Shown one piece after another: positions 1-64,000 of a stretch of DNA of 64,000 bases. The position numbers were made by a program, and so were the translations under genes. The first letter of the stretch is position 1, and the number at the start of each line of letters is the position of its first letter. The stretch is from Polyangium spumosum (GTDB lineage Bacteria; Myxococcota_A; Polyangia; Polyangiales; Polyangiaceae), in NCBI RefSeq assembly GCF_009649845.1, contig NZ_WJIE01000002.1, positions 682,001 to 746,000 on the forward strand, in the 5' to 3' direction. The notes beneath the pieces are model-generated. The model ran no database searches and was not told where the DNA came from. It saw nothing but the letters and a program-made list of their open reading frames with translations.

Positions 1-1
1 G

Positions 2-604
2 TGCAAGGCGTGCCGCGACGTCGGCGACCTGAAGACCTTCCGCGTGGCGACGCTCGACGGCGCCGCGGAGCCGGGCAAGGACGGCGCGCCCGAGCCTCTG
101 CAAAAGGTGGCGGGCACGAACCAGATGGAGGTGCTCGCCCGCGATCTGCGCCTCACGGACGCGAATGCCAAGCGGCTCGTGCGTATCGCGACCCGCTTTC
201 ACAAGGCGACGAAGAGGCGGCTCGTGGTGACGGGCGGGACGCGCCCGCCGCAACGGCAGGCCGAGCTCATGTACGACAAGCTGAAGCGCGGCGACGACGT
301 GGTGGCGCTCTACGAGAACAAGGCCGCGGCGACCGAGGTGCGGAATGCCTATCGCGAGGCGCTCGCCCGCAAGGAGAAACGCAAGGCGACGATCCGCGTG
401 ATGCGCGAGGTGATCGACGCGCAGATCGGGCGCGGGGTATACGTGTCGAAGCACCTGAAATCGGGCGCGGTCGACGTGCGGTCGTGGAGCATGGACGCGG
501 CGCAAGAAAAGGCGCTGCGCGAGGCCGTGAAAGAGGAGCCGGGCGTGACGCTCATGGACGAGCGGGACGGGCCCGAGCCCCATTTCCACCTGAACTTGCC
601 CTGA
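2..604 (+). CDS. M15-family peptidase-like protein (5' end missing)
   Basis: The reading frame is open from the left edge, so the N-terminus is missing; about 200 residues are present. The C-terminal half carries the zinc-ligand pattern of M15 D-Ala-D-Ala carboxypeptidase/VanY-type enzymes: S-K-H-L-K-S-G-A-V-D (SxHxxGxAxD) followed by H-F-H-L close to the stop. Family knowledge says such enzymes cut peptidoglycan peptide cross-links or stems in the periplasm, using the His, Asp and His to hold Zn. The region between is unusually Lys/Arg-rich and helical. The visible N-terminus begins C-K-A-C-R-D, so a pair of cysteines may lie near a processing site. The next gene, an AmpG-like permease, starts 7 bp after the stop, which suggests co-transcription and a joint role in cell-wall turnover; that link is inference. 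Confidence 0.72.
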   Translation, partial: CKACRDVGDLKTFRVATLDGAAEPGKDGAPEPLQKVAGTNQMEVLARDLRLTDANAKRLVRIATRFHKATKRRLVVTGGTRPPQRQAELMYDKLKRGDDVVALYENKAAATEVRNAYREALARKEKRKATIRVMREVIDAQIGRGVYVSKHLKSGAVDVRSWSMDAAQEKALREAVKEEPGVTLMDERDGPEPHFHLNLP

Positions 605-611
605 TCGGGAC

Positions 612-1838
612 GTGAGCCCCACGCACGGCACGCGCGCGAAGCTCGGCTTGCTCGCGAGCCTCTACCTCTCGCAAGGTTTGCCCTACGGCTTCTTCCAGGA
701 CGCATTGCCGGCGATCCTCAAGACGATGGGGTTGTCCTTGCCGGCCATTGGCCTCACGTACCTGCTCGCGGCGCCGTGGGCGCTGAAGTTCCTCTGGTCG
801 CCTCACGTGAACCGGCGCGCCCCGGGTCGGCTCGGGCGGCGGCGCGGCGTGATCCTGCCGATCCAGCTCCTCTCGGCGCTGCTCGTCTTCGCCCTCGCCG
901 CCTCGAATGGCGGCCCGTCGATCGCGTGGCTGCTCGCCGGCGTCTTTTTCGTCAACCTGCTCGCGGCGACGCAGGACATCGCGACCGACGGCCTCGCGGT
1001 GAACATCCTCTCGGACGAGGAGCTCGGCTGGGGCAATGGCCTCCAGGTGGCGGCGTATCGTATGGGAATGGTCCTCGGCGGGGGCCTCTTGTTGCGCGTC
1101 TTCGACCGGACCGGCTTCGGGCTCACGCTGACCGTCCTCGGCCTTCTGCTGCTCGTCGCCACGCTGCCGATCGCCCTCTTCCGCGAGCCCGCGGGCGCGC
1201 CGCCCCCGCCCCGCGAGGCCCCGAGTTTGTCCCACTGGCTCTCGCGCCCCGGGGCCTTCGCGTGGTTCGGGTTGCTCTTCGTCTACAAGGCCGGCGAGCA
1301 TTTCGCCACGGCCATGCTCAAGCCCTTCTTCGTCGACGCAAAAGGCGCCGGGCTCGGCCTCGCGCAGGTGGGCACGCTGAACATCGTGGCGATCACGGCG
1401 GGCATGGTCGGCGCGATGCTCGGAGGTGGGCTCGTGAAGCGGCTCGGCTACCGGCGCGCGCTCGTCGGGTTCGGGGCGCTGCAAGCCCTCGCGGTGATGC
1501 TTTATGCGGTGGTGGCGCGGCAATCGGCGTCGATGCCGATGCTCGTGGTGGTATGCGGCGTCGAGCATATCGCGGGCGGCATGGCGACGGCCTCGCTCTT
1601 CACGGCGATGATGGCCTCGTGCCGGCAGGAGCACGCGGCGACCGATTACACGGTGCAAGCCTCGGTGGTGGTGCTGGCGAGCGGAGTGGCCGCGGCGGCG
1701 AGCGGGTTTTCAGCGCACGCGCTGGGGTACGCGGGGCATTTCACGCTGGCGGCGGTGCTCGCGGCGCTGGCGGTGGTGTTCGTGGGATGGGTGTTCAGGA
1801 GCGGGAGGGGGCTCGAGGCGGCGGTGATGCGGGGGTAG
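612..1838 (+). CDS. AmpG-like MFS permease
   Basis: A 408-residue polytopic membrane protein with about 12 hydrophobic segments. The N-terminal part (S-Q-G-L-P-Y-G-F-F) and the A-T-Q-D-I-A-T-D-G motif near residue 120 are typical of the AmpG/PAT branch of the major facilitator superfamily. AmpG imports anhydro-muropeptides for peptidoglycan recycling, while other PAT members carry acetyl-CoA or siderophores. Start is a GTG 7 bp after the upstream stop. Sitting directly behind an M15-type peptidase favours a muropeptide substrate, but the substrate cannot be read from sequence. The gene is followed by a 127-bp gap facing the convergent VWA lipoprotein gene. Confidence 0.8.
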   Translation: MSPTHGTRAKLGLLASLYLSQGLPYGFFQDALPAILKTMGLSLPAIGLTYLLAAPWALKFLWSPHVNRRAPGRLGRRRGVILPIQLLSALLVFALAASNGGPSIAWLLAGVFFVNLLAATQDIATDGLAVNILSDEELGWGNGLQVAAYRMGMVLGGGLLLRVFDRTGFGLTLTVLGLLLLVATLPIALFREPAGAPPPPREAPSLSHWLSRPGAFAWFGLLFVYKAGEHFATAMLKPFFVDAKGAGLGLAQVGTLNIVAITAGMVGAMLGGGLVKRLGYRRALVGFGALQALAVMLYAVVARQSASMPMLVVVCGVEHIAGGMATASLFTAMMASCRQEHAATDYTVQASVVVLASGVAAAASGFSAHALGYAGHFTLAAVLAALAVVFVGWVFRSGRGLEAAVMRG

Positions 1839-1965
1839 TGCGGGGGGTAGTGTGGGGGAAGGGTGCATCCTCGGCACGCCTCAACCGTTCAGGCAGAGGA
1901 AGGCTCGACCGGTTCACGCGCCCGAAAGGTTGGGGCGACCGGAGGGGTCAACCCTTCCCGGGCCC

Positions 1966-3543
1966 TCAAAACTGCGGATGATTCTCGATCAACGACACGA
2001 TCTCCGCGATCTCCGGATCCACGAGCTCCGGATCGTACGCCAGCGCCAAAACGTGCGCCTCCTTCAGGTTCTTCTGGCTCGGCTGCTTCAATGCCTCGGC
2101 GTACGCCACGATCACCTGCCCCTTCGGCAGCCCCTTCTTCTGCGCGGCGAGCAGGTCGCCGATCGTCGTCGTGAGCTCCGTCGTTTGCTTCGTGTACGTG
2201 ATCGGCGTCGTCCAGAACGCGCGAATGGTGACGGGATCGGCCGGGTTGATCAGGGCCGCGTCACACGCGCTGAGGACCTGGCTGAAGATCATCGCGTCGG
2301 ACGGCGCGAGGTGCTGCGGGTCGACCCGGACCTCGCCGGTCTCGTATTCCTCGCCGTAGAACTTGTGGACCTTGAAGTACCAGGGCAACGTGAATTCGAC
2401 GCTCACGCTCCGGGCCGCGACGTCCATCGTCTCGTCGAATCGATCGGCGAACATCCTCGACGCCTCCTCGACGGAGTCGAGATACACGTAGGCACCTCGG
2501 CCCTTGTCGGTCAGCGGATCCAGGATCCCGTCGGAATGTGTGAGCGCCGGGCCCGTCGCGACGCCGAGCAGGTAAATGCCCTCCTTGTCGGCGTCCTCCG
2601 CGGCCGTCGCAATACGATCGCCGTCCGTCACGCCGATGTTCGCGCCGCCGTCCGTGATCAGAATGACGCGATTGATGCGCCCAGGCGCGTAGTTGTCCTC
2701 CGCGAGGTCGTAACCTTTTTGCAGGCCACTCGCGAGGTCCGTCCCGCCGTTCGCCTGGAGCGAATTGACGACGCCGAGGAGCGCCGGATCGTTCGGGCCG
2801 ATCGCCACGTGATTGGCGAGCAGGACGTCGTTCGCCGTGCCCCACGTGACGACTCCCACGAGATCACCGGCCGCGAGCTGCGACGCGACGGCAGCGAGGG
2901 TCGCCTTCGCCCGCGCGAGGCCAGGGCCCTGCATGGAGCCCGAGGTGTCGACGAGGAAGGTGAGGTTCATCGGCTTGCGCGGCTTGATCGGATCGAAGGA
3001 GCGGAGCGCGACCTGGAAATGAAGCTGCGCAGGCTCGTCGGCCACGGCCTCGAGCTCGGGGAAGAGGGTGAGCTGGCCAGGCGGGGACGCCGGATAGGAG
3101 ATGGTGTAGTAATTCAAGAATTCGTGCGTCCGCACCTCGCGCGGGAGTGGCTCGAGGCCGAGCCGAAGCAGGTCGCGGACGTGAGCCGGCGACGCCATGG
3201 AGTTCGAATCGTCGGACGAGACCGAAATGAGGGCCGGCTGGGACGAATCGATGCCCATGCAGCCCGAAGGGGGAGACGGGGCGGGATCGTCGATCAGCGG
3301 CACCACGACAGGCGTGTCATCCGGGTGGGGCGGCGGATCGGACGGAGGGGTGGGGGGAGGCGGGCTCGTGGTGCCCCCCATCCCGCCGGAGCCACCTTGC
3401 TGCACGCCACCGGAGCCCCCAGCCTCACCCGCGCCGGTCGGCTCACGCTTCGCCGCGTCGCTCGCGCACGCACCGAGGCCAGGTCCGATCGCAGCAGCGC
3501 AGAGCACGAAGAACACGAAAGGAAGAGAAGACGATCGCTTCAT
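1966..3543 (-). CDS. VWA-domain lipoprotein, YfbK-like
   Basis: About 525 residues. The start at 3543 is preceded by a GGAGG Shine-Dalgarno. Residues 1-26 form a lipoprotein signal ending L-G-A-C. A Gly/Pro-rich linker follows (about 35-95), then a VWA N-terminal domain containing the H-E-F-L-N-Y-Y motif. The VWA fold proper has MIDAS D-T-S-G-S-M at about residue 200 and the I-T-D-G-G strand, and a C-terminal DUF3520-like part holds an A-F-W-T-T-P segment and the end E-I-V-S-L-I-E. This is the domain order of YfbK-type proteins. The MIDAS residues should bind a divalent cation and a protein partner at the cell envelope. It is the last of three co-directional genes with an upstream HEAT-repeat protein and a membrane protein. 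Its partner is unknown. Confidence 0.85.
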   Translation of the reverse strand: MKRSSSLPFVFFVLCAAAIGPGLGACASDAAKREPTGAGEAGGSGGVQQGGSGGMGGTTSPPPPTPPSDPPPHPDDTPVVVPLIDDPAPSPPSGCMGIDSSQPALISVSSDDSNSMASPAHVRDLLRLGLEPLPREVRTHEFLNYYTISYPASPPGQLTLFPELEAVADEPAQLHFQVALRSFDPIKPRKPMNLTFLVDTSGSMQGPGLARAKATLAAVASQLAAGDLVGVVTWGTANDVLLANHVAIGPNDPALLGVVNSLQANGGTDLASGLQKGYDLAEDNYAPGRINRVILITDGGANIGVTDGDRIATAAEDADKEGIYLLGVATGPALTHSDGILDPLTDKGRGAYVYLDSVEEASRMFADRFDETMDVAARSVSVEFTLPWYFKVHKFYGEEYETGEVRVDPQHLAPSDAMIFSQVLSACDAALINPADPVTIRAFWTTPITYTKQTTELTTTIGDLLAAQKKGLPKGQVIVAYAEALKQPSQKNLKEAHVLALAYDPELVDPEIAEIVSLIENHPQF

Positions 3544-3678
3544 GGCAGACCTCCAGGCAAAGGGAGGCTTGGCAAGGTCCGTACCCTCCCGCGCCCCCGC
3601 ATCCGCGCCGCGAAGCCCCAAAAACGAGCCTCGCCCCGGCGCACGATGACACAGATTCGAGGACGGAAGGTCGAGTCC

Positions 3679-6258
3679 CTACCGCGCGAGCTGCGCCGGG
3701 ACCGCGAGGCGGATCGTGCCCTTCGGCACCAAAAACTCGAAAAACGCGCCGCGCCGATCGGCGATCCCCATCCGCAAGAGGCCGTCCTCCCGCACGAGCG
3801 CATACGGCGCGCGCGGGAGCGGCTCGTCCTTGCCGTCCGGCGCGACGAAGACGAGCACGTCGTCGGTGCCCGGGAGGCGCGAAGGCGAGCGCGCGCAGCG
3901 GTTCGCCACCGCGGCGCTACGATCCTCGCCGGCACAACGCACGAGCGCGCGACGCTCGGCGTCCTTGCCCGTCGGCGCCCGCGAGACGTCGCGCCAGAGC
4001 GCTTCAGCCGCCGCGAGGCGCACGGCCTCGGAGCGATCCCGCGAGAGGAGGCCCGTCACGAGCCCCGCCTCGCAAGACGCACCCGCGAGCCCGAGCGAGA
4101 CGACGGCGTTGGCACGCACGTAAGGCCGCGGATCGGTCGCCGCGCGGCAGAGCGACGCCTGCACGTCGGACGCCGCAGCCTCACGCGCAGCGACGCGACC
4201 GAGCGCGCCCGCCGCGTTGCCCGCGACGGCCACGTCGGGATCGGCGAGCACCTTCGTGAGCGCCGGGAGCGCGTCCTTCTTGCCGACGGCGCCGAGCGAC
4301 CACGCGGCGTTCGCGCGCACGCCGGGGTCGGCGTCGCCGAGCAGCGGGACGAGGACCGACGCGGCCTCCGGATGCCCCGCGAGCGCCTCGGCGACCTTGC
4401 GCCGATCGTCGATGCCCGACGCGACGAACCTGCGCAGGACCTTGCCGCTCGCCTCCCCACGCATGCGGCCGAGGCCCTCGAGCAGAGCGTCACGCGCGAC
4501 GTCGGGCGACGAAGGCAACGCCGCGCCGACACGCTCGGCGAGCGCCGGATCCGTCGCGCGCGAGAGCGCCCCCGCGAGCGCGAGGCCGATGGCGCCGCGG
4601 TCCTGCTCGGCCGCGACCTGGAGCCGCTCGAGCAGCTTCGCCGCAGCCGAGGGGCCACCCGCGCGCGCGATCGACGCCGCCGCCGCGAGCCGGACCTCCG
4701 CCGCCTCGTCCGTGATCGCGTCGAGCAGCACAGCCTCGACCTTCGGCGGCGCCGGCACATACGCGCCAAGCGCCTCGAGCACCGCGAGCCGGAAGGCGCG
4801 GGACTTCGTGGTCGCGAGCGGCAAGAGCACGTCGTGCGCGCGCGGCGAGCCCGTACGCCCGAGGAGTTTTACGAGGGCGATCTTCTCGTCGAGCGGGGTC
4901 GCCGCGTCGAGCAACATCGCGCGCGCCGGATCCACCGCGCGCCCGTCGGGCCGCGCCGGATCGAGCAGCTCCGAGGCCGCGCGGATGGCCTCGCGGCGCA
5001 CGGTAGGATCGGCGTCCGAGAGGAGCTCGAGCACCGCAGGCAGCGCCTCGGACGAGCCGAGCAGCGCGAGCGCGCGCAGGCCATGCTCGAGCGGCAAGAC
5101 GCCCCGCTGCATCGCGCGCACGGTCGGATCGAGGCCCTCCTTCGCGCCGAGCGCGCCGAGCACGAGCGCCGCGCCCGCCGCCGCAGCCGGCGTGGGTGAA
5201 CCCGAGAGCACCACCACGAGCTGCGGCGCGGCGTTCTTGCCCGCCATGACCAGCGCCTCACGCACGGGCGAGCGCGGCGCGGACGGGTCGTCCTTCGCGA
5301 GCGCGCCGATGAGCGCGCGCACCGCGCTCTCCGAGCCGATACGGCCGAGCGCCCGCAGCGCCGCCGCGCGTACCTCGCCCGCGCCCGCGCTCCCCTGCCC
5401 CGGCCTCACGCCCGGCATGATCGGCGCGAAGGTCGTGTCGTTGCCCGGCTCGAGCAGCGGCGCGATCGCGGCCGTGGCCTCGTCCGAGCGCAACTTGCCG
5501 AGCGCGGTGACGGCCTCGACGCGCACGTCCTGCGAGCTGTCCTGCAGGGCGATCATGAGCGCGCTCGTGGCCCTCGTGTCGCCGAGCTCGCCGAGCGCGC
5601 GCGAGACGGCGCGACGGACCTCGGCCGCCGCGTCCTGGACCTTGCCGATCAGCGGGACGACCGCGCGTGGATCGGCGAGCCTGCCGAGCGCACGCGCGAC
5701 CTCGACGCGCACCTCGAGCGCGCCGTCGTCGAGGTGCCCGAGCAGCGGCGAGACCGCGTCGGGCAAACCCGAGCTGCCCATGGCCGCCGCCGCCGCGACG
5801 CGGACCTTGGCGTCGGGATCCCCGAGCACACGCCCGAGCGCTACGACGCTGCGATCGGTGGGCGACGAGCGGATGACGTCGCAGGCCGCGAGACGTAGCC
5901 TCGCGTCGCCCTCGCCGAGCCAGCCGATGACGAGGTCGCCGGCGCGCGACATGCGCAGCGCGATCGCCGCCTCGGCCGCCGCGAGCCGCACCTCGATGTC
6001 CGGATCTCCCAGCGCGCGTTGCGCGAGCGGCACGCCGAGCTCCGCCGGCAGCTCGCCGATCCGCGTCGCCGCCGCGCGCCGCTCGGAGACGTCGGGCGAA
6101 GCGAGCGAGCGAGCGATACGCTCGGGCACGTTGGGCCAGACGAAGGCCTCGGCGGCCCCGCCTTGCACGAGCGAGAGCGAGAGCACGAGCGAGGCGAGGC
6201 CGGCCCGGACGAGGTGACGCACGCGGATCGAGCGCGAGACCGAACGCACGAGGCGCAC
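3679..6258 (-). CDS. Secreted HEAT-repeat protein
   Basis: An 859-residue protein with a GTG start, an Arg-rich N-terminus and a hydrophobic signal segment (about 16-36) ending A-E-A. The body is almost wholly tandem HEAT/PBS-lyase-type repeats of about 30 residues with the recurring pattern D-P-x-x-x-V-R-x-A-A-A-x-A-L-G. I can follow roughly 18-20 repeats. The last 90 residues leave the repeat pattern and form a beta-rich tail with one Cys pair (near R-C-A-G and N-R-C-A). Such superhelices serve as protein-binding scaffolds. The gene lies 47 bp downstream of a membrane-protein gene and 135 bp upstream of the VWA lipoprotein, so an envelope complex of the three is plausible. No enzyme motif is visible. 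Confidence 0.82.
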   Translation of the reverse strand: MRLVRSVSRSIRVRHLVRAGLASLVLSLSLVQGGAAEAFVWPNVPERIARSLASPDVSERRAAATRIGELPAELGVPLAQRALGDPDIEVRLAAAEAAIALRMSRAGDLVIGWLGEGDARLRLAACDVIRSSPTDRSVVALGRVLGDPDAKVRVAAAAAMGSSGLPDAVSPLLGHLDDGALEVRVEVARALGRLADPRAVVPLIGKVQDAAAEVRRAVSRALGELGDTRATSALMIALQDSSQDVRVEAVTALGKLRSDEATAAIAPLLEPGNDTTFAPIMPGVRPGQGSAGAGEVRAAALRALGRIGSESAVRALIGALAKDDPSAPRSPVREALVMAGKNAAPQLVVVLSGSPTPAAAAGAALVLGALGAKEGLDPTVRAMQRGVLPLEHGLRALALLGSSEALPAVLELLSDADPTVRREAIRAASELLDPARPDGRAVDPARAMLLDAATPLDEKIALVKLLGRTGSPRAHDVLLPLATTKSRAFRLAVLEALGAYVPAPPKVEAVLLDAITDEAAEVRLAAAASIARAGGPSAAAKLLERLQVAAEQDRGAIGLALAGALSRATDPALAERVGAALPSSPDVARDALLEGLGRMRGEASGKVLRRFVASGIDDRRKVAEALAGHPEAASVLVPLLGDADPGVRANAAWSLGAVGKKDALPALTKVLADPDVAVAGNAAGALGRVAAREAAASDVQASLCRAATDPRPYVRANAVVSLGLAGASCEAGLVTGLLSRDRSEAVRLAAAEALWRDVSRAPTGKDAERRALVRCAGEDRSAAVANRCARSPSRLPGTDDVLVFVAPDGKDEPLPRAPYALVREDGLLRMGIADRRGAFFEFLVPKGTIRLAVPAQLAR

Positions 6259-6305
6259 CGTACCATGTTTCGCGCGGCGAGCCGGGCCGTCGCGAAGCGC
6301 GAGAT

Positions 6306-7571
6306 TCAGGAAAGTGGAGGCGGCGGAGCGCTGCTGCGCGAGGCGATCGGACGTACGCTCTCGGTTTCACGCACGGGCGTACTCGCGGCCGCGACGGGCT
6401 GCGGCTGTGCGCCGGCCGCGCGCTCCTTGGGACGGACCTTCTCGGGCGGCGGCGCGGCCGCGCGCAGGTTGATGAGCTTGTTCAGGAGATCGAACCAGAA
6501 CGGCGCGCCGAGCGCGATCGCGATGGCCGTGAAGATCCATCCGCCGAAGCGACGCCCGAACCCGCCGAGCGTCGCCGGCACCGAGCGTCGATCACACGAG
6601 ACCTCGGCCGTGGGCGTGCAGAAAAACGCGCGCCCCTCGGGCCAGCCCATCGGCAAGGTGAGCTCGTCGAGCCCACGCTTGACCGCGACGACGCGCTTGC
6701 GCACGAGCTCCTCGGTCTTCTTCTCGTCGACGAAGACCTCGGGCGGCTTCGCGTTCGCCGTCGCCTTCTGCTCCGCCACGACCTCCGCGGCCGTCTTCAC
6801 GAGGGCCGCGTCGGCCTTGACGCTCTCGGTGACGGCCGACGCCACGGACTCACGCAGCACGGCGTCGCGGTTGAGGCTGTCGAGGACGAGGAAACTGTCC
6901 ACGTTCAGCACCACGGCCGCGAAGAGCCCGACCACGGAGATCAGGATGTGCGCCGTCCGCTTGTACCAGCCGGAGACGCTGTCCATCGCGCGGTCGAACC
7001 ACGCGGCGATCTGCTGCTGCGCGTCCTCGAGCGTCTTGACGCTCGCGTCCGAGACGAGCGCCGTGAGCGCGACGCGCGTGTCCTCCTCGAAGCCCTCGGC
7101 CTCGGCGAGGCGCTTCCTGAAGTCGTCGAGGCTCGCCGCGACCTTCTTCGGCTCGACCACCTTGGCGTCGTCGACCTTCGGCCAGAGCCTGCGGAAGAAG
7201 CCCCGGAGCGCGCGCAGCGGGATCGAGAAGATGCCCTTGATGAGCCCCATGCGCTCGGGCCGCTGCGCGTGATCGACGCCGTCCTTCCAGCCCACGACCG
7301 CGTCGACGAGCGCACGCGCGAAGAGGTCCGAGGGGATGTACGAGGGGTCGCTGTCGTCGTCCTTGGTCAAACCATCGACGAGCGGATGCGCGTAGACCTT
7401 GGCCGCGAGCGTGCGGTCCTTGAGGAGCCGCTCGATGCCTTGCCGCAACGTGACGGAGCGCAGCGAGAGGATGCCCGAGATCGCCTCCGTGATGGCCGAG
7501 GCGATCACGCTGAGCAGCATGAACACGAAGGAGATCCCGATCGCGACGTCGAGGATGGTCGATATGGACAC
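6306..7571 (-). CDS. Membrane protein of unknown function
   Basis: A 421-residue protein I do not recognise by family. A first membrane span lies at about 5-28 (I-G-I-S-F-V-F-M-L-L-S-V-I-A), a second at about 208-225 and a third at about 345-365. A long hydrophilic middle (about 35-200) contains an amphipathic helical stretch, and a second soluble part (230-340) holds two cysteines (F-F-C-T and V-S-C-D). The tail is Pro/Ser/Arg-rich and low-complexity. It begins the minus-strand run that continues into the HEAT and VWA proteins. The upstream 158 bp is shared with the divergent DUF2064 gene and probably carries both promoters. Confidence 0.7.
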   Translation of the reverse strand: MSISTILDVAIGISFVFMLLSVIASAITEAISGILSLRSVTLRQGIERLLKDRTLAAKVYAHPLVDGLTKDDDSDPSYIPSDLFARALVDAVVGWKDGVDHAQRPERMGLIKGIFSIPLRALRGFFRRLWPKVDDAKVVEPKKVAASLDDFRKRLAEAEGFEEDTRVALTALVSDASVKTLEDAQQQIAAWFDRAMDSVSGWYKRTAHILISVVGLFAAVVLNVDSFLVLDSLNRDAVLRESVASAVTESVKADAALVKTAAEVVAEQKATANAKPPEVFVDEKKTEELVRKRVVAVKRGLDELTLPMGWPEGRAFFCTPTAEVSCDRRSVPATLGGFGRRFGGWIFTAIAIALGAPFWFDLLNKLINLRAAAPPPEKVRPKERAAGAQPQPVAAASTPVRETESVRPIASRSSAPPPPLS

Positions 7572-7729
7572 GGCTACTCCTCTGCCTCGGGCCTCCCGGC
7601 GCCCTTGCCCCCACGACCCAGGCGCCGAGCCGACACCCTCATCGTCCCAGAGGATCCCTCGTCACGCAATCGAGGGCGGACAAGGAAAGGCCGGGCCCAC
7701 GGGCCGCCTTCGAATCCCCCGCCTCTCGC

Positions 7730-8497
7730 TTGGCCAAGGACACGAATCTCGTGGTACGAGGGGGCGTGGCCGACCATCGCGCCCGCCCCACCGTTCGCCC
7801 CCAGAGGCTCGCGCTCGGCGTCTTCGCTCGTGCTCCGATCGCCGGCACGGCGAAGCCTCGCCTCTCGCCACCGCTCTCCCCCGAAGCCGCGGCCGAGCTG
7901 TCCTCGGCGCTGCTCGGCGACGCGCTGAACATGCTCGCCATCCTGCCGATGGCGTATCGCGCGGTGCTCGGCGTGTCGGACGAGGAGAAGGCGGAGCTCG
8001 AGAAGATCGTGCCCGGGCGATGGCGACACGTCGTCTCGTCCGGCGAGACGCTCGTCGAGAAGCGGCTCGGTCACGGGCTCGCGCACCTCTTCACGACGGG
8101 CGCCGAGGCCGCAGCGATCGTGACGAGCGACGTGCCGTTCATGCCGCTCGACGAGATGTTCGAGGGCCTGCTCTGGCTCGCCGCCCGACGAGGGCGCCTG
8201 CTGCTCGGGCCCACCGGGTCCGGCGGTCTTTACCTCGTCGGCACGACACAACCCGAGCCCGCGCTCTTCGAAGGTGTCGACTGGACGTCGCCCGGCGTGC
8301 TCGAACGCGCGACCCGGCGCGCCCGCGAGCTCGGCCTGGAGGCGCAGCTCCTCAAGCCGACCTACGCGATCGACACGCCCCCGGACCTCGAGCGGCTCGC
8401 CCGTGATCTCGCGAGCGGCACCGGAGGCCCGGGGATGGCCGCGCCTCTGTGCACCGCGTTCCTCACGCGCGCCGGCATCCGGCCCGTGACGCGCTGA
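7730..8497 (+). CDS. DUF2064 / TIGR04282-type glycosyltransferase-fold protein
   Basis: A 255-residue cytosolic protein. Residues 28-50 read L-G-V-F-A-R-A-P-I-A-G-T-A-K-P-R-L-S-P-P-L, the signature of the DUF2064 (TIGR04282) family, which has a nucleotide-sugar transferase fold. A T-S-D-V-P motif at about 140 corresponds to the D-x-D/D-x-P metal site of that fold, and G-P-T-G-S-G-G-L-Y-L follows. The start chosen is TTG; a GTG about 36 bp downstream is equally possible, because the family consensus begins only near residue 28. It converges on the cytidylyltransferase gene with a 10-bp gap, so the two nucleotidyltransferase-fold genes are neighbours but not co-transcribed. Confidence 0.75.
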   Translation: MAKDTNLVVRGGVADHRARPTVRPQRLALGVFARAPIAGTAKPRLSPPLSPEAAAELSSALLGDALNMLAILPMAYRAVLGVSDEEKAELEKIVPGRWRHVVSSGETLVEKRLGHGLAHLFTTGAEAAAIVTSDVPFMPLDEMFEGLLWLAARRGRLLLGPTGSGGLYLVGTTQPEPALFEGVDWTSPGVLERATRRARELGLEAQLLKPTYAIDTPPDLERLARDLASGTGGPGMAAPLCTAFLTRAGIRPVTR

Positions 8498-8507
8498 CGT
8501 TCGCGGT

Positions 8508-9332
8508 TTACTCGGCGTCGGCCGCGGGCTGATACCCCGCGGCCCACGAGCGGCTCAAGGGAGCCACACGATCGGCGGGCCTCGGATCGATCCGCAGCGC
8601 GTCACGATCGAGCCCGTCGCCGAACCTGGCGAGCAGCAGCTCGGCCTGCTCCAGCGCGGCGGGCGTGTCGACGTCGATCCACCGAGCGTCACCCGCGTCG
8701 CAAGCGAAGAACATCCCCTCGTCCGCGAGCGCGCGCACGCCCTCCGAGAGCGAGCAATCACCCTTCGCCGCGTACACGCGATCGAGCGCCTCCACGAGCG
8801 ACGGGCCGATGCGGAACACGCCCGTGTCGAGCGCGTCGTACGCGGCGATCTCCTTGCCGATGTCCACGATGCGCCCGCGCTCGACGCGCACCTTCGTCGC
8901 GTCGTCGAGGTCGAAGCAGCGCGGGATGTCGTAATCGACGGCGAGCGCGGCCGCGCGGCTCGGCAGGTCGAGCGCCGAGAGCCTGCGCACGATCGCCGGC
9001 GAATACAGGTGATCGGCCATCGTGAGCAGCGTCCCGGGGACGACGTGCTCACGCGCGGCGAGCAACGACACGCCGTTCTTGCGCTCGTACTGCGTGTTGC
9101 TCACGAACGAGATGGAGAGGCCGAGGGAGCTCTCCGCGGCGAGCGCGCGCTGGATGAGCTCTTCCTTGTACCCCGTGACCACCACGACCTCGCGGATCCC
9201 CTCGGCGCGTAACGTGCGGAGGATGCGAACCAGAAGCGGGACCCCGGCGACCGGCTTGAGGGGCTTGGGAGCAATCTCGCCGCTCACGAGGCGAGAGCCG
9301 GTACCTGCCGCGAGCACGATCGCCCGCTCCAT
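8508..9332 (-). CDS. CTP:inositol-1-phosphate cytidylyltransferase-like enzyme
   Basis: 274 residues from the ATG at 9332; an in-frame ATG at 9350 would add six residues. The N-terminus has the nucleotidyltransferase signature A-I-V-L-A-A-G-T-G-S-R-L followed by P-K-P-L-K-P-V-A-G. The middle carries K-N-G-V-S-L-L, L-L-T-M-A-D-H-L-Y-S and D-D-A-T-K-V-R-V-E, then D-T-G-V-F and W-I-D-V-D-T. From memory these match the cytidylyltransferase half of archaeal IPCT/DIPP-synthase bifunctional proteins better than LicC or GlmU. The membrane CDP-alcohol transferase half is absent here. The divergently placed inositol-3-phosphate synthase supplies the expected substrate, so the predicted product is CDP-inositol. 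Exact acceptor specificity is inference; a phosphocholine-type substrate is the main alternative. Confidence 0.72.
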   Translation of the reverse strand: MERAIVLAAGTGSRLVSGEIAPKPLKPVAGVPLLVRILRTLRAEGIREVVVVTGYKEELIQRALAAESSLGLSISFVSNTQYERKNGVSLLAAREHVVPGTLLTMADHLYSPAIVRRLSALDLPSRAAALAVDYDIPRCFDLDDATKVRVERGRIVDIGKEIAAYDALDTGVFRIGPSLVEALDRVYAAKGDCSLSEGVRALADEGMFFACDAGDARWIDVDTPAALEQAELLLARFGDGLDRDALRIDPRPADRVAPLSRSWAAGYQPAADAE

Positions 9333-10059
9333 CGTTCGTTTTTCAAGCATGGAAGGTGCGGTGCCCAATCCGAAGGCGCCCCTCGTAGCACGCCTTCTGC
9401 CTGCGAAACAATTCCCTTCGGTCCGCTTCCACGAGCGGTGTTCCGGCGCCTCACAGTGTTGCAAAAGCGCAACACCCGCCCGGCTTCGACATGCGGAGCC
9501 ACGCGCCATCATCACGCGCGCCGAAAAGCATCGACGCGCGTGGCGAGGGAGATGCGTCTTCATTCGAAGCAAGCCAAAGGCCAGCGTCGCCGCTACCACG
9601 CGTTCGCACCTCGCGCGCTCGACTCCAGCAAATCGCGTTGAAACTTCGCAGCGATGCCGTCCTCCAGATCGCACGCGCGGTCTGGCGCTGGAGCGTTCGG
9701 GCGTTCGGGCGTGCGCGCAGAGCGACAGCGCGACGCCGCTGTCAGACCCCAGGACGAACGTTCGCGTCACGTTCGTGGCGCCTCGCGAGCGAGCGTCGTG
9801 AGGCGCGCGGCCGAGCGATCCGAGCCACGTCACCCCGCGTCCCTGACGTGACGCGTAGCCCGTCCACCCCGTTCGGGTCACACGTCGCGCGCCGTGGTCG
9901 TTCGTGTCCTCGCGGCGATCACGTAGACGCCGTGCATACGTCGCGCTTCACGTCATGCTCCCGTGGCCTGCGGCGCGTATACGCCGCTTGAGTGTCGTGC
10001 GACGTTGACCTAGACATGCCCCCCCGGGGCGCTGGATCGGGACACACGGAGGAGCGGGA
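9333..10059. other. Long noncoding interval between the cytidylyltransferase and ino1 genes
   Basis: 727 bp with no reading frame that shows the codon bias of the neighbours. It must contain both divergent promoters. Visible structures are a 7-bp inverted repeat with a 6-nt loop at 9456-9475, a clustered set of GTTCG/CGTTC motifs at about 9690-9780 (including the palindrome CGAACGTTCG), and the 10-bp palindrome GCGTATACGC at 9975-9984. I see no tRNA, no small ORF with a good ribosome site and no transposon end. The interval is far longer than other divergent gaps in the window (40-160 bp). Confidence 0.6.
9456..9475. promoter_or_regulatory. Inverted repeat, candidate operator
   Basis: GTGTTGC, six bases AAAAGC, then GCAACAC: a perfect 7-bp inverted repeat 124 bp upstream of the cytidylyltransferase start. 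No T-tract follows, so it looks more like a dimeric regulator site than a terminator. Its role is inference. Confidence 0.35.
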
Positions 10060-11373
<1,314 letters not shown>

Positions 11374-11384
11374 TTTTTGGTGGC

Positions 11385-11443
11385 AGGGGACCGGCGCGGG
11401 CCGGTCCTCTTTGTGGCAGGGGACCGGCGCGGGCCGGTCCCCT
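11385..11443. terminator. Tandem pair of near-identical GC hairpins
   Basis: Two stem-loops 33 bp apart lie between the convergent ino1 and GDT1-type genes. Each has the arm AGGGGACCGGC, loop GCGG and a return arm. The second (11418-11443) is a perfect 11-bp stem; the first (11385-11410) has one G-T pair in place of G-C. The flanking bases TGGC are repeated too, so the unit is a tandem duplication. The second hairpin overlaps the stop codon of the minus-strand gene (TAG at 11442-11444). It probably acts as a two-way terminator, though neither side has a U-tract. Confidence 0.6.
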
Positions 11444-11765
11444 ACGCGTCGCGCTCGGGCGCGCCGCTACCCGGCGTAGGTGCCGCTCCCGACTCCTTCG
11501 CGCCCACCAGATAGATCACGCCCAGCACCACGAACACGAGCCCCGCGGCCCGCTTCACCCAGATCGCGGGCACGTAGCGGCTCACGACCTCGCCGAGCAG
11601 CACCGCGACGGCGCTCGTCGCCACCAGCGCGAGCGCGGAGGCCGCGAACACCACCCAGCGCGACGAGCCGCTGCCGGCGAGCGTGAGCGTCGCGATCTGC
11701 GTCTTGTCCCCCATCTCCGCGAGGAAGATGGCGGCGAACGTCGAGGCGAAGAGCTTCCAGTCCAT
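11442..11765 (-). CDS. Single-domain GDT1/UPF0016 (TMEM165-type) transporter subunit
   Basis: 107 residues with three hydrophobic segments. The first contains the family motif E-M-G-D-K-T-Q (residues 17-23), the acidic cation site of GDT1/MneA-type Mn or Ca exporters. Usual members hold two copies in about 190-230 residues. This one has a single copy, so it should work as a homo- or heterodimer, and no second copy lies adjacent. The soluble tail after residue 92 is short and Pro/Gly-rich. The start at 11765 is the first ATG before the conserved D-W-K-L-F. The gene is separated by 53 bp from the diacylglycerol-kinase-like gene upstream. Confidence 0.82.
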   Translation of the reverse strand: MDWKLFASTFAAIFLAEMGDKTQIATLTLAGSGSSRWVVFAASALALVATSAVAVLLGEVVSRYVPAIWVKRAAGLVFVVLGVIYLVGAKESGAAPTPGSGAPERDA

Positions 11766-11818
11766 CAGGGCCGAGCGTGACGCGGATGCTCGCCGCGAAC
11801 AAGCCCCGGCAGAGCGCG

Positions 11819-12943
11819 CTAGCCGCGCGGCGGCGCGTAGAAGTCGACGATGCGGATCGGCTCGGTCAGACAAACCCGCACGCTCTGGCGGTCGCCCCGC
11901 ACGTCGCCGCCGATCTGGAACGCCGTCGGCGGGTCCATCTCGATCATGATGTCGTCGACGAAGAAGTCGAACGTGTCCTCGAGGTTGTCGTACTCGCCGC
12001 GCCAGATCGTCTTGAAGTTCGACACGAAGGACATGGGCGAGAGGTTCGTCACGCGAAGCTGCATGCGATCCGGCCTGTCCTCGGCGTACGGGAACATGCG
12101 GAATCCGAAGCCGTAGTACGGGATCGTCGCGACACACGCGAGCTTCGCCGGCCCCTCGTAGATCACGCCGCCCTTGCGGATCGGCGCCCCGAGGATCGCG
12201 CCCTTCTCCCCCACGCGCACGGCGTCGCTGCCCATGTTGATCACGCGGCAGTGCGGCGTGCGGCGCACGAAGTAGCTCGGCAAGGTCTTCGTCGTCGCCG
12301 CGATCGCGTACGAGACGATCCCCGGCGCGACCTTCTTCAGCGGCCCTCGCGCGAGCAGGCCCTTCACCCGCGTGTAGTCCTTGAGCATCTCCGCGTCGAT
12401 GCCGAAGCCGCAGAACGGCGAGAGCACGCCCTCGGCCTCGACGAGGCGCAACCAGCGGCTGCCCGCGTCGGCGCGCAGGCGCGACAGATCCACCGCGAGC
12501 CCGCGGAACCCGCCCGAGCCCTTCTCGCCCGCGCCGCTCGCGCCGAGCACCCACGCGAGCGAGTTGCCCGTGCCGAGCCGCAAGAGCCCGAAGCGCGGGA
12601 GCGGCGCCTGTCGCCGCTTCGCCTCGTGCACCACGGCCGTCACCACCGACGTGAACGTCCCGTCTCCGCCGCCGGTGAGGATCGTCCCGTAGCCGCGATC
12701 GACGAGCGTCTGCGCGATGCCTTCGCTCTCCTCGACGCTGCGGGACACGAAGAGATCGCCGCTGTCGAGGATCTGATCGAGCGTCTCGATGACCTCTGCC
12801 GTGACGCTCTTCGCGTTGCCGTTGACCACGACGGCGATACGCGGCAGGGCCGGGCCGCCGGACCTCCCCTGCTCGGGGGGCCTCGAGGGGGCGGCCTCGG
12901 GGTCGGTGCCGGGGGAGAGGTGCGCGTCGGTGCGAGAGGCCAT
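11819..12943 (-). CDS. Diacylglycerol/lipid kinase catalytic-domain protein
   Basis: 374 residues. The DAGK catalytic fold begins near residue 35 with I-A-V-V-V-N-G-N-A-K, followed by the nucleotide loop G-G-G-D-G-T at about 87 and L-R-L-G-T-G-N-S-L-A-W. The second beta-rich domain (about 195-374) is typical of YegS/DgkB and sphingosine-kinase relatives. It should phosphorylate a lipid hydroxyl at the inner membrane face. The first 34 residues are low-complexity and probably disordered; the ATG at 12943 is chosen because upstream codons are Pro/Gly runs. Its place beside ino1 and a cytidylyltransferase fits a phospholipid head-group role, but the substrate is not determinable here. Confidence 0.83.
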   Translation of the reverse strand: MASRTDAHLSPGTDPEAAPSRPPEQGRSGGPALPRIAVVVNGNAKSVTAEVIETLDQILDSGDLFVSRSVEESEGIAQTLVDRGYGTILTGGGDGTFTSVVTAVVHEAKRRQAPLPRFGLLRLGTGNSLAWVLGASGAGEKGSGGFRGLAVDLSRLRADAGSRWLRLVEAEGVLSPFCGFGIDAEMLKDYTRVKGLLARGPLKKVAPGIVSYAIAATTKTLPSYFVRRTPHCRVINMGSDAVRVGEKGAILGAPIRKGGVIYEGPAKLACVATIPYYGFGFRMFPYAEDRPDRMQLRVTNLSPMSFVSNFKTIWRGEYDNLEDTFDFFVDDIMIEMDPPTAFQIGGDVRGDRQSVRVCLTEPIRIVDFYAPPRG

Positions 12944-13215
12944 GGGCGGCGGATCTAGCACGGAAACGGCCACTTCCCCGCTCGGCCCCCCGCCTCCGGG
13001 GGGGTCCCCCCGCTCACCCTGCCCGGCCGTGCTCGGACACAAATTGACCATACGTCCGAAGTTTCTGGACGGACTGGCCCAAATTTTGGTAAGGCGACGG
13101 GCGTATAGCCTTCACGTGCACTTGACAGCCGTCCGGCTCGATCGGTACGGCGCGCCCCAGTTCGCGTGACGATACGCGTGGGACGGGGATTATCGCAGAA
13201 GCGGGACGCAGCGAC

Positions 13216-13872
13216 ATGGCGAAATCGACAAAGACGAAGAGCTCGGAGAAACGCTCCGCGAAAAAAAGCTCACGCGCGAGCGGCGACGCCCCGAAGTCCG
13301 GGACGAAGGCCCGGGAGAAGGACGACGACGCCAAGGGCTCGAAGCGCAAGCTCGGTCTGCGGGGAGCCGCGCCGTGGGCCGCTCGCCACGCGGCCAAGCA
13401 CGCCGCCGAGGCGCGGGCCCGGGCCGCGGAGCCTGCCCCGCCGGGCAGCGCGCGCGCCACGATCCGCGTGCCCGAAGGGGCCGAAGGGATCAAGGCGAAG
13501 ATCGCCGAGCTCCACAACCAGACCACGAAGATCCGCACCCTGCGCAAGCGCATGGAGAAGGGGTTCTTCGACATCGGCCTGGTCCTCGCCGAGATCCAGG
13601 AGCAGCAGCTCTACCAGGCGAAGGGCTACGGCTCGTTCGAGGCCTTCCTCGAGCGCGAGATCGACTTCGGCAAGCAGACCTCGCTGAAGCTCGTGAAGCT
13701 CTCGAAGGTCTTCCAGCGCGAGGCCGCCCTCGACCACGGCATGGACCGCTGCATGATGGCCCTCGCCGCGCTCGACGGCGAAGCTGCGCCGAAGGCCGCG
13801 CCCTCGACGCCGGGCCCCATGGCCCCGCTGCCGCTGCCGCTCAAGCCCCCGATGCGCGCCGCGGGCGGCTGA
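13216..13872 (+). CDS. Lys-rich helical protein of unknown function
   Basis: 218 residues, not recognised. Residues 1-50 are a Lys/Ser/Arg-rich, histone-tail-like region (K-S-T-K-T-K-S-S-E-K-R). A second basic Ala-rich helix spans about 50-75. The central block (about 90-170) is a predicted helical domain with G-F-F-D-I-G-L-V-L-A-E-I-Q and Y-G-S-F-E-A-F-L-E-R-E-I, which loosely resembles helix-turn-helix parts of DUF3102-like proteins. The C-terminus is Pro-rich (P-L-P-L-P-L-K-P-P). DNA binding is plausible from the basic tail but unproven. The 272 bp upstream contains an imperfect inverted repeat (CGTCC...GGACG, 13053-13071) and must hold the promoter. Confidence 0.65.
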   Translation: MAKSTKTKSSEKRSAKKSSRASGDAPKSGTKAREKDDDAKGSKRKLGLRGAAPWAARHAAKHAAEARARAAEPAPPGSARATIRVPEGAEGIKAKIAELHNQTTKIRTLRKRMEKGFFDIGLVLAEIQEQQLYQAKGYGSFEAFLEREIDFGKQTSLKLVKLSKVFQREAALDHGMDRCMMALAALDGEAAPKAAPSTPGPMAPLPLPLKPPMRAAGG

Positions 13873-13900
13873 GCCGCCGGCCTCATCACCCACCGCACCG

Positions 13901-13926
13901 CCGGCTCGACCACGACGTCGAGCCGG
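13901..13926 (+). terminator. Perfect 10-bp hairpin downstream of the Lys-rich protein gene
   Basis: CCGGCTCGAC, loop CACGAC, GTCGAGCCGG: a perfect stem 28 bp after the stop at 13872. It is followed by a C/T-rich stretch, not a U-run. It separates this gene from the promoter region of the carbon-pump operon and is best read as a terminator. Confidence 0.55.
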
Positions 13927-14022
13927 CCTGCTCCCTCACGACATTCCGCCCGTAGCCATCCGCTCCGACGTCGGCCGTGCGGCCCGATCCGGGGACGGAT
14001 CGAGCACGCCCTCCGGTTTTCG

Positions 14023-14048
14023 GGAACCCATTCGTATCTCGTTCCGTC
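14023..14048 (+). promoter_or_regulatory. Candidate ECF-type promoter of the DAB-like operon
   Basis: GGAAC at 14023-14027, a 17-bp spacer, then CGTC at 14045-14048. This is the classic -35/-10 pattern of ECF sigma factors, located 65 bp before the first operon ATG. An ECF sigma factor is encoded at the far end of the same transcription unit. The match is short, so chance cannot be excluded. The sigma gene itself has no such motif in its 66-bp upstream gap. Confidence 0.4.
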
Positions 14049-14073
14049 TCCTCGCCAGACGATGCACGAGACC

Positions 14074-14097
14074 TCGTAGGAACGGTTGTCCCTACGA
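14074..14097 (+). promoter_or_regulatory. Leader inverted repeat before the DAB-like operon
   Basis: TCGTAGG, 10-nt loop, CCTACGA: a perfect 7-bp inverted repeat ending 15 bp before the ATG at 14113. If transcription begins at the ECF-type site, it lies in the mRNA leader next to the ribosome site and could be an operator or a translational control hairpin. Confidence 0.35.
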
Positions 14098-14112
14098 ACC
14101 CGAATTCCATTC

Positions 14113-15573
14113 ATGCCGAGCCTGCTCCTCATCATTTTTCCGCCCCTGCTCGGCGCGGCCCTCGTCATTCTGATCCCACAACGTAACGTGAGGCTGATTC
14201 GAGGCGTGGCGCTCGCCCATGCGGCGCTCGCATTCGTCGCGTCCTTTTGCCTCGTTCCGTTCTTCGACCGGACGACCTCCGCGCTGCAATTCGTCACGCC
14301 CTTTCCGTGGTCGCCGGACGCAGATGGCGCCGCCGCGCTGGGCGTCGACGGGATCTCCTTCCCGATGGTGCTCCTCACGACGCTCGTGATGCTCGTCGCG
14401 CTCGTCGCCTCGCTGCACGTGCGCCACCGCGTGAAGGCCTATTTCGCCTGGCTCCTCCTCCTCGAATTCGCCGTCCTGGGCGTCTTCACCTGCCTCTCCT
14501 GGTCGCTCTTTTACGTCTTCTGGGAGCTCACCCTCGTCCCGCTGTTTTTCCTGGTCAGCGTCTGGGGCGGGAAGGAGCGCTCGGCCGCGAGCATGAGCTT
14601 CTTCCTGTACACGCTCGCCGGCTCCGTCTTCATGCTGGTCGCCATGCTCGCGCTGCACCTCGCGCTGCCCGGGCATGGTTACGGGATGGTCGAAATGGCG
14701 AGCGCGAGCGCGGGGCTCGGCCGGGCCACGCAGGTCCTCCTCTTCCTCGGCCTCTTCGCGGGCCTCGCGGTGAAGATCCCGGTCTTCCCCTTGCACGGGT
14801 GGCTCCCGCTCGCCTACGTCGAATCGAAGCCCGCCGTCAGCATGGTCTTTTCGGCCGTGCTCGCGAAGATGGGCGCCTATGGCCTCCTGCGGCTCTCGGC
14901 CCTCCTGCCCGCCGGCGCGGCGTCGCTCGCGCCGCTCCTGTTCTTGCTCGGCCTCGTCAATATCGTGTACGGCGCGCTCCTCGCGTTCCGGCAGTCCGAT
15001 CTCAAGACCATGGTGGCCTATGGCTCGATGAGCCACATGGGCTTCGTCTTGATCGGCGTCGCGTCGCTCAACGGGGCCGGCCTCACGGGCGCCACGATGC
15101 AGATGTGCACGCACGGCATTTCGAGCGCCGCGCTTTTCCTCCTCGTCGGCGCGCTCGAGCGCCGCGCCGGGACCCGTGACGTGCGCCATTTTGGTGGCCT
15201 CGCGGCCGTCACGCCGCGCCTCTTCGTGGCGCTGTCCGTGGCGCTCCTCGGATCGATGGGTTTGCCCGGGCTCGCCGGCTTCGTCAGCGAGCTCTCCACG
15301 CTCGTCGGCACGTTTCAGCGGTACGAATACCTCGCCGGTATCGCGACCCTCGGCGTCCTCGTCACGGCGGGGTATTCGCTGAGGGCCCTCGGCCGCCTCT
15401 TCTTCGGGCCCTTGAATCCTCGGTGGAAAGATCTAAAGGATCTCGAGCCGCGGGAGCTCCTCGCCGCTGCGCCGCTCGGATTGCTCATCGTGGCGCTCGG
15501 CATGGCCCCGCGCGCGGCCCTCGACCTCGTCGCCGCCACGGTCTCGCACATGGCGACGCTCTTCCACGGATAG
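14113..15573 (+). CDS. NuoM-like proton-translocating antiporter subunit (first copy)
   Basis: 486 residues with about 14 membrane spans, full NuoM type. Key residues of the Mrp/NuoL-M-N fold are all present: G-V-D-G-I-S, the TM5 Glu in F-W-E-L-T-L-V-P, the TM7 Lys in A-V-K-I-P-V-F-P-L-H-G-W-L-P, the TM8 Lys in L-A-K-M-G-A-Y-G, D-L-K-T-M-V-A-Y-G-S-M-S-H and an acidic residue in G-L-P-G-L-A-G-F-V-S-E. It should move protons (or Na) through the membrane. No other complex I genes are nearby. It lies 4 bp upstream of dabA and opens the operon, so it is read as a membrane partner of the DAB-type carbon pump. The start at ATG 14113 fits the usual N-terminus. Confidence 0.85.
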   Translation: MPSLLLIIFPPLLGAALVILIPQRNVRLIRGVALAHAALAFVASFCLVPFFDRTTSALQFVTPFPWSPDADGAAALGVDGISFPMVLLTTLVMLVALVASLHVRHRVKAYFAWLLLLEFAVLGVFTCLSWSLFYVFWELTLVPLFFLVSVWGGKERSAASMSFFLYTLAGSVFMLVAMLALHLALPGHGYGMVEMASASAGLGRATQVLLFLGLFAGLAVKIPVFPLHGWLPLAYVESKPAVSMVFSAVLAKMGAYGLLRLSALLPAGAASLAPLLFLLGLVNIVYGALLAFRQSDLKTMVAYGSMSHMGFVLIGVASLNGAGLTGATMQMCTHGISSAALFLLVGALERRAGTRDVRHFGGLAAVTPRLFVALSVALLGSMGLPGLAGFVSELSTLVGTFQRYEYLAGIATLGVLVTAGYSLRALGRLFFGPLNPRWKDLKDLEPRELLAAAPLGLLIVALGMAPRAALDLVAATVSHMATLFHG

Positions 15574-15577
15574 TCGT

Positions 15578-18500
15578 ATGCGCGCCATTCTGAACGCGGC
15601 CACCCCTTCCGTCTCCGCCGAATCGAGAAAACACCTCGAGCACGAGATCGAGCACATCGCCCACGTCCTGCCCGGACAGGGCCCGATCGACACGTTCATC
15701 CACCACAACACGCTGCACGGCTTCCAGCACCTCCCTTTCGAGGAGGCCGTCCTTTCCGCGCGGCGCGTGCTCGGCGGGCGCGGGTATCTCTCGCTCGATG
15801 AATATCGACGGCTCTTCGTGATCGGCCGGATCACCGAGGAAGACCTCCTGCGCGCCCGTCGCGAGCGAAGAGGAGACGAGAGGGACGAGGTCCTCGCGCG
15901 GATCGGCGCGCGGGTGATCACCACGTGGGACATCGAGCGGATCGTCTTGCTCCACGACCTCGACCCGCGAGGGCCCCTCCCGACCGAGGAGCCCGTGGGC
16001 GACAGGCTCGAGGCGCTCTTCGAACGCGTCGAGCACCTGGAAGCCTCGGGCGGCCCTGCCCCTCCGCTCGACGCGCGGGAGCCTCGCCGGCAGATGATGC
16101 AGCACGCGGCGCGCAGGCTCTCCGAGCACCTCGGCGACCTCGGCCCCGAGACGTGCCACCGCGATGTCCTGCTCGCGCTCACGGGCGAGGACATCCACGA
16201 GAGGATCCACCCCCAGATCCTCCGCGTGACGATGGCCTTCCTCGACGAGGGCCTCGCGGCGTGGCACCTCGCCGGTCGCTCGCTCGGCTTTTACGACGCT
16301 TTCCGCGAGATGGCCGAGCACGACCGTTTCTTCGAGCTCGAGGGCCTCCCCGGCGCCCGCGACGCATTGCGGGCGCTGCCGCCGCTCGCCGTCGACGCGA
16401 TCCTCCAGAGCCTCGGGCGCCTCGGCGTGCCGGAGGCGCACTGGGGGACGTACCTCCGGCGCATCTGCGTGGGTCTGCCCGGCCTCGCGGGTATGGTGCG
16501 CTGGCGCGAGACGCACCCCGAATACCCCGCGCAGAAGGCGCACCCGATCGACCTCCTCCAGTTCCTCGCGGTGCGTTTGTTCCACGAGGTGCTCTTCGTG
16601 CGGCGCGCCTCCCTCCGCGCCTTCGGGCACGACGGCGACATCGAGAGCCTCCGCCGTCATTTCAAGCATCACCTGCCGGAGCTGCTCGTCCGGCATGCGC
16701 TCTTCCGCGGCGAGCTGCCCGATTGCCTCGCCGAGCGCGCCCGCGCCTTGCTCGAGGCCCGCTCCCCGGGTGACGCCGCCGGCGACGACGGGGCCATGCT
16801 CCGCCTCGCCCACATGGTCTTCGAATGGAAGACCGAGGAGATCGTGAGCGGCGTACACGCCACGCGGAGGGACGCGATTCGGCTCGGCGCGCTCGCGCAG
16901 CACCTCGGCGTCTCGCCGGGCGAGCTCCACGCGGCCTCGACCGAGGACACCTCACGATTGCTTTCGGTGCTCGACGCTCTCACGCCCGACGCGCTCTCGC
17001 CGCTCTGGCAACGCGCCTACGAGATTCATTACCGCGACGCCGTCCTCCACGCGCTCGCCGAGAACGTCCGGGCGCGAGAGCCTTTTGCGGGCCGCCGCGA
17101 CGCAGCGCTCGTCTTTTGCATGGACGACCGCGAGGAGGCCATCCGCCGGCACGTCGAGCAGCTCCGGCCCTCGTACGAGACCTTCGGCGCCGCGGGCTTC
17201 TTCGGCGTGGCGATCACCTACGAGGCGCTCGGCGCGCGGGAGCCCGTGCCGCTTTGCCCGATCGCCGCCACGCCCACCCACGAGCTCGCCGAGGTGCCGC
17301 GTGAAGCGGCCCGCGCTGCGTGGGCCTCGCGCTCCTCGCGCGCGCGCCCCCTCGTGGCCCTCCGCGACGCCGCCCGCGAGGCCACACGAAACCCCGTCTC
17401 GTCCTACTTCGCCATCGACCTCCTCGGTCTTTTCTCCCTCCTCCCCGTCGTGGGCAGGCTGCTTTTTCCGCGCGCCTACGAGCGCATGGCGCGCCACGCG
17501 AAACACGCCGTGCTGCCCGCCGTCGAGACGGAGGTGCCGCTCGATCACGAGCGCGAAACCAAAGGTCCTGGACGAAAGAGCCATTTCACCGTGACCGAGC
17601 GGGCGGACCGCGTGGCGGCTCTCCTCCGGAGTATCGGCCTCGTCCGCGATTTCGCGCCGCTCGTCGTGCTCATCGGCCACGGCTCCGAGAGCCGCAACAA
17701 CCCCCACCTCTCCGCCTACGACTGCGGCGCCTGCGGGGGCAAACACGGCGGGCCAAACGCGCGTGTCTTCGCGCGTATGGCGAACGACCCCGACGTGCGC
17801 GCCCTCCTCGCCGAGCGGGGCTTCCCCATCCCAAACAATACGTGGTTCCTCGGCGCCGAGCATAACACCGCGACGGACGCCTTCACCTATTTCGACCTCG
17901 TCGACGTCCCCCGCGCATTCCGCCCCGCGCTCGACGAGCTCCGCGGCGTGCTCCAGCACGCGAGCGAGCGCTCCGCGCAAGAGCGATGCCGCAAGTTCGA
18001 ATCGGCCCCGAAAAACCCCACGCCCGCGCGCGCGCTCCGGCACGTGGTCGGACGCGCCTCGGACCTCTCGCAGGCGCGGCCCGAGCTCGGCCACGCGACG
18101 AACGCGCTCGTCATCTTTGGCCCTCGCTCGATCTCGCAAGGCGTCTTCCTCGACCGACGAGCCCTTTTGGTCTCGTACGATCCTGGCATCGACCCCGACG
18201 GCACGATCCTCGAGGGCCTCTTGCTCGCCGCGGGCCCCGTCGCCGCCGGCATCAACCTCGAATACTACTTCTCCACCGTCGACAACCCGATTTACGGCTG
18301 CGGGACGAAGGTCCCCCACAACGTCGCGGGGCTCATCGGCGTGATGGAGGGCGCCTCGGGGGATCTGCGCACGGGTTTGCCGCGACAGATGATCGAGATC
18401 CACGAACCCATGCGCCTCTTGATGCTCGTCGCGGCGCGGACGCAGATCCTCACGAAGATTTACGAGCGGCAACCCCCCCTCCGCGAGCTCGTCGGCCATG

Positions 18501-18634
18501 CGTGGGTCCACCTCGTCGTGATGGATCCCGAGACGGGCGCGTGTTCCTCGTTCCAGCCCGACCGGGGCTTCGTCCCCTGGGAGCCGCGGGCCGCGACGCA
18601 AACGAGCAGGCAGGTATCGGCGGCCCATGCTTGA
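15578..18634 (+). CDS. dabA: DabA-type inorganic carbon transporter subunit (DUF2309)
   Basis: 1018 residues, soluble, DUF2309 family. The N-terminus shows the family block P-I-D-T-F-I-H-H-N-T-L-H-G-F. The four residues known to form the beta-carbonic-anhydrase-like Zn site in Halothiobacillus DabA are all present: Cys514 and Asp516 in V-F-C-M-D-D-R, His701 in I-G-H-G-S-E-S, and Cys716 in Y-D-C-G-A-C-G-G. The His-to-Cys spacing is 15, as in that protein. It is thus expected to hydrate CO2 to bicarbonate vectorially, driven by ion flow through its membrane partner. At 1018 residues it is longer than the roughly 830 of Halothiobacillus. It overlaps the next gene by 8 bp. The host is probably heterotrophic, so the bicarbonate may serve anaplerotic carboxylases. 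Confidence 0.9.
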   Translation: MRAILNAATPSVSAESRKHLEHEIEHIAHVLPGQGPIDTFIHHNTLHGFQHLPFEEAVLSARRVLGGRGYLSLDEYRRLFVIGRITEEDLLRARRERRGDERDEVLARIGARVITTWDIERIVLLHDLDPRGPLPTEEPVGDRLEALFERVEHLEASGGPAPPLDAREPRRQMMQHAARRLSEHLGDLGPETCHRDVLLALTGEDIHERIHPQILRVTMAFLDEGLAAWHLAGRSLGFYDAFREMAEHDRFFELEGLPGARDALRALPPLAVDAILQSLGRLGVPEAHWGTYLRRICVGLPGLAGMVRWRETHPEYPAQKAHPIDLLQFLAVRLFHEVLFVRRASLRAFGHDGDIESLRRHFKHHLPELLVRHALFRGELPDCLAERARALLEARSPGDAAGDDGAMLRLAHMVFEWKTEEIVSGVHATRRDAIRLGALAQHLGVSPGELHAASTEDTSRLLSVLDALTPDALSPLWQRAYEIHYRDAVLHALAENVRAREPFAGRRDAALVFCMDDREEAIRRHVEQLRPSYETFGAAGFFGVAITYEALGAREPVPLCPIAATPTHELAEVPREAARAAWASRSSRARPLVALRDAAREATRNPVSSYFAIDLLGLFSLLPVVGRLLFPRAYERMARHAKHAVLPAVETEVPLDHERETKGPGRKSHFTVTERADRVAALLRSIGLVRDFAPLVVLIGHGSESRNNPHLSAYDCGACGGKHGGPNARVFARMANDPDVRALLAERGFPIPNNTWFLGAEHNTATDAFTYFDLVDVPRAFRPALDELRGVLQHASERSAQERCRKFESAPKNPTPARALRHVVGRASDLSQARPELGHATNALVIFGPRSISQGVFLDRRALLVSYDPGIDPDGTILEGLLLAAGPVAAGINLEYYFSTVDNPIYGCGTKVPHNVAGLIGVMEGASGDLRTGLPRQMIEIHEPMRLLMLVAARTQILTKIYERQPPLRELVGHAWVHLVVMDPETGACSSFQPDRGFVPWEPRAATQTSRQVSAAHA

Positions 18635-20087
18635 TCGCCTCACCCTCCTCGTCCCGCTCCTCCCGCTCGTCGCCGCGCTCGTCATTGGCAGCTTTTCCCT
18701 GAGCGCGCGCCCGCTCGGGGAGCGCGCCACGAGCCGGCTCGCCCTCGGCGCGGCCCTGCTCTCCTCCCTCGGCGCCGCGGCCCTCCTCGGGCGGGCCCTC
18801 TTCGACGGCGCACCCAAAACTGTCTTCGTCGCGCCCTGGATCGAGAGCGGCGCTTATCGCGCTCCCCTCGAGCTCCTGCTCGATCCGCTCTCCGCGTCGC
18901 TCGCGCTCCTCGTCGCCGGCTTCGGCGCGCTCGTCCTGCGATTCTCGACGAATTACATGCACCGCGAGGCCGGCTTCGGCCGCTTCTTCCTGGTGATGTG
19001 TTTCTTCCTCGCCGCCATGCTCCTGCTCGTGCTCGGCGGCAACCTCGTGATGACCTTCGTGGGCTGGGAGGGCGCGGGGCTCGCGTCGTACCTGCTCATC
19101 GGATACCACCACGAGCGCAAGGCGCCCGCCCGCTCCGCGACCTATACATTCGTGACGAACCGTATCGGCGACGCGGCCTTCCTCGGCGCGATCTTCGTGG
19201 CCTGGCACGAGCTCGGCACGATCACGTACACGTCGCTCTTCCAGGCCGCGGAGACCGCGGATCGAGGAGCCCTGACCACCCTCGGCCTCTGCTTGCTCGT
19301 CGCGGCGGCCGCGAAATCGGCGCAGCTCCCATTCTCGCCCTGGATCTCCCGCGCCATGGAGGGCCCGACGCCTTCGAGCGCGCTCTTTTATGGCGCGGTC
19401 ATGGTCACCGCCGGCCTCTTCCTCGTGCTGCGCGTCGGCCCCGTGCTCGACCACGCGCCCGACGTCTTGCACGTGATGGCGGCCATGGGCGCGGCGACGG
19501 CGCTTTATGGCGGGCTCGTGAGCCTCGTGCAGACGGACGCAAAGAGCGGGCTCATCTTCTCCACCGTCAGCCAGCTCGGCCTCATGTTCCTCGCGGTCGG
19601 GCTCGGGGCCCGCGGCATTGCGCTTTTTCACCTCTTCACGCACGCGCTCCTCCGCGGCGCGCAGTTCCTCACCGCGCCGAGCACCCTGCGGCTCGTCCCG
19701 CGCGACGAGCCCTCCCGTGACATGGAGCTCGTCGCGGGAAGGCTCGGACGTGGCCTCCACGCCGCGGCGCTCGCTCGATTCTGGCTCGAGCCCCTCTACG
19801 AAAAGTGCCTCGTCGCGCCCCTCCTGCGCCTCGGCCGCGCGCTCGACCACGTGGACACCTTCGACCGCGGCCGCGGCGTCCCGGGGCGCGCCGTTCAATA
19901 CGCCGCCTCGCTCGCGCACCTCATCGAAACACACCTCGTCCGGCGCGCCATGGGCCGCGGGATCCCCGTCACGGGTGACCGGCTCGGGCGCACCCTCCAC
20001 CACGTCGAGGCCGTCCTCGAGCGGCCCGTCGTCGTGGGCGCGCTCGTCCTCCTCTCCCTCTTCGTCGTCGTCCGCTGGGCGGTTTGA
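18627..20087 (+). CDS. dabB: DabB-type NuoL-like membrane subunit
   Basis: 486 residues, related to NuoL but shorter, with the C-terminal lateral-helix part missing, as in DabB proteins. Present are L-L-L-D-P-L-S, the TM5 Glu in F-V-G-W-E-G-A-G-L-A-S-Y-L-L-I-G, the TM7 Lys in A-A-A-K-S-A-Q-L-P-F-S-P-W, E-G-P-T-P-S-S-A-L and S-T-V-S-Q-L-G-L-M-F. The usual His of S-A-L-I-H is Tyr (S-A-L-F-Y), and the Lys of the T-H-A-x-x-K element is Arg (T-H-A-L-L-R). The ATG lies inside the dabA end (8-bp overlap), a sign of coupled translation. Known function of the family: binds DabA and couples ion entry to bicarbonate formation. Confidence 0.85.
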   Translation: MLDRLTLLVPLLPLVAALVIGSFSLSARPLGERATSRLALGAALLSSLGAAALLGRALFDGAPKTVFVAPWIESGAYRAPLELLLDPLSASLALLVAGFGALVLRFSTNYMHREAGFGRFFLVMCFFLAAMLLLVLGGNLVMTFVGWEGAGLASYLLIGYHHERKAPARSATYTFVTNRIGDAAFLGAIFVAWHELGTITYTSLFQAAETADRGALTTLGLCLLVAAAAKSAQLPFSPWISRAMEGPTPSSALFYGAVMVTAGLFLVLRVGPVLDHAPDVLHVMAAMGAATALYGGLVSLVQTDAKSGLIFSTVSQLGLMFLAVGLGARGIALFHLFTHALLRGAQFLTAPSTLRLVPRDEPSRDMELVAGRLGRGLHAAALARFWLEPLYEKCLVAPLLRLGRALDHVDTFDRGRGVPGRAVQYAASLAHLIETHLVRRAMGRGIPVTGDRLGRTLHHVEAVLERPVVVGALVLLSLFVVVRWAV

Positions 20088-20089
20088 CC

Positions 20090-21622
20090 ATGCATGTATT
20101 CCCTCTCCTGAGCGCGCTCGTCGTCCTGCCCCTCCTCGCCGCGGCGTCCGTCCGTTCCCTGAAAAAACCACGCCACGTTTATTCGATCGGCCTCGGCTTC
20201 GCCGCGCTCGAGCTCCTCCTCTCCGCGCTCGTCGTCGCGCGCTTCGAGCGGCACACGCCCGCGCTCCAGCTCGTCGAGCGTATCCCCCTCTTCGGCGATC
20301 ACGCCTATCACGTCGGCGTCGACGGCATCAGCGTCCTCTTTTTGCCCCTGACGGCGCTGCTCGCGCTCCTCGTCATCCTGCACGCCGAGCTCGCCGCGAA
20401 GCAGCGGCCGGGCCATTACCTCGCCGCCATCTTCAGCCTGCAGGCCTCCCTCATGGGCGCGTTCGTCGCGCTGGATCTCCTGCTCTTCTGGGCCTTCGCC
20501 GCGCTCGAGCTCGTCCCTGGCACCCTGCTCGTGCGGAGCTGGGGCACGGGGCCGGGGAGGCGCGCGGCGGCGCGGCGGTATGCGGCGCTCAACACCATGG
20601 GCGCCCTGCTCGTCCTCGCCGGCGCGATCGTCCTCGGCCGCGCCACGGGCGGCCAGTTCTCCCTCGAGGCGCTCACGAATACGCCCGCCCCCGCGCGCGC
20701 GCAGTTCCTCGCCTTCTGGCTCTTCGTCCTCGGCTTCGCCGTCCGCATTCCTCTCTTTCCTTTCCACGGCTGGTTGCCGCCCGTGATGGCCGAGGGCCCG
20801 GCCGTCGGCGTGAGCGTCTTCCTCGTCGGCGCCAAGCTCGGCGTGTATGGCCTCCTGCGCTTCGTGATCCCGCTCCTCCCGCTCGCCGCGCACCGATATG
20901 GCCCCCTCCTGGCCGCCCTCGGCGTCGTCGGCATGATCTACGGCGCGCTCCTCGCGCTCGTGCAGACCAACCTCCGGCGCCTCGTCGCGTTCGCCTGCCT
21001 CGCGCATACGGGCAGCGTGCTCGTCGGCATCTCGACGCTCAACGCGGAGGGGCTCTCGGGGGCGCTGCTCGTCACGCTCAACGTCGGCCTGAGCGCGGCC
21101 GGCCTCTATTTCGTCGCGGGCTTCTTGCACCGCCGCCTCGGCTCCACCGACGTCGCGCGTGGCGCGCGGCTCTCGCGACACGCGCCCCTGCTCTCGTTCA
21201 CGTTCCTGCTCGTGGGCCTCTCGACGATCGGAATGCCGGGGACGAGCGGATTCGAGGCCGAGCACCTCGTCGTCGTGGGCGCGCTCGAGGCGCACCACGG
21301 CATCCTGGCCCTCGCGGTTGGCCTCGGCAGCTTGCTCGGCGCGGCTTATCTCCTCCGATATTTCCAGCGCGCATTCCTCGCCTCCGCCGCCGCGCCCGCC
21401 CCTCCCGCGACGGAGGCCCCCGCCTCGCGCAGGGCCGTCCATGACCTCGGCCCGCGCGAGCTCATCATTGCCGGCGCGACCGCTGCGATCATCGTGGGCC
21501 TCGGGCTCTTCTCCCACCCCTTGCTCGAGGTCGTGGACGGCTCGGTGCGCGCCATGTCCACGCGCCTCGACCACGCCAGACCCAAAACGCCCCTCGTGAT
21601 GCACGGGGAGGGCGCGCCGTGA
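20090..21622 (+). CDS. NuoM-like subunit with altered channel residues (second copy)
   Basis: 510 residues, about 14 spans. The NuoM frame is clear (G-V-D-G-I-S-V-L-F-L-P, F-P-F-H-G-W-L-P, G-A-K-L-G-V-Y-G-L-L-R, G-M-P-G-T-S-G-F-E-A-E). Two channel positions differ from active antiporter subunits. The TM5 region reads F-W-A-F-A-A-L-E-L-V-P, so the usual W-E glutamate is not in place and an acidic residue lies three positions later. The TM7 Lys is Arg (A-V-R-I-P-L-F-P). The TM8 Lys and TM12 Glu are kept. It may be a structural or modified-ion subunit. ATG at 20090 is two bases after the dabB stop; an upstream TTG at 20084 would overlap it. Confidence 0.82.
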   Translation: MHVFPLLSALVVLPLLAAASVRSLKKPRHVYSIGLGFAALELLLSALVVARFERHTPALQLVERIPLFGDHAYHVGVDGISVLFLPLTALLALLVILHAELAAKQRPGHYLAAIFSLQASLMGAFVALDLLLFWAFAALELVPGTLLVRSWGTGPGRRAAARRYAALNTMGALLVLAGAIVLGRATGGQFSLEALTNTPAPARAQFLAFWLFVLGFAVRIPLFPFHGWLPPVMAEGPAVGVSVFLVGAKLGVYGLLRFVIPLLPLAAHRYGPLLAALGVVGMIYGALLALVQTNLRRLVAFACLAHTGSVLVGISTLNAEGLSGALLVTLNVGLSAAGLYFVAGFLHRRLGSTDVARGARLSRHAPLLSFTFLLVGLSTIGMPGTSGFEAEHLVVVGALEAHHGILALAVGLGSLLGAAYLLRYFQRAFLASAAAPAPPATEAPASRRAVHDLGPRELIIAGATAAIIVGLGLFSHPLLEVVDGSVRAMSTRLDHARPKTPLVMHGEGAP

Positions 21623-23148
21623 TGCACATTCGAGAAATCCTCGCCGCAGATCAAGTCGGCTTCCCCGTCCTCTCGACGCTGATCTTCCTCCCGCTCGCCG
21701 GAGCGCTCCTGGTCCTCGCCATCGGCGACGACAGACGCGCCCGGCGGGCGGCCCTCGCCATTTCCCTGATCGAGCTCCTCCTCTCGCTCTTCGTGCTCGC
21801 GCGGTTCGTGACCGGCACGCCCGACGTGCAATTCGCCGAGAGGCGCCCGTGGATCCCCACGCTCGGCGCGAGTTATCACCTCGGGGTCGACGGCATGAGC
21901 GTGCTCTTTTTGCCCGTCGCGGCCTTGCTCTCCGTGCTCGTGCTCGTCGCCTCGTGGCGCGAGGTGAAGGCCCGCGCCCGCGGCCATAACGCGGCCCTGC
22001 TCGCGCTCTCCGCGATGGTCATGGGCATCTTCTCGTCCCTCGACCTCGTCCTCTTTTTCGTGTTCTGGGAGGCGTCGCTCATCCCCATGTATTTCCTGGT
22101 CAGCCTCTTCGGCGTGGGGCCCGAGCGCAGGTATGCGGCGATGAAATTCGTCCTGACCATGCTCACCGCCTCCGGGCCGCTCCTGCTCGGCATCGTGCTG
22201 CTCGCCGTCGCGGGCCGCGAGAGCCCGGCCGATCCGTACACCTTCGACTGGCTCGTCCTGCGCGAGCGGCCGGTCCCGCCGTCGATCGGGCCCGTCGTGT
22301 TCTTCACGATGCTGATCGGCTTCGCCGTCAAGGGCCCCTTCGTCCCCTTGCACACCTGGATGCCCACGATGTTACGCGAATGCCCCGTGGGCATCGGCGT
22401 CCTGCTCACGGGCCTCAAGCTCGGCTGTTATGGCGTGCTCCGCTTCCTCGTCCCGCTCCTGCCCGAGGCCACGGCGCGCCACGCGTGGCTGCTCGGCGCC
22501 CTGGGCGTCACCGCTATCGTCTACGGCGCGCTCGTCGCGCTCGTCCAGCCAAACCTCCGGCGTCTTCTCTCGTTCTCGTGCCTGAGCCACGTGGGCTTCG
22601 TGCTGCTCGGCATCTCGTCGGGCTCGACCGAGGGCCTCTCGGGCGCGGTGCTCGTGATGCTGAACCTGGGCTTGTCCGCGACGGGCCTCTTTTTCCTGAC
22701 CGGTTTCCTGCAAAATCGCGTCGGCTCGTCGGAGGTCTCGGCGCTCGGCGGCGTCGCGCAGAAGGCGCCACGCGCGGCGGTGATGTTTTTGCTCCTCGGC
22801 CTCGCCGGCATTGGCCTGCCGGGCACGAGTGGCTTCCCCGGTGAGCACCTCGTCCTGCTCTCGGCCTACGAAACGAGCCTCCCGAGCCTCGTCCTCGCGC
22901 TTTTTGGCACGATCCTCGGCGCGGCCTACGTCCTGCGTGTCTTCGAGCGTGTCTTCCTCGGCCCCGTCACGCGCCCACGTGTCGCCGCGATGAAGGACCT
23001 CCGGCCCCTCGAGTGGGGCGTCGTCGGTTGCCTCGCCATTCTCGTGCTCGTGGTTGGCCTCCATCCGAGGCCCCTGCTCGAGATCGTCGGGCCGAGCGCC
23101 GAGGCCCTCGCGCGGCCGTCCGGGCCGGCCGTCGTCGCGCGCCCCTGA
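21619..23148 (+). CDS. NuoM-like antiporter subunit (third copy)
   Basis: 509 residues, about 14 spans, full NuoM type. All channel residues are kept: G-V-D-G-M-S-V-L-F-L-P, TM5 F-V-F-W-E-A-S-L-I-P-M-Y, TM7 A-V-K-G-P-F-V-P-L-H-T-W-M-P, TM8 T-G-L-K-L-G-C-Y-G and TM12 G-L-P-G-T-S-G-F-P-G-E. The GTG start overlaps the previous stop by 4 bp, and the following ATG at 21622 is equally possible; GGGGAGGG lies just upstream. Sequence blocks such as S-G-A-V-L-V-M-L-N-L-G-L-S-A and G-T-S-G-F are shared with the second copy more than with the first, so the second and third probably arose by local duplication. Confidence 0.85.
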   Translation: MMHIREILAADQVGFPVLSTLIFLPLAGALLVLAIGDDRRARRAALAISLIELLLSLFVLARFVTGTPDVQFAERRPWIPTLGASYHLGVDGMSVLFLPVAALLSVLVLVASWREVKARARGHNAALLALSAMVMGIFSSLDLVLFFVFWEASLIPMYFLVSLFGVGPERRYAAMKFVLTMLTASGPLLLGIVLLAVAGRESPADPYTFDWLVLRERPVPPSIGPVVFFTMLIGFAVKGPFVPLHTWMPTMLRECPVGIGVLLTGLKLGCYGVLRFLVPLLPEATARHAWLLGALGVTAIVYGALVALVQPNLRRLLSFSCLSHVGFVLLGISSGSTEGLSGAVLVMLNLGLSATGLFFLTGFLQNRVGSSEVSALGGVAQKAPRAAVMFLLLGLAGIGLPGTSGFPGEHLVLLSAYETSLPSLVLALFGTILGAAYVLRVFERVFLGPVTRPRVAAMKDLRPLEWGVVGCLAILVLVVGLHPRPLLEIVGPSAEALARPSGPAVVARP

Positions 23149-23214
23149 TCCGGGAGGTGCCCTGGCGCCGCGGCGGCGCTAAAGTACACGTCGATCCCGC
23201 TCGACAGGTTCTCC

Positions 23215-23802
23215 ATGGCGCCACCAGATTCCACGACCCTCCCGGGCGGCCGCGCGCAGTTCGAGGCGGCGGTCCGCCCCGTCTTGCCCCGCCTGTACCG
23301 CTTCTGTCTCGCGCTCACGGCCGACCACGACCGCGCCGACGACCTCCTCCAGAACACGCTCGTCAAGGCTTATGCCCACGCCGCCTCCTTCGAGGGTCGC
23401 AGCGACCTCGTCGTCTGGATCAGCGGCATCGCCCGGCACGAATACCTGGAGACGCGCCGCACCGAGGCGCGGCGGAGCGGGCTCTTCGACCGCTTCGCGG
23501 GTGGGGAGGCCTTCATGCTCCGGTCCCGCGCCGACGAGCGGAAGACGCCCGAGGCGCTCGTGAACCAGAAGGAGCATGCCTCCCTTCTGCTCGCGTGCCT
23601 GGAGACCCTGCCCGAGGCCCTGCGTGACGTGATCATGCTCTGCGACATCGAGGGCGTGGGGTACGAGCGGGCGGCGGCGGTGCTCGGCATCCCCAAGGGG
23701 ACGGTGAAGAGCCGCCACGCCCGCGGCCGAGCGCGCCTGCGGCTGGCCTACGAGCGCCAGACCCCCCACAAGGCGCAACCCCACAGCCACCGGACGGCCT
23801 GA
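23215..23802 (+). CDS. ECF-type RNA polymerase sigma factor
   Basis: 195 residues. Region 2 covers about 15-85 (Y-R-F-C-L-A-L-T and D-D-L-L-Q-N-T-L-V-K-A-Y) with a promoter-melting element near W-I-S-G-I-A-R. Region 4 covers about 125-180 (L-P-E-A-L-R-D-V-I-M-L-C-D-I-E-G and Y-E-R-A-A-A-V-L-G-I-P-K-G-T-V-K-S-R). No anti-sigma gene or membrane partner follows; the next 558 bp are noncoding. It lies 66 bp behind the last NuoM-like gene on the same strand, so it may be co-transcribed and may read the GGAAC-type promoter candidate before the operon. That regulatory loop is inference. A short 15-bp GC palindrome (23165-23179) sits in the gap and could dampen read-through. Confidence 0.9.
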   Translation: MAPPDSTTLPGGRAQFEAAVRPVLPRLYRFCLALTADHDRADDLLQNTLVKAYAHAASFEGRSDLVVWISGIARHEYLETRRTEARRSGLFDRFAGGEAFMLRSRADERKTPEALVNQKEHASLLLACLETLPEALRDVIMLCDIEGVGYERAAAVLGIPKGTVKSRHARGRARLRLAYERQTPHKAQPHSHRTA

Positions 23803-24360
23803 TCCAGGTCGAGCCCCGACCCTGCCCGAGGTCCGCGCACCTCCCTCCACCCAGCCGCGAGACCCTCCGAGGGGGTGGCCGATCGAGGTGGAGGTGCGTC
23901 TCGATCCTCTCCCGAGGTCCTCGATCTCGGAGCAGGAGACCGCGCGAGCCTATCTGCGGGGCGTGGATTACAGATACCCGCTCGAATTTGCACCTGTCGC
24001 CAGGGTGTTCGGCCGAGGTGCAGGTCGCGAGGCGACCCTGCCGGAGGTTCGGAGGCCGAGGTGAAGGTCGCGAGGTGGCCCTGCTGAAAGCGCGGAGGCC
24101 TCGAATGCAGGTCGCGAGGCCACCCTCGGACGGGTATTTGGGCATTCCTGCGGGTCGCGAGGGCAACCTGTCCGGGGCATTTTGGGGTTTGCCGAGGTGC
24201 ACGATCGAACCTGCCCCGGGCTCGAAGGGATGCTTGCAGGGAGCAGGAGGAGCCTGCGGAGGGGTCGGAGCGCGACGTCGACGTCGATTCCATATCGTCT
24301 GGTAGGATCGGGGCACGAGCTGTATGTCGTCGAGGGACCCTGCGGGGGGTCGATCCGCCC
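23803..24360. repeat. Noncoding interval with degenerate 43-bp repeats
   Basis: 558 bp between convergent genes. The octamer GGTCGCGA begins at 24023, 24066, 24110 and 24153, giving a period of 43-44 bp. Around it each unit keeps a G-A-G-G-T-G-C-A start and an A-C-C-C-T-G type end. Weaker related units can be seen near 23807 (GGTCG...CGACC) and 24191 (CCGAGGTGCACGATCG). The best unit folds as GGTCGC-GAG-GCGACC; in the next unit two positions change to G-U pairs, keeping the stem. No reading frame has coding character, and no terminator with a T-tract is visible. Confidence 0.6.
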
Positions 24361-25824
24361 TCAACCCCGCGGCAAAAACACCTTCACCGTGGTGCCTTCG
24401 CCCTTCTTCGTATCGACGACGACCCGGCCGGCGTGCTGGTCGACGATTTTGCGCACAATGGCGAGGCCGAGCCCCGTCCCCGCGGCCTTCGTCGTGAAAA
24501 AGGGGTCGAAGATCTCGGCGAGGATATTCGGGTCCACGCCCGGCCCCGTGTCCCCGATCGACAGCCACGCCTCGCGCTCGTCCGCGCCCACCCGGGCCAC
24601 GAGGACGCCGCCCTGGGGCATCACGTCGAGCGCATTGACCACGAGGTTCAAGACGACCTGCTTGAGCTTCTCCACGTCGCCGAGCGCCACGACACCCGCC
24701 GCCAGCTCCCGCACGAGCTCGAGCCCGTGCGCCGCGATGGCCTCGGCCTCGAGGTCGAGCACCTCGTCGACCACACGCCCGAGATCCAAGGGCTCGCGTT
24801 GCGGCGCACGCGGACGCGCGACCTCGAGGAACTCCGTGAGCAGCCGCTCGAGGCGCTTGATCTCGCTCTCCACGATGCGCACGCGCGCCCGCATCGGATC
24901 CCGCACGGCCGGCGCCTCGAGCCGCTCGATGCCGCGGCCGAGCAGGTGCAGCTCCAGCACGGCGGCGTTCAGCGGGTTCCGGATCTCGTGCGCGAGCCCG
25001 AGCGCGAGCGGCGCCATCGCGTTCAAGGCCTCGGCGTCGGCCGCGCGACGCTCGAGCGCGCGACGCTCGGTCACGTCGATGCCGATGCCATAAACGAGGT
25101 CGACCCGCTTGCCCGAGCCACGCACGGCGCTGAGGTGCCAGCGGACACGGCGGATCGCGCCCATCGCGTCCCGCACGCCGACCTCGACCTCGCTCGCCGA
25201 GCCGCCGCCGAGGACGGCGACGAACGCCTGGTAGAGCCGCTTTTTCCCGTCCTCGTCGAGGATGTTGTCGGGCAAGGGGCCGCCGACCGCGGCCTCGGTC
25301 GAGACGCCGGTCATGGCGGCGAGGCGCGGGTTCCAGAGGGTGACGTCGCCGGAGGCGTCGATGCCGACGATGAGGACGTCCGCGGCGTCGACGATGGCGC
25401 GGTAGCGGCGCTCGTACTCCTCCCGCTCGCGCTTCAAGGCGATCTTCTCGAGGGCCTGGGCGACGGTGGAGATGAGCTCGGCCGGGCGGAAGTTCTTGAG
25501 GATGAACGCGAAGGCGCCGGCGCGAAGGGCGGCGATGGCGGTGTTGACCGTGGCGTTGCCGGTGACGAGGACGATCTCGCCGTGCGGGCAGGCCTCGCGC
25601 AGGGGGCCGATGAGGTCGACGCCGCTGCCGTCGGGCAGCTTGACGTCGACGACGGCGACCTCGAACCCGTCCTTCTGCGCCCGGTCGAGCGCCTCGGCGC
25701 CGGTCTCGGCGAGGGCGACCTCCACGTCGAGGTCCCGATCACCGGAGAGGACATCCCGGAGGTTCTTCGCGAGGCTCTGGTTGTCGTCGACGATGAGGAT
25801 ACGTGCAGGCAATTTCGTCTCCAT
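24361..25824 (-). CDS. Receiver-PAS-histidine kinase (hybrid sensor)
   Basis: 487 residues, cytosolic, no membrane span. An N-terminal receiver (about 7-120) has I-L-I-V-D-D and the phospho-acceptor Asp60 in [10 protein letters not shown] short coiled coil ([10 protein letters not shown]) leads to a PAS domain (about 140-255). Then come the HisKA dimerisation helix with His279 in [12 protein letters not shown] and an ATPase domain with N-L-V-V-N-A, D-T-G-P-G-V-D and [10 protein letters not shown] receiver at the N-terminus means it is probably driven by another kinase and passes the signal on. No cognate regulator is adjacent. The start at 25824 leaves 42 bp to the divergent obgE; an ATG at 25845 is also in frame. 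Confidence 0.9.
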
Positions 25825-25866
25825 CGCTGCCCGTATCCCTATCATTGTGGTAGAAGCCGCGCCGCC

Positions 25867-26892
25867 ATGCGGTTCGTCGACGAGTGTCGGGTCAAGGTGG
25901 TGGCAGGCAGCGGCGGCAACGGCGCCGTGGCCTTCCGCCGGGAAAAATACGTGCCCTTCGGAGGCCCCTCGGGGGGCGACGGAGGTCGCGGCGGGGACGT
26001 CGTGCTCGTCGGAGACGAGGGGATGAGCACGCTGCTCGACTTCGTCTACTCGCGGACGATCGAGGCGGAGCGGGGCGAACACGGTCAAGGTTCGGACTGC
26101 CATGGGCGTGGGGGCGAAGATCGGGTCGAGAAGGTGCCGCTGGGCACGCAGATCCACGACGCCGAGACAGGCGAGCTCATCGCGGACGTGACCGAGCATC
26201 AGCAGCGTGTGGTCGTGGCGCGCGGGGGCAAGGGGGGTCGAGGCAACATCCACTTCAAGAGCGCAGAGGAGCGAGCGCCGCGGCGGGCGGAGAAGGGGGA
26301 GCCGGGCGAGGAGCGCGAGTTACGCCTGGAGCTCAAGGTGCTCGCGGACGTGGGGCTCGTGGGCTTCCCGAACGCGGGCAAGAGCACGTTCGTCGCGTCG
26401 GTGTCGAAGGCGCGGCCGAAGATCGCCGACTACCCGTTCACGACGCTCACGCCGTCGCTCGGGGTCGTGGAGATCGGCGGCGGGAGGCGAGCAGGCGGCA
26501 CGCATTTCGTGATCGCGGACATCCCGGGCCTCGTGCCGGGGGCGAGCGAAGGCGTGGGCCTCGGGACGCGGTTCTTGCGGCACCTCGAGCGCACGGGCGC
26601 GCTCCTGCACCTCGTGACGATCGATCCGGGCGAGGGGCGAGATCCGTTGAAGGATTACCGGGCCATCCGGAAGGAGATCACGAAGTACAGCGAGGCGCTC
26701 GCGGCGCGCCCGGAGATCGTGGCGCTGTCGAAGGCGGACCTGCCCGAGGTGAAGGAGGCGTACCCGGCGCTCCGGAAGCGCTTCAAGCGGGCGAAGATCG
26801 AGCTGCACCTGGTGAGCGCCGCGACGGGGGAGGGCATGCCGGAGCTCATCGCCGCATTGTGGAAGATGGTGAGCGAGGGTCGTCGAACGTGA
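25867..26892 (+). CDS. obgE: GTPase ObgE/CgtA
   Basis: 341 residues. The N-terminal Obg fold (1-158) is Gly-rich ([23 protein letters not shown] and G-G-K-G-G-R-G-N). The G domain follows with the P-loop G-F-P-N-A-G-K-S-T, the D-I-P-G-L switch 2 element, S-K-A-D for guanine specificity and S-A-A as G5. The protein ends about where the G domain ends, so it lacks the long acidic tail of E. coli ObgE and the C-terminal OCT domain of Gram-positive Obg. It acts in 50S ribosome maturation. The usual rplU-rpmA neighbours are not present. Its stop codon lies inside the palindrome at 26884-26898. Confidence 0.95.
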
Positions 26893-26898
26893 CGTTCG
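26884..26898. promoter_or_regulatory. Palindrome across the obgE stop codon
   Basis: CGAACGT-G-ACGTTCG: a 7-bp perfect palindrome with one central base, covering the TGA of obgE and lying 99 bp upstream of the next lipoprotein gene. It resembles a dimeric regulator site. The core CGAACGT also occurs at about 9754 in the ino1 upstream interval. Function is inference. Confidence 0.3.
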
Positions 26899-26996
26899 TG
26901 TGACATCCATCGGAAATACGAGTGACCCTTGCTCGAGCGGGGTCCCTTGACGATCCTGCCCTCGCCCGTCTCGATCGGGCAGAAAGAGGGCTTTCC

Positions 26997-28976
26997 ATGG
27001 ATGTCTTTCGATTCTCGGCGAGCGCTTTCGCGGCGCTGCTGATCGCGGCGTGCGGGGGCGGCGGATCGTCGAATGCCGGCGGCGCGGGGGGCGCGGGGGC
27101 CTCCGGCGGTCATGGCGGGGCGGGCGCCGGGCCGATCACGCCGCCCGCGGGCGACCGCAACGTGGTGACGTACGCGGGCCATACGAAGGCGGAGGTGTTC
27201 TCCGCGGTGATCGCGCTGTCGGACGGGTCGATCCTGGTCGGCGGCAGCGCCGAGGACCTCGCCTGGGTGCCCGAGGGGGTGCCGCGGGAGGAGCTCTCGG
27301 CGGGCAACATCCACTCGAGCGCGACGGGCAAGATCGCATTCTTGATGCAGATCGGGAAGGATCTGACGACGATCCAGCGGGTCGCCCATTTCCCCGCGGG
27401 GACGGTGCGGGACGTGCGGAGGATCCGGACGACGAATCTGCCCGGACAACCGACGGGGAGCATTTACATCTCGGGGAGCCGCGACGTCTCGGACCCGATG
27501 CAGGACGGGTATTACCTGGCGAAGCTCGACGGGAATTTCGTGGACGGCGAGGCGATCTCGGTCGCGTGGACGTACGACGTGGAGGCCCGCCCGCGCAAGG
27601 CCGCGGGGTACGCGGGGGAGTCGGCGTACGAGACGATCCAGCCCTGGGACGTGGGCAGCGACGGGTCGGTGGTGTACGGGAGAGGCTCGGAGTACGATTT
27701 CGACTGGGCGGCGATCGAGAAGCTCGGGCCCGACGGCAAACCCACGACGGTGGAGGCGTGGCCTGCCCACTGGGGCGCGTCGGGCGAGTTCCGCGGGCTC
27801 GCCTCGCAATACCCGGGCGGCGCGGCCGAGCACAGCGCGATCGTGATGAAGGCGGGCCGCGCCGGGAGCCTGCGGTCGACGAGCGCCGAGGACTACACGC
27901 TCGTGCACGACGACGGCAATGGAAACACGAAGCAGGGCAAGTGGCCCGACGATTATTATTTCTCGGGGCCGTGCCTGCCGTCGCCGGGCGAATGCGCGGG
28001 CGGGCCCGGGTACACGGGCTACCGGACGAGCGACAAGCCGACGCAGCGGGTGGGCGGGATCGTGATCGATCGGAAGACGGGGGACCTGTACTTCGGTTAC
28101 AGCACGCAATCGGTGCTGCCCGGCGGGAACCCGGACTTCGAGCCCGCCGTGGTGGCGATGGCCAAGGACGGGAAGCTGAAATGGTGGAGCCGGCTCTACC
28201 AGGAGACGGACCAGAACTCGACGCCGGACCAGTACGTCGACCACGTGGCCATCGATGACAAGACGGGCGCGCTCGTGGTCGTCGGTCGGTCGCACGGGAA
28301 CAACGTGATCAACCTGTGGAGCGGGGACGAGGTGGCCGCGAACCCGGGGGCGACGTCGTTCCACAATGGTTTCACGGGGACGAACGGGAACATCCACATC
28401 TCGTGGCTCGGCAAGCTCGGGCTCGACGACGGGAAACTCGCGGCGGCGTCGTGGGTGGCCGAATACGCGGACGGGATGAAGGGGACGGGCGAGCCTTATG
28501 CAGACCCGAACCTGGACGGCTGGCCGAGCCACAACGCAGCGTGGCCGGACCTGAACACGACGCGGGTCTCGAGCCTGGAGGTGGACGCGGAGGGTCGGGT
28601 GTACCTGACGGCCAGCGGGCGGCGGACGATCACGACGAGATCGGCCTACCAGAAGATGCTCAAGAAGGACGAGGGGAGCTCGACGTGGAACTCGTTCGTC
28701 CGGGTCTTCTCGCCGTCGCTCGATACGCTGGTGTATTCGTCGCTGATCGTGGGGACGTGGGATCCAGCGACGGGCGCAGGCGGGGACAACACGTCCTTGC
28801 TGGGCGTCTTGCCGCTCGACAAGGGCGTGATCGCCGTGGGCAAACACGAGGCGGACGAGATGACGGGTATGGCGAAGGGGAACCCGATCCCGACGGAGAA
28901 CGTGCCCGCGTGGGGGACGAAGACGCCGGAAGGAGAGAGCGCGATCTTCGCGCACCTGCTCTTCGAATCGCCCTGA
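26997..28976 (+). CDS. Large lipoprotein, probable beta-propeller
   Basis: 659 residues from ATG 26997 (AGAGGG ribosome site). The signal ends with L-L-I-A-A-C (lipid Cys at about 19), followed by a Gly/Ala/Ser linker to about residue 48. The body is a series of beta-rich blocks of the type G-S-I-L-V-G-G-S, G-S-I-Y-I-S-G-S, G-D-L-Y-F-G-Y-S, G-A-L-V-V-V-G-R-S and G-R-V-Y-L-T-A-S-G. These read like blades of an SBBP/NHL-type propeller common in myxobacterial surface proteins. No catalytic motif is seen. Its stop directly abuts the stop of the convergent guanine deaminase gene. Confidence 0.75.
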   Translation: MDVFRFSASAFAALLIAACGGGGSSNAGGAGGAGASGGHGGAGAGPITPPAGDRNVVTYAGHTKAEVFSAVIALSDGSILVGGSAEDLAWVPEGVPREELSAGNIHSSATGKIAFLMQIGKDLTTIQRVAHFPAGTVRDVRRIRTTNLPGQPTGSIYISGSRDVSDPMQDGYYLAKLDGNFVDGEAISVAWTYDVEARPRKAAGYAGESAYETIQPWDVGSDGSVVYGRGSEYDFDWAAIEKLGPDGKPTTVEAWPAHWGASGEFRGLASQYPGGAAEHSAIVMKAGRAGSLRSTSAEDYTLVHDDGNGNTKQGKWPDDYYFSGPCLPSPGECAGGPGYTGYRTSDKPTQRVGGIVIDRKTGDLYFGYSTQSVLPGGNPDFEPAVVAMAKDGKLKWWSRLYQETDQNSTPDQYVDHVAIDDKTGALVVVGRSHGNNVINLWSGDEVAANPGATSFHNGFTGTNGNIHISWLGKLGLDDGKLAAASWVAEYADGMKGTGEPYADPNLDGWPSHNAAWPDLNTTRVSSLEVDAEGRVYLTASGRRTITTRSAYQKMLKKDEGSSTWNSFVRVFSPSLDTLVYSSLIVGTWDPATGAGGDNTSLLGVLPLDKGVIAVGKHEADEMTGMAKGNPIPTENVPAWGTKTPEGESAIFAHLLFESP

Positions 28977-30221
28977 TCAGCCGCCTTCGACCCGCTTGCC
29001 CCGCACGTACGTCTCCCGCACCGGGGTGGTGTCGCTGCTGAACACGATCCGCGAGAGCACGTCGCTCCGCCCCTCGACGTAGTCCGGGAGCTCGATCACG
29101 CAGAAATCCGCGTCCTTGCCCGGCTCGAGGCTGCCCGTCTCGCGCGCGATCCCGAGCGCCTCCGCGCCGCCGAGCGTGCCGAGGCGGAAGAGCGCCTCGG
29201 GGGTGATCGGATCCCCGAGGCACGTGGCATTGTCGTAGGCGGACGACATGATGCGCCGCACGTCGAAGGTGCGGCCCGCCGCGACGTCCGTGCCGAGCGC
29301 GACGGGGATGCCACGCGCCCGCGCCTCGGCGAGGCGCATGCGGCCGCTGCCGAGGAAGAAGTTCGAGTCAGGGCAATGCGCGATACGCGCCCCGCGCGCC
29401 CGGACCCGATCCCACTCGCCCGGCGAGAGGTGAATGGCGTGCGCGAGGAGCGTGCGCTCGCCGAGCAGGCCCGTACGATCATAGATGTCGAGATAATCCG
29501 AGGCGAAGGGGTGGAGGGCGAGCGCGGCGCGGCACTCGTCGGCGTTCTCGGAGATGTGCGTCTGGACGAAGAGGCCACGCTCCTCGGCGAGCCTGCCCGC
29601 GCCCTCGAGCAAGGCGCGCGAGCAGGTGGGCGCGAAGCGCGGGGTGATCACGAAGGCGAGGCGGCCCCGATCGTGGCCATGATAAGCAGAGGCGAGCTCG
29701 GCACAGGCGGCGAGCGCGTGATCCGCGTCGACCCGGAGAGGCTCGGGGCAATGCTGATCCATGAGGGTCAGGCCCACGAAGCCGCGGTGGCCGCTCCGCG
29801 CGAGGGCCTCGAAGAGCACACGCGTCGCCCGGGGGTCCGAGCTCGAATAAAGGACGGCGGTGGTGGTGCCGGCGAGCGCGAGGCGGCGTGTGAGCTCGGC
29901 CGCGACGGCCGTGGCGTGGCGCTCGTCGAGGAAGCGGGCCTCTTCGGGGAAGACGGTGCGCTCGAGCCAGGGCAAGAGGGGGCCGGTGGCGCTGCCGATG
30001 ACGCGCGTCTGCGGATAATGCAGGTGCGCGTCGACGAACCCGGCGGCGAGGAGGAAAGGACGCACGTCCCGCACGAGGACGCCGTCCGGAGGGCCACCAA
30101 AGGGCTCGACGGACGTGATGCGGCCGTCGTCGCCGAACACGAGCAAGCCGTCCTCGAGGTAGCGGAGGTCCTCACCACCCGAGGACGCGGTCATCACCTT
30201 GCCGCGAAATCCACGCTTCAT
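28977..30221 (-). CDS. guaD: Guanine deaminase
   Basis: 414 residues, amidohydrolase superfamily, converting guanine to xanthine and ammonia in purine salvage. Zn-site residues: His pair in G-F-V-D-A-H-L-H-Y-P-Q, His in Q-T-H-I-S-E-N, His in L-L-A-H-A-I-H-L-S and Asp in G-T-D-V-A-A-G. The V-D-A-H-L-H-Y-P-Q form with Y-P-Q is specific for guanine deaminases over other amidohydrolases. D-S-N-F-F-L-G-S-G, also typical, follows. The start at 30221 is preceded by GGGGGCGAG; an in-frame ATG lies at 30233. It is the last of four co-directional genes, but the 48-bp gap and unrelated role make a functional link to the others doubtful. Confidence 0.9.
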   Translation of the reverse strand: MKRGFRGKVMTASSGGEDLRYLEDGLLVFGDDGRITSVEPFGGPPDGVLVRDVRPFLLAAGFVDAHLHYPQTRVIGSATGPLLPWLERTVFPEEARFLDERHATAVAAELTRRLALAGTTTAVLYSSSDPRATRVLFEALARSGHRGFVGLTLMDQHCPEPLRVDADHALAACAELASAYHGHDRGRLAFVITPRFAPTCSRALLEGAGRLAEERGLFVQTHISENADECRAALALHPFASDYLDIYDRTGLLGERTLLAHAIHLSPGEWDRVRARGARIAHCPDSNFFLGSGRMRLAEARARGIPVALGTDVAAGRTFDVRRIMSSAYDNATCLGDPITPEALFRLGTLGGAEALGIARETGSLEPGKDADFCVIELPDYVEGRSDVLSRIVFSSDTTPVRETYVRGKRVEGG

Positions 30222-30269
30222 GCTCGCCCCCATCGTGCCACGCCGCGCAGCCAGGAGAGCAGACGATCC

Positions 30270-30860
30270 TCAACGAATCGCAAGCTGACTCTTCTGCGTC
30301 CAGCCCATGAGCACCCCCTCGGCGCCCGTTTGCATGACGAGCGCCCACTCCCCCGACTCGCGGACGACGAAGAGCGAGTCCCCGGGCTTCAGCTCGCCGA
30401 TGGGATCGGCGTCCTCGGACGCCGAGAGGCGCAAGGTGGCCTTGCGGCGCACGACGGCGGGGCGCATGCGCGCCCGAGGCGCGTCGTCGCCGGGCTCCGC
30501 GGTGTTCACGCCGCCACGCGCCGCGCCACGAGGTCGGTCCTCGAACACATCGAAGCGCGGGGTGAGGAGCGGGTCGTTGCCGCGATCGTCCTCTTCCTCG
30601 TCGCCCTCGGCGGGGTGGCCGCCGAGCGAGTGTGGTTCGGTGAGGTCACGCAGCGGCGAGCGGAAGCCGTCCGAGGGCCCGAAGGGCGCGACCCCCGCGG
30701 CGCGGAGGAGCGCCGGCGTGGCGCTGAGGGCGACGAGGCAAGCGGTCGCGACGAGCAGGAGCGTGGTGAGCGTGTCGGTCCAGCGCCCCGGGCGCGGCGA
30801 AGGACCATGCCGCTCGGGGGCGGGGGCTTCGGGCGGAGGGGGCACGGAGGAGATCGTCAC
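30270..30860 (-). CDS. Membrane-anchored SH3-like protein
   Basis: About 196 residues from GTG 30860; the frame stays open further upstream, so the start is uncertain. A Pro-rich cytosolic head precedes one membrane span (about 32-50, L-L-L-V-A-T-A-C-L-V-A-L). A low-complexity acidic linker follows (G-D-E-E-E-D-D-R-G). The C-terminal domain (about 140-196) is of bacterial SH3 type: A-T-L-R-L-S-A-S-E-D, I-G-E-L-K-P-G-D-S-L-F-V-V-R-E-S-G-E-W and ends G-W-T-Q-K-S-Q-L. The domain should bind a peptide or glycan outside the membrane. It follows the FGE-fold gene by 46 bp. Confidence 0.7.
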   Translation of the reverse strand: MTISSVPPPPEAPAPERHGPSPRPGRWTDTLTTLLLVATACLVALSATPALLRAAGVAPFGPSDGFRSPLRDLTEPHSLGGHPAEGDEEEDDRGNDPLLTPRFDVFEDRPRGAARGGVNTAEPGDDAPRARMRPAVVRRKATLRLSASEDADPIGELKPGDSLFVVRESGEWALVMQTGAEGVLMGWTQKSQLAIR

Positions 30861-30906
30861 GAGGTCGAGGATACGGCAGGACGCGCGGCGCCGCAGGCCC
30901 CGCGGC

Positions 30907-32010
30907 TCATTTGAGCTCCCGCGGGAGGGGCGCGACGGCGGGATCGGCATTGAAGCTCTTGGCCTCGAGGGTGGTGCCGACCGCGGCGCAGCAGCGGAAG
31001 CCCTGCTGGTAGAACGTGTGGTTCTCGTCGTGCGAGCGCGTGGAGGGCCGGCAGCGCGTGCGCACGGGGCCCCAGTAGCCGCCCTTGAGGATCGAGGCGT
31101 GGGGCTCCCAGCTCCGGACGTTCCGGGTCCACTCGTCGACGTTGCCGGTCATGTCGTAGACGCCAAACGGGCTCCTGCACCGCGGCCGCGAGCCCGAAGG
31201 CACGCCCTGCCAGAGGCGGTCGAGCTCGGCCATGGCCGCGAGGCCGTCCCGAGGCTGCATCGCGCGCTCGTTGTAGGGGCGCCACTTGTTGTCGATGACG
31301 CACGCCTCGGTGTCGCGCACGTAGCCGTACGGATACGGCTGCGCCTCCTCGCCCTCGCAGGCGAACGTCCACTCGAGCTCGTCGCAGAGGCGCTTGCCCT
31401 GCTCGGCGCACATCTCGCTCGCCTCGTGGAAGTTCACCATGATGACCGGATAGTCACCCTTGCGGTTCGGGTACTCGAAGCGATCCATGCAGTAGTGCAT
31501 GGGCTTCGTGGGCAGCTCCTTCGAGAGGGCGAGCCACTGGTCGCGATCGAACTCGGCGCAACGCTCGGGGTAGTCGCGGTTGATCCACTTCGTGCAGGTC
31601 TTCTTCTGCATCTCCTCGACCGACTTGCCGTCGTACGCGGCCGTCGCCGACGGGTCGACCTTCATCGTGCCCTTGATCTCGATCATGCCGGTCGGGCAGG
31701 CCCCGCGGTTGCCCTCGAGCATCTCGATCGTCTCGGTCGGCTCGACGGCGGAGGCGACGATCTGCCAGTGCTTGCCGCCGACGAGGCGCCACTCGTGCGT
31801 GGGCTTGCGCGGGACGATGCCGCGGATCGCGCCGAGCGCGAGCGAGAGCGGCAGCTCCTGCTTGCTCGCGAAGTTCACGACGCCCACGGCGGAAGCCGCG
31901 ACGCAAGCGAACACGGTCGTGCCCACGAGCGCGTGGACCGTGCGCGTGCCTTTCGACGCCTGGGGCTCCGGAGCGGGGGCAGGTGGCGGAGAGGAGGGTT
32001 CTGCGGGCAT
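30907..32010 (-). CDS. FGE/SUMF1-fold protein lacking FGE catalytic cysteines
   Basis: 367 residues. One membrane span at about 26-45, so the domain is probably outside the cytosol. The C-terminal two thirds carry the formylglycine-generating-enzyme/EgtB fold: Y-P-V-I-M-V-N-F-H-E-A, C-D-E-L-E-W-T-F-A-C-E-G, Y-P-Y-G, F-G-V-Y-D-M-T-G-N-V-D-E-W and Q-G-F-R-C-C-A. True FGEs have two cysteines in the block that here reads S-I-L-K-G-G-Y-W-G-P-V-R-T-R; neither is present, so sulfatase activation by the known chemistry is unlikely. The many remaining cysteines (about 10) suggest disulfides. It is 19 bp downstream of a sulfatase-fold gene that itself lacks a CxPxR site, so the pair has diverged together. 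Confidence 0.82.
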   Translation of the reverse strand: MPAEPSSPPPAPAPEPQASKGTRTVHALVGTTVFACVAASAVGVVNFASKQELPLSLALGAIRGIVPRKPTHEWRLVGGKHWQIVASAVEPTETIEMLEGNRGACPTGMIEIKGTMKVDPSATAAYDGKSVEEMQKKTCTKWINRDYPERCAEFDRDQWLALSKELPTKPMHYCMDRFEYPNRKGDYPVIMVNFHEASEMCAEQGKRLCDELEWTFACEGEEAQPYPYGYVRDTEACVIDNKWRPYNERAMQPRDGLAAMAELDRLWQGVPSGSRPRCRSPFGVYDMTGNVDEWTRNVRSWEPHASILKGGYWGPVRTRCRPSTRSHDENHTFYQQGFRCCAAVGTTLEAKSFNADPAVAPLPRELK

Positions 32011-32029
32011 GACGTCTCGACGCGCCTCG

Positions 32030-34147
32030 CTAGGGTGGTGTGATCTCGGAGGCGAGCTTCAGGAGGCGGGCCACGTCGTCCGGACGGTCGGCCGAGAGGT
32101 CTTTCGTCTCGCGCGGGTCGGCCCCGAGATCGAAGAGGAAGTTGCGGTTCTGCTTCTTGCGCTCGATCACCATGAGCTTGAGCGGCCAATCGATCAAGGC
32201 GAGCCGCTTCGAGGCATACGCGAGCACGGGCGGACGGCGCGGCGCGTCGGGTTCGAGGCGCGCATGCGGCAGGAGCGAGACGCCCGAGACGCCCTCCCGA
32301 GGGGCGTCGCCCAGGGCGAGGACCGTGGGAGCGACGTCGAGCGTGCTGACCGCACGTTCGCCATATCGACCGGGGCGTCCCCCGGGCAGGACGACGACGA
32401 AGGGCACGCGGATCATCTCGTCGTAGAGCTCCGCGCCGTGGCCCTTCTCCCCGTGCTCGTCGAAGGCCTCGCCGTGGGATCCGTGGACGACCCAGGCGAC
32501 ACGCGAGGCGCGGCTCCACTTCGAGACGAAGGCCGCGATCTGCCCGATCTGCTTGTCGACGAAGGCGATCTCGCCGTCGTAGAGCCCCTCCTGGCCGCGG
32601 CCGAAGCGCAGGCCCTCGTGCTGGAGGTATCGCTCGTGGGCGTCGAAGAGGTGGATCCAGAGGAAGATCGGCGCGTCCTTCTTGCCGAGGTCCTCGAGGA
32701 CGGAGAGGGCCGCGCGCGTGGCGAGCGCGCCGGTGACGCTGCGCTCGGGGTGCTCGTCGCGATGGACGGGCTCGAACCGATCGAAGCCCTGCGAGAAGCC
32801 TCGATCCTCGCTGAGCCACGTGAACGAGGCGACCGCGGCCGTCGTGTATCCGGCCCGCTTCATGCGCTCGGCGATGGAGTCGATCTCGTCCGAGAGGGTG
32901 GGCCACTCGCGGCGATTGTGCGGGGTCTGCGAGAGAGGTTTGCCCGAGACGAGCGGCACGAGCGCGCGCTGGGTGTCGCTGCCCGTGGCGTACGCGTGCT
33001 CGAAGACGACGCCCCGCGCGGCGAGCGCCTCGAGGTGCGGCGTGGTCTTCTGGTCGTAGCCGTACACGCTCGTGTGATCGGCGCGCACGGTGTCGAGCGT
33101 GATGAGCAGGATGTCCGGGCGCGAAGGATCGAGCGTCTTTCCCGCAGACGCGGTCGACGCAGGCACGGCCGAGGCCGAGGCCGGAGGCTGCGCCGATCCG
33201 GGCGCGGCGGCAGCCTTGGGAGGCGCCTCGGCGCGTGGCGTGTCGGCGCCGCTGCAGTCCTGATCGATGCCGTCGCCGGGCACGTCCTCGGCGCCGGGGT
33301 GACGCCGCGGATCCCCTTCGTCGCAGTCACCGCCGCCGAAATGCGCGCCCATGCCGTCGCCGTCCCGATCGGTCCAGCGCTCGAGGGCCGAGAGCAAGCT
33401 CGCCGCGAGCCCGCCGCCCGCCTGCACCGCGCGCCCGAGCGCCGGGGACGATTCGAGGCGCGCAGAGGCCGCGATCATGAGCACGGCCGCGAAGGGCACG
33501 CCGAACGCGGAGGAGAGCTTGCGCAGCTTGTCGCCGAGCTCAATCGAGGCGACGAGCGCGGTCGCGAGGACGGCGATCGCGAGGTCGACGAGCGCCGCGC
33601 TCACGGACGACGCGCCCGCGCCGCCCGAGGCGCGGTAGAGCCACGCAGCCACGACGAGGAGCGGCACGACCGAGACGACGGCGCCACCCGCCGCGACGTA
33701 GACCGGGCGAACACCACGCGCGACGAGCGCCTGGCCCGCCTCGACCATGCGACGCGCGACGAGGGCGCAGGCCACGACGACAAACGCGCCGAGCACGCCG
33801 AAGGTCGCGCCGCCGAGGCCACGATGGTGCGTCAGGGCCTTGAGCAGCCCCGCGAGGACCGCGAGCGCCGGGAGCGCGAGGCCGATCCAGAGCGCGATCC
33901 CGAGCGCCGCCGTGGGGCCCGCGCCCGCGCCGATCACGCCCCGGAGCCCGCGCCCCGCGGCGCGCAGGAGCACGATGGAGAGCGTGACGAGGGGCAGGAG
34001 CGCCGCCGTGCCCACGAGCAAGCCGTCGAGCAACGAGCCACCCGCGCCGCTCGTCCGGAGCGCGGTGGGCACGGCCGAGAACGCCGCGACCGCGAGCGCG
34101 AGCACGCACGCCTCCCCGAGGCGCATCGTCCAGCCGGTCTTCGTCAT
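32030..34147 (-). CDS. Polytopic sulfatase-fold protein with degenerate active site
   Basis: 705 residues. Residues 1-260 hold about seven membrane spans. A metal-binding loop at about 268-315 has the MopE-type pattern D-R-D-G-D-G-x(8)-G-D-C-D-E-G-D-P with G-I-D-Q-D-C-S-G-A-D. The sulfatase domain (about 345-700) starts P-D-I-L-L-I-T-L-D-T-V-R-A-D-H. Where active sulfatases have C/S-x-P-x-R, this reads T-Q-R-A-L (Thr392) within Y-A-T-G-S-D-T-Q-R. The later D-H-G metal motif reads G-S-H-G-E, losing the Asp. Both changes argue against sulfatase activity; a Thr-nucleophile transferase or a binding role is possible. The ATG at 34147 is chosen as the first Met before the first span. Confidence 0.8.
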   Translation of the reverse strand: MTKTGWTMRLGEACVLALAVAAFSAVPTALRTSGAGGSLLDGLLVGTAALLPLVTLSIVLLRAAGRGLRGVIGAGAGPTAALGIALWIGLALPALAVLAGLLKALTHHRGLGGATFGVLGAFVVVACALVARRMVEAGQALVARGVRPVYVAAGGAVVSVVPLLVVAAWLYRASGGAGASSVSAALVDLAIAVLATALVASIELGDKLRKLSSAFGVPFAAVLMIAASARLESSPALGRAVQAGGGLAASLLSALERWTDRDGDGMGAHFGGGDCDEGDPRRHPGAEDVPGDGIDQDCSGADTPRAEAPPKAAAAPGSAQPPASASAVPASTASAGKTLDPSRPDILLITLDTVRADHTSVYGYDQKTTPHLEALAARGVVFEHAYATGSDTQRALVPLVSGKPLSQTPHNRREWPTLSDEIDSIAERMKRAGYTTAAVASFTWLSEDRGFSQGFDRFEPVHRDEHPERSVTGALATRAALSVLEDLGKKDAPIFLWIHLFDAHERYLQHEGLRFGRGQEGLYDGEIAFVDKQIGQIAAFVSKWSRASRVAWVVHGSHGEAFDEHGEKGHGAELYDEMIRVPFVVVLPGGRPGRYGERAVSTLDVAPTVLALGDAPREGVSGVSLLPHARLEPDAPRRPPVLAYASKRLALIDWPLKLMVIERKKQNRNFLFDLGADPRETKDLSADRPDDVARLLKLASEITPP

Positions 34148-34247
34148 GCGAGGCGGAGGTGGGTGCGGGAGAGGCCCATGACGCCGAGGGCGTAGCACCA
34201 GGGCACAACGCCGAAAAGCCGAAACCGGCGCGGCACGTCCGGGCCGC

Positions 34248-35549
34248 TCAGGGCCCCGCGGGACAGGAAAGACCACACACGGCGGCGACTTGGCCGACGC
34301 AGTTCGCGTCCCAGGTGTCGCAGCAGCAGTACGGGTCGTTCGCGCAGATCGCCCGGATGCACTGGATCTCGAGCGCGCTCTCGGGGCAGCTCGCCGGGCT
34401 CAGGGCATCACCGGGCTGGCAGATGCCGTGGTTGCAGCCGGCGTTCTTGCAGCAGGCGCCGGCCCTGCAGATGCCCGCGCAGCACTCCGAGGGCTTCGAG
34501 CACGCGCTGCCTTCTTGTTTGCACTGCCCGCACTTGTTGTCGATGCACGCGCCGCTGCAGCAGGTGAAGCCCTCGTAGCAGTCGGCGCCGTCGTTCGCGC
34601 ACTGGCAGGTGCCGTTGCAGTGCAGCGTGCAGCACTCGTCGTCGACGTTGCAGTTCGTGCCGTTCTCGGCGCAGGCCTCGGGCGCCGCGCAGAGGCCGAG
34701 GTCGGGCCTGCAGAAGAGGTCGCCGCAGCAGTCGTCGCTCGTCGGGTTGCAGGGCGAGCCGACCGAGAGGCAGCCGGCGGCGCCGCAGATGCCGAGGCCC
34801 TCGTCGCAGCCGGCGTTCGTGTCGCAGCAATCCCCGTCCGCGAGGCAGGGCTCGTCGTTTTGCCTGCACGACGGGGTGCACTTGCCCTCGGTGCAAACGC
34901 CCGTGCAACAGTCGTCGTCGTTCGTGCAGATGGCGCCGTCGAGCAAGCAGGTGTCCTCGCCGCACACGCCCGTCTCCAGGCACACGTCGGTGCAGCACTC
35001 GCCGTCGTCGACGCACGGCTCTCCGGCCACGAGGCACGGCGTACCGCCGCAGGTCGGGGGATCACCTTCACACTTGCCGGTGCAGCAGTCGACGTCGCCC
35101 GCGCAAGGGGCGCCGGTCGTCACGCAGCAGCTCTGCCGGCTGCAGACGGCGCCGCCGCCCGAGAAGCCGCAGCACTGCTCGTTCGTCGTGCAGCTCTCCC
35201 GCGGTACACGGCAAATCGGGGGGAGATCGAGGCAACGGCGCGCGGCCTTGCAGTCCTCGAGGCAACCGGAGGAGAGGCGCTCGAGGAAGCTCGCCTTGCC
35301 CTCCTCGGTCGCCACCGCGAGCTGCGAGCTCACGTGGCCGTGGCACTTGGCGAAGCCCGCGTCGCCGTAACAACGCTCGAGCAGATCGCAGATGGCATCG
35401 GGCGCGGCCGCGTATCCGTCGAGGTCGAGGACGCCGAGGCAGCTCGCCGCGCCGAACGAGACGAGCGCCGCGAGGAGCGCGCCGAGCACGCGGCGCGGCC
35501 CGCTCGGGATCGAAGGAGAAGGTTCGCGGCGCGGCGCTCCGGCATGCAC
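34248..35549 (-). CDS. Cys-rich repeat lipoprotein
   Basis: 433 residues, about 70 of them cysteine. A GTG start follows AGGGGTG. The signal ends A-A-S-C, and the mature protein starts C-L-G-V-L-D-L-D-G-Y. From about residue 110 there are eight to nine repeats of about 25-30 residues of the form C-x(5,6)-C-x(3,5)-D-C-C-x(3,4)-C-x(3,9)-C, a disulfide-knot (dickkopf/knottin-like) spacing. The last part (C-C-C-D-T-W-D-A-N-C-V) is a separate Cys cluster common in myxobacterial surface proteins. It is probably an exported, disulfide-locked stalk or binding protein. It lies 7 bp after a shorter paralogue that shares the C-x-x-V-L-D-L-x-G-Y mature N-terminus. Confidence 0.78.
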   Translation of the reverse strand: MHAGAPRREPSPSIPSGPRRVLGALLAALVSFGAASCLGVLDLDGYAAAPDAICDLLERCYGDAGFAKCHGHVSSQLAVATEEGKASFLERLSSGCLEDCKAARRCLDLPPICRVPRESCTTNEQCCGFSGGGAVCSRQSCCVTTGAPCAGDVDCCTGKCEGDPPTCGGTPCLVAGEPCVDDGECCTDVCLETGVCGEDTCLLDGAICTNDDDCCTGVCTEGKCTPSCRQNDEPCLADGDCCDTNAGCDEGLGICGAAGCLSVGSPCNPTSDDCCGDLFCRPDLGLCAAPEACAENGTNCNVDDECCTLHCNGTCQCANDGADCYEGFTCCSGACIDNKCGQCKQEGSACSKPSECCAGICRAGACCKNAGCNHGICQPGDALSPASCPESALEIQCIRAICANDPYCCCDTWDANCVGQVAAVCGLSCPAGP

Positions 35550-35556
35550 GATCGAG

Positions 35557-36216
35557 TCACCCCTGAGGTTTGTCGGCGAAGCACGCGTCGATCGAAACCT
35601 TGCAGTTCTGCTCCAGGCAAGCGTGGCAGGTGTCCGCAGGATCGGTCGTGAGCAGCTCGAGGTTCTGACAGAACCCGGTGCAGTCGTCGGTGCACACGGA
35701 GCACGCGCACTCCCGCACGTCGAGGAGCAGCGACCGGCCGAACGCGCACTCGTACGTCATGTCGGGCGCCTCGGTGGCGAGCTCGAAGCACGTACGGCAC
35801 GTCTGGCACGTGTTCGTATCCGAGCACTTCAGCACGGCGTTGTCCCACGGACAGCACTCGCAGCCGGGCTGCTCGCCCTCGCAGCCGGGGATCGCGGCGT
35901 AACACGCGGCCGCGTGCTCACAGAGCGTGCCGCACTGCTCCGCCTCGAACCTGGCGAGCCACACCGCGCGCTCCGCCTCCGACGCAGCCGAGATCCGCGC
36001 ATGCGCTCGAGCCGCACACTGCTCGACCTTCTCGAAGCCGGGGCACGCGCAGAGCGAGGCGGCGGCGTCCTGATAACCCTCGAGATCGAGCACGGTCGCG
36101 CAGCCGCAGGCGAGGCCAAGCACGACGAGCATCGAGCGGATCCTCGCGCCGAGGGGTCTGGGGCGCAGCTCGGCTCGTCCGGGCGGAGCCCCAAGCGTCG
36201 AAACGGGCCGGTTCAC
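35557..36216 (-). CDS. Cys-rich lipoprotein, paralogue of the downstream gene
   Basis: 219 residues if the GTG at 36216 is used. That start makes a GTGA overlap with the upstream TPR gene and supplies the basic n-region (P-L-G-A-R-I-R-S) before the hydrophobic M-L-V-V-L-G-L-A-C-G-C. An internal ATG at 36132 would leave too short a signal. The mature N-terminus C-A-T-V-L-D-L-E-G-Y matches that of the downstream 433-residue protein. Cysteines are paired in C-C-P-W-D, C-Q-T-C-R-T-C, C-A-C-S-V-C-T-D-D-C and C-H-A-C-L-E-Q-N-C. The last pattern resembles CxxC-type metal or disulfide modules. Function unknown. Confidence 0.7.
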   Translation of the reverse strand: MNRPVSTLGAPPGRAELRPRPLGARIRSMLVVLGLACGCATVLDLEGYQDAAASLCACPGFEKVEQCAARAHARISAASEAERAVWLARFEAEQCGTLCEHAAACYAAIPGCEGEQPGCECCPWDNAVLKCSDTNTCQTCRTCFELATEAPDMTYECAFGRSLLLDVRECACSVCTDDCTGFCQNLELLTTDPADTCHACLEQNCKVSIDACFADKPQG

Positions 36217-37286
36217 AACGCGCCCCCCACGACGAGGCCACCGCCGTTCGGCCCGGCCCACGGGCTCAACCACATCGGGCGCGGAACGACAGCGCCCGTC
36301 GCGGGGCGAGGCGACGGAGCCGCCGGGGGCGCCGTGAGCAGGAGCGTCACGCCGACGGCCGCGGCGACGATGCCGCCGAGGCCGATCCACTGGCCCGCCT
36401 CGGCGAACGTGCGCGCCGAGTCGATGGACGCGAGGCCATCGGGCGTGCAGAACTTGTTCACGCAGGCCGACGACGCGCCCGCGTCGGCGCGCTTCGCGAG
36501 CGCCACGGCCTCGAGCGCGCCCGCGGTGATGAGCGCCGCCGCGCCGAAGCCGCCGATCACGAAGCCCGCGAGGCGCTGCTTGCTGGCCGAGGGCGGAGGA
36601 GGCGGCGGCGCCTCGATGGGCTTCACCTTTCGGGGGTTCGCCTTGTCGAGCGCCTCGATGTCGAGCGTGATCTCGGTGCGAGCGCCTTCCTGGGTGATGC
36701 GGACGCGCTCCTCTTTGAGCTTGGCGCCGTCGTCGCGCAGGACGAGGAGGTCGTGCTCGGCAGGATCGGCGGGCAGCTCCACGCCGAAGACCGCGGGCGC
36801 GAGCTTGACCTGGTCCCACAGGATGTCGACGCCCGGGACCTCGTTCTGCACGTTGATGACGACCTTCGGCAGCTTGGGGAAGAGCGAGTCGCGGCGGCTC
36901 CTGGCGAACTCGGCGCGTTTGTCCCCGTCGCGCTGCGCCTTCTCCATGGCCTCGCCCCACGTCGACCACGCCGTCGCCGTGCGACCGAGCTTCTCGTAAC
37001 AGTCGGCGAGGTTGAGCAGCGTGCCGAGCGTCGGATCGAGCTTGTAACTCGCGTCGAACTTGGGGCACGCCTCGGAGAACTGCTTCTCGCCCATGAGCTT
37101 CTTGGCGGCCTGGAACAAGGCGTCGGCGGCGGCCGGATCGTTCGCTCGCGCGGCCAGGGGAGACGAGAGCATGAGCACGAGCCCGAGGGCGACAGCCGAG
37201 CCCCCGCGCAGAGCGGCACCGCGCGCCCGAGACGCGCGTGGTTTTGTCCGACCAGGGAGAGGGCCCTGCATGCGAGAGTGTTCCAT
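36213..37286 (-). CDS. TPR/PEGA-type envelope protein
   Basis: About 357 residues (ATG at 37286; ATG at 37271 also possible). The signal peptide is rich in Arg, then A-L-G-L-V-L-M-L-S-S-P-L-A-A-R-A. One to two TPR-like helical hairpins follow (A-L-F-Q-A-A-K-K-L-M, F-D-A-S-Y-K-L-D-P-T-L-G-T-L-L-N-L-A-D-C-Y-E-K-L-G). A beta domain around P-K-V-V-I-N-V-Q-N with E-H-D-L-L-V resembles PEGA. Two membrane spans near the C-terminus (G-F-V-I-G-G-F-G-A-A-A-L-I-T and I-G-L-G-G-I-V-A-A-A-V-G) complete it. This composition beside a Ser/Thr kinase gene is a recurring pairing in Sorangium-type genomes (from memory). Confidence 0.75.
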   Translation of the reverse strand: MEHSRMQGPLPGRTKPRASRARGAALRGGSAVALGLVLMLSSPLAARANDPAAADALFQAAKKLMGEKQFSEACPKFDASYKLDPTLGTLLNLADCYEKLGRTATAWSTWGEAMEKAQRDGDKRAEFARSRRDSLFPKLPKVVINVQNEVPGVDILWDQVKLAPAVFGVELPADPAEHDLLVLRDDGAKLKEERVRITQEGARTEITLDIEALDKANPRKVKPIEAPPPPPPSASKQRLAGFVIGGFGAAALITAGALEAVALAKRADAGASSACVNKFCTPDGLASIDSARTFAEAGQWIGLGGIVAAAVGVTLLLTAPPAAPSPRPATGAVVPRPMWLSPWAGPNGGGLVVGGAL

Positions 37287-37383
37287 CCAAGAGGGCCGCA
37301 CCCCGTGAGGGAGCAGCGGCGTCCGCGCTTCAGCGTACCCTATACCCCAGCTCGTCGGGGAAGCCGAACAAACGGCAGGCGCC

Positions 37384-38904
<1,521 letters not shown>

Positions 38905-39033
38905 TTGGACCTTGGTTCCTCCGCTCCCTGCCTCCCCTGAAATTACACGGATCGGCGGGCCACGGCTACCGCGTGCTGCGGGCCTCCCGGCCCTGGCTCC
39001 GTCCCGGACTCAGGACGGCCGAAAAAGCAGCGT

Positions 39034-41568
39034 TCACTTACACTTGGACGGCGCCTCGAGGGCGGCGCGCGCGAGCTCGCGCACGTTGCGCGGGACCTTC
39101 GGATCGAGCAGCGGAGCGAGGCGGGCGCGGAGATCCTGCGGTTTTATGTCCCCGAGCGCCGCGATCGCCGCCGCGCCGAGCGTGCGCTCCCTGTCGCTCA
39201 TGGCGAACGGCGTAGCCCGCGCGAGCTTCGTCCACGTGTCCACCTGGGAACGATCACACATCGAAGCGAGCGCCAGGATCGCCCGCGCGCGCACGTCGGC
39301 CTGCTCCTCGTCGTCGCCGGCGAGCTCGCGGATCGGGCCGAGGTAGGTCGTCGCCCGGTGCGCGCCGAGGCCGTCGAGCGCGCGCCCTCGCACCTCCGGC
39401 GAGGCGTCGCCGAGCGCCGCCGCGAGCGCCGCGTCGCCGGCCTTCGTGCTCGGCATCTCGCCGAGGCTACGCGCGGCGTTCGTCCGTACGAACGTGAACG
39501 GATCCTGCGCGAGGCGCTTCGCCAGCGCGGCCACGAGGTCCGGAGGCGGCGCCTCGGCCTCTCGCCCCCGCGCGCCGAGCGCGACGACCGCGGCGTCACG
39601 CACGCGCACCTCCGGATCACCTGCGGCCTCGAGCAGCGAGGGCAACACCTGCGGCGCGCGGTGCGAGACCTCGGCCGCGCGCAGCCGCACGTGCGGATCA
39701 GCGTCCTTGCGCATCGCCGCGACGAGGAACGCCTCGGCGCTCTTGTCACCGGCGCGCGCGAGATCGGCCGCGGGGGCGAGCAGGAGGTACCGCGTGCGGA
39801 AGGGCGCGCCTTCGGTCGCGAGCGAAGCAAACGCGTCCCGCGCGCCCGGCACGAGGTCGATGCGCGCTCCGAGCGCGCGCAGGATGTCGATCCGAACGAC
39901 CTCGCTGCGCCCCGCGAACCGCTCCTTCTCGAGCTCCTCGCCGAGCGCCGCCATCGCCCGATCGCTCTTCGCCGCGTGCGCGAGTGAGCCGCGGATCTCG
40001 CGCCGGAGCGCGTCGTCCTTCGTCGCGAGCGCGTCCACGAGGACCGGGACCGCCTCGGCGGGCGCGAGCAGCGCGAGCTCGGAGGCGGCCGCGATCCGCA
40101 CCTTGCCTTCCCCCTTCTCCACGAGCTCGGCGAGCGAGGACGCGGACGCGCGCCCGCAGCGGCGCAGGCGATCACGCGCGTGCACGAGCGCCAGCTCCTC
40201 GGGGGCCCGCTTCGGGCGCTTCTTCTCGAGCTCGGCGCGCATCACGCGTGACCAGAACGGCGCCTGCGCGGCGCACGGGGCCGCGTCGATCACGCCTTCG
40301 GCGAGCCTCTTGCCCGCCTCGTCGAGCTTCTCGTAGCCCGCGATCGTCGCCTTCACCGCGGCAGAGCCGCCCCGCGCGAGCAGGGCCGCGGCGCCCTTCG
40401 CTCGATCGCCGCCGCCCGCGAGCGCGGCCACGAGCGCCTCGGGGGAGCTCTCGTCGAACGCGGTCCGCGCCGTGATCTCGGCGATCGTCACGCGCGCGTC
40501 CGCCGCGCTCTCCGGCGCGTACGCCGCGTCGAGCACGATCGAGAGGCACGTGGCCGAGAGCGGCTCGGGCAGCTTCACCTCGTACCGCGCGCCCGCCTTC
40601 TTGAACGCGTCCTCCGGGAAGCTCACCTCGTAGAGTTTGTCCGGCGTGGCGAGGTAGATCGTCTTCGGCGCGGCGCCGGCGGGCACCTCGGCCTTGGGCG
40701 GGCGAACGACGAAGTCGATCGACGTGATCGGCACCTCGCTCGCCGACGAGAACGTGACGAACTCCCCGCGCCCCGGCCCCGACTTGGCCTCGGACCACGT
40801 CGACTCCGGATCTCCGTCCGTGAGCGTCGCGAACGCCTTGCCCACCGCGCTCGACGCCGTCCGCGCCGCGAGCAGCGGCACGAGGGGCCGAGGTTTGTCA
40901 CCTGAAACCGGCGTCGCCACGAGCTTCGTCGCCGCCGCGCGCTCCTTGCCCGAGAGGTTCTGCACGCTCGCGCCGCGCTTCAACGTCATCGTCTGCGGAT
41001 CGACCTCACGCGCCGCGACGAGCGCGGGGCGACCACACACGGTGACGTCGTCCCGCTGCTGACCCACCACGATCCGCACGCCCTTTTCCTGCGGCTCCTC
41101 CATGAGCACGAACGCGCGCTCTTCGCCGTGCTCGCCCTTCGTGAGGCCCGTGAAGCCGCTCCAGAGCGTGATCGGCGCGTCCCCTTTGCCCGCGAGCGGA
41201 GCCGCGAGGAGCGCCACGAAGCTCGCGCCCCCGGGCCCTCCTCCAGCCACGACGCGCACGACCTGCCTGCCCCCCACGAGCGTCCTCGTCTCGAGCTTCG
41301 CGCCACGCGCGACGAGCTCGAGCGCGCCCTGGGGCAGCTCGATCGCCTGGCCTCCTCCTTCCGCGCTGCAGTTGGCCTCTTTTGCGCAGACGCGCGCGAC
41401 GACGCCTTCCTTCGACGCGCGCACGGCGAGCGCCTGCTGACCGGCGACCGCCGGCGCGACGATCGAATCCTTGGAGCTCGTCGCGTCGGGCGCGGCGGAC
41501 GACGTCGCGAGGACGAGCGTGCCCGTGGCGAGGGTGGCGAAGGCGGGGAGCGCTGTGCGGAGCCGCAT
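39034..41568 (-). CDS. Secreted protein with discoidin-like and HEAT domains
   Basis: 844 residues from ATG 41568; a signal peptide of about 25 residues. The N-terminal part (30-230) is beta-rich with isolated cysteines (R-V-C-A-K-E-A-N-C). A central block (about 245-370) containing L-T-D-G-D-P-E-S-T-W, F-V-T-F-S-S and I-T-S-I-D-F-V-V-R-P looks like the discoidin/NADase-type glycan-binding fold. The last 400 residues are HEAT repeats (V-R-I-A-A-A-S-E-L-A-L-L, H-V-R-L-R-A-A-E-V, P-E-V-R-V-R-D-A-A-V-V-A-L-G). It is thus a second HEAT exoprotein in the window, of different build from the one at 3.7-6.3 kb. Probably an envelope adaptor. Confidence 0.75.
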   Translation of the reverse strand: MRLRTALPAFATLATGTLVLATSSAAPDATSSKDSIVAPAVAGQQALAVRASKEGVVARVCAKEANCSAEGGGQAIELPQGALELVARGAKLETRTLVGGRQVVRVVAGGGPGGASFVALLAAPLAGKGDAPITLWSGFTGLTKGEHGEERAFVLMEEPQEKGVRIVVGQQRDDVTVCGRPALVAAREVDPQTMTLKRGASVQNLSGKERAAATKLVATPVSGDKPRPLVPLLAARTASSAVGKAFATLTDGDPESTWSEAKSGPGRGEFVTFSSASEVPITSIDFVVRPPKAEVPAGAAPKTIYLATPDKLYEVSFPEDAFKKAGARYEVKLPEPLSATCLSIVLDAAYAPESAADARVTIAEITARTAFDESSPEALVAALAGGGDRAKGAAALLARGGSAAVKATIAGYEKLDEAGKRLAEGVIDAAPCAAQAPFWSRVMRAELEKKRPKRAPEELALVHARDRLRRCGRASASSLAELVEKGEGKVRIAAASELALLAPAEAVPVLVDALATKDDALRREIRGSLAHAAKSDRAMAALGEELEKERFAGRSEVVRIDILRALGARIDLVPGARDAFASLATEGAPFRTRYLLLAPAADLARAGDKSAEAFLVAAMRKDADPHVRLRAAEVSHRAPQVLPSLLEAAGDPEVRVRDAAVVALGARGREAEAPPPDLVAALAKRLAQDPFTFVRTNAARSLGEMPSTKAGDAALAAALGDASPEVRGRALDGLGAHRATTYLGPIRELAGDDEEQADVRARAILALASMCDRSQVDTWTKLARATPFAMSDRERTLGAAAIAALGDIKPQDLRARLAPLLDPKVPRNVRELARAALEAPSKCK

Positions 41569-41614
41569 GCCCGCATCCTTGCCGCGGTGGGGCGGGCGCC
41601 GCAACGGTCGAGGT

Positions 41615-42667
41615 TTACTTGGGGACTTCGGTCGACGGGATCCAGAAGCCGCCGTCGTCCGGCGGGACGATCCCGAGGTGCTTGGGCAGGATGTTCGTCC
41701 ACCCTGCGACGGTCTCGAGCACGTAGATCTCCGTGTCCGCCTCGACCACGCCGACCGGCTTTGCTTTTTCGTCGCGCTTCGCCCGGATCGTGATCTCCTT
41801 CGTCGCGCGCACGAGCGGCGGGGGCTTGTCGAACGCGAGCTGCGCGCCGGCGATCTGCGTCGTGGGCGGGATGTACTGGTCCTGCATCTCGCCCTTCTTC
41901 AGCGGGTCGAGGTCACGCAGGCGGGCCCACGCGTCGAGGGTGAGATCGCTGCGCGACATCACGTGCACGAAGCCGAGCTTCATCTCCGTGCTCCAGAAGA
42001 GCTGCCCCGCGCCCTCCAGCATCTCGAGCGCGAGCACGACGTCGCCGTTCGGCTTGTCGTAGAGCTCGATCTTCTGCTTCTTGGTCATGTACCCGCGGCC
42101 GTTGCCGGGGACCTCGAACGGCGTCACCGGGTTCTTCACGAGCGCGAAGGCGTCACAAGGCGCCGTCGCTCGCACGGTCTGGTTCATCGTGCCGCCGATG
42201 GAGATCTCCACGGTGAGCGAGCTCGAGTGGGCCTTGACGAGCTTCACCTTCTGCGCGCTCGCGATCCAGACGTGCCCGCCGTAGACCGAGATGTCGCGCG
42301 TCGTGAAGAGCGAGATGTCCGCGGGCGAGACGTACCCCTCGATCCGCATCGCGCCGCTGCCGACCGAGGTCACGAGCCGCGCCCGACCGCTCGGATCGAA
42401 CGGGATCTCGCTGAGCGTCATGGGGATGTACGCGCCGGTCAGCGTGGCGATGAGGTTGCCGCCGCTCGACGCGTCGAAGAGCTTGGTGTTCTTGGAGGGC
42501 GGGTAGGTGCCTTTGATCGAGCAGGTAGGAGCTGTCACGCTGGGCTCCGCCGCCGCAGCCGCAGCCGCAGGAACCTCGTCCGCGTGCGCCTCGGGCGCGC
42601 CGCCGGCCCCCGCGAAGAGCCAGAGACCGACGAGGGCACCCCCGCATGCTAAGTATCCACGCTTCAT
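41615..42667 (-). CDS. Exported SH3-like protein
   Basis: 350 residues with an N-terminal signal (M-K-R-G-Y-L then a hydrophobic run to A-H-A, about 30). Two Cys (P-T-C-S-I and A-P-C-D-A) could form one disulfide. The rest is beta-rich. The C-terminal 60 residues (I-T-I-R-A-K-R-D-E-K-A, V-G-V-V-E-A-D-T-E-I-Y-V-L-E, G-W-T-N-I-L-P) look like a bacterial SH3-type domain, and an earlier stretch near I-E-L-Y-D-K-P-N-G-D-V-V may be another. It lies 46 bp upstream of the HEAT/discoidin gene on the same strand, so both may be co-expressed envelope factors. No enzyme motif seen. Confidence 0.68.
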   Translation of the reverse strand: MKRGYLACGGALVGLWLFAGAGGAPEAHADEVPAAAAAAAEPSVTAPTCSIKGTYPPSKNTKLFDASSGGNLIATLTGAYIPMTLSEIPFDPSGRARLVTSVGSGAMRIEGYVSPADISLFTTRDISVYGGHVWIASAQKVKLVKAHSSSLTVEISIGGTMNQTVRATAPCDAFALVKNPVTPFEVPGNGRGYMTKKQKIELYDKPNGDVVLALEMLEGAGQLFWSTEMKLGFVHVMSRSDLTLDAWARLRDLDPLKKGEMQDQYIPPTTQIAGAQLAFDKPPPLVRATKEITIRAKRDEKAKPVGVVEADTEIYVLETVAGWTNILPKHLGIVPPDDGGFWIPSTEVPK

Positions 42668-42739
42668 GTCCGTCTCCTCAGTGCGAGTTTATCCCAGTCG
42701 GATGCCAGGAATGACACGAAGGACGCAGCCGAGCGAACG

Positions 42740-43648
42740 ATGATGCAATCCATCGAGCTTTCGTTCGCTTCCCCACGGAAGCTGCCCAAACCCAAGGATC
42801 TCCGGGGAAACGTGGTGGTCCTCGACATCGCGTTCGCGTCGGAGGCGGGGGGAAAAAGCTTCGAAACCGTAACGTTGCCCTTCATCGAGGCGCTCGGCCC
42901 GCGCCTGCGGGCCTGGGTCGATCACCACGACAGCCTCCACCACGCGCGGTACGCCGACGACGCGCGTTTCGTGCTCTCCACGAAGGCCGAGCACGGCGCC
43001 TGCCCGGAGATGATCACGCCCGAGATCGTCACGCGCGCAGGCCGCGTCGACACGCTCGTCTGCCACGTGGATTTCGACGGCCTGGCGAGCGGCGCCAAGT
43101 GGCTACGCGGCGGCGAGGAGCCGTATCCCGGCTGCGACGCGGACGCGCGGGCGATCGACACGCGGATCGGCACGCCGGGGCCCGTCGCGGCGCGCATCGA
43201 TCGAGCGCTCCGCGCGCGGCCGCGAGATCATGCGCTCTTCGGGCTCATCGTGCGGCACCTGTCCACGGGCCTCTCGGACGCGTCGCTCTGGCAGCCGATC
43301 GACGCGGCCGGCGCCGAGCTCGCGCCGCTCGAGGCCGAGGCGCGCAGGCTCGCGAGGTCCTTCGAGCGGATCGAGCCGGGCATCGTGCTCGTCGACGCGA
43401 CGAACCGGAAGGGCCCGTACGACAAGACGTTGCTCCTGCTCGTCGGTCAGGAGCGCGCGAGCGTGTCGGCCGTGATCGACGGGGACAACGTGACGTTCGC
43501 GGCGGCGTTCGACAGCGGCATCAACTTCCTCGAGCGCTTCGGGATCTCCGGCGGCATGCCGACGGTCGTGTCGATCCACCGATCGAAGCTCGTGTCGGCG
43601 CTCGAAGCGCTCGGCGTGAAGCCGAGCGAAGCCTCGCGTTTCGGCTAG
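42740..43648 (+). CDS. DHH-like phosphoesterase-family protein (tentative)
   Basis: 302 residues, cytosolic. Two motifs suggest the DHH family: W-V-D-H-H-D-S near residue 59 and H-V-D-F-D-G-L-A-S-G near 113, which resembles the H-x-D-x-D-G motif of DHH/RecJ-type enzymes. The order of the motifs is unlike standard DHH proteins, and the C-terminal GGG(H) element of DHHA1 is represented only by G-I-S-G-G-M. A Mn-dependent phosphoesterase acting on nucleotides or oligonucleotides is the likely class but not assured. Its end overlaps the convergent ROK kinase by 4 bp. Confidence 0.55.
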   Translation: MMQSIELSFASPRKLPKPKDLRGNVVVLDIAFASEAGGKSFETVTLPFIEALGPRLRAWVDHHDSLHHARYADDARFVLSTKAEHGACPEMITPEIVTRAGRVDTLVCHVDFDGLASGAKWLRGGEEPYPGCDADARAIDTRIGTPGPVAARIDRALRARPRDHALFGLIVRHLSTGLSDASLWQPIDAAGAELAPLEAEARRLARSFERIEPGIVLVDATNRKGPYDKTLLLLVGQERASVSAVIDGDNVTFAAAFDSGINFLERFGISGGMPTVVSIHRSKLVSALEALGVKPSEASRFG

Positions 43649-44562
43649 GCGATCGCGAGGAGCGCGGCGCCGATCACGCCCGCGCTGTCGCCGAGCTGGT
43701 GCTTCAAGATCGGCGTGCGGAGCTCGTCGTTGAAGACGAGCGCGGCCACGCGATCGCGGCCCTCGTCGTACAGGCAAGCGAGGTTCGAAAGCCCCCCACC
43801 GAGCACGATCGCGCTCGGATCCACGATGTCGATCACGTTGGCGAGGCCGCGCGCGAAGGCGTCGAGGAACCCATCGATCGCGGCCGCGGCGTGCGGATCC
43901 TCGGCGCGGCGCGTCGCGATCTCCGAGGCGTGCAGCGCGCGACCCGCGCGACGCGTGTAGTCGGCCTCGACGGCAGGGCCACACGCGAAGAGCTCGAGGC
44001 AGCCGCGATGCCCGCAGTAACAGACGGGCCCGCGATCGGGGAAGATCACGTGGTGGCCCCACTCGCCGGCGATGCCGTGTTCGCCCGGCCAAACCTGCCC
44101 GCGGACGACGAGCGCGCCGCCGACGCCGGTCCCCAGGATCACGCCGAAGACCACGCCGCCCACGTACGCGGCGGCCGCGCCGAGCCGCGCCTCGGCGAGC
44201 GCGAAGCAGTTGGCGTCGTTGTCGAAGCGGATGGAGCGATCGAGCGAGCGCTCGAGATCCGCGCGGAAAGGGCGCCCGTTGAGGCAGGTCGTGTTCGCGT
44301 TCTTCACGAGCCCCGCGCGCGTCACGCCGCCCGGCATCCCCACGCCGAGCGGCACCTCCTTCGTGTCGAGGCCCGCCTCCGCGGCGACGTCACGCACGAG
44401 CTTGGCGACCGCTTCGAGGATGGCCTCGTAGCCACGATCGCGCGGCGTCGGCACGCGGCGTCGTTGCTCCACCGCCGGCGCGTGTGTGTCCGCGCCCCGC
44501 AGCACGACGGCCTCGATCTTCGTGCCGCCCAGATCCACCCCGATCGCGATCGGCTGGCGCAT
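43645..44562 (-). CDS. ROK-family sugar kinase
   Basis: 305 residues. ATP-binding G-V-D-L-G-G-T-K at the N-terminus, R-F-D-N-D-A-N-C-F-A-L-A-E with the catalytic Asp, G-V-I-L-G-T-G-V-G-G, G-E-W-G-H-H with the substrate Glu/His, and the ROK zinc motif C-Y-C-G-H-R-G-C-L-E. This pattern fits bacterial fructokinase/N-acetylhexosamine or glucose kinases (Mak/NagK type), phosphorylating a hexose at the 6-position. No DNA-binding domain, so it is a kinase and not a ROK repressor. The start is 2 bp from the end of purC, so the two are co-transcribed. Confidence 0.9.
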   Translation of the reverse strand: MRQPIAIGVDLGGTKIEAVVLRGADTHAPAVEQRRRVPTPRDRGYEAILEAVAKLVRDVAAEAGLDTKEVPLGVGMPGGVTRAGLVKNANTTCLNGRPFRADLERSLDRSIRFDNDANCFALAEARLGAAAAYVGGVVFGVILGTGVGGALVVRGQVWPGEHGIAGEWGHHVIFPDRGPVCYCGHRGCLELFACGPAVEADYTRRAGRALHASEIATRRAEDPHAAAAIDGFLDAFARGLANVIDIVDPSAIVLGGGLSNLACLYDEGRDRVAALVFNDELRTPILKHQLGDSAGVIGAALLAIA

Positions 44563-44564
44563 GC

Positions 44565-46564
<2,000 letters not shown>

Positions 46565-46581
46565 TCCCGCAAAGGCGGGAC

Positions 46582-47694
46582 ATGAGGGTCCCGCTCCTCG
46601 ATCTACGCGCGCAACACCGCGCGATCCGCGAAGAGATCGATCAGGCCATGGCCCGCGTCGTCGAGGCGCAGGCGTTCGTCCTCGGAGAAGAGGTCCGCCT
46701 CTTCGAGGAGGTGATCGCCGCGCGCCTCGGCGCTCTGCACGCGATCGGCGTGGCCTCGGGCAGCGATGCGCTCCTGCTCTCGCTCGTCGCTTCGGGCGTG
46801 GGCCCGGGCGACGAGGTCGTGACCACGCCGTTCACGTTCTTCGCGACCGCGGGCGCCATCGCGCGGCTCGGCGCGCGGCCCGTCTTCGTCGACATCGAGC
46901 CTGCGTCATGGAACCTCGATCCCGCGCGTGTGCTCGCGGCGATCGGCCCGCGCACGCGCGCCATCGTCCCCGTGCACCTCTACGGCCGCGTCGCGCGGAT
47001 GGAGCCTTGGCTCGACGAGGCGCGGGCGCGTGGCGTCGCCGTCGTCGAGGACGCCGCGCAGGCGATCGACGCGCGGCGGGGCGGACGCGCGGCGGGCACG
47101 ATCGGCACGTTCGGCTGCCTCTCGTTTTTCCCGAGCAAGAACCTCGGGGCGTTCGGCGACGGCGGGATGGTCCTGACCAACGATCCCGACAAGGCCACCC
47201 GCGTCCGCCGCCTGCGCACGCACGGCGGCGAGAAGATGTACCGCCACGACGAAGTCGGCATGAACAGCCGCCTCGACGCGATCCAGGCCGCGGTTTTACG
47301 CGCCAAGCTCCCGTATCTCGAAGGCTGGACGGAGGCGCGGCGCGGCATCGCCGATCGATATCGCGCCCTGCTCGCGGAGGCGGGGATCTCCGATTTCGTC
47401 CGCCCCGCCGAGGACGACCCCGAGGGCCGGCACGTCTACCACCAGTTCACGATCCGCGCCGTTCGTCGGGACGAGCTCCGGGCGTCCCTCGAATCCGCCG
47501 GGATCGGCACGGCCGTGTATTACCCGGTCCCGCTGCACCTGCAGCCGTGCTTTGCGCACCTCGGTTACCACGAGGGAGATTTCCCGCAGGCCGAGCGCGC
47601 CTGCCGCGAGGTGCTGTCGCTGCCCATTTCACCGACGCTCACCCCGGAGCAGCAGGGGTACGTGGTGGAGCGCATTCGCGCGTTTTACGCCTGA
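46582..47694 (+). CDS. DegT/DnrJ/EryC1-type sugar aminotransferase
   Basis: 370 residues, PLP-dependent fold I. Motifs: S-G-S-D-A-L-L-L-S-L, T-P-F-T-F-F-A-T, V-D-I-E-P, V-E-D-A-A-Q-A and the PLP lysine in F-F-P-S-K-N-L-G-A-F-G-D-G-G. Then come R-T-H-G-G-E-K-M-Y-R-H-D-E-V-G-M-N-S-R-L-D and Y-P-V-P-L-H. The closest types are WbpE/WecE-like enzymes making amino sugars for surface glycans. A good Shine-Dalgarno (AAAGGCGGGA) precedes ATG 46582; a GTG at 46561 would overlap the mdh stop. No sugar-modifying partner genes are adjacent, which is unusual for this class. Confidence 0.9.
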   Translation: MRVPLLDLRAQHRAIREEIDQAMARVVEAQAFVLGEEVRLFEEVIAARLGALHAIGVASGSDALLLSLVASGVGPGDEVVTTPFTFFATAGAIARLGARPVFVDIEPASWNLDPARVLAAIGPRTRAIVPVHLYGRVARMEPWLDEARARGVAVVEDAAQAIDARRGGRAAGTIGTFGCLSFFPSKNLGAFGDGGMVLTNDPDKATRVRRLRTHGGEKMYRHDEVGMNSRLDAIQAAVLRAKLPYLEGWTEARRGIADRYRALLAEAGISDFVRPAEDDPEGRHVYHQFTIRAVRRDELRASLESAGIGTAVYYPVPLHLQPCFAHLGYHEGDFPQAERACREVLSLPISPTLTPEQQGYVVERIRAFYA

Positions 47695-47710
47695 CGGGCC
47701 AGCCCGCTAC

Positions 47711-47748
47711 AAAAGAAAAACCCCCTCCTCCGAATCCGGAAGAGGGGG
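47711..47748 (-). terminator. Rho-independent terminator of icd
   Basis: A hairpin with arms CCCCCTC (47721-47727) and GAGGGGG (47742-47748), joined by a short secondary CCG/CGG pairing. Read on the minus strand it is followed by a T-rich run (TTTTTCTTTT, 47720 down to 47711). This is the clearest intrinsic terminator of the window. It serves icd and may also stop the convergent aminotransferase transcript. Confidence 0.8.
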
Positions 47749-47776
47749 CTTCCCTCACGCAACGCGTGGACCGCGC

Positions 47777-49171
<1,395 letters not shown>

Positions 49172-49220
49172 GGCCGCGCAATAGACCAGGGCCACGGCTG
49201 CCGCAACGGGGACGGACGAT

Positions 49221-49247
49221 CTCGGGTGATTCGCGCGCAGACCCGAG
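49221..49247. promoter_or_regulatory. Inverted repeat in the icd/surA divergent gap
   Basis: CTCGGGT (49221-49227), 13 bp, ACCCGAG (49241-49247). The centre-to-centre distance of 20 bp puts both half sites on one DNA face, as expected for a dimeric regulator. It lies 50 bp from icd and 29 bp from the surA-like gene. Confidence 0.35.
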
Positions 49248-49275
49248 GTCGCTCTTGTGCTACGTCGTCCCCGGC

Positions 49276-50292
49276 ATGCGCTCTCGTCAAAGGCTCGTCG
49301 CCCTGGGACTCGTCCTCGCCGCCGCGCTCGCCCAGCAGCCGGCCGAGGCCATCGTGGTCGAGCGGATCGTCGCCGTCGTGGGGGACGATCCCATCCTGCT
49401 CTCCGAGCTCCGCGCCCGCGCCAAGCCGTTCCTCTTGCAGGTCCAGCAGCGCGTTCGCCCCGGCGCCGAGCAGGCCGCCGCGGAGTCGCAGGTCTTCAAG
49501 GACACGCTCGAGGTCATGATCGACCAGAAGCTCGAGACGCAGGCCGCCGAGCGCGCGGGCGTCACGGTCACGCCCGAGGAGGTCGAGAACGCCTTCCGCA
49601 ACATCGCCGCCGCGCAAGGGCTCACGACGGCCGAGCTCTTCCGCGAGGCGAAGGCGCGCTCGGCCCTGACGGAGCAGGAGTACCGCGACGAGATCCGCAG
49701 GCAGATCCTCGAAGGCAAGATGCTGCAGCTCCGCGTGAAGGGGCGCGTGCGCATCACCGAGGACGACGTGAAGGCGATGTACGAGCGCACGCTGCGCGAG
49801 GAGCGCAAGCGCAGGGACTACCGGCCCGCGTGGATCGTGCTGCAGATCATCCCGGGATCGAGCCCCGAGGCGATCGCGGAGCGCAAGCAGCTCGCGGCCG
49901 AGCTCATGACGCGCGCCCGCGCCGGCGAGGACTTCGCGGCGCTCGCGCGCGCCTACTCGGACGAGACGAACACGCGTGACGTCGGCGGCGACCTCGGGAT
50001 CCGCGCCCCGGTCGGCTCGCCGCAGGCGCTGCAAGGCCAGCGCCCGGCGCTCGCGCCCGACTTCGAGAACGCGGTGATGGCGCTCGAGCCCGGTCAGGTG
50101 AGCAACGTGATCCAGGTCGACAAGGGCCTCGTGATCCTGAAGCTCCTGTCGCGACAGCCCTCGCGTTACACGACGTACGAAGCGGCCAAGCCCGAGATGG
50201 TGCAGCGCCTGCAGACGGAGATCCTCGACAAGGCGAAGCGCAAGTGGCTCGACGAGCTGAAGAAGCGCACGCACCTCGATGTAAGGTTGTGA
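49276..50292 (+). CDS. surA: SurA-type periplasmic peptidyl-prolyl isomerase/chaperone
   Basis: 338 residues with a signal peptide ([18 protein letters not shown] ... A-E-A, about 26). A SurA N-terminal domain ([18 protein letters not shown]) runs to about 170, then one parvulin (PPIC) domain with [15 protein letters not shown] and the G-G-D-L-G strand. E. coli SurA has two parvulin domains; this has one. It helps outer-membrane proteins fold. A one-base gap separates its stop from the convergent SPFH gene. Confidence 0.88.
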
Positions 50293-50293
50293 T

Positions 50294-51415
50294 CTAAGGC
50301 TTGGGCGGCGCGGGCGCGGGAGGCGCGGGGTTGTCGAGCGCCTTCGCCGCGTCGGCCTTGTCCTTCTCGACCTTCGCGCGCTCGGCCTCTTCCTTCCGCT
50401 CCATCTCCTCTTCCTGACCGAGCAGCTCGAGCAGCTTCTTCTCGTCGTCGTCGCCGCCCTTGCCGAGCTTCGCGGCGTCGAACGTGAGCATCGGCATCGC
50501 GCCGCCGCCGTTCATCACGGGCAGCCGGCCGTTCCAGCGCTCGAGCGCGCGGTACTGCAGCACCGTCGGCGTCATCGAGTACTTCAGGATCAGGTTCGCC
50601 CGCGCCTCGGCCTTGGCCGTGATGAGCTTCGCGTCCGCCTCGCCCTCCGCGCGCGCCCGCGCCGCCTTCGCCGCGCCCTCGGCCTGCGTGATCGCCTGCT
50701 CCGCCTCCGCCTTCACCTGCCGCACCCGGTTCTCCGCCTGGATCGCCTGCTGCGTCGCCTCCATCGCCCGGTTGATCGCGTTGGCCACGTTCTCCGGCAG
50801 CCGCAGCGCGCCGTTGATCGTGAGCTGATCGATGACGAACCCATCCGGCCCGAGCTGCTCCAGCATGCGCTTCGAGACGTTCTCGACGAGCTTGCCCTTG
50901 CCCGCGCCGTAGATCTCCTGCACCGGCATCTGCGAGGCCTGCATGTTGAAGCTCTCGCGCATCGCGTTGCGCACGTAGCCGTTCGCGAGATCCATCAGGT
51001 CCGACTTGCGGAACCGACCGTAGAGCTTCGGCGCGAGCGAGGGCTCGATGTGGAACGAGAGGCCCACGTCCGCGTTGATGTTCACGCCCTCCTGCGAGGA
51101 GAACGTGATCGAGCTGTCGCGCGCGTTGCCCTCGTGGGGATCCTTCGTCCAGACGATGTTCTGCACGCTCGTCGGGAAGAGGATGATCTGCTCGGTCAGC
51201 GGGTTGAAGAAGACCCAGCCCTGCACCGTGGGGCTCTTGTCGACGCCACGCTCGTCACCCGCGAGCTTGACCTTGATGCCGACGTGACCCGCGTCGACAC
51301 GCGTGACGCACGAGGACAGCGCGATCGCCAGGAACACGAGCACGACACCCGCGAGGGCGAGGCGCTTGACGAGGTTGGCGGAGGGAGGGGTCGAGAAGGG
51401 GCGGACGGTTGCCAT
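50294..51415 (-). CDS. SPFH/Band 7 (prohibitin-like) membrane protein
   Basis: 373 residues. An N-terminal signal anchor (about 17-36), which may also act as a lipoprotein signal (I-A-L-S-S-C). The SPFH domain spans about 40-210 (V-D-A-G-H-V-G-I-K-V-K, S-S-I-T-F-S-S-Q-E-G-V-N-I-N-A-D-V). A long Ala/Glu-rich coiled coil (about 215-275, with E-A-E-Q-A-I-T-Q-A-E-G-A-A-K-A-A-R-A-R-A-E-G-E-A type heptads) follows. The charged C-terminus (E-E-E-M-E-R-K-E-E-A-E-R) is a further helix. Such proteins form ring-like assemblies that organise membrane proteases or microdomains. No NfeD partner gene is adjacent. Confidence 0.88.
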   Translation of the reverse strand: MATVRPFSTPPSANLVKRLALAGVVLVFLAIALSSCVTRVDAGHVGIKVKLAGDERGVDKSPTVQGWVFFNPLTEQIILFPTSVQNIVWTKDPHEGNARDSSITFSSQEGVNINADVGLSFHIEPSLAPKLYGRFRKSDLMDLANGYVRNAMRESFNMQASQMPVQEIYGAGKGKLVENVSKRMLEQLGPDGFVIDQLTINGALRLPENVANAINRAMEATQQAIQAENRVRQVKAEAEQAITQAEGAAKAARARAEGEADAKLITAKAEARANLILKYSMTPTVLQYRALERWNGRLPVMNGGGAMPMLTFDAAKLGKGGDDDEKKLLELLGQEEEMERKEEAERAKVEKDKADAAKALDNPAPPAPAPPKP

Positions 51416-51452
51416 GGCGCTCTCGCGCCTAGCATATCGACGACGCGAAAGC

Positions 51453-52952
51453 TCAGGCCCTCGCGGCGCCGAGCCGCCGGCGCGCCGCCGCCGCGATCGC
51501 GGCGAGGCCGAGCCCGAAGCCGACGACGAGCGGGCCGCTTCCGCCGCCGCCACGCTTGCTCCCGTTCGTGATCGGAGCGGCCGAGCCGTCGCCGCAGAAC
51601 GCCTCGACGTTCGTGCCGATACGCGCCTGGTGCATGTTGTCGACCGTCTCCTGCGACGCCGCGGGCGCGAGGACGAGATCCTCGGCGAGCGCCGCGCGCG
51701 GCAGGTTCGCCTCGAGCCGCGTGAGCCACACGTCCTTCGGGTGCAGGCCGTTCAGCGCGACGGCGAGGTCGTCGAGCGGGCCACACGCGAGCTTGCGCGC
51801 GTCGATCTCACCCGCCGCGACCGAGCCACACGACGGATCGTCGAAGGGCACGCCCGCGGGGCAAGGGTTCGAGACCATCAGGCTGCTCTTCGACAGGTTC
51901 ACGAGGTTCTGCGAGCACTCGCCCGACATCGTCTCGCCGCTCGCCAGGCCCTGCGCCACGTAGGCGCCCGCGATCGTGTCGGTGACGCCGCCGAGGCCCG
52001 TGCCCGTGCTCGAGTACGTGCGGGGGCCGCCGAAGGTGAAGAGGCCCGGGAGCTGGCCGAGCAGGCCGCCCTCGAACGCGAACGCCGTGAGCCACGACGC
52101 GCCGCCGTTCTGCTCGAGCACCTTCGTCCTGAGCTCGCCGTAGTTCGACGACTGCGTCTGGAAGTCCCACGCGAGCAGGTCCACGGGCGCGACGACGTTG
52201 TTGAAGTTCTTCGCCTCCCAGCGGCCCTCCGTGATCATGAAGAGCGTGACCGCGACGTTCGCGCCCGTGCCGATCGCCACCATGCGCAGGGGCAACGTGG
52301 GGCTCGCGCCCGGCATCACGATGCGCACGGGCTTCATCGACTTCACGTCCTTGCCGGGCTGGAGCTTGATCGCGATGAAGTCGAACTTCTCCGCGACGTA
52401 GGCGTCGATCACGGGCTGCGTCGAGGGATCGACCGCATACCCCGCGTTGTCGAGCCAGTCGTTCAGCGCGCCGGGCGTGTCGGTGCTGAGCGTGACCGTC
52501 TGGTACGGGCCGACGGTGCCGCGATGCACGACGGTGACGCTTGGTCCGCCGCCGCCGCCTGCCTCGTTCGTGGCCCCGGCCGAGCGGACGTCCATCGCGC
52601 CGCACCCGAAGCCGCCGCTCGAGTCGTTGCCGCAGTCGACGGGGGCCTGGAAGATCTGCGTGGTCGTCGCCGCGTCGAGCGTGTCGAACCACGCGTCGGT
52701 GGAGACCTCGATCACCGCGCCGGGCTTGACCGGCAAGACCCACGCGAACTCCTCGGGATCGCCGTCGTACTGGATCTGATCCCAGAGCACCGTCTGCTTC
52801 GGCGAGATCGAGAGCGCCATGCGGTGCGCCGAGACCACGGTGCTCTGGCTCGGCGGCACGAAACATCCACCACACGCCGCGGCCTCGTCGGTCGTGCTCA
52901 AGGAAGCGAGGAGCGTGGCGGCGAGGACGGGGACGACGAAGCCGGATCGCAT
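51453..52952 (-). CDS. DUF2330 exported protein with C-terminal membrane anchor
   Basis: 499 residues. GAGGAG precedes the ATG at 52952. The signal peptide ends near A-A-A-C-G-G-C-F; the C-G-G-C-F-V-P-P start and the following Q-M-A-L-S-I-like strand with W-D-Q-I-Q-Y and F-A-W-V-L-P-V are hallmarks of DUF2330. The body has about 10 cysteines. The C-terminus is a Gly/Ser run, one hydrophobic segment (P-L-V-V-G-F-G-L-G-L-A-A-I-A-A-A) and an Arg cluster, a layout like CTERM sorting signals but without the Cys of MYXO-CTERM. Surface function unknown. Confidence 0.8.
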   Translation of the reverse strand: MRSGFVVPVLAATLLASLSTTDEAAACGGCFVPPSQSTVVSAHRMALSISPKQTVLWDQIQYDGDPEEFAWVLPVKPGAVIEVSTDAWFDTLDAATTTQIFQAPVDCGNDSSGGFGCGAMDVRSAGATNEAGGGGGPSVTVVHRGTVGPYQTVTLSTDTPGALNDWLDNAGYAVDPSTQPVIDAYVAEKFDFIAIKLQPGKDVKSMKPVRIVMPGASPTLPLRMVAIGTGANVAVTLFMITEGRWEAKNFNNVVAPVDLLAWDFQTQSSNYGELRTKVLEQNGGASWLTAFAFEGGLLGQLPGLFTFGGPRTYSSTGTGLGGVTDTIAGAYVAQGLASGETMSGECSQNLVNLSKSSLMVSNPCPAGVPFDDPSCGSVAAGEIDARKLACGPLDDLAVALNGLHPKDVWLTRLEANLPRAALAEDLVLAPAASQETVDNMHQARIGTNVEAFCGDGSAAPITNGSKRGGGGSGPLVVGFGLGLAAIAAAARRRLGAARA

Positions 52953-53103
52953 GGGGAGATCTCCTCTCGAGCGGGAGCCTGAAGCAAAGCAAGCCAAGGT
53001 GCGGGCGGACCCAGCAAGAGCGATGCCGGCCGAAGGGCGGCGATCCGCGGCGAAATGCTGCGCCAGAGTGCGCCAGGCAGGGCGAGGGCGCCGCGGAGCG
53101 CCT

Positions 53104-53904
53104 TCAGCGCGTGGTCGGGGCCACGTCGATGCGGCAGGAGACGGGCAACGCGAGGCCGACCTTCTCGAGGGAGATGTGCGTCTGCGTGATCGCGTTCGGC
53201 GGCTCGCACGAGACGAGGTGCAGCGGCGCGCGCTCGGACTCGACGACGCGGGCGAAGGCGCGCGCGCGCTCGACCCAGCGCTTGACGAGCTCGGGACGGA
53301 ACGACTCGGGATCACGCAGCTTGATCTCGGGCGCGCCGAAGGCGACCTCGATCTTCGGCGCGCCTTCTCCTCCAGAAGGCACGACCGCATCGAACTTACG
53401 CGAAGCCTCGACGAGCCCCGCGACGAGCTTCGCGCGCGCCCAGTAACCCGCCTCCGCGGCAAGCGGGACCTCGACCGCGCCGTCGACGGTCACGACGAAG
53501 CGCGGGGGCGCGGGATCGTCTTCTTTCACCTTCGCGTGACTGCCGGCGGCCACGGTGTTCGCGCCGAGCATGGCCGTCGTGGCCGCGCCGCCCGTGGCCG
53601 CGCCGAAGCGCTCTTTGATGACGAGCGTGGTCTTCTCCAGGAGGTCGAGCGCGGCCTTCGCATCGGCCATCTCGACGCGCAGGACGAACGGGACACACGC
53701 GAGGTCCGGGCGCACGACGAGCGCGCCGTGCGAGTCGCCGTGACGGGGGATCGAGGGCCCACTCGGCGCGGAGAAGGACGAGGGCGCGGACGAGCCGTAC
53801 GACGAGCCCGACAGGAGCGAAGGCGCGCTCGGCTCCTGCATCGACGGGCTACAGCCGAGGGCGAGGAAACCGAGCAGAAGCGGGGCGAACCGGAGTTTCT
53901 CCAT
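53104..53904 (-). CDS. Lipoprotein of unknown function
   Basis: 266 residues. Signal M-E-K-L-R-F-A-P-L-L-L-G-F-L ending L-A-L-G-C (lipid Cys18). A Ser/Pro/Gly linker runs to about 55. The mature domain has two Cys (L-A-C-V-P and V-S-C-E) and a third near the end (V-S-C-R-I-D-V). Alternating beta and amphipathic helical segments are seen, such as W-A-R-A-K-L-V-A-G-L-V-E-A-S-R-K-F. I recognise no family. It is upstream of the DUF2330 gene on the same strand with a 151-bp gap, so it may have its own promoter shared with the divergent dus gene. Confidence 0.65.
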   Translation of the reverse strand: MEKLRFAPLLLGFLALGCSPSMQEPSAPSLLSGSSYGSSAPSSFSAPSGPSIPRHGDSHGALVVRPDLACVPFVLRVEMADAKAALDLLEKTTLVIKERFGAATGGAATTAMLGANTVAAGSHAKVKEDDPAPPRFVVTVDGAVEVPLAAEAGYWARAKLVAGLVEASRKFDAVVPSGGEGAPKIEVAFGAPEIKLRDPESFRPELVKRWVERARAFARVVESERAPLHLVSCEPPNAITQTHISLEKVGLALPVSCRIDVAPTTR

Positions 53905-53981
53905 GGGGCGGCGAGTCTACCCGCAATCAGGCCCGGATCGCTGGCGCGTCCGTCTGCCGCGTGCTCTAAAGTCTCCCCGCC

Positions 53982-54968
53982 GTGCCCTCCGATCGAACGT
54001 TTTTCCAGCAGCTCTTCTCCCGTCGGCCCGTGATCCTGGCGCCGATGGAGGACGTCTCCGACGCCGTCTTCCGCAAGCTCTGCCGCGAGCTCGACGCCGA
54101 GCTCTGCGTGACGGAGTTCGTGAACGTCGAGGGCCTGCTGCGCGGCTGCAAGAACGCGCGCCGCAAGCTCACGCTCGCCCCCGACGATCAGCCGACGGCG
54201 ATCCAGATCTACGGCTCGGACCCCGACCGGCTGGCCGAGGCGGCCGAGGTCGCCGCGGCCGCGGGCCCAGCGTTCCTCGACATCAACTGCGGCTGCTGGG
54301 TGCCGAAGATCGCGGGCCGCGGCGCGGGCGCGGGCTGGCTCCGGAACCCGACGGCGATGGTGGAGATGGCCGCGATGGTGGTGCGTCGCGTCTCGATGCC
54401 CGTGACCGTGAAGACGCGTATCGGCTGGGGCCCCGAGTCGGAGATGCCGATCGTGGAGCTCGCGAAGCGGCTGGAAGGCGCGGGCGTGTCGGCGTTGACG
54501 ATCCATTGCCGGACGGCGCAGATGGGCCACTCGGGGGCGGCGGACTGGAGCTGGGCCGCGCGCGCGAAGAGCGTCGTCTCCATCCCGGTGATCGTGAACG
54601 GCGACATCAAGAGCGCGGAGGACGCCGCGCGCGCGCTCGCCGAGACGGGCTGCGAAGGCGTGATGGTCGGCCGCCGCGCGATCGAGCACCCGTGGATCTT
54701 CCGCGAGGCGAAGGCGCTTCTCGAGGAGGGGCGGACGCTCGAGCCGCCGACGCCCGAGGAGCGGATCGCGCTCTGCAAGAAGCACCTCGTGATGAACACG
54801 GAGGCGCGCGGCGAGCCACAAGGGGTGCGCGTGACCCGGAGGCACCTGGCGGGTTACCTGCACGGCCTGCCGGGCGCGGCAGCGCTGCGGCGGGCGCTGA
54901 ACGCGTGTGATTCGCTGGAAGGCTGCCTCGCAATTCTGGACGAGGCGCAGGCGCGGCGCGCGGCGTGA
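53982..54968 (+). CDS. dus: tRNA-dihydrouridine synthase, DusB-like
   Basis: 328 residues, flavin TIM barrel. N-terminal V-I-L-A-P-M-E-D-V-S-D, then A-I-Q-I-Y-G-S-D-P, a catalytic Cys block D-I-N-C-G-C-W-V-P-K, V-K-T-R-I-G-W, I-H-C-R-T-A-Q and I-V-N-G-D-I with V-M-V-G-R-R-A. The usual motif is N-x-G-C-P; here Cys is kept but Pro is replaced by Trp-Val-Pro. It reduces uridine to dihydrouridine in the tRNA D-loop. GTG start at 53982. Immediately after the stop begins the array of repeated hairpins. Confidence 0.92.
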   Translation: MPSDRTFFQQLFSRRPVILAPMEDVSDAVFRKLCRELDAELCVTEFVNVEGLLRGCKNARRKLTLAPDDQPTAIQIYGSDPDRLAEAAEVAAAAGPAFLDINCGCWVPKIAGRGAGAGWLRNPTAMVEMAAMVVRRVSMPVTVKTRIGWGPESEMPIVELAKRLEGAGVSALTIHCRTAQMGHSGAADWSWAARAKSVVSIPVIVNGDIKSAEDAARALAETGCEGVMVGRRAIEHPWIFREAKALLEEGRTLEPPTPEERIALCKKHLVMNTEARGEPQGVRVTRRHLAGYLHGLPGAAALRRALNACDSLEGCLAILDEAQARRAA

Positions 54969-55426
54969 GAGTGAAGTAGACCACGGATCGACGCGTCTCG
55001 AAGTCTCGTGCACGAGACCTTCGGGTCTCGTGAAGGCGTCTCCAAGTCTCGCGCACGAGACCTCCGGGTCTCGTGAAGGCGTCTCCAAGTCTCGCCCGAC
55101 CGGCTCGAGGTCACGCGCACGAGACCTCCGGGTCTCGTGAGGGCGTCTCGAAGGCGCGCCCGATCGGCTCGAGGTCACGCGCACGAGACCTTCGGGTCTC
55201 GTGAGGGCGTCTCGAAGGCGCGCACGAGCGGCTCGAAGTCACGCGTACGAGACCTTCGGGTCTCGTGAAGGCGTCTCGAAGGCGCGCACGAGCGTCTCGA
55301 ACGCTCGCCCAGGCACCCTTTCCCCTCCTCGGGCCCCCCCCGACCAGCCTTCACCGCGCCGCCCGATGGCGTCGCCTCCCTCGGCGTGGCGTACTGGGCG
55401 TCCGGGCAAGCTCGCAGGGGGGCACC
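54969..55426 (+). repeat. Noncoding interval with five UNCG-tetraloop hairpins
   Basis: 458 bp between dus and a receiver-domain gene. Five near-identical 22-nt stem-loops start at 55011, 55054, 55118, 55182 and 55246 (last ends 55267). Each is CACGAGACC, a tetraloop, GGTCTCGTG; the fifth has a T-G end pair. Loops are TTCG (1, 4, 5) and TCCG (2, 3), both of UNCG type closed by C-G, when read on the plus strand. Spacers are 21 nt (once) or 42 nt (three times) and are themselves repeats with GCGTCTC-GAAGGCGCGC and GGCTCGAGGTCACGCG parts. Steps of 43 and 64 nt break any reading frame, so it is not coding. The last 150 bp before 55427 holds no repeat; a weak promoter could lie there. Confidence 0.85.
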
Positions 55427-55918
55427 ATGCGTTCTGCTTCTGGTATCCGACCGGGCCTTCAATGGGGCCGCGATGGTTCGTCGAGAGACGTGCGGCGTAT
55501 CCTCGTGGCGGACGACGACGCGACACGCAGGCGCCTCATCGGCGCCCTGCTCGTCGAGAAATACGCGCCCGCCGTCGCGCTCGAGGCCTCCTGCGTCCCC
55601 ACCGCGCTCGAGGCCCTGCTCGTCCGACACCCCGACCTCGTCGTCGCCGATCTGGGTTTGTCAGGGCACTCTCAGGGTGGCTTTCGCCTGATCCTCGACG
55701 CGGCCTCGCTCGGCGTGCCCGCGGTCGTGACGAGCGGGCCCATTTCACGCGCCCTCGAGGAGCGGCTCGCCGAGCTCGGCGTGGGGTGGGTCCCCAAGGG
55801 TTCGTCCGAGCAGGCGCTCTTCGCGGCGATCGACCGCGCCCTCGACAAACCACGCGGGGGGGAGCGCGGAGGCGAGAACCGGAAAGTGCCCTCGGGGCCC
55901 AGGATGCATACGGCCTGA
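55427..55918 (+). CDS. Single-domain response regulator (receiver)
   Basis: 163 residues. After a non-conserved 23-residue head the receiver begins R-R-I-L-V-A-D-D-D. The phospho-acceptor is Asp75 in L-V-V-A-D-L-G-L-S-G, with V-T-S-G (Thr/Ser) and V-P-K-G (Lys) at the expected places. No output domain; the tail is Gly/Arg-rich. GGGGGG lies before ATG 55427, though a GTG at about 55490 directly before R-R-I-L-V would also serve. It may pass phosphate or sequester a partner. The TPR-Lon gene follows after 49 bp on the same strand, so the two are likely co-expressed. Confidence 0.8.
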   Translation: MRSASGIRPGLQWGRDGSSRDVRRILVADDDATRRRLIGALLVEKYAPAVALEASCVPTALEALLVRHPDLVVADLGLSGHSQGGFRLILDAASLGVPAVVTSGPISRALEERLAELGVGWVPKGSSEQALFAAIDRALDKPRGGERGGENRKVPSGPRMHTA

Positions 55919-55967
55919 GAGGGGGTCGAGCCCGGTCCGTCCGGGCAGAGACCCCCACTGAGAGCGG

Positions 55968-58082
55968 ATGTCGCGCGAAAAACACCAGGCAGCCGGGCCT
56001 CCCTCGGAGCCCGACGAGCGAGGAGAGATCGACGCCGCCCTGGCCAATGAAGGCCTCGATGACGAGCTCCTGCGCCAGCTCGGTCACCTGCTCGAAATGG
56101 AGCTCGTGGACGGGTCGCGGCGCGCACGCAGAGAGCCGCTCCACAGGCGCGCCGAGGCGCACGTCGTCGTGGCGCGCCTCTCGTTCGAGGCGCGCCTCTC
56201 GGATCGCGCCGAGCGCGAGGCCGTCGCCGCGCTCGCGCTCGCGCCCGACGACGAGGCGGCCCTCGGGCTACTCGCGGCGATCCACCACGCCCGCGGCGAG
56301 CTCGGCGCGGCCATCACGCTGCACACCGAAATGGCGGCCCGCGCCGGCGGAGAGCCCTCGGCGCTGGCCACGCTCGGGCGGCTCTTCGAGGCCAGCATGC
56401 GGGAAGAGTCGCCCTCGGCCCGCGCTCCGCACCACGCCCCCGATGCGCCGTCGGCGACGGGGATGGCAGAGCTCGAGCACGCCTTCCGCGTGGCGTTCGG
56501 GGGCAATCTGCAAGGGGCGCTGCGCATCGTGGATCGGGTGGCGGCGCGGGCGCGCACCGAGGCGCGCAGCGTGTACAAGCTCGCGATGCTGGAGCGCGCG
56601 TTTCTGCTGGAGCAGGCCCAGGACGTGCGGGGCGCGATCGCCACGCTCGAGCGCCTCGCCGACGAGCCCGGGCTCGCGAGCGACGTGGAGCGATTGCTTT
56701 GCCTCTCGCTCCTCTACGAGCGCGAGGGCACACCCGAGCGAATCCGCCGCGCGCTCCGGGCCGTGCGATACGCCTACCTCGTCACGCGCCGCCCGACCTT
56801 GCTCCGCCGCATCGCGCGGCTCGTGGGCAAGCTCGGGCATACCCGCCTCGCCGAGCTCTTCGAGGCGCGATACCTCGAGGTCTTCCGCCGCCGCATGCAC
56901 GTGCTCTCGCTCCGGGAGGCCGCGCGCGCCCTGCCGGCGACGTATCTCCCGCCGGAAGGTTTGTCCGTCTTGCCGTTCGGGCACCGCGCCGTCCTGCACC
57001 TCTTCGAGCGAATCCGGGACCGCAAGCGCCCCGAGCACAGGAGGCGGGCCGCGGCGCTGCTGTTATGGGCCGGGGAAGCGGCGCGCGCCGAGGTGATGTA
57101 CGCGGAGCTCGCTCGGCAAGGAGAGGCCACTGCCGTCGATCTGCTTTACTGGGCCGACGCGCTCGAGGCGACGGGCGAGCGCGCGCGGGCAAACGAGGAG
57201 CGGCGGCGAGGGGTGGCGGCGATGGATCGGCCGGACGCAGCGGCGCTCGCGCGCCTGCTCGGCCGCGACGACACGAGCGCGGAGGACGCGCGGGCGGCGC
57301 TCGGATCGCCGGAGCGCCTCGCGGAGGCGGCGTCGGCGCTCCGGGCGCGGCGAAAGGCGCACCCCGAGGATCGGGCGGCCGTGCTCGCGCTCGCGCGGCT
57401 CTCCGAGGCGAGAGGCGACATGGAAGCGAAGCGTCGATACGAGGCACACGCGCGCGCCCTCGCCGAGGCGAGACACGCGCCGCGGCCGTACGTGCTCGCG
57501 GCGGCGGCATTACGACGCGGCGGCGAGGTGCGCGGCGTGATCCACGAGCTCTGGGTCGATACACGCCGCGCGAGGCGGGGCGGCGGCCGCCTCGACGAAA
57601 AGGACGTCCTCGGCTCGGTCGCGCCCGACCTCCGCGCCCGCGCGGTCTCCCTTTTCCACGCGGTGCGCGCCTTCGTCCGGACGCGTTATCCCCACCGCGT
57701 GGATCCCGCGCTCGACGACCTCCGGTTTTTCCTGCGATTCACCAAGGACGACGAGCCCTCGTCGGGCGACAGCGCCGGCCTGCCCATCGCCGTGGCGTTC
57801 GCGAGCGTGATGCTCGGGCTCTCCGCGCCGAGCGACGTCGCGTTCTCCGGCGCCGTGATCTGCGACGCGCACGACGTCCTCGCGCTCGGGCGCATCGGCG
57901 ACGTCGACGCGAAGATCGAGGGCGCCTACGAGCGGCGCCTCTCGCGTATCGTGCTCCCTGCGCAGAACCGGGACGACGTCACGCACGCCGAGCGCGTGCC
58001 CCGCAAGATCGCCGAGCACATGGTCGTCTTCGCGCGCACGCTCGACGAGGCCCTCGAGGCCGTCTTCCCCGAGCTCGGTTGA
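55968..58082 (+). CDS. TPR-rich protein fused to a Lon-type Ser-Lys protease domain
   Basis: 704 residues, no signal, no AAA ATPase. Residues about 60-540 are helical repeats of TPR type (A-V-A-A-L-A-L-A-P-D-D-E-A-A-L-G-L-L-A-A, A-I-A-T-L-E-R-L-A-D-E-P). The last 140 residues match the Lon proteolytic domain: catalytic Ser602 in G-D-S-A-G-L-P-I-A-V-A, S-D-V-A-F-S-G, the catalytic Lys649 in I-G-D-V-D-A-K-I-E-G-A, and I-V-L-P-A-Q-N-R-D-D-V. The dyad is complete. The usual T-G-E glutamate is replaced (S-G-A), and the Ser-Lys loop is four residues longer than in E. coli Lon. Predicted: an ATP-independent protease using TPRs to choose substrates. Partner candidate: the receiver protein just upstream. 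Confidence 0.82.
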   Translation: MSREKHQAAGPPSEPDERGEIDAALANEGLDDELLRQLGHLLEMELVDGSRRARREPLHRRAEAHVVVARLSFEARLSDRAEREAVAALALAPDDEAALGLLAAIHHARGELGAAITLHTEMAARAGGEPSALATLGRLFEASMREESPSARAPHHAPDAPSATGMAELEHAFRVAFGGNLQGALRIVDRVAARARTEARSVYKLAMLERAFLLEQAQDVRGAIATLERLADEPGLASDVERLLCLSLLYEREGTPERIRRALRAVRYAYLVTRRPTLLRRIARLVGKLGHTRLAELFEARYLEVFRRRMHVLSLREAARALPATYLPPEGLSVLPFGHRAVLHLFERIRDRKRPEHRRRAAALLLWAGEAARAEVMYAELARQGEATAVDLLYWADALEATGERARANEERRRGVAAMDRPDAAALARLLGRDDTSAEDARAALGSPERLAEAASALRARRKAHPEDRAAVLALARLSEARGDMEAKRRYEAHARALAEARHAPRPYVLAAAALRRGGEVRGVIHELWVDTRRARRGGGRLDEKDVLGSVAPDLRARAVSLFHAVRAFVRTRYPHRVDPALDDLRFFLRFTKDDEPSSGDSAGLPIAVAFASVMLGLSAPSDVAFSGAVICDAHDVLALGRIGDVDAKIEGAYERRLSRIVLPAQNRDDVTHAERVPRKIAEHMVVFARTLDEALEAVFPELG

Positions 58083-58140
58083 CGGCCCTCGCCCCGCCCG
58101 CGAGACCGGGGGGGCGAGACGTCTTCGTAATGTATGTTTT

Positions 58141-58197
58141 CGACAAACAAAACGGCCTCGGCCGCCGTCTCGTGGAGGGAGAGGGCGGCCGAGGCCG
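58141..58197 (-). terminator. Strong 14-bp hairpin terminator
   Basis: CGGCCTCGGCCGCC (58153-58166), a 17-nt loop, and GGCGGCCGAGGCCG (58184-58197): a perfect 14-bp stem. On the minus strand it is followed by a T-rich run (58152 to 58141). It ends the transcript of the small repeat protein gene and sits 71 bp past the convergent TPR-Lon stop. Confidence 0.75.
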
Positions 58198-58264
58198 AAG
58201 AGGCGCGTGAGGCGCGCCGGGAGGCAGGCCGCGGCGGGCCCGCCTCCCCGTCAATGGCGTTCGA

Positions 58265-58768
58265 TCAGAAGCCGAACGAGCGGCACATCGCTTCGTACTG
58301 CTGACGAGCGATCTCCCTCTGCCGCGCGATCTCCGCCACGGCGATCGGGTTCCAGCCCGTCCACGGCGTCCCCGTCCAGGGTGTGCCCGTCGTGTGGCTC
58401 AGGCCGCGCTGCGCGTAGAACGGGTCGATGCTCGTCGGCATCTGCTGCGTCCCGGTCCACGGCATCGACTGCATGCCGTAGTTGTACGGATACGCGCCGT
58501 AGGACGAGTGGCCGAGGCCGCTGTGGTAATCCGTGGTGCGCGGATCCACGACGGGGAAGCCCTGCCCCGGCACGCCGAACGGGCTCACGCCGAACGGGCT
58601 CACGCCGAACGGGCTCACGCCGTACGGCGTGTGCGACAGGCCGGCCATCTCGCGGCTGACGTCGCGATTGAGGCCGATCCGCTGCGTGCGCGCGAGCACC
58701 TCGATCGTCTGGGCGAGGTAATCGTTGAGGCAGCGCAGGTTGTTGATCTCGTAGGTCTTGGGATCCAT
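58265..58768 (-). CDS. Small protein with pentapeptide tandem repeats
   Basis: 167 residues, not recognised. The N-terminus (D-P-K-T-Y-E-I-N-N-L-R-C-L-N-D-Y-L-A-Q-T-I-E-V-L) is helical. Then come three S-P-F-G-V repeats (residues about 52-66) encoded by exact 15-bp repeats, a Tyr/Gly/Met-rich middle (G-A-Y-P-Y-N-Y-G-M-Q-S-M) and T-G-T-P-W-T-G-T-P-W-T-G-W near 140. The C-terminus is a short charged helix ending F-G-F. The composition (Gly, Tyr, Pro, Thr; few Lys) resembles coat or matrix proteins. A GGGGGG site precedes ATG 58768. It lies downstream of hsp20 with two hairpins between, so expression may be tied to stress or development. Confidence 0.65.
   Translation of the reverse strand: MDPKTYEINNLRCLNDYLAQTIEVLARTQRIGLNRDVSREMAGLSHTPYGVSPFGVSPFGVSPFGVPGQGFPVVDPRTTDYHSGLGHSSYGAYPYNYGMQSMPWTGTQQMPTSIDPFYAQRGLSHTTGTPWTGTPWTGWNPIAVAEIARQREIARQQYEAMCRSFGF
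58571..58615. repeat. 15-bp tandem repeat, three exact copies
   Basis: CACGCCGAACGGGCT repeated exactly three times (58571, 58586, 58601) with a diverged fourth unit to 58630. It lies in frame inside the small protein gene and encodes S-P-F-G-V units. Exact identity at the DNA level points to recent slippage expansion. Confidence 0.85.
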
Positions 58769-58802
58769 GGTCGTACCCCCCGTTATCGGGTTCTTGCATT
58801 CT

Positions 58803-58831
58803 CCACGTCGGGGCCCTATGCCCCGACGTGG
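58803..58831 (-). promoter_or_regulatory. Leader hairpin upstream of the small repeat protein
   Basis: CCACGTCGGGGC, loop CCTAT, GCCCCGACGTGG: a perfect 12-bp stem 35 bp before the ATG at 58768. No T-run follows on the minus strand. It could be an mRNA 5' stabiliser, an attenuator or a processing site between hsp20 and the small gene. Confidence 0.5.
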
Positions 58832-58876
58832 CACTACCTTTCCGGCGCTCTTCGCACCAGAAATTCCTGCCGGGCG

Positions 58877-58897
58877 CGCGAGGCCGTATGCCTCGCG
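58877..58897 (-). terminator. Hairpin just after hsp20
   Basis: CGCGAGGC, loop CGTAT, GCCTCGCG: a perfect 8-bp stem starting 7 bp beyond the hsp20 stop. Its 5-nt loop shares the TAT end with the hairpin at 58803-58831. Likely a partial terminator or 3'-end stabiliser of the hsp20 message. Confidence 0.5.
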
Positions 58898-58904
58898 GCC
58901 GAAA

Positions 58905-59435
58905 TCATTTCACGTCGATCGGGATCTCGGTCGTGTCGTTCCCGTGGCCGTCCGTGGGAATCACGATCGTGAGGACCCCGTCGCGCAGCGTCGCCTCGAT
59001 CCCGTCGCGGCGCGCCCGCGGCGGCAGCGCGATCGTCCGGAGGATCGGCCCTTTTCGCCGCTCTTCCAGCCGCAAGAGGCCCGCCACGTGCCGCGCCCCG
59101 CCGCGCTCACCGCGGACCGTGAGCGCGTCGCCCATCACCGCGACGGCGAGCTGCTCACGCGCGACGCCCGGGATATCCATCATCACGCGCACCTCGCGCT
59201 CGAGCTCGACGACGTCCGCGCAAGGCGCGATCGCGGGCTCCATCTTGGCCCGCGGCTCCGCCGATGCGCGCGCCGCCTGCTCGAGGAGCGCCTTGAACTG
59301 CCGATAGTTGGTCTCGGCCTGCGAGGCGGGATCCACCTCCGGCGGAAGCTCGTGACGTCCCGGCTTGATGGCGCGCCCGGTGAGCGATTGATAGACGCTC
59401 GCGACCTCGGCGATGGCCTGCTCCACGTTCAACAT
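58905..59435 (-). CDS. hsp20: Small heat shock protein, Hsp20 family
   Basis: 176 residues from ATG 59435, preceded by GGAGGGG. Residues 1-80 are a helical N-terminal arm (A-I-A-E-V-A-S-V-Y-Q-S-L, R-Q-F-K-A-L-L-E-Q). The alpha-crystallin domain (about 80-165) has V-M-M-D-I-P-G-V, L-A-V-A-V-M-G-D-A-L-T-V-R-G-E-R and R-T-I-A-L-P with G-V-L-T-I-V-I-P. The C-terminus has the I-P-I form of the IxI oligomer motif followed only by D-V-K, so the tail is very short. ATP-independent holdase. The promoter lies in the 409-bp noncoding stretch upstream. Confidence 0.9.
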   Translation of the reverse strand: MLNVEQAIAEVASVYQSLTGRAIKPGRHELPPEVDPASQAETNYRQFKALLEQAARASAEPRAKMEPAIAPCADVVELEREVRVMMDIPGVAREQLAVAVMGDALTVRGERGGARHVAGLLRLEERRKGPILRTIALPPRARRDGIEATLRDGVLTIVIPTDGHGNDTTEIPIDVK

Positions 59436-59844
59436 CGAAGTCCCCTCCAAGCAGAAGCCGCGATGGCCGTCCCGGGCGATGGCGCTCGAAAGAGCGCGCC
59501 CCGAAGTGCGCAGAAACGCGCCACCTGCGCATTTCTGTTTCGCCGCGACCGCGACGAGAAGGGACACTACGCGGCTCGTCGCCGCCTGTCTGTCGGTACC
59601 GCCAGTGTAATCGATTCAGGAGGATCCGGATCGCCGAAGGTCCAATGGCCAGAGCCCCGACAGCATTTCCCGGACGCACCACGAATTCCGCTGGAATCGT
59701 TCGGTTTTTCGTCTAGGGGGCCGCGCACGTATTCGCCCGTGACAAACGACGCGAATATGCCCGGACGAAAAGGCGATATGCCCTGGCGATACACGGCCGC
59801 GCCCGCGCGAGACGCGCGTATGCCCAGGGGTGATCCGGGCGCGA
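59436..59844. promoter_or_regulatory. Noncoding interval upstream of hsp20 with phased TATGCCC boxes
   Basis: 409 bp between hsp20 (reading away) and the end of trmFO, without coding character. It should hold the hsp20 promoter. Three TATGCCC-n-GG boxes begin at 59756, 59777 and 59819, that is 21 and 42 bp apart, whole numbers of two helical turns. A related TATTCGCCC lies at 59730. No CIRCE element (TTAGCACTC) is present. Promoter hexamers cannot be fixed with confidence. Confidence 0.4.
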
Positions 59845-61233
59845 TCAGAGGGCGGAGTTTTTCCAGGGATCGAGGTCGGCGAGCGCCCGCTCGGCCATCG
59901 CCTCGTACCGCGCGCGCTTCGTGAGCCTCGACTTCGTGCCTTCGAGCGGCGGCATGTGCGCCCACGTGATGTTCGAGGGCTGATACGACGGCTGTTCGCG
60001 GCCGAGGTGCGTGAGGATGCCGCCGAGCGCCGTGGTCTTCGGCGGCGGGACGAGAGGTTTGCCCGCGAGCCTCTGCGCGAGCAGCACCGCGCAGACGAAC
60101 CCCGCCGCCGCGCTCTCCACGTACCCCTCGACGCCCGCGACCTGCCCCGCGAGGAAGACACCCGGCATCCGCGTCACTTCCATCCCAGGGCCGAGCACGC
60201 GCGGCGCGTCGACGAACGTGTTGCGATGGACCGAGCCAAACCGCAAGAACTCCGCCTCCTCGAGGCCCGGGACCATGCGGAAGACGCGGAGCTGCTCGGG
60301 GTACTTCATGCGCGTCTGAAACCCGACCATGTTGTACGCCGTCGCGGCCACGTCCTCGGCCCGGAGCTGGATCACGGCGTACGGCCTGCGCCCCGTGTGC
60401 GGATTGACGAGCCCGACGGGCTTCATCGGCCCGTACGCGAGCGTGCGCTCGCCCCGCTCGGCCATCACCTCGCAAGGCAAGCAGCCCTCGAAGTAACGCA
60501 CGTCCTCGAACTCGCGCGGCGCGACCTTCTCCGCCGCGACGAGCGCCGCGACGAACGCGCGGTACTGCTCCTCGTCGAACGGGCAGTTGACGTAGGCCTC
60601 GTCGCCGCTCTCCTCGGCGTCCGCGGCCGTCATCTTGCGGGCGGGATCCTCGGCGCGCTCGGCCGTGCCCTTGCCCCAGCGCGACTGCTTCCACACCTTC
60701 GACCAGTCGATCGACTCGGCGCTGAGGATGGGCGCGATCGCGTCGTAATACGCGAGGTGCTTGGCGCCGACGGCCTCGGCGATGGCCGAGGCGAGCGCGT
60801 CCGAGGTGAGCGGGCCCGTCGCGAGGATGACGGGGCGCTCGGTCGGGATCGAGGTGACCTCACGCGCCTCGACGGTGATGCGCGGGTGCTCGCGCATGGC
60901 CGCCGTCATCTCGGCGCCGAAGCGCTCGCGATCCACGGCGAGCGCGCCGCCGGCGGGCACGGCGGTCCGATCGGCGACGCGCATGAGGAGCGAGCCCGTG
61001 CGCCTGAGCTCCTCCTTGAGCAAGCCGACGGCGTTGGCGAGCGCGGCGCCGCGCAGCGAGTTGGAGCAGACGAGCTCGGCGAAGAAGTCACTCGTCTGCG
61101 CGGGCGTGCGCTTCTGAGGCTTCATTTCGAGCAGGCGCACGTGGTGGCCGCGCTCGGCGAGCTGGAAGGCGGCCTCGCAGCCGGCCAGGCCGGCGCCGAC
61201 GATGGTGACGTCGTGAGAGCGAGCTTGGGTCAT
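59845..61233 (-). CDS. trmFO: Methylenetetrahydrofolate-tRNA-(uracil-5)-methyltransferase
   Basis: 462 residues, FAD/folate enzyme making 5-methyluridine 54 in tRNA. N-terminal FAD loop [14 protein letters not shown], then L-V-C-S-N-S-L-R with the conserved Cys, [31 protein letters not shown] with the second Cys pair, P-M-K-P-V-G-L and [12 protein letters not shown]. All family-specific blocks are present. It lies 60 bp downstream of topA, the common trmFO-topA neighbourhood. Confidence 0.96.
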
Positions 61234-61293
61234 GATGTCGGGGGAGGAGCGCGCCGGTCCGCGCGCTCCGGGAGGGGGCTCGAGGGGGGGTGA

Positions 61294-63855
61294 CTAGGCC
61301 GACGCCCGGCCGTTGCTCTTCGACTTCGACGGCGTCTTCGTGGCGCCCTTCTTCTCGGCCGTCTTCGCCGCGGCCTTGGGCTTCGCCTCGGCCTTGGGTG
61401 CGCTGGGTGCGGGCTTGGGCGCGGCCTTGGGCTTGGGCTCGGACGACGCGCCGGCCTCGGCCGACCCGCCTTCTCCCTCGTCACCCGCGGCGCCGGCGAG
61501 GCCCGCCTCGTCCTCCTCGGGCACCTCTTGCTTGAAGCCGCAGTCCTTCGTCGCGCAGACGAGCATCGGCTTCTTGCCCGCGGTGCGCGTCACGAACTTG
61601 GCGCCGCAGGTCGGGCACGGCGTCGCGACGGGCCTCGCCCAGAGCTTGAAGTCGCACTTCTGCTCGGCGTTGAAGTTCGAGCAGCCGTAGAACGTGCGCC
61701 CGCCCTTCTTGCGCGGACGAACCTCGATGAGGTCGCCGCCGCACTGCGGACAAGCGACGCCGAGGGGCACGGGGCGCGCGTTCTTGCAGGCCGGGTAGCC
61801 GGTGCAGGAGAGGAAGTCACCGTAACGGCCGGTGCGGATCACCATGGGCTTGCCGCACTTGTCGCAGGTGATGTCCGTCTCGCGCACGGCCTGCGCGTTC
61901 GCGGAGAGGTCGCGCGTGGCCTTGCACTTGGGGTAACGGCTGCAGCTCAAGAAGTAGCCGTTTTTGCCCCACTTCTTGATCATCTCGCCTTCGCCGCACT
62001 CCTCGCACGGCTCGCCCGTCTTCTCCGACGGCGGCTTCCAGGAGGCGAGCTTCTTCGCGGGCTCGAGCTGCTGGCGGAAGCGCTTGTAAAAACGCTTGAG
62101 GAGCTGCTCGCGCTTGAGGGAGCCGGCGCCGACCTCGTCGAGCTCCTCCTCCATCTGCGCGGTGAAGTTCGGATCCATGAAGTCGAGGTTCGAGCGCACG
62201 AGGCCCTCGACCACGAACCTCCCGAGCTCGGTCGGCTGGAACGCGCCGCCGGAGAGCTTCTCCACGTACGCGCGCTGCTGCACCTTGCTGATGATCTCGG
62301 CGTACGTCGAAGGCCGGCCGATGCCGCGCTTCTCGAGCTCACGCACGAGCGAGCCTTCGTTGTACCGCGGCGGCGGCTGCGTGAACTTCTGATCCGTCAC
62401 CACGCCGGGCGGCGCGGCGAGGCGGACGACGTCGCCCTCGTTCATCTCCGGCAGGAGCGCGTCGCTGTCCTCCTCGACCGGCGCGACGGCCTTCGCCGCG
62501 GCCGTGGCCTCCGCGCCCTCGCCCTCCGCGGCCGCGTCTTCCTCGCCCGCGAAATCACGTTGCCCCTCGGTGACCTCGAGCCAGCCCTTGTCCTTGAGCA
62601 CGCGGCCCGTCGAGCGCAGCATGTACGTCTTGCGCGAGGCATCGGCGCGCGTCGGCTCGGCCTGGATCTCGACCGTCGTCCGATCGTAGACGGCGGGCGT
62701 CATCTGCGAGGCGACGAAGCGGTTCCAGATGAGCTTGTACAGCTTGTACTGCTCGTCCTTGAGGTGCTTCTTGACCGACTCCGGGTGCAGGTTGACGTCC
62801 GTCGGCCGGATCGCCTCGTGCGCGTCCTGCGCGTTCTTCTTGGACTTGTAGACGTTCGGTTTGTCCGGAACGAAGGACTTGCCGTACCGCTTCTCGATCG
62901 CCTCGCGGACCTCGGTGATGGCGTCGTCGCTGACGCGCGTCGAGTCGGTACGGATGTAGGTGATGAGGCCGACCGGGCCGCCGTCCTGCTTGAGGTCGAC
63001 GCCTTCGTAGAGGGCCTGCGCGACCTGCATCGTGCGCTTCGTGCCGAAGTGCAGGATGTTCGTCGCGTCCTGCTGGAGCTTCGAGGTCGTGTACGGCGCG
63101 GGCGGGTTGCGCCTCTGCTCGCGGCGCGTGACCTTCGCGACCTTGCAGCTCGCGCTCTCGAGATCGGCGCGCACGAAGGCCGCCGTCTCGCCGTTCCTCA
63201 CCTCGAGCTTCTCGCCCTCGGCCGCGGCGAGCTTGGCGACGAAGGACGCGCCGCTCGGCGCCGAGAGGCCCACCGAGACGTTCCAGTACTCCTCGGGGAC
63301 GAACGCGTCGATCTCACGCTCGCGATCGACGATGAGCCGCAGCGCCACGGACTGCACGCGGCCCGCGGAGAGGCCGAAGGCGAGCTTCGACCAGACGAGC
63401 GCCGAGACGTCGTAGCCCACGATGCGGTCGAGCACGCGGCGAGCGCGCTGCGCGTCGTAGAGGTTGAGGTCGAGCGGCCGCGGGTGCTGCACGCCGTGGT
63501 CGACGCCCTTCTTCGTGATCTCGTGGAACTCCACCCGCTCGACCCGGAGCTTGTCGTCCCGGATCTCCTCGGAGATGTGCCACGCGATCGCCTCGCCTTC
63601 GCGATCAGGGTCGGTCGCCAGGAGCACGGCGTCCACCTTCTTGGCCGCGTCTTTCAGCTCCTGGAGGATCTTCTCCTTGCCGGCGATGACCTCGTACTTC
63701 TCGGTGAAGTCGTTCGCGACGTCGACGGCGTTCTGGTTCTTGGGCAAATCCTTCAAATGCCCCTTGGAGGCGACGACGTCGTACCCCGAGCCGAGGTACT
63801 TCTTGATCGTCTTCGCCTTGGCCGGCGACTCCACGATGACGAGCGTCTTGGCCAT
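61294..63855 (-). CDS. topA: DNA topoisomerase I
   Basis: 853 residues from ATG 63855 (M-A-K-T-L-V-I-V-E-S-P-A-K-A-K-T-I). The TOPRIM domain lies at 1-140 with D-P-D-R-E-G-E-A-I-A-W. The catalytic Tyr300 is in L-I-T-Y-I-R-T-D-S. Four C-terminal zinc fingers (C-E-E-C-G, C-D-K-C-G, C-P-Q-C-G and C-P-T-C-G, each with a second Cys pair) lie at about 615-790. A Lys/Ala/Pro tail of about 60 residues, histone H1-like, ends the protein. An Ala/Glu-rich insert of about 35 residues (E-E-D-A-A-A-E-G-E-G-A-E) lies in the middle. It relaxes negative supercoils. The basic tail is common in high-GC bacteria and should aid DNA retention. Confidence 0.96.
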   Translation of the reverse strand: MAKTLVIVESPAKAKTIKKYLGSGYDVVASKGHLKDLPKNQNAVDVANDFTEKYEVIAGKEKILQELKDAAKKVDAVLLATDPDREGEAIAWHISEEIRDDKLRVERVEFHEITKKGVDHGVQHPRPLDLNLYDAQRARRVLDRIVGYDVSALVWSKLAFGLSAGRVQSVALRLIVDREREIDAFVPEEYWNVSVGLSAPSGASFVAKLAAAEGEKLEVRNGETAAFVRADLESASCKVAKVTRREQRRNPPAPYTTSKLQQDATNILHFGTKRTMQVAQALYEGVDLKQDGGPVGLITYIRTDSTRVSDDAITEVREAIEKRYGKSFVPDKPNVYKSKKNAQDAHEAIRPTDVNLHPESVKKHLKDEQYKLYKLIWNRFVASQMTPAVYDRTTVEIQAEPTRADASRKTYMLRSTGRVLKDKGWLEVTEGQRDFAGEEDAAAEGEGAEATAAAKAVAPVEEDSDALLPEMNEGDVVRLAAPPGVVTDQKFTQPPPRYNEGSLVRELEKRGIGRPSTYAEIISKVQQRAYVEKLSGGAFQPTELGRFVVEGLVRSNLDFMDPNFTAQMEEELDEVGAGSLKREQLLKRFYKRFRQQLEPAKKLASWKPPSEKTGEPCEECGEGEMIKKWGKNGYFLSCSRYPKCKATRDLSANAQAVRETDITCDKCGKPMVIRTGRYGDFLSCTGYPACKNARPVPLGVACPQCGGDLIEVRPRKKGGRTFYGCSNFNAEQKCDFKLWARPVATPCPTCGAKFVTRTAGKKPMLVCATKDCGFKQEVPEEDEAGLAGAAGDEGEGGSAEAGASSEPKPKAAPKPAPSAPKAEAKPKAAAKTAEKKGATKTPSKSKSNGRASA

Positions 63856-63953
63856 CAGTTCCTTCTGAGCGAGCTGTTTGCGTGAGGACGAGGGGTACAA
63901 CCGCCGGGCCCGGCCGGCTCCCGAAACGAGCAAGAGGGCCCATCTAGCGCTTG

Positions 63954-63977
63954 CCCCGCCGGTAGGAGCCGGCGGGG
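63954..63977. terminator. Hairpin upstream of topA
   Basis: CCCCGCCGG, loop TAGGAG, CCGGCGGGG: a perfect 9-bp stem 99 bp before the topA ATG. No T-run on either side. It may be the terminator of a gene beyond the right edge or a topA leader element. Confidence 0.45.
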
Positions 63978-64000
63978 CCCTCTACTACTACGGCCTGTAG

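Follow-up and report, generated by a model that had tools for sequence, protein, structure and literature searches.

The products of the five adjacent genes described here are likely to form a single membrane complex belonging to the DAC/DAB family of one-way carbonic anhydrases powered by the proton-motive force, in which a complex-I-like arm would take the place of the single DabB of the two-subunit pump. The cluster is probably a larger and little-described variant of the known bicarbonate pump. We present below the genes and their recurrence in other bacteria, the residues that distinguish their products from those of the related systems, and the alternative explanations against which a single complex has to be weighed.

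The five-gene cluster and its distribution

All five open reading frames lie on the forward strand of the window (the whole stretch of 64,000 nucleotides of Polyangium spumosum DNA that was analysed) in the order M1-DabA-DabB-M2-M3, and both their place and their order are as the initial annotation had given them. The NuoM-like M1 (14113..15573; PF00361; TIGR01972, 474.6 bits) is followed by DabA (15578..18634), a protein of the long type with 1018 amino acids matching PF10070 with 821.5 bits (E=1e-246), by the NuoL-like DabB (18627..20087; PF00662 and PF00361), by M2 (20090..21622; PF00361), which is a degenerate NuoM-like protein with a TTG at 20084 as possible alternative start, and by the NuoM-like M3 (21619..23148; PF00361; TIGR01972, 465.9 bits). 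The junctions measure +4 bp between M1 and DabA, -8 bp between DabA and DabB, +2 (or -4) bp between DabB and M2 and -4 bp between M2 and M3, reproducing the annotated gaps and overlaps; the single operon that had been claimed is supported. Pfam places PF10070 in the second gene, PF00361 in the other four and PF00662 in DabB only. In NCBIfam the best rank for M1, M2 and M3 is NuoM (TIGR01972), above the subfamily cut-off, and DabB matches NuoL, the match being restricted to residues 5-358. The DAB-like identity first proposed holds as well, with a PF10070 subunit adjoining a PF00361 NuoL-like subunit and the zinc-site residues kept.

The cluster shares with the complex I arm and with Mrp antiporters the NuoL- and NuoM-type subunits with their channel residues but differs from both in its partners, as none of NuoA-K (NuoA, H, J, K and N included), NuoH or the Mrp partner genes was found within the five-gene cluster, in agreement with the earlier exclusion of an ordinary complex I or Mrp operon. 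More specifically, neither NuoH nor the catalytic NuoD was found beside the antiporter subunits of the cluster, and among the five genes there was no MbhD/MbhE-type C-terminus and no MrpB, C, E, F or G. A Pfam search of the five genes gave only DabA as a CO2-hydration subunit, with no CupA-type subunit.

We took approximately 150 DabA loci and typed the genes around each according to which of the five window proteins they matched best; 80 nearest relatives were picked by similarity and the sample is no census. The order M1-A-B-M2-M3 was exact and complete in 63 of these loci, a figure that slightly overcounts genomes because a few Polyangium loci entered twice from two collections, and the loci interrupted by contig ends agree with it. 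Since it recurs in 63 loci the gene order is far beyond chance. The hosts are distant from one another and include Polyangium and another family of Myxococcota, Methylococcaceae and Thiodiazotropha among the Gammaproteobacteria, Nitrosomonas and Magnetococcales. The same approximately 150 loci yielded a three-gene A-B-M form in 31 cases, all of them in Myxococcota, and in 23 a form of two genes, B-A, whose DabA is short. A plasmid search with DabB as query returned only distant NuoL-type proteins (<60% identity). Other arrangements were also observed: a Thiothrix MAG has DabA-DabB doubled inside the cluster, giving M1-A-B-A-B-M2-M3 (L103:8439-23030), in Euzebyales (Actinomycetota) a sixth gene of the cluster encodes another PF00361 protein (L108:3-11627), and two Myxococcota loci (L116 and L120) carry a differently arranged M-NuoL-M cluster a few kb from DabA.

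A related neighbourhood was reported by Klimchuk et al. in 2017 (PMC5700660), at a time when the function of the DabA family was still unknown, as COGNAT 'clade C', where ybcC lies upstream of a nuoL homologue with additional COG1008 (NuoM) and COG0659 (SulP) genes; the authors proposed that the number of subunits sets the number of ions moved. This clade is very likely the same group as the five-gene systems, but the main text of that paper describes the neighbourhood only and not the number or order of the M genes, the residue changes, the fusions or the independence from complex I. The open-licence literature searched gave no account of the five-gene order beyond PMC5700660 and no experiment on such a system, and NuoM-containing systems are not treated in the excerpts of the 2026 DAB2 structure paper (PMC13144422) from which we cite here.

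Conserved residues in the hydrating and antiporter-like subunits

Comparison with DAB2 of Halothiobacillus neapolitanus (DabA2-DabB2; PDB 9rd0/9rd8/9rd9) shows a shared DabA family with all the zinc-site residues, a shared NuoL-fold DabB and a shared hydrophobic finger segment in DabA, but DAB2 has two subunits of which a single one is antiporter-like, whereas four PF00361 genes are present here. The window DabA aligns to DabA2 of 9rd0 with E=5.3e-74, and its C514, D516, R518, H701 and C716 correspond to C351, D353, R355, H524 and C539. The C514-x-D516-x-R518 motif (17117..17131, forward strand), comprising the first zinc ligand and the Asp-Arg dyad, is invariant also in A2, and zinc ligands and dyad, both of which matter in DAB2 (PMC13144422), are invariant in all 117 aligned DabA proteins of every type. 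Two positions with known roles in DAB2 set multi-subunit DabA apart from two-gene DabA. At H839 (18092..18094, forward strand), in the place of DabA2 Leu658, all multi-subunit DabA have His (63/63 five-gene and 31/31 three-gene) and all two-gene DabA have Leu (23/23); in DAB2 this Leu occupies the place of the transition-state Gln of beta-carbonic anhydrases and has been tied to low basal activity (PMC13144422). The finger acid Glu444, essential in DAB2 (PMC13144422), is not conserved here, the best acidic column being acidic in 25/63 five-gene, 1/31 three-gene and 22/23 two-gene DabA, and the proton route must therefore differ from that of DAB2. When the DabA model was compared with solved structures there was no match at E<=0.001, no solved beta-carbonic anhydrase fold was matched and 9rd0 was absent among the matches listed, so that the DabA fold is assigned from sequence homology alone. 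The window DabA is also without two N-terminal inserts of other Polyangium (1018 versus 1311 amino acids).

The TM5 glutamate of DabB (E148, 19068..19070, forward strand), equivalent in the alignment to NuoL E144 at the subunit interface, is invariant in A1 and present in 63/63 five-gene and 31/31 three-gene DabB but in none of the 23 two-gene DabB. The TM5 ion pair lies near the subunit interface, and H. neapolitanus has an Ile there (Ile151) (PMC13144422). Multi-subunit DabB form one clade against two-gene DabB (support 100/96), and the glutamate contrast is thus mainly a single evolutionary split, essentially clade against clade, rather than a series of many independent events. By hydropathy the window DabB has TM1-11, the lateral-helix region and one C-terminal segment and is without TM12-14, whereas most two-gene DabB have four C-terminal hydrophobic segments; its AlphaFold2 model (mean pLDDT 84.5) has E. 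coli NuoL as best fold match. TM12-14 are also absent in nearly all five-gene DabB and are retained in other Polyangium. Compared with a DabB of 721 amino acids from one such species (L031:13929-16091), the window protein (486 amino acids) is without approximately 166 amino acids, containing TM12-14, and a further 46, both of which other Polyangium DabB keep.

In the maximum-likelihood tree M1 and M2 each form one clade at 100% support and M3 nearly so, and these separate clades indicate that the M genes are old, distinct paralogues rather than recent copies. The M proteins of three-gene loci are the sister group of M2 (support 99/96), and M1 branches closest to the NuoM of complex I (90/80, not starred). 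The channel roles of the NuoM positions compared here have been established in work on complex I. M1 has the complete set (Glu in TM5, Lys in TM7, Lys in TM8, His, and Glu in TM12), kept in 61-62 of 63 homologues, and the set of M3 is likewise complete and kept in 62-63 of 63. In M2 the TM5 Glu is gone from essentially all homologues and the TM7 Lys is replaced by Arg in 63/63; the single M of three-gene loci has likewise lost this Glu and carries the TM7 Arg in 31/31. The four antiporter-like channels envisaged in the initial annotation are not borne out as four equal channels, given that full residue sets occur in M1 and M3 only and that DabB, besides being without TM12-14, has Tyr in place of the TM8 His.

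A probable single complex and its alternatives

That all five proteins belong to one physical complex, as the initial annotation had suggested, is very likely to judge from the fusions of DabB with M, the M remnants and the co-variation of the TM5 glutamate. In a genus of Myxococcota DabB and a full M lie in one reading frame (L171:4781-8272, reverse strand, and L174:88-3900, reverse strand), and at three loci with no separate adjacent M a remnant of M sits at the DabB C-terminus (L061:3313-5220, reverse strand; L076:5703-7667; L182:7913-12403), matching the TM12-13 region of M with 45-50 bits. Adjacent antiporter-like subunits of complex I meet with TM12 of the one against TM5 of the other, so that the piece of M retained on DabB is the part that should contact it. 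A strict rule tying the TM5 glutamate to the presence of a separate M gene had to be discarded, there being four DabA-DabB loci without one; three of the four carry the fused remnant, and the fourth (L184:6427-10865, reverse strand) is a divergent DabA-DabB pair with the TM5 glutamate and no M found nearby, in a genome that also carries a three-gene system.

The proposed complex would work as follows. DabA would bind zinc and hydrate CO2 to bicarbonate in the cytoplasm, as its conserved residues suggest, and by homology to DAB2 it would sit on the NuoL-like DabB with its hydrophobic finger inserted beside it. DabB may stack through its TM5 face on the NuoM-like subunits, of which M1 and M3 have the appearance of working proton channels and M2 that of a non-pumping or altered end subunit. 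Because M2 alone has lost the TM5 Glu we would place it at the far end, which gives a putative arm order of DabA-DabB-(M1, M3, in either order)-M2. Proton flow through this arm would drive CO2 hydration, and the bicarbonate would feed carboxylases.

A DAB-type pump of DabA and DabB that is merely co-transcribed with a separate NuoM-type ion transporter, the two forming no single complex, is in our view an unlikely reading. A shared operon alone proves no contact and known pumps work with the DabA-DabB pair alone (PMC13144422), but the DabB-M fusions and the M remnants on DabB speak against such a separation, as do the retention of the TM5 glutamate only in lineages with M and the M2-type orthologue common to three- and five-gene systems. 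Three-gene Myxococcota loci share with the window this M2-sister M, the DabB glutamate and the DabA His, and differ in having no M1 or M3. We regard it as improbable that the complex is a symporter of sodium and bicarbonate, the activity claimed for MpsAB, in which sodium would pass through the M subunits. In favour of this reading, sodium can be transported by the antiporter-type subunits of Mrp systems. Sodium use has also been argued for MpsAB (PMC13144422), yet DAB2 needs no sodium (PMC13144422) and the CO2-hydration zinc-site residues are all retained here.

Far less probable is an alternative distal arm docked on the complex I core, like NdhD3/NdhF3/CupA of NDH-1MS, with redox-driven hydration. 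The logic of NuoL, NuoM and a CO2-hydrating subunit is the same, NDH-1MS and NDH-1MS' having such a subunit on NuoL/NuoM-type subunits, and a NuoH homologue occurs in most hosts (29/34 genomes); here, however, the subunit is DabA and not CupA, there is no redox input and the complex I core is not needed. INDEPENDENCE from complex I is seen in the complete genome of Methylomonas sp. LW13, which has the cluster and in which no NuoH and no NuoD were found, so that the cluster is not part of complex I, and docking on the complex I of the cell was rejected on this genome; besides the four PF00361 proteins of the cluster this genome encodes only one more. M. methanica NCIMB 11130 is likewise a host in which neither NuoH nor NuoD was found. 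The genome of the window has NuoH elsewhere, outside the cluster, and separate antiporter clusters including a NuoL/M/N-like trio on another contig; it also contains an open frame of 1333 residues with two PF00361 stretches (L187:6791-10792, reverse strand). Equally hard to credit is the reverse direction proposed in 2017 (PMC5700660), in which an exergonic DabA reaction would expel ions, more subunits moving more of them. That proposal predates the knowledge that DabA acts on CO2, DAB2 is powered by the proton-motive force (PMC13144422), and by our own calculation one proton at ~150 mV costs ~14.5 kJ/mol, which exceeds the yield of CO2 hydration near neutral pH.

Energetics, carbon context and significance

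For a complex driven by the proton-motive force, our calculation gives ~14.5 kJ/mol from one proton at ~150 mV, equivalent to a several-hundred-fold displacement of CO2/bicarbonate, and four protons would allow a displacement of approximately ten orders of magnitude, so that a four-proton ratio is sensible only at low force. The energetics and the residue loss in M2 together argue for fewer than four working channels. It is possible, though we hold it only tentatively and think it rather doubtful, that the system is a five-subunit vectorial carbonic anhydrase with at least two proton channels per CO2-hydrating site, a higher proton-to-bicarbonate ratio than DAB2, as the initial annotation had proposed, and His in the place of the beta-carbonic anhydrase Gln. 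If true, the higher ratio would be useful at low proton-motive force.

RuBisCO was not found in the genome of the window, which encodes two beta-carbonic anhydrases, and of 35 host genomes just 13 were found to have it, so that the pump is not restricted to autotrophs; in the RuBisCO-less Polyangium the use of bicarbonate would be biosynthetic rather than autotrophic. Bicarbonate-related neighbours favour the proposed pump: a SulP gene adjoins 25/63 five-gene loci, 21/31 three-gene loci and 0/23 two-gene loci, and in Methylomonas and a Pseudomonadales MAG a beta-carbonic anhydrase gene lies beside SulP, flanking the cluster. Members of the SulP family also carry sulfate. At L031:6705-8432 (reverse strand) and similar Polyangium loci a divergent SulP gene lies just upstream of M1; it is absent there in the window species.

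If the proposed complex is real, channel arms of the complex I type would be coupled to a non-redox CO2 hydration without the complex I core. Systems of two, three and five genes form a natural series that could then serve as a clean test of what added antiporter-like subunits do to coupling, a question still debated for complex I as well. In such a scenario, an active supply of inorganic carbon would be suggested in heterotrophs and methanotrophs that have no RuBisCO.
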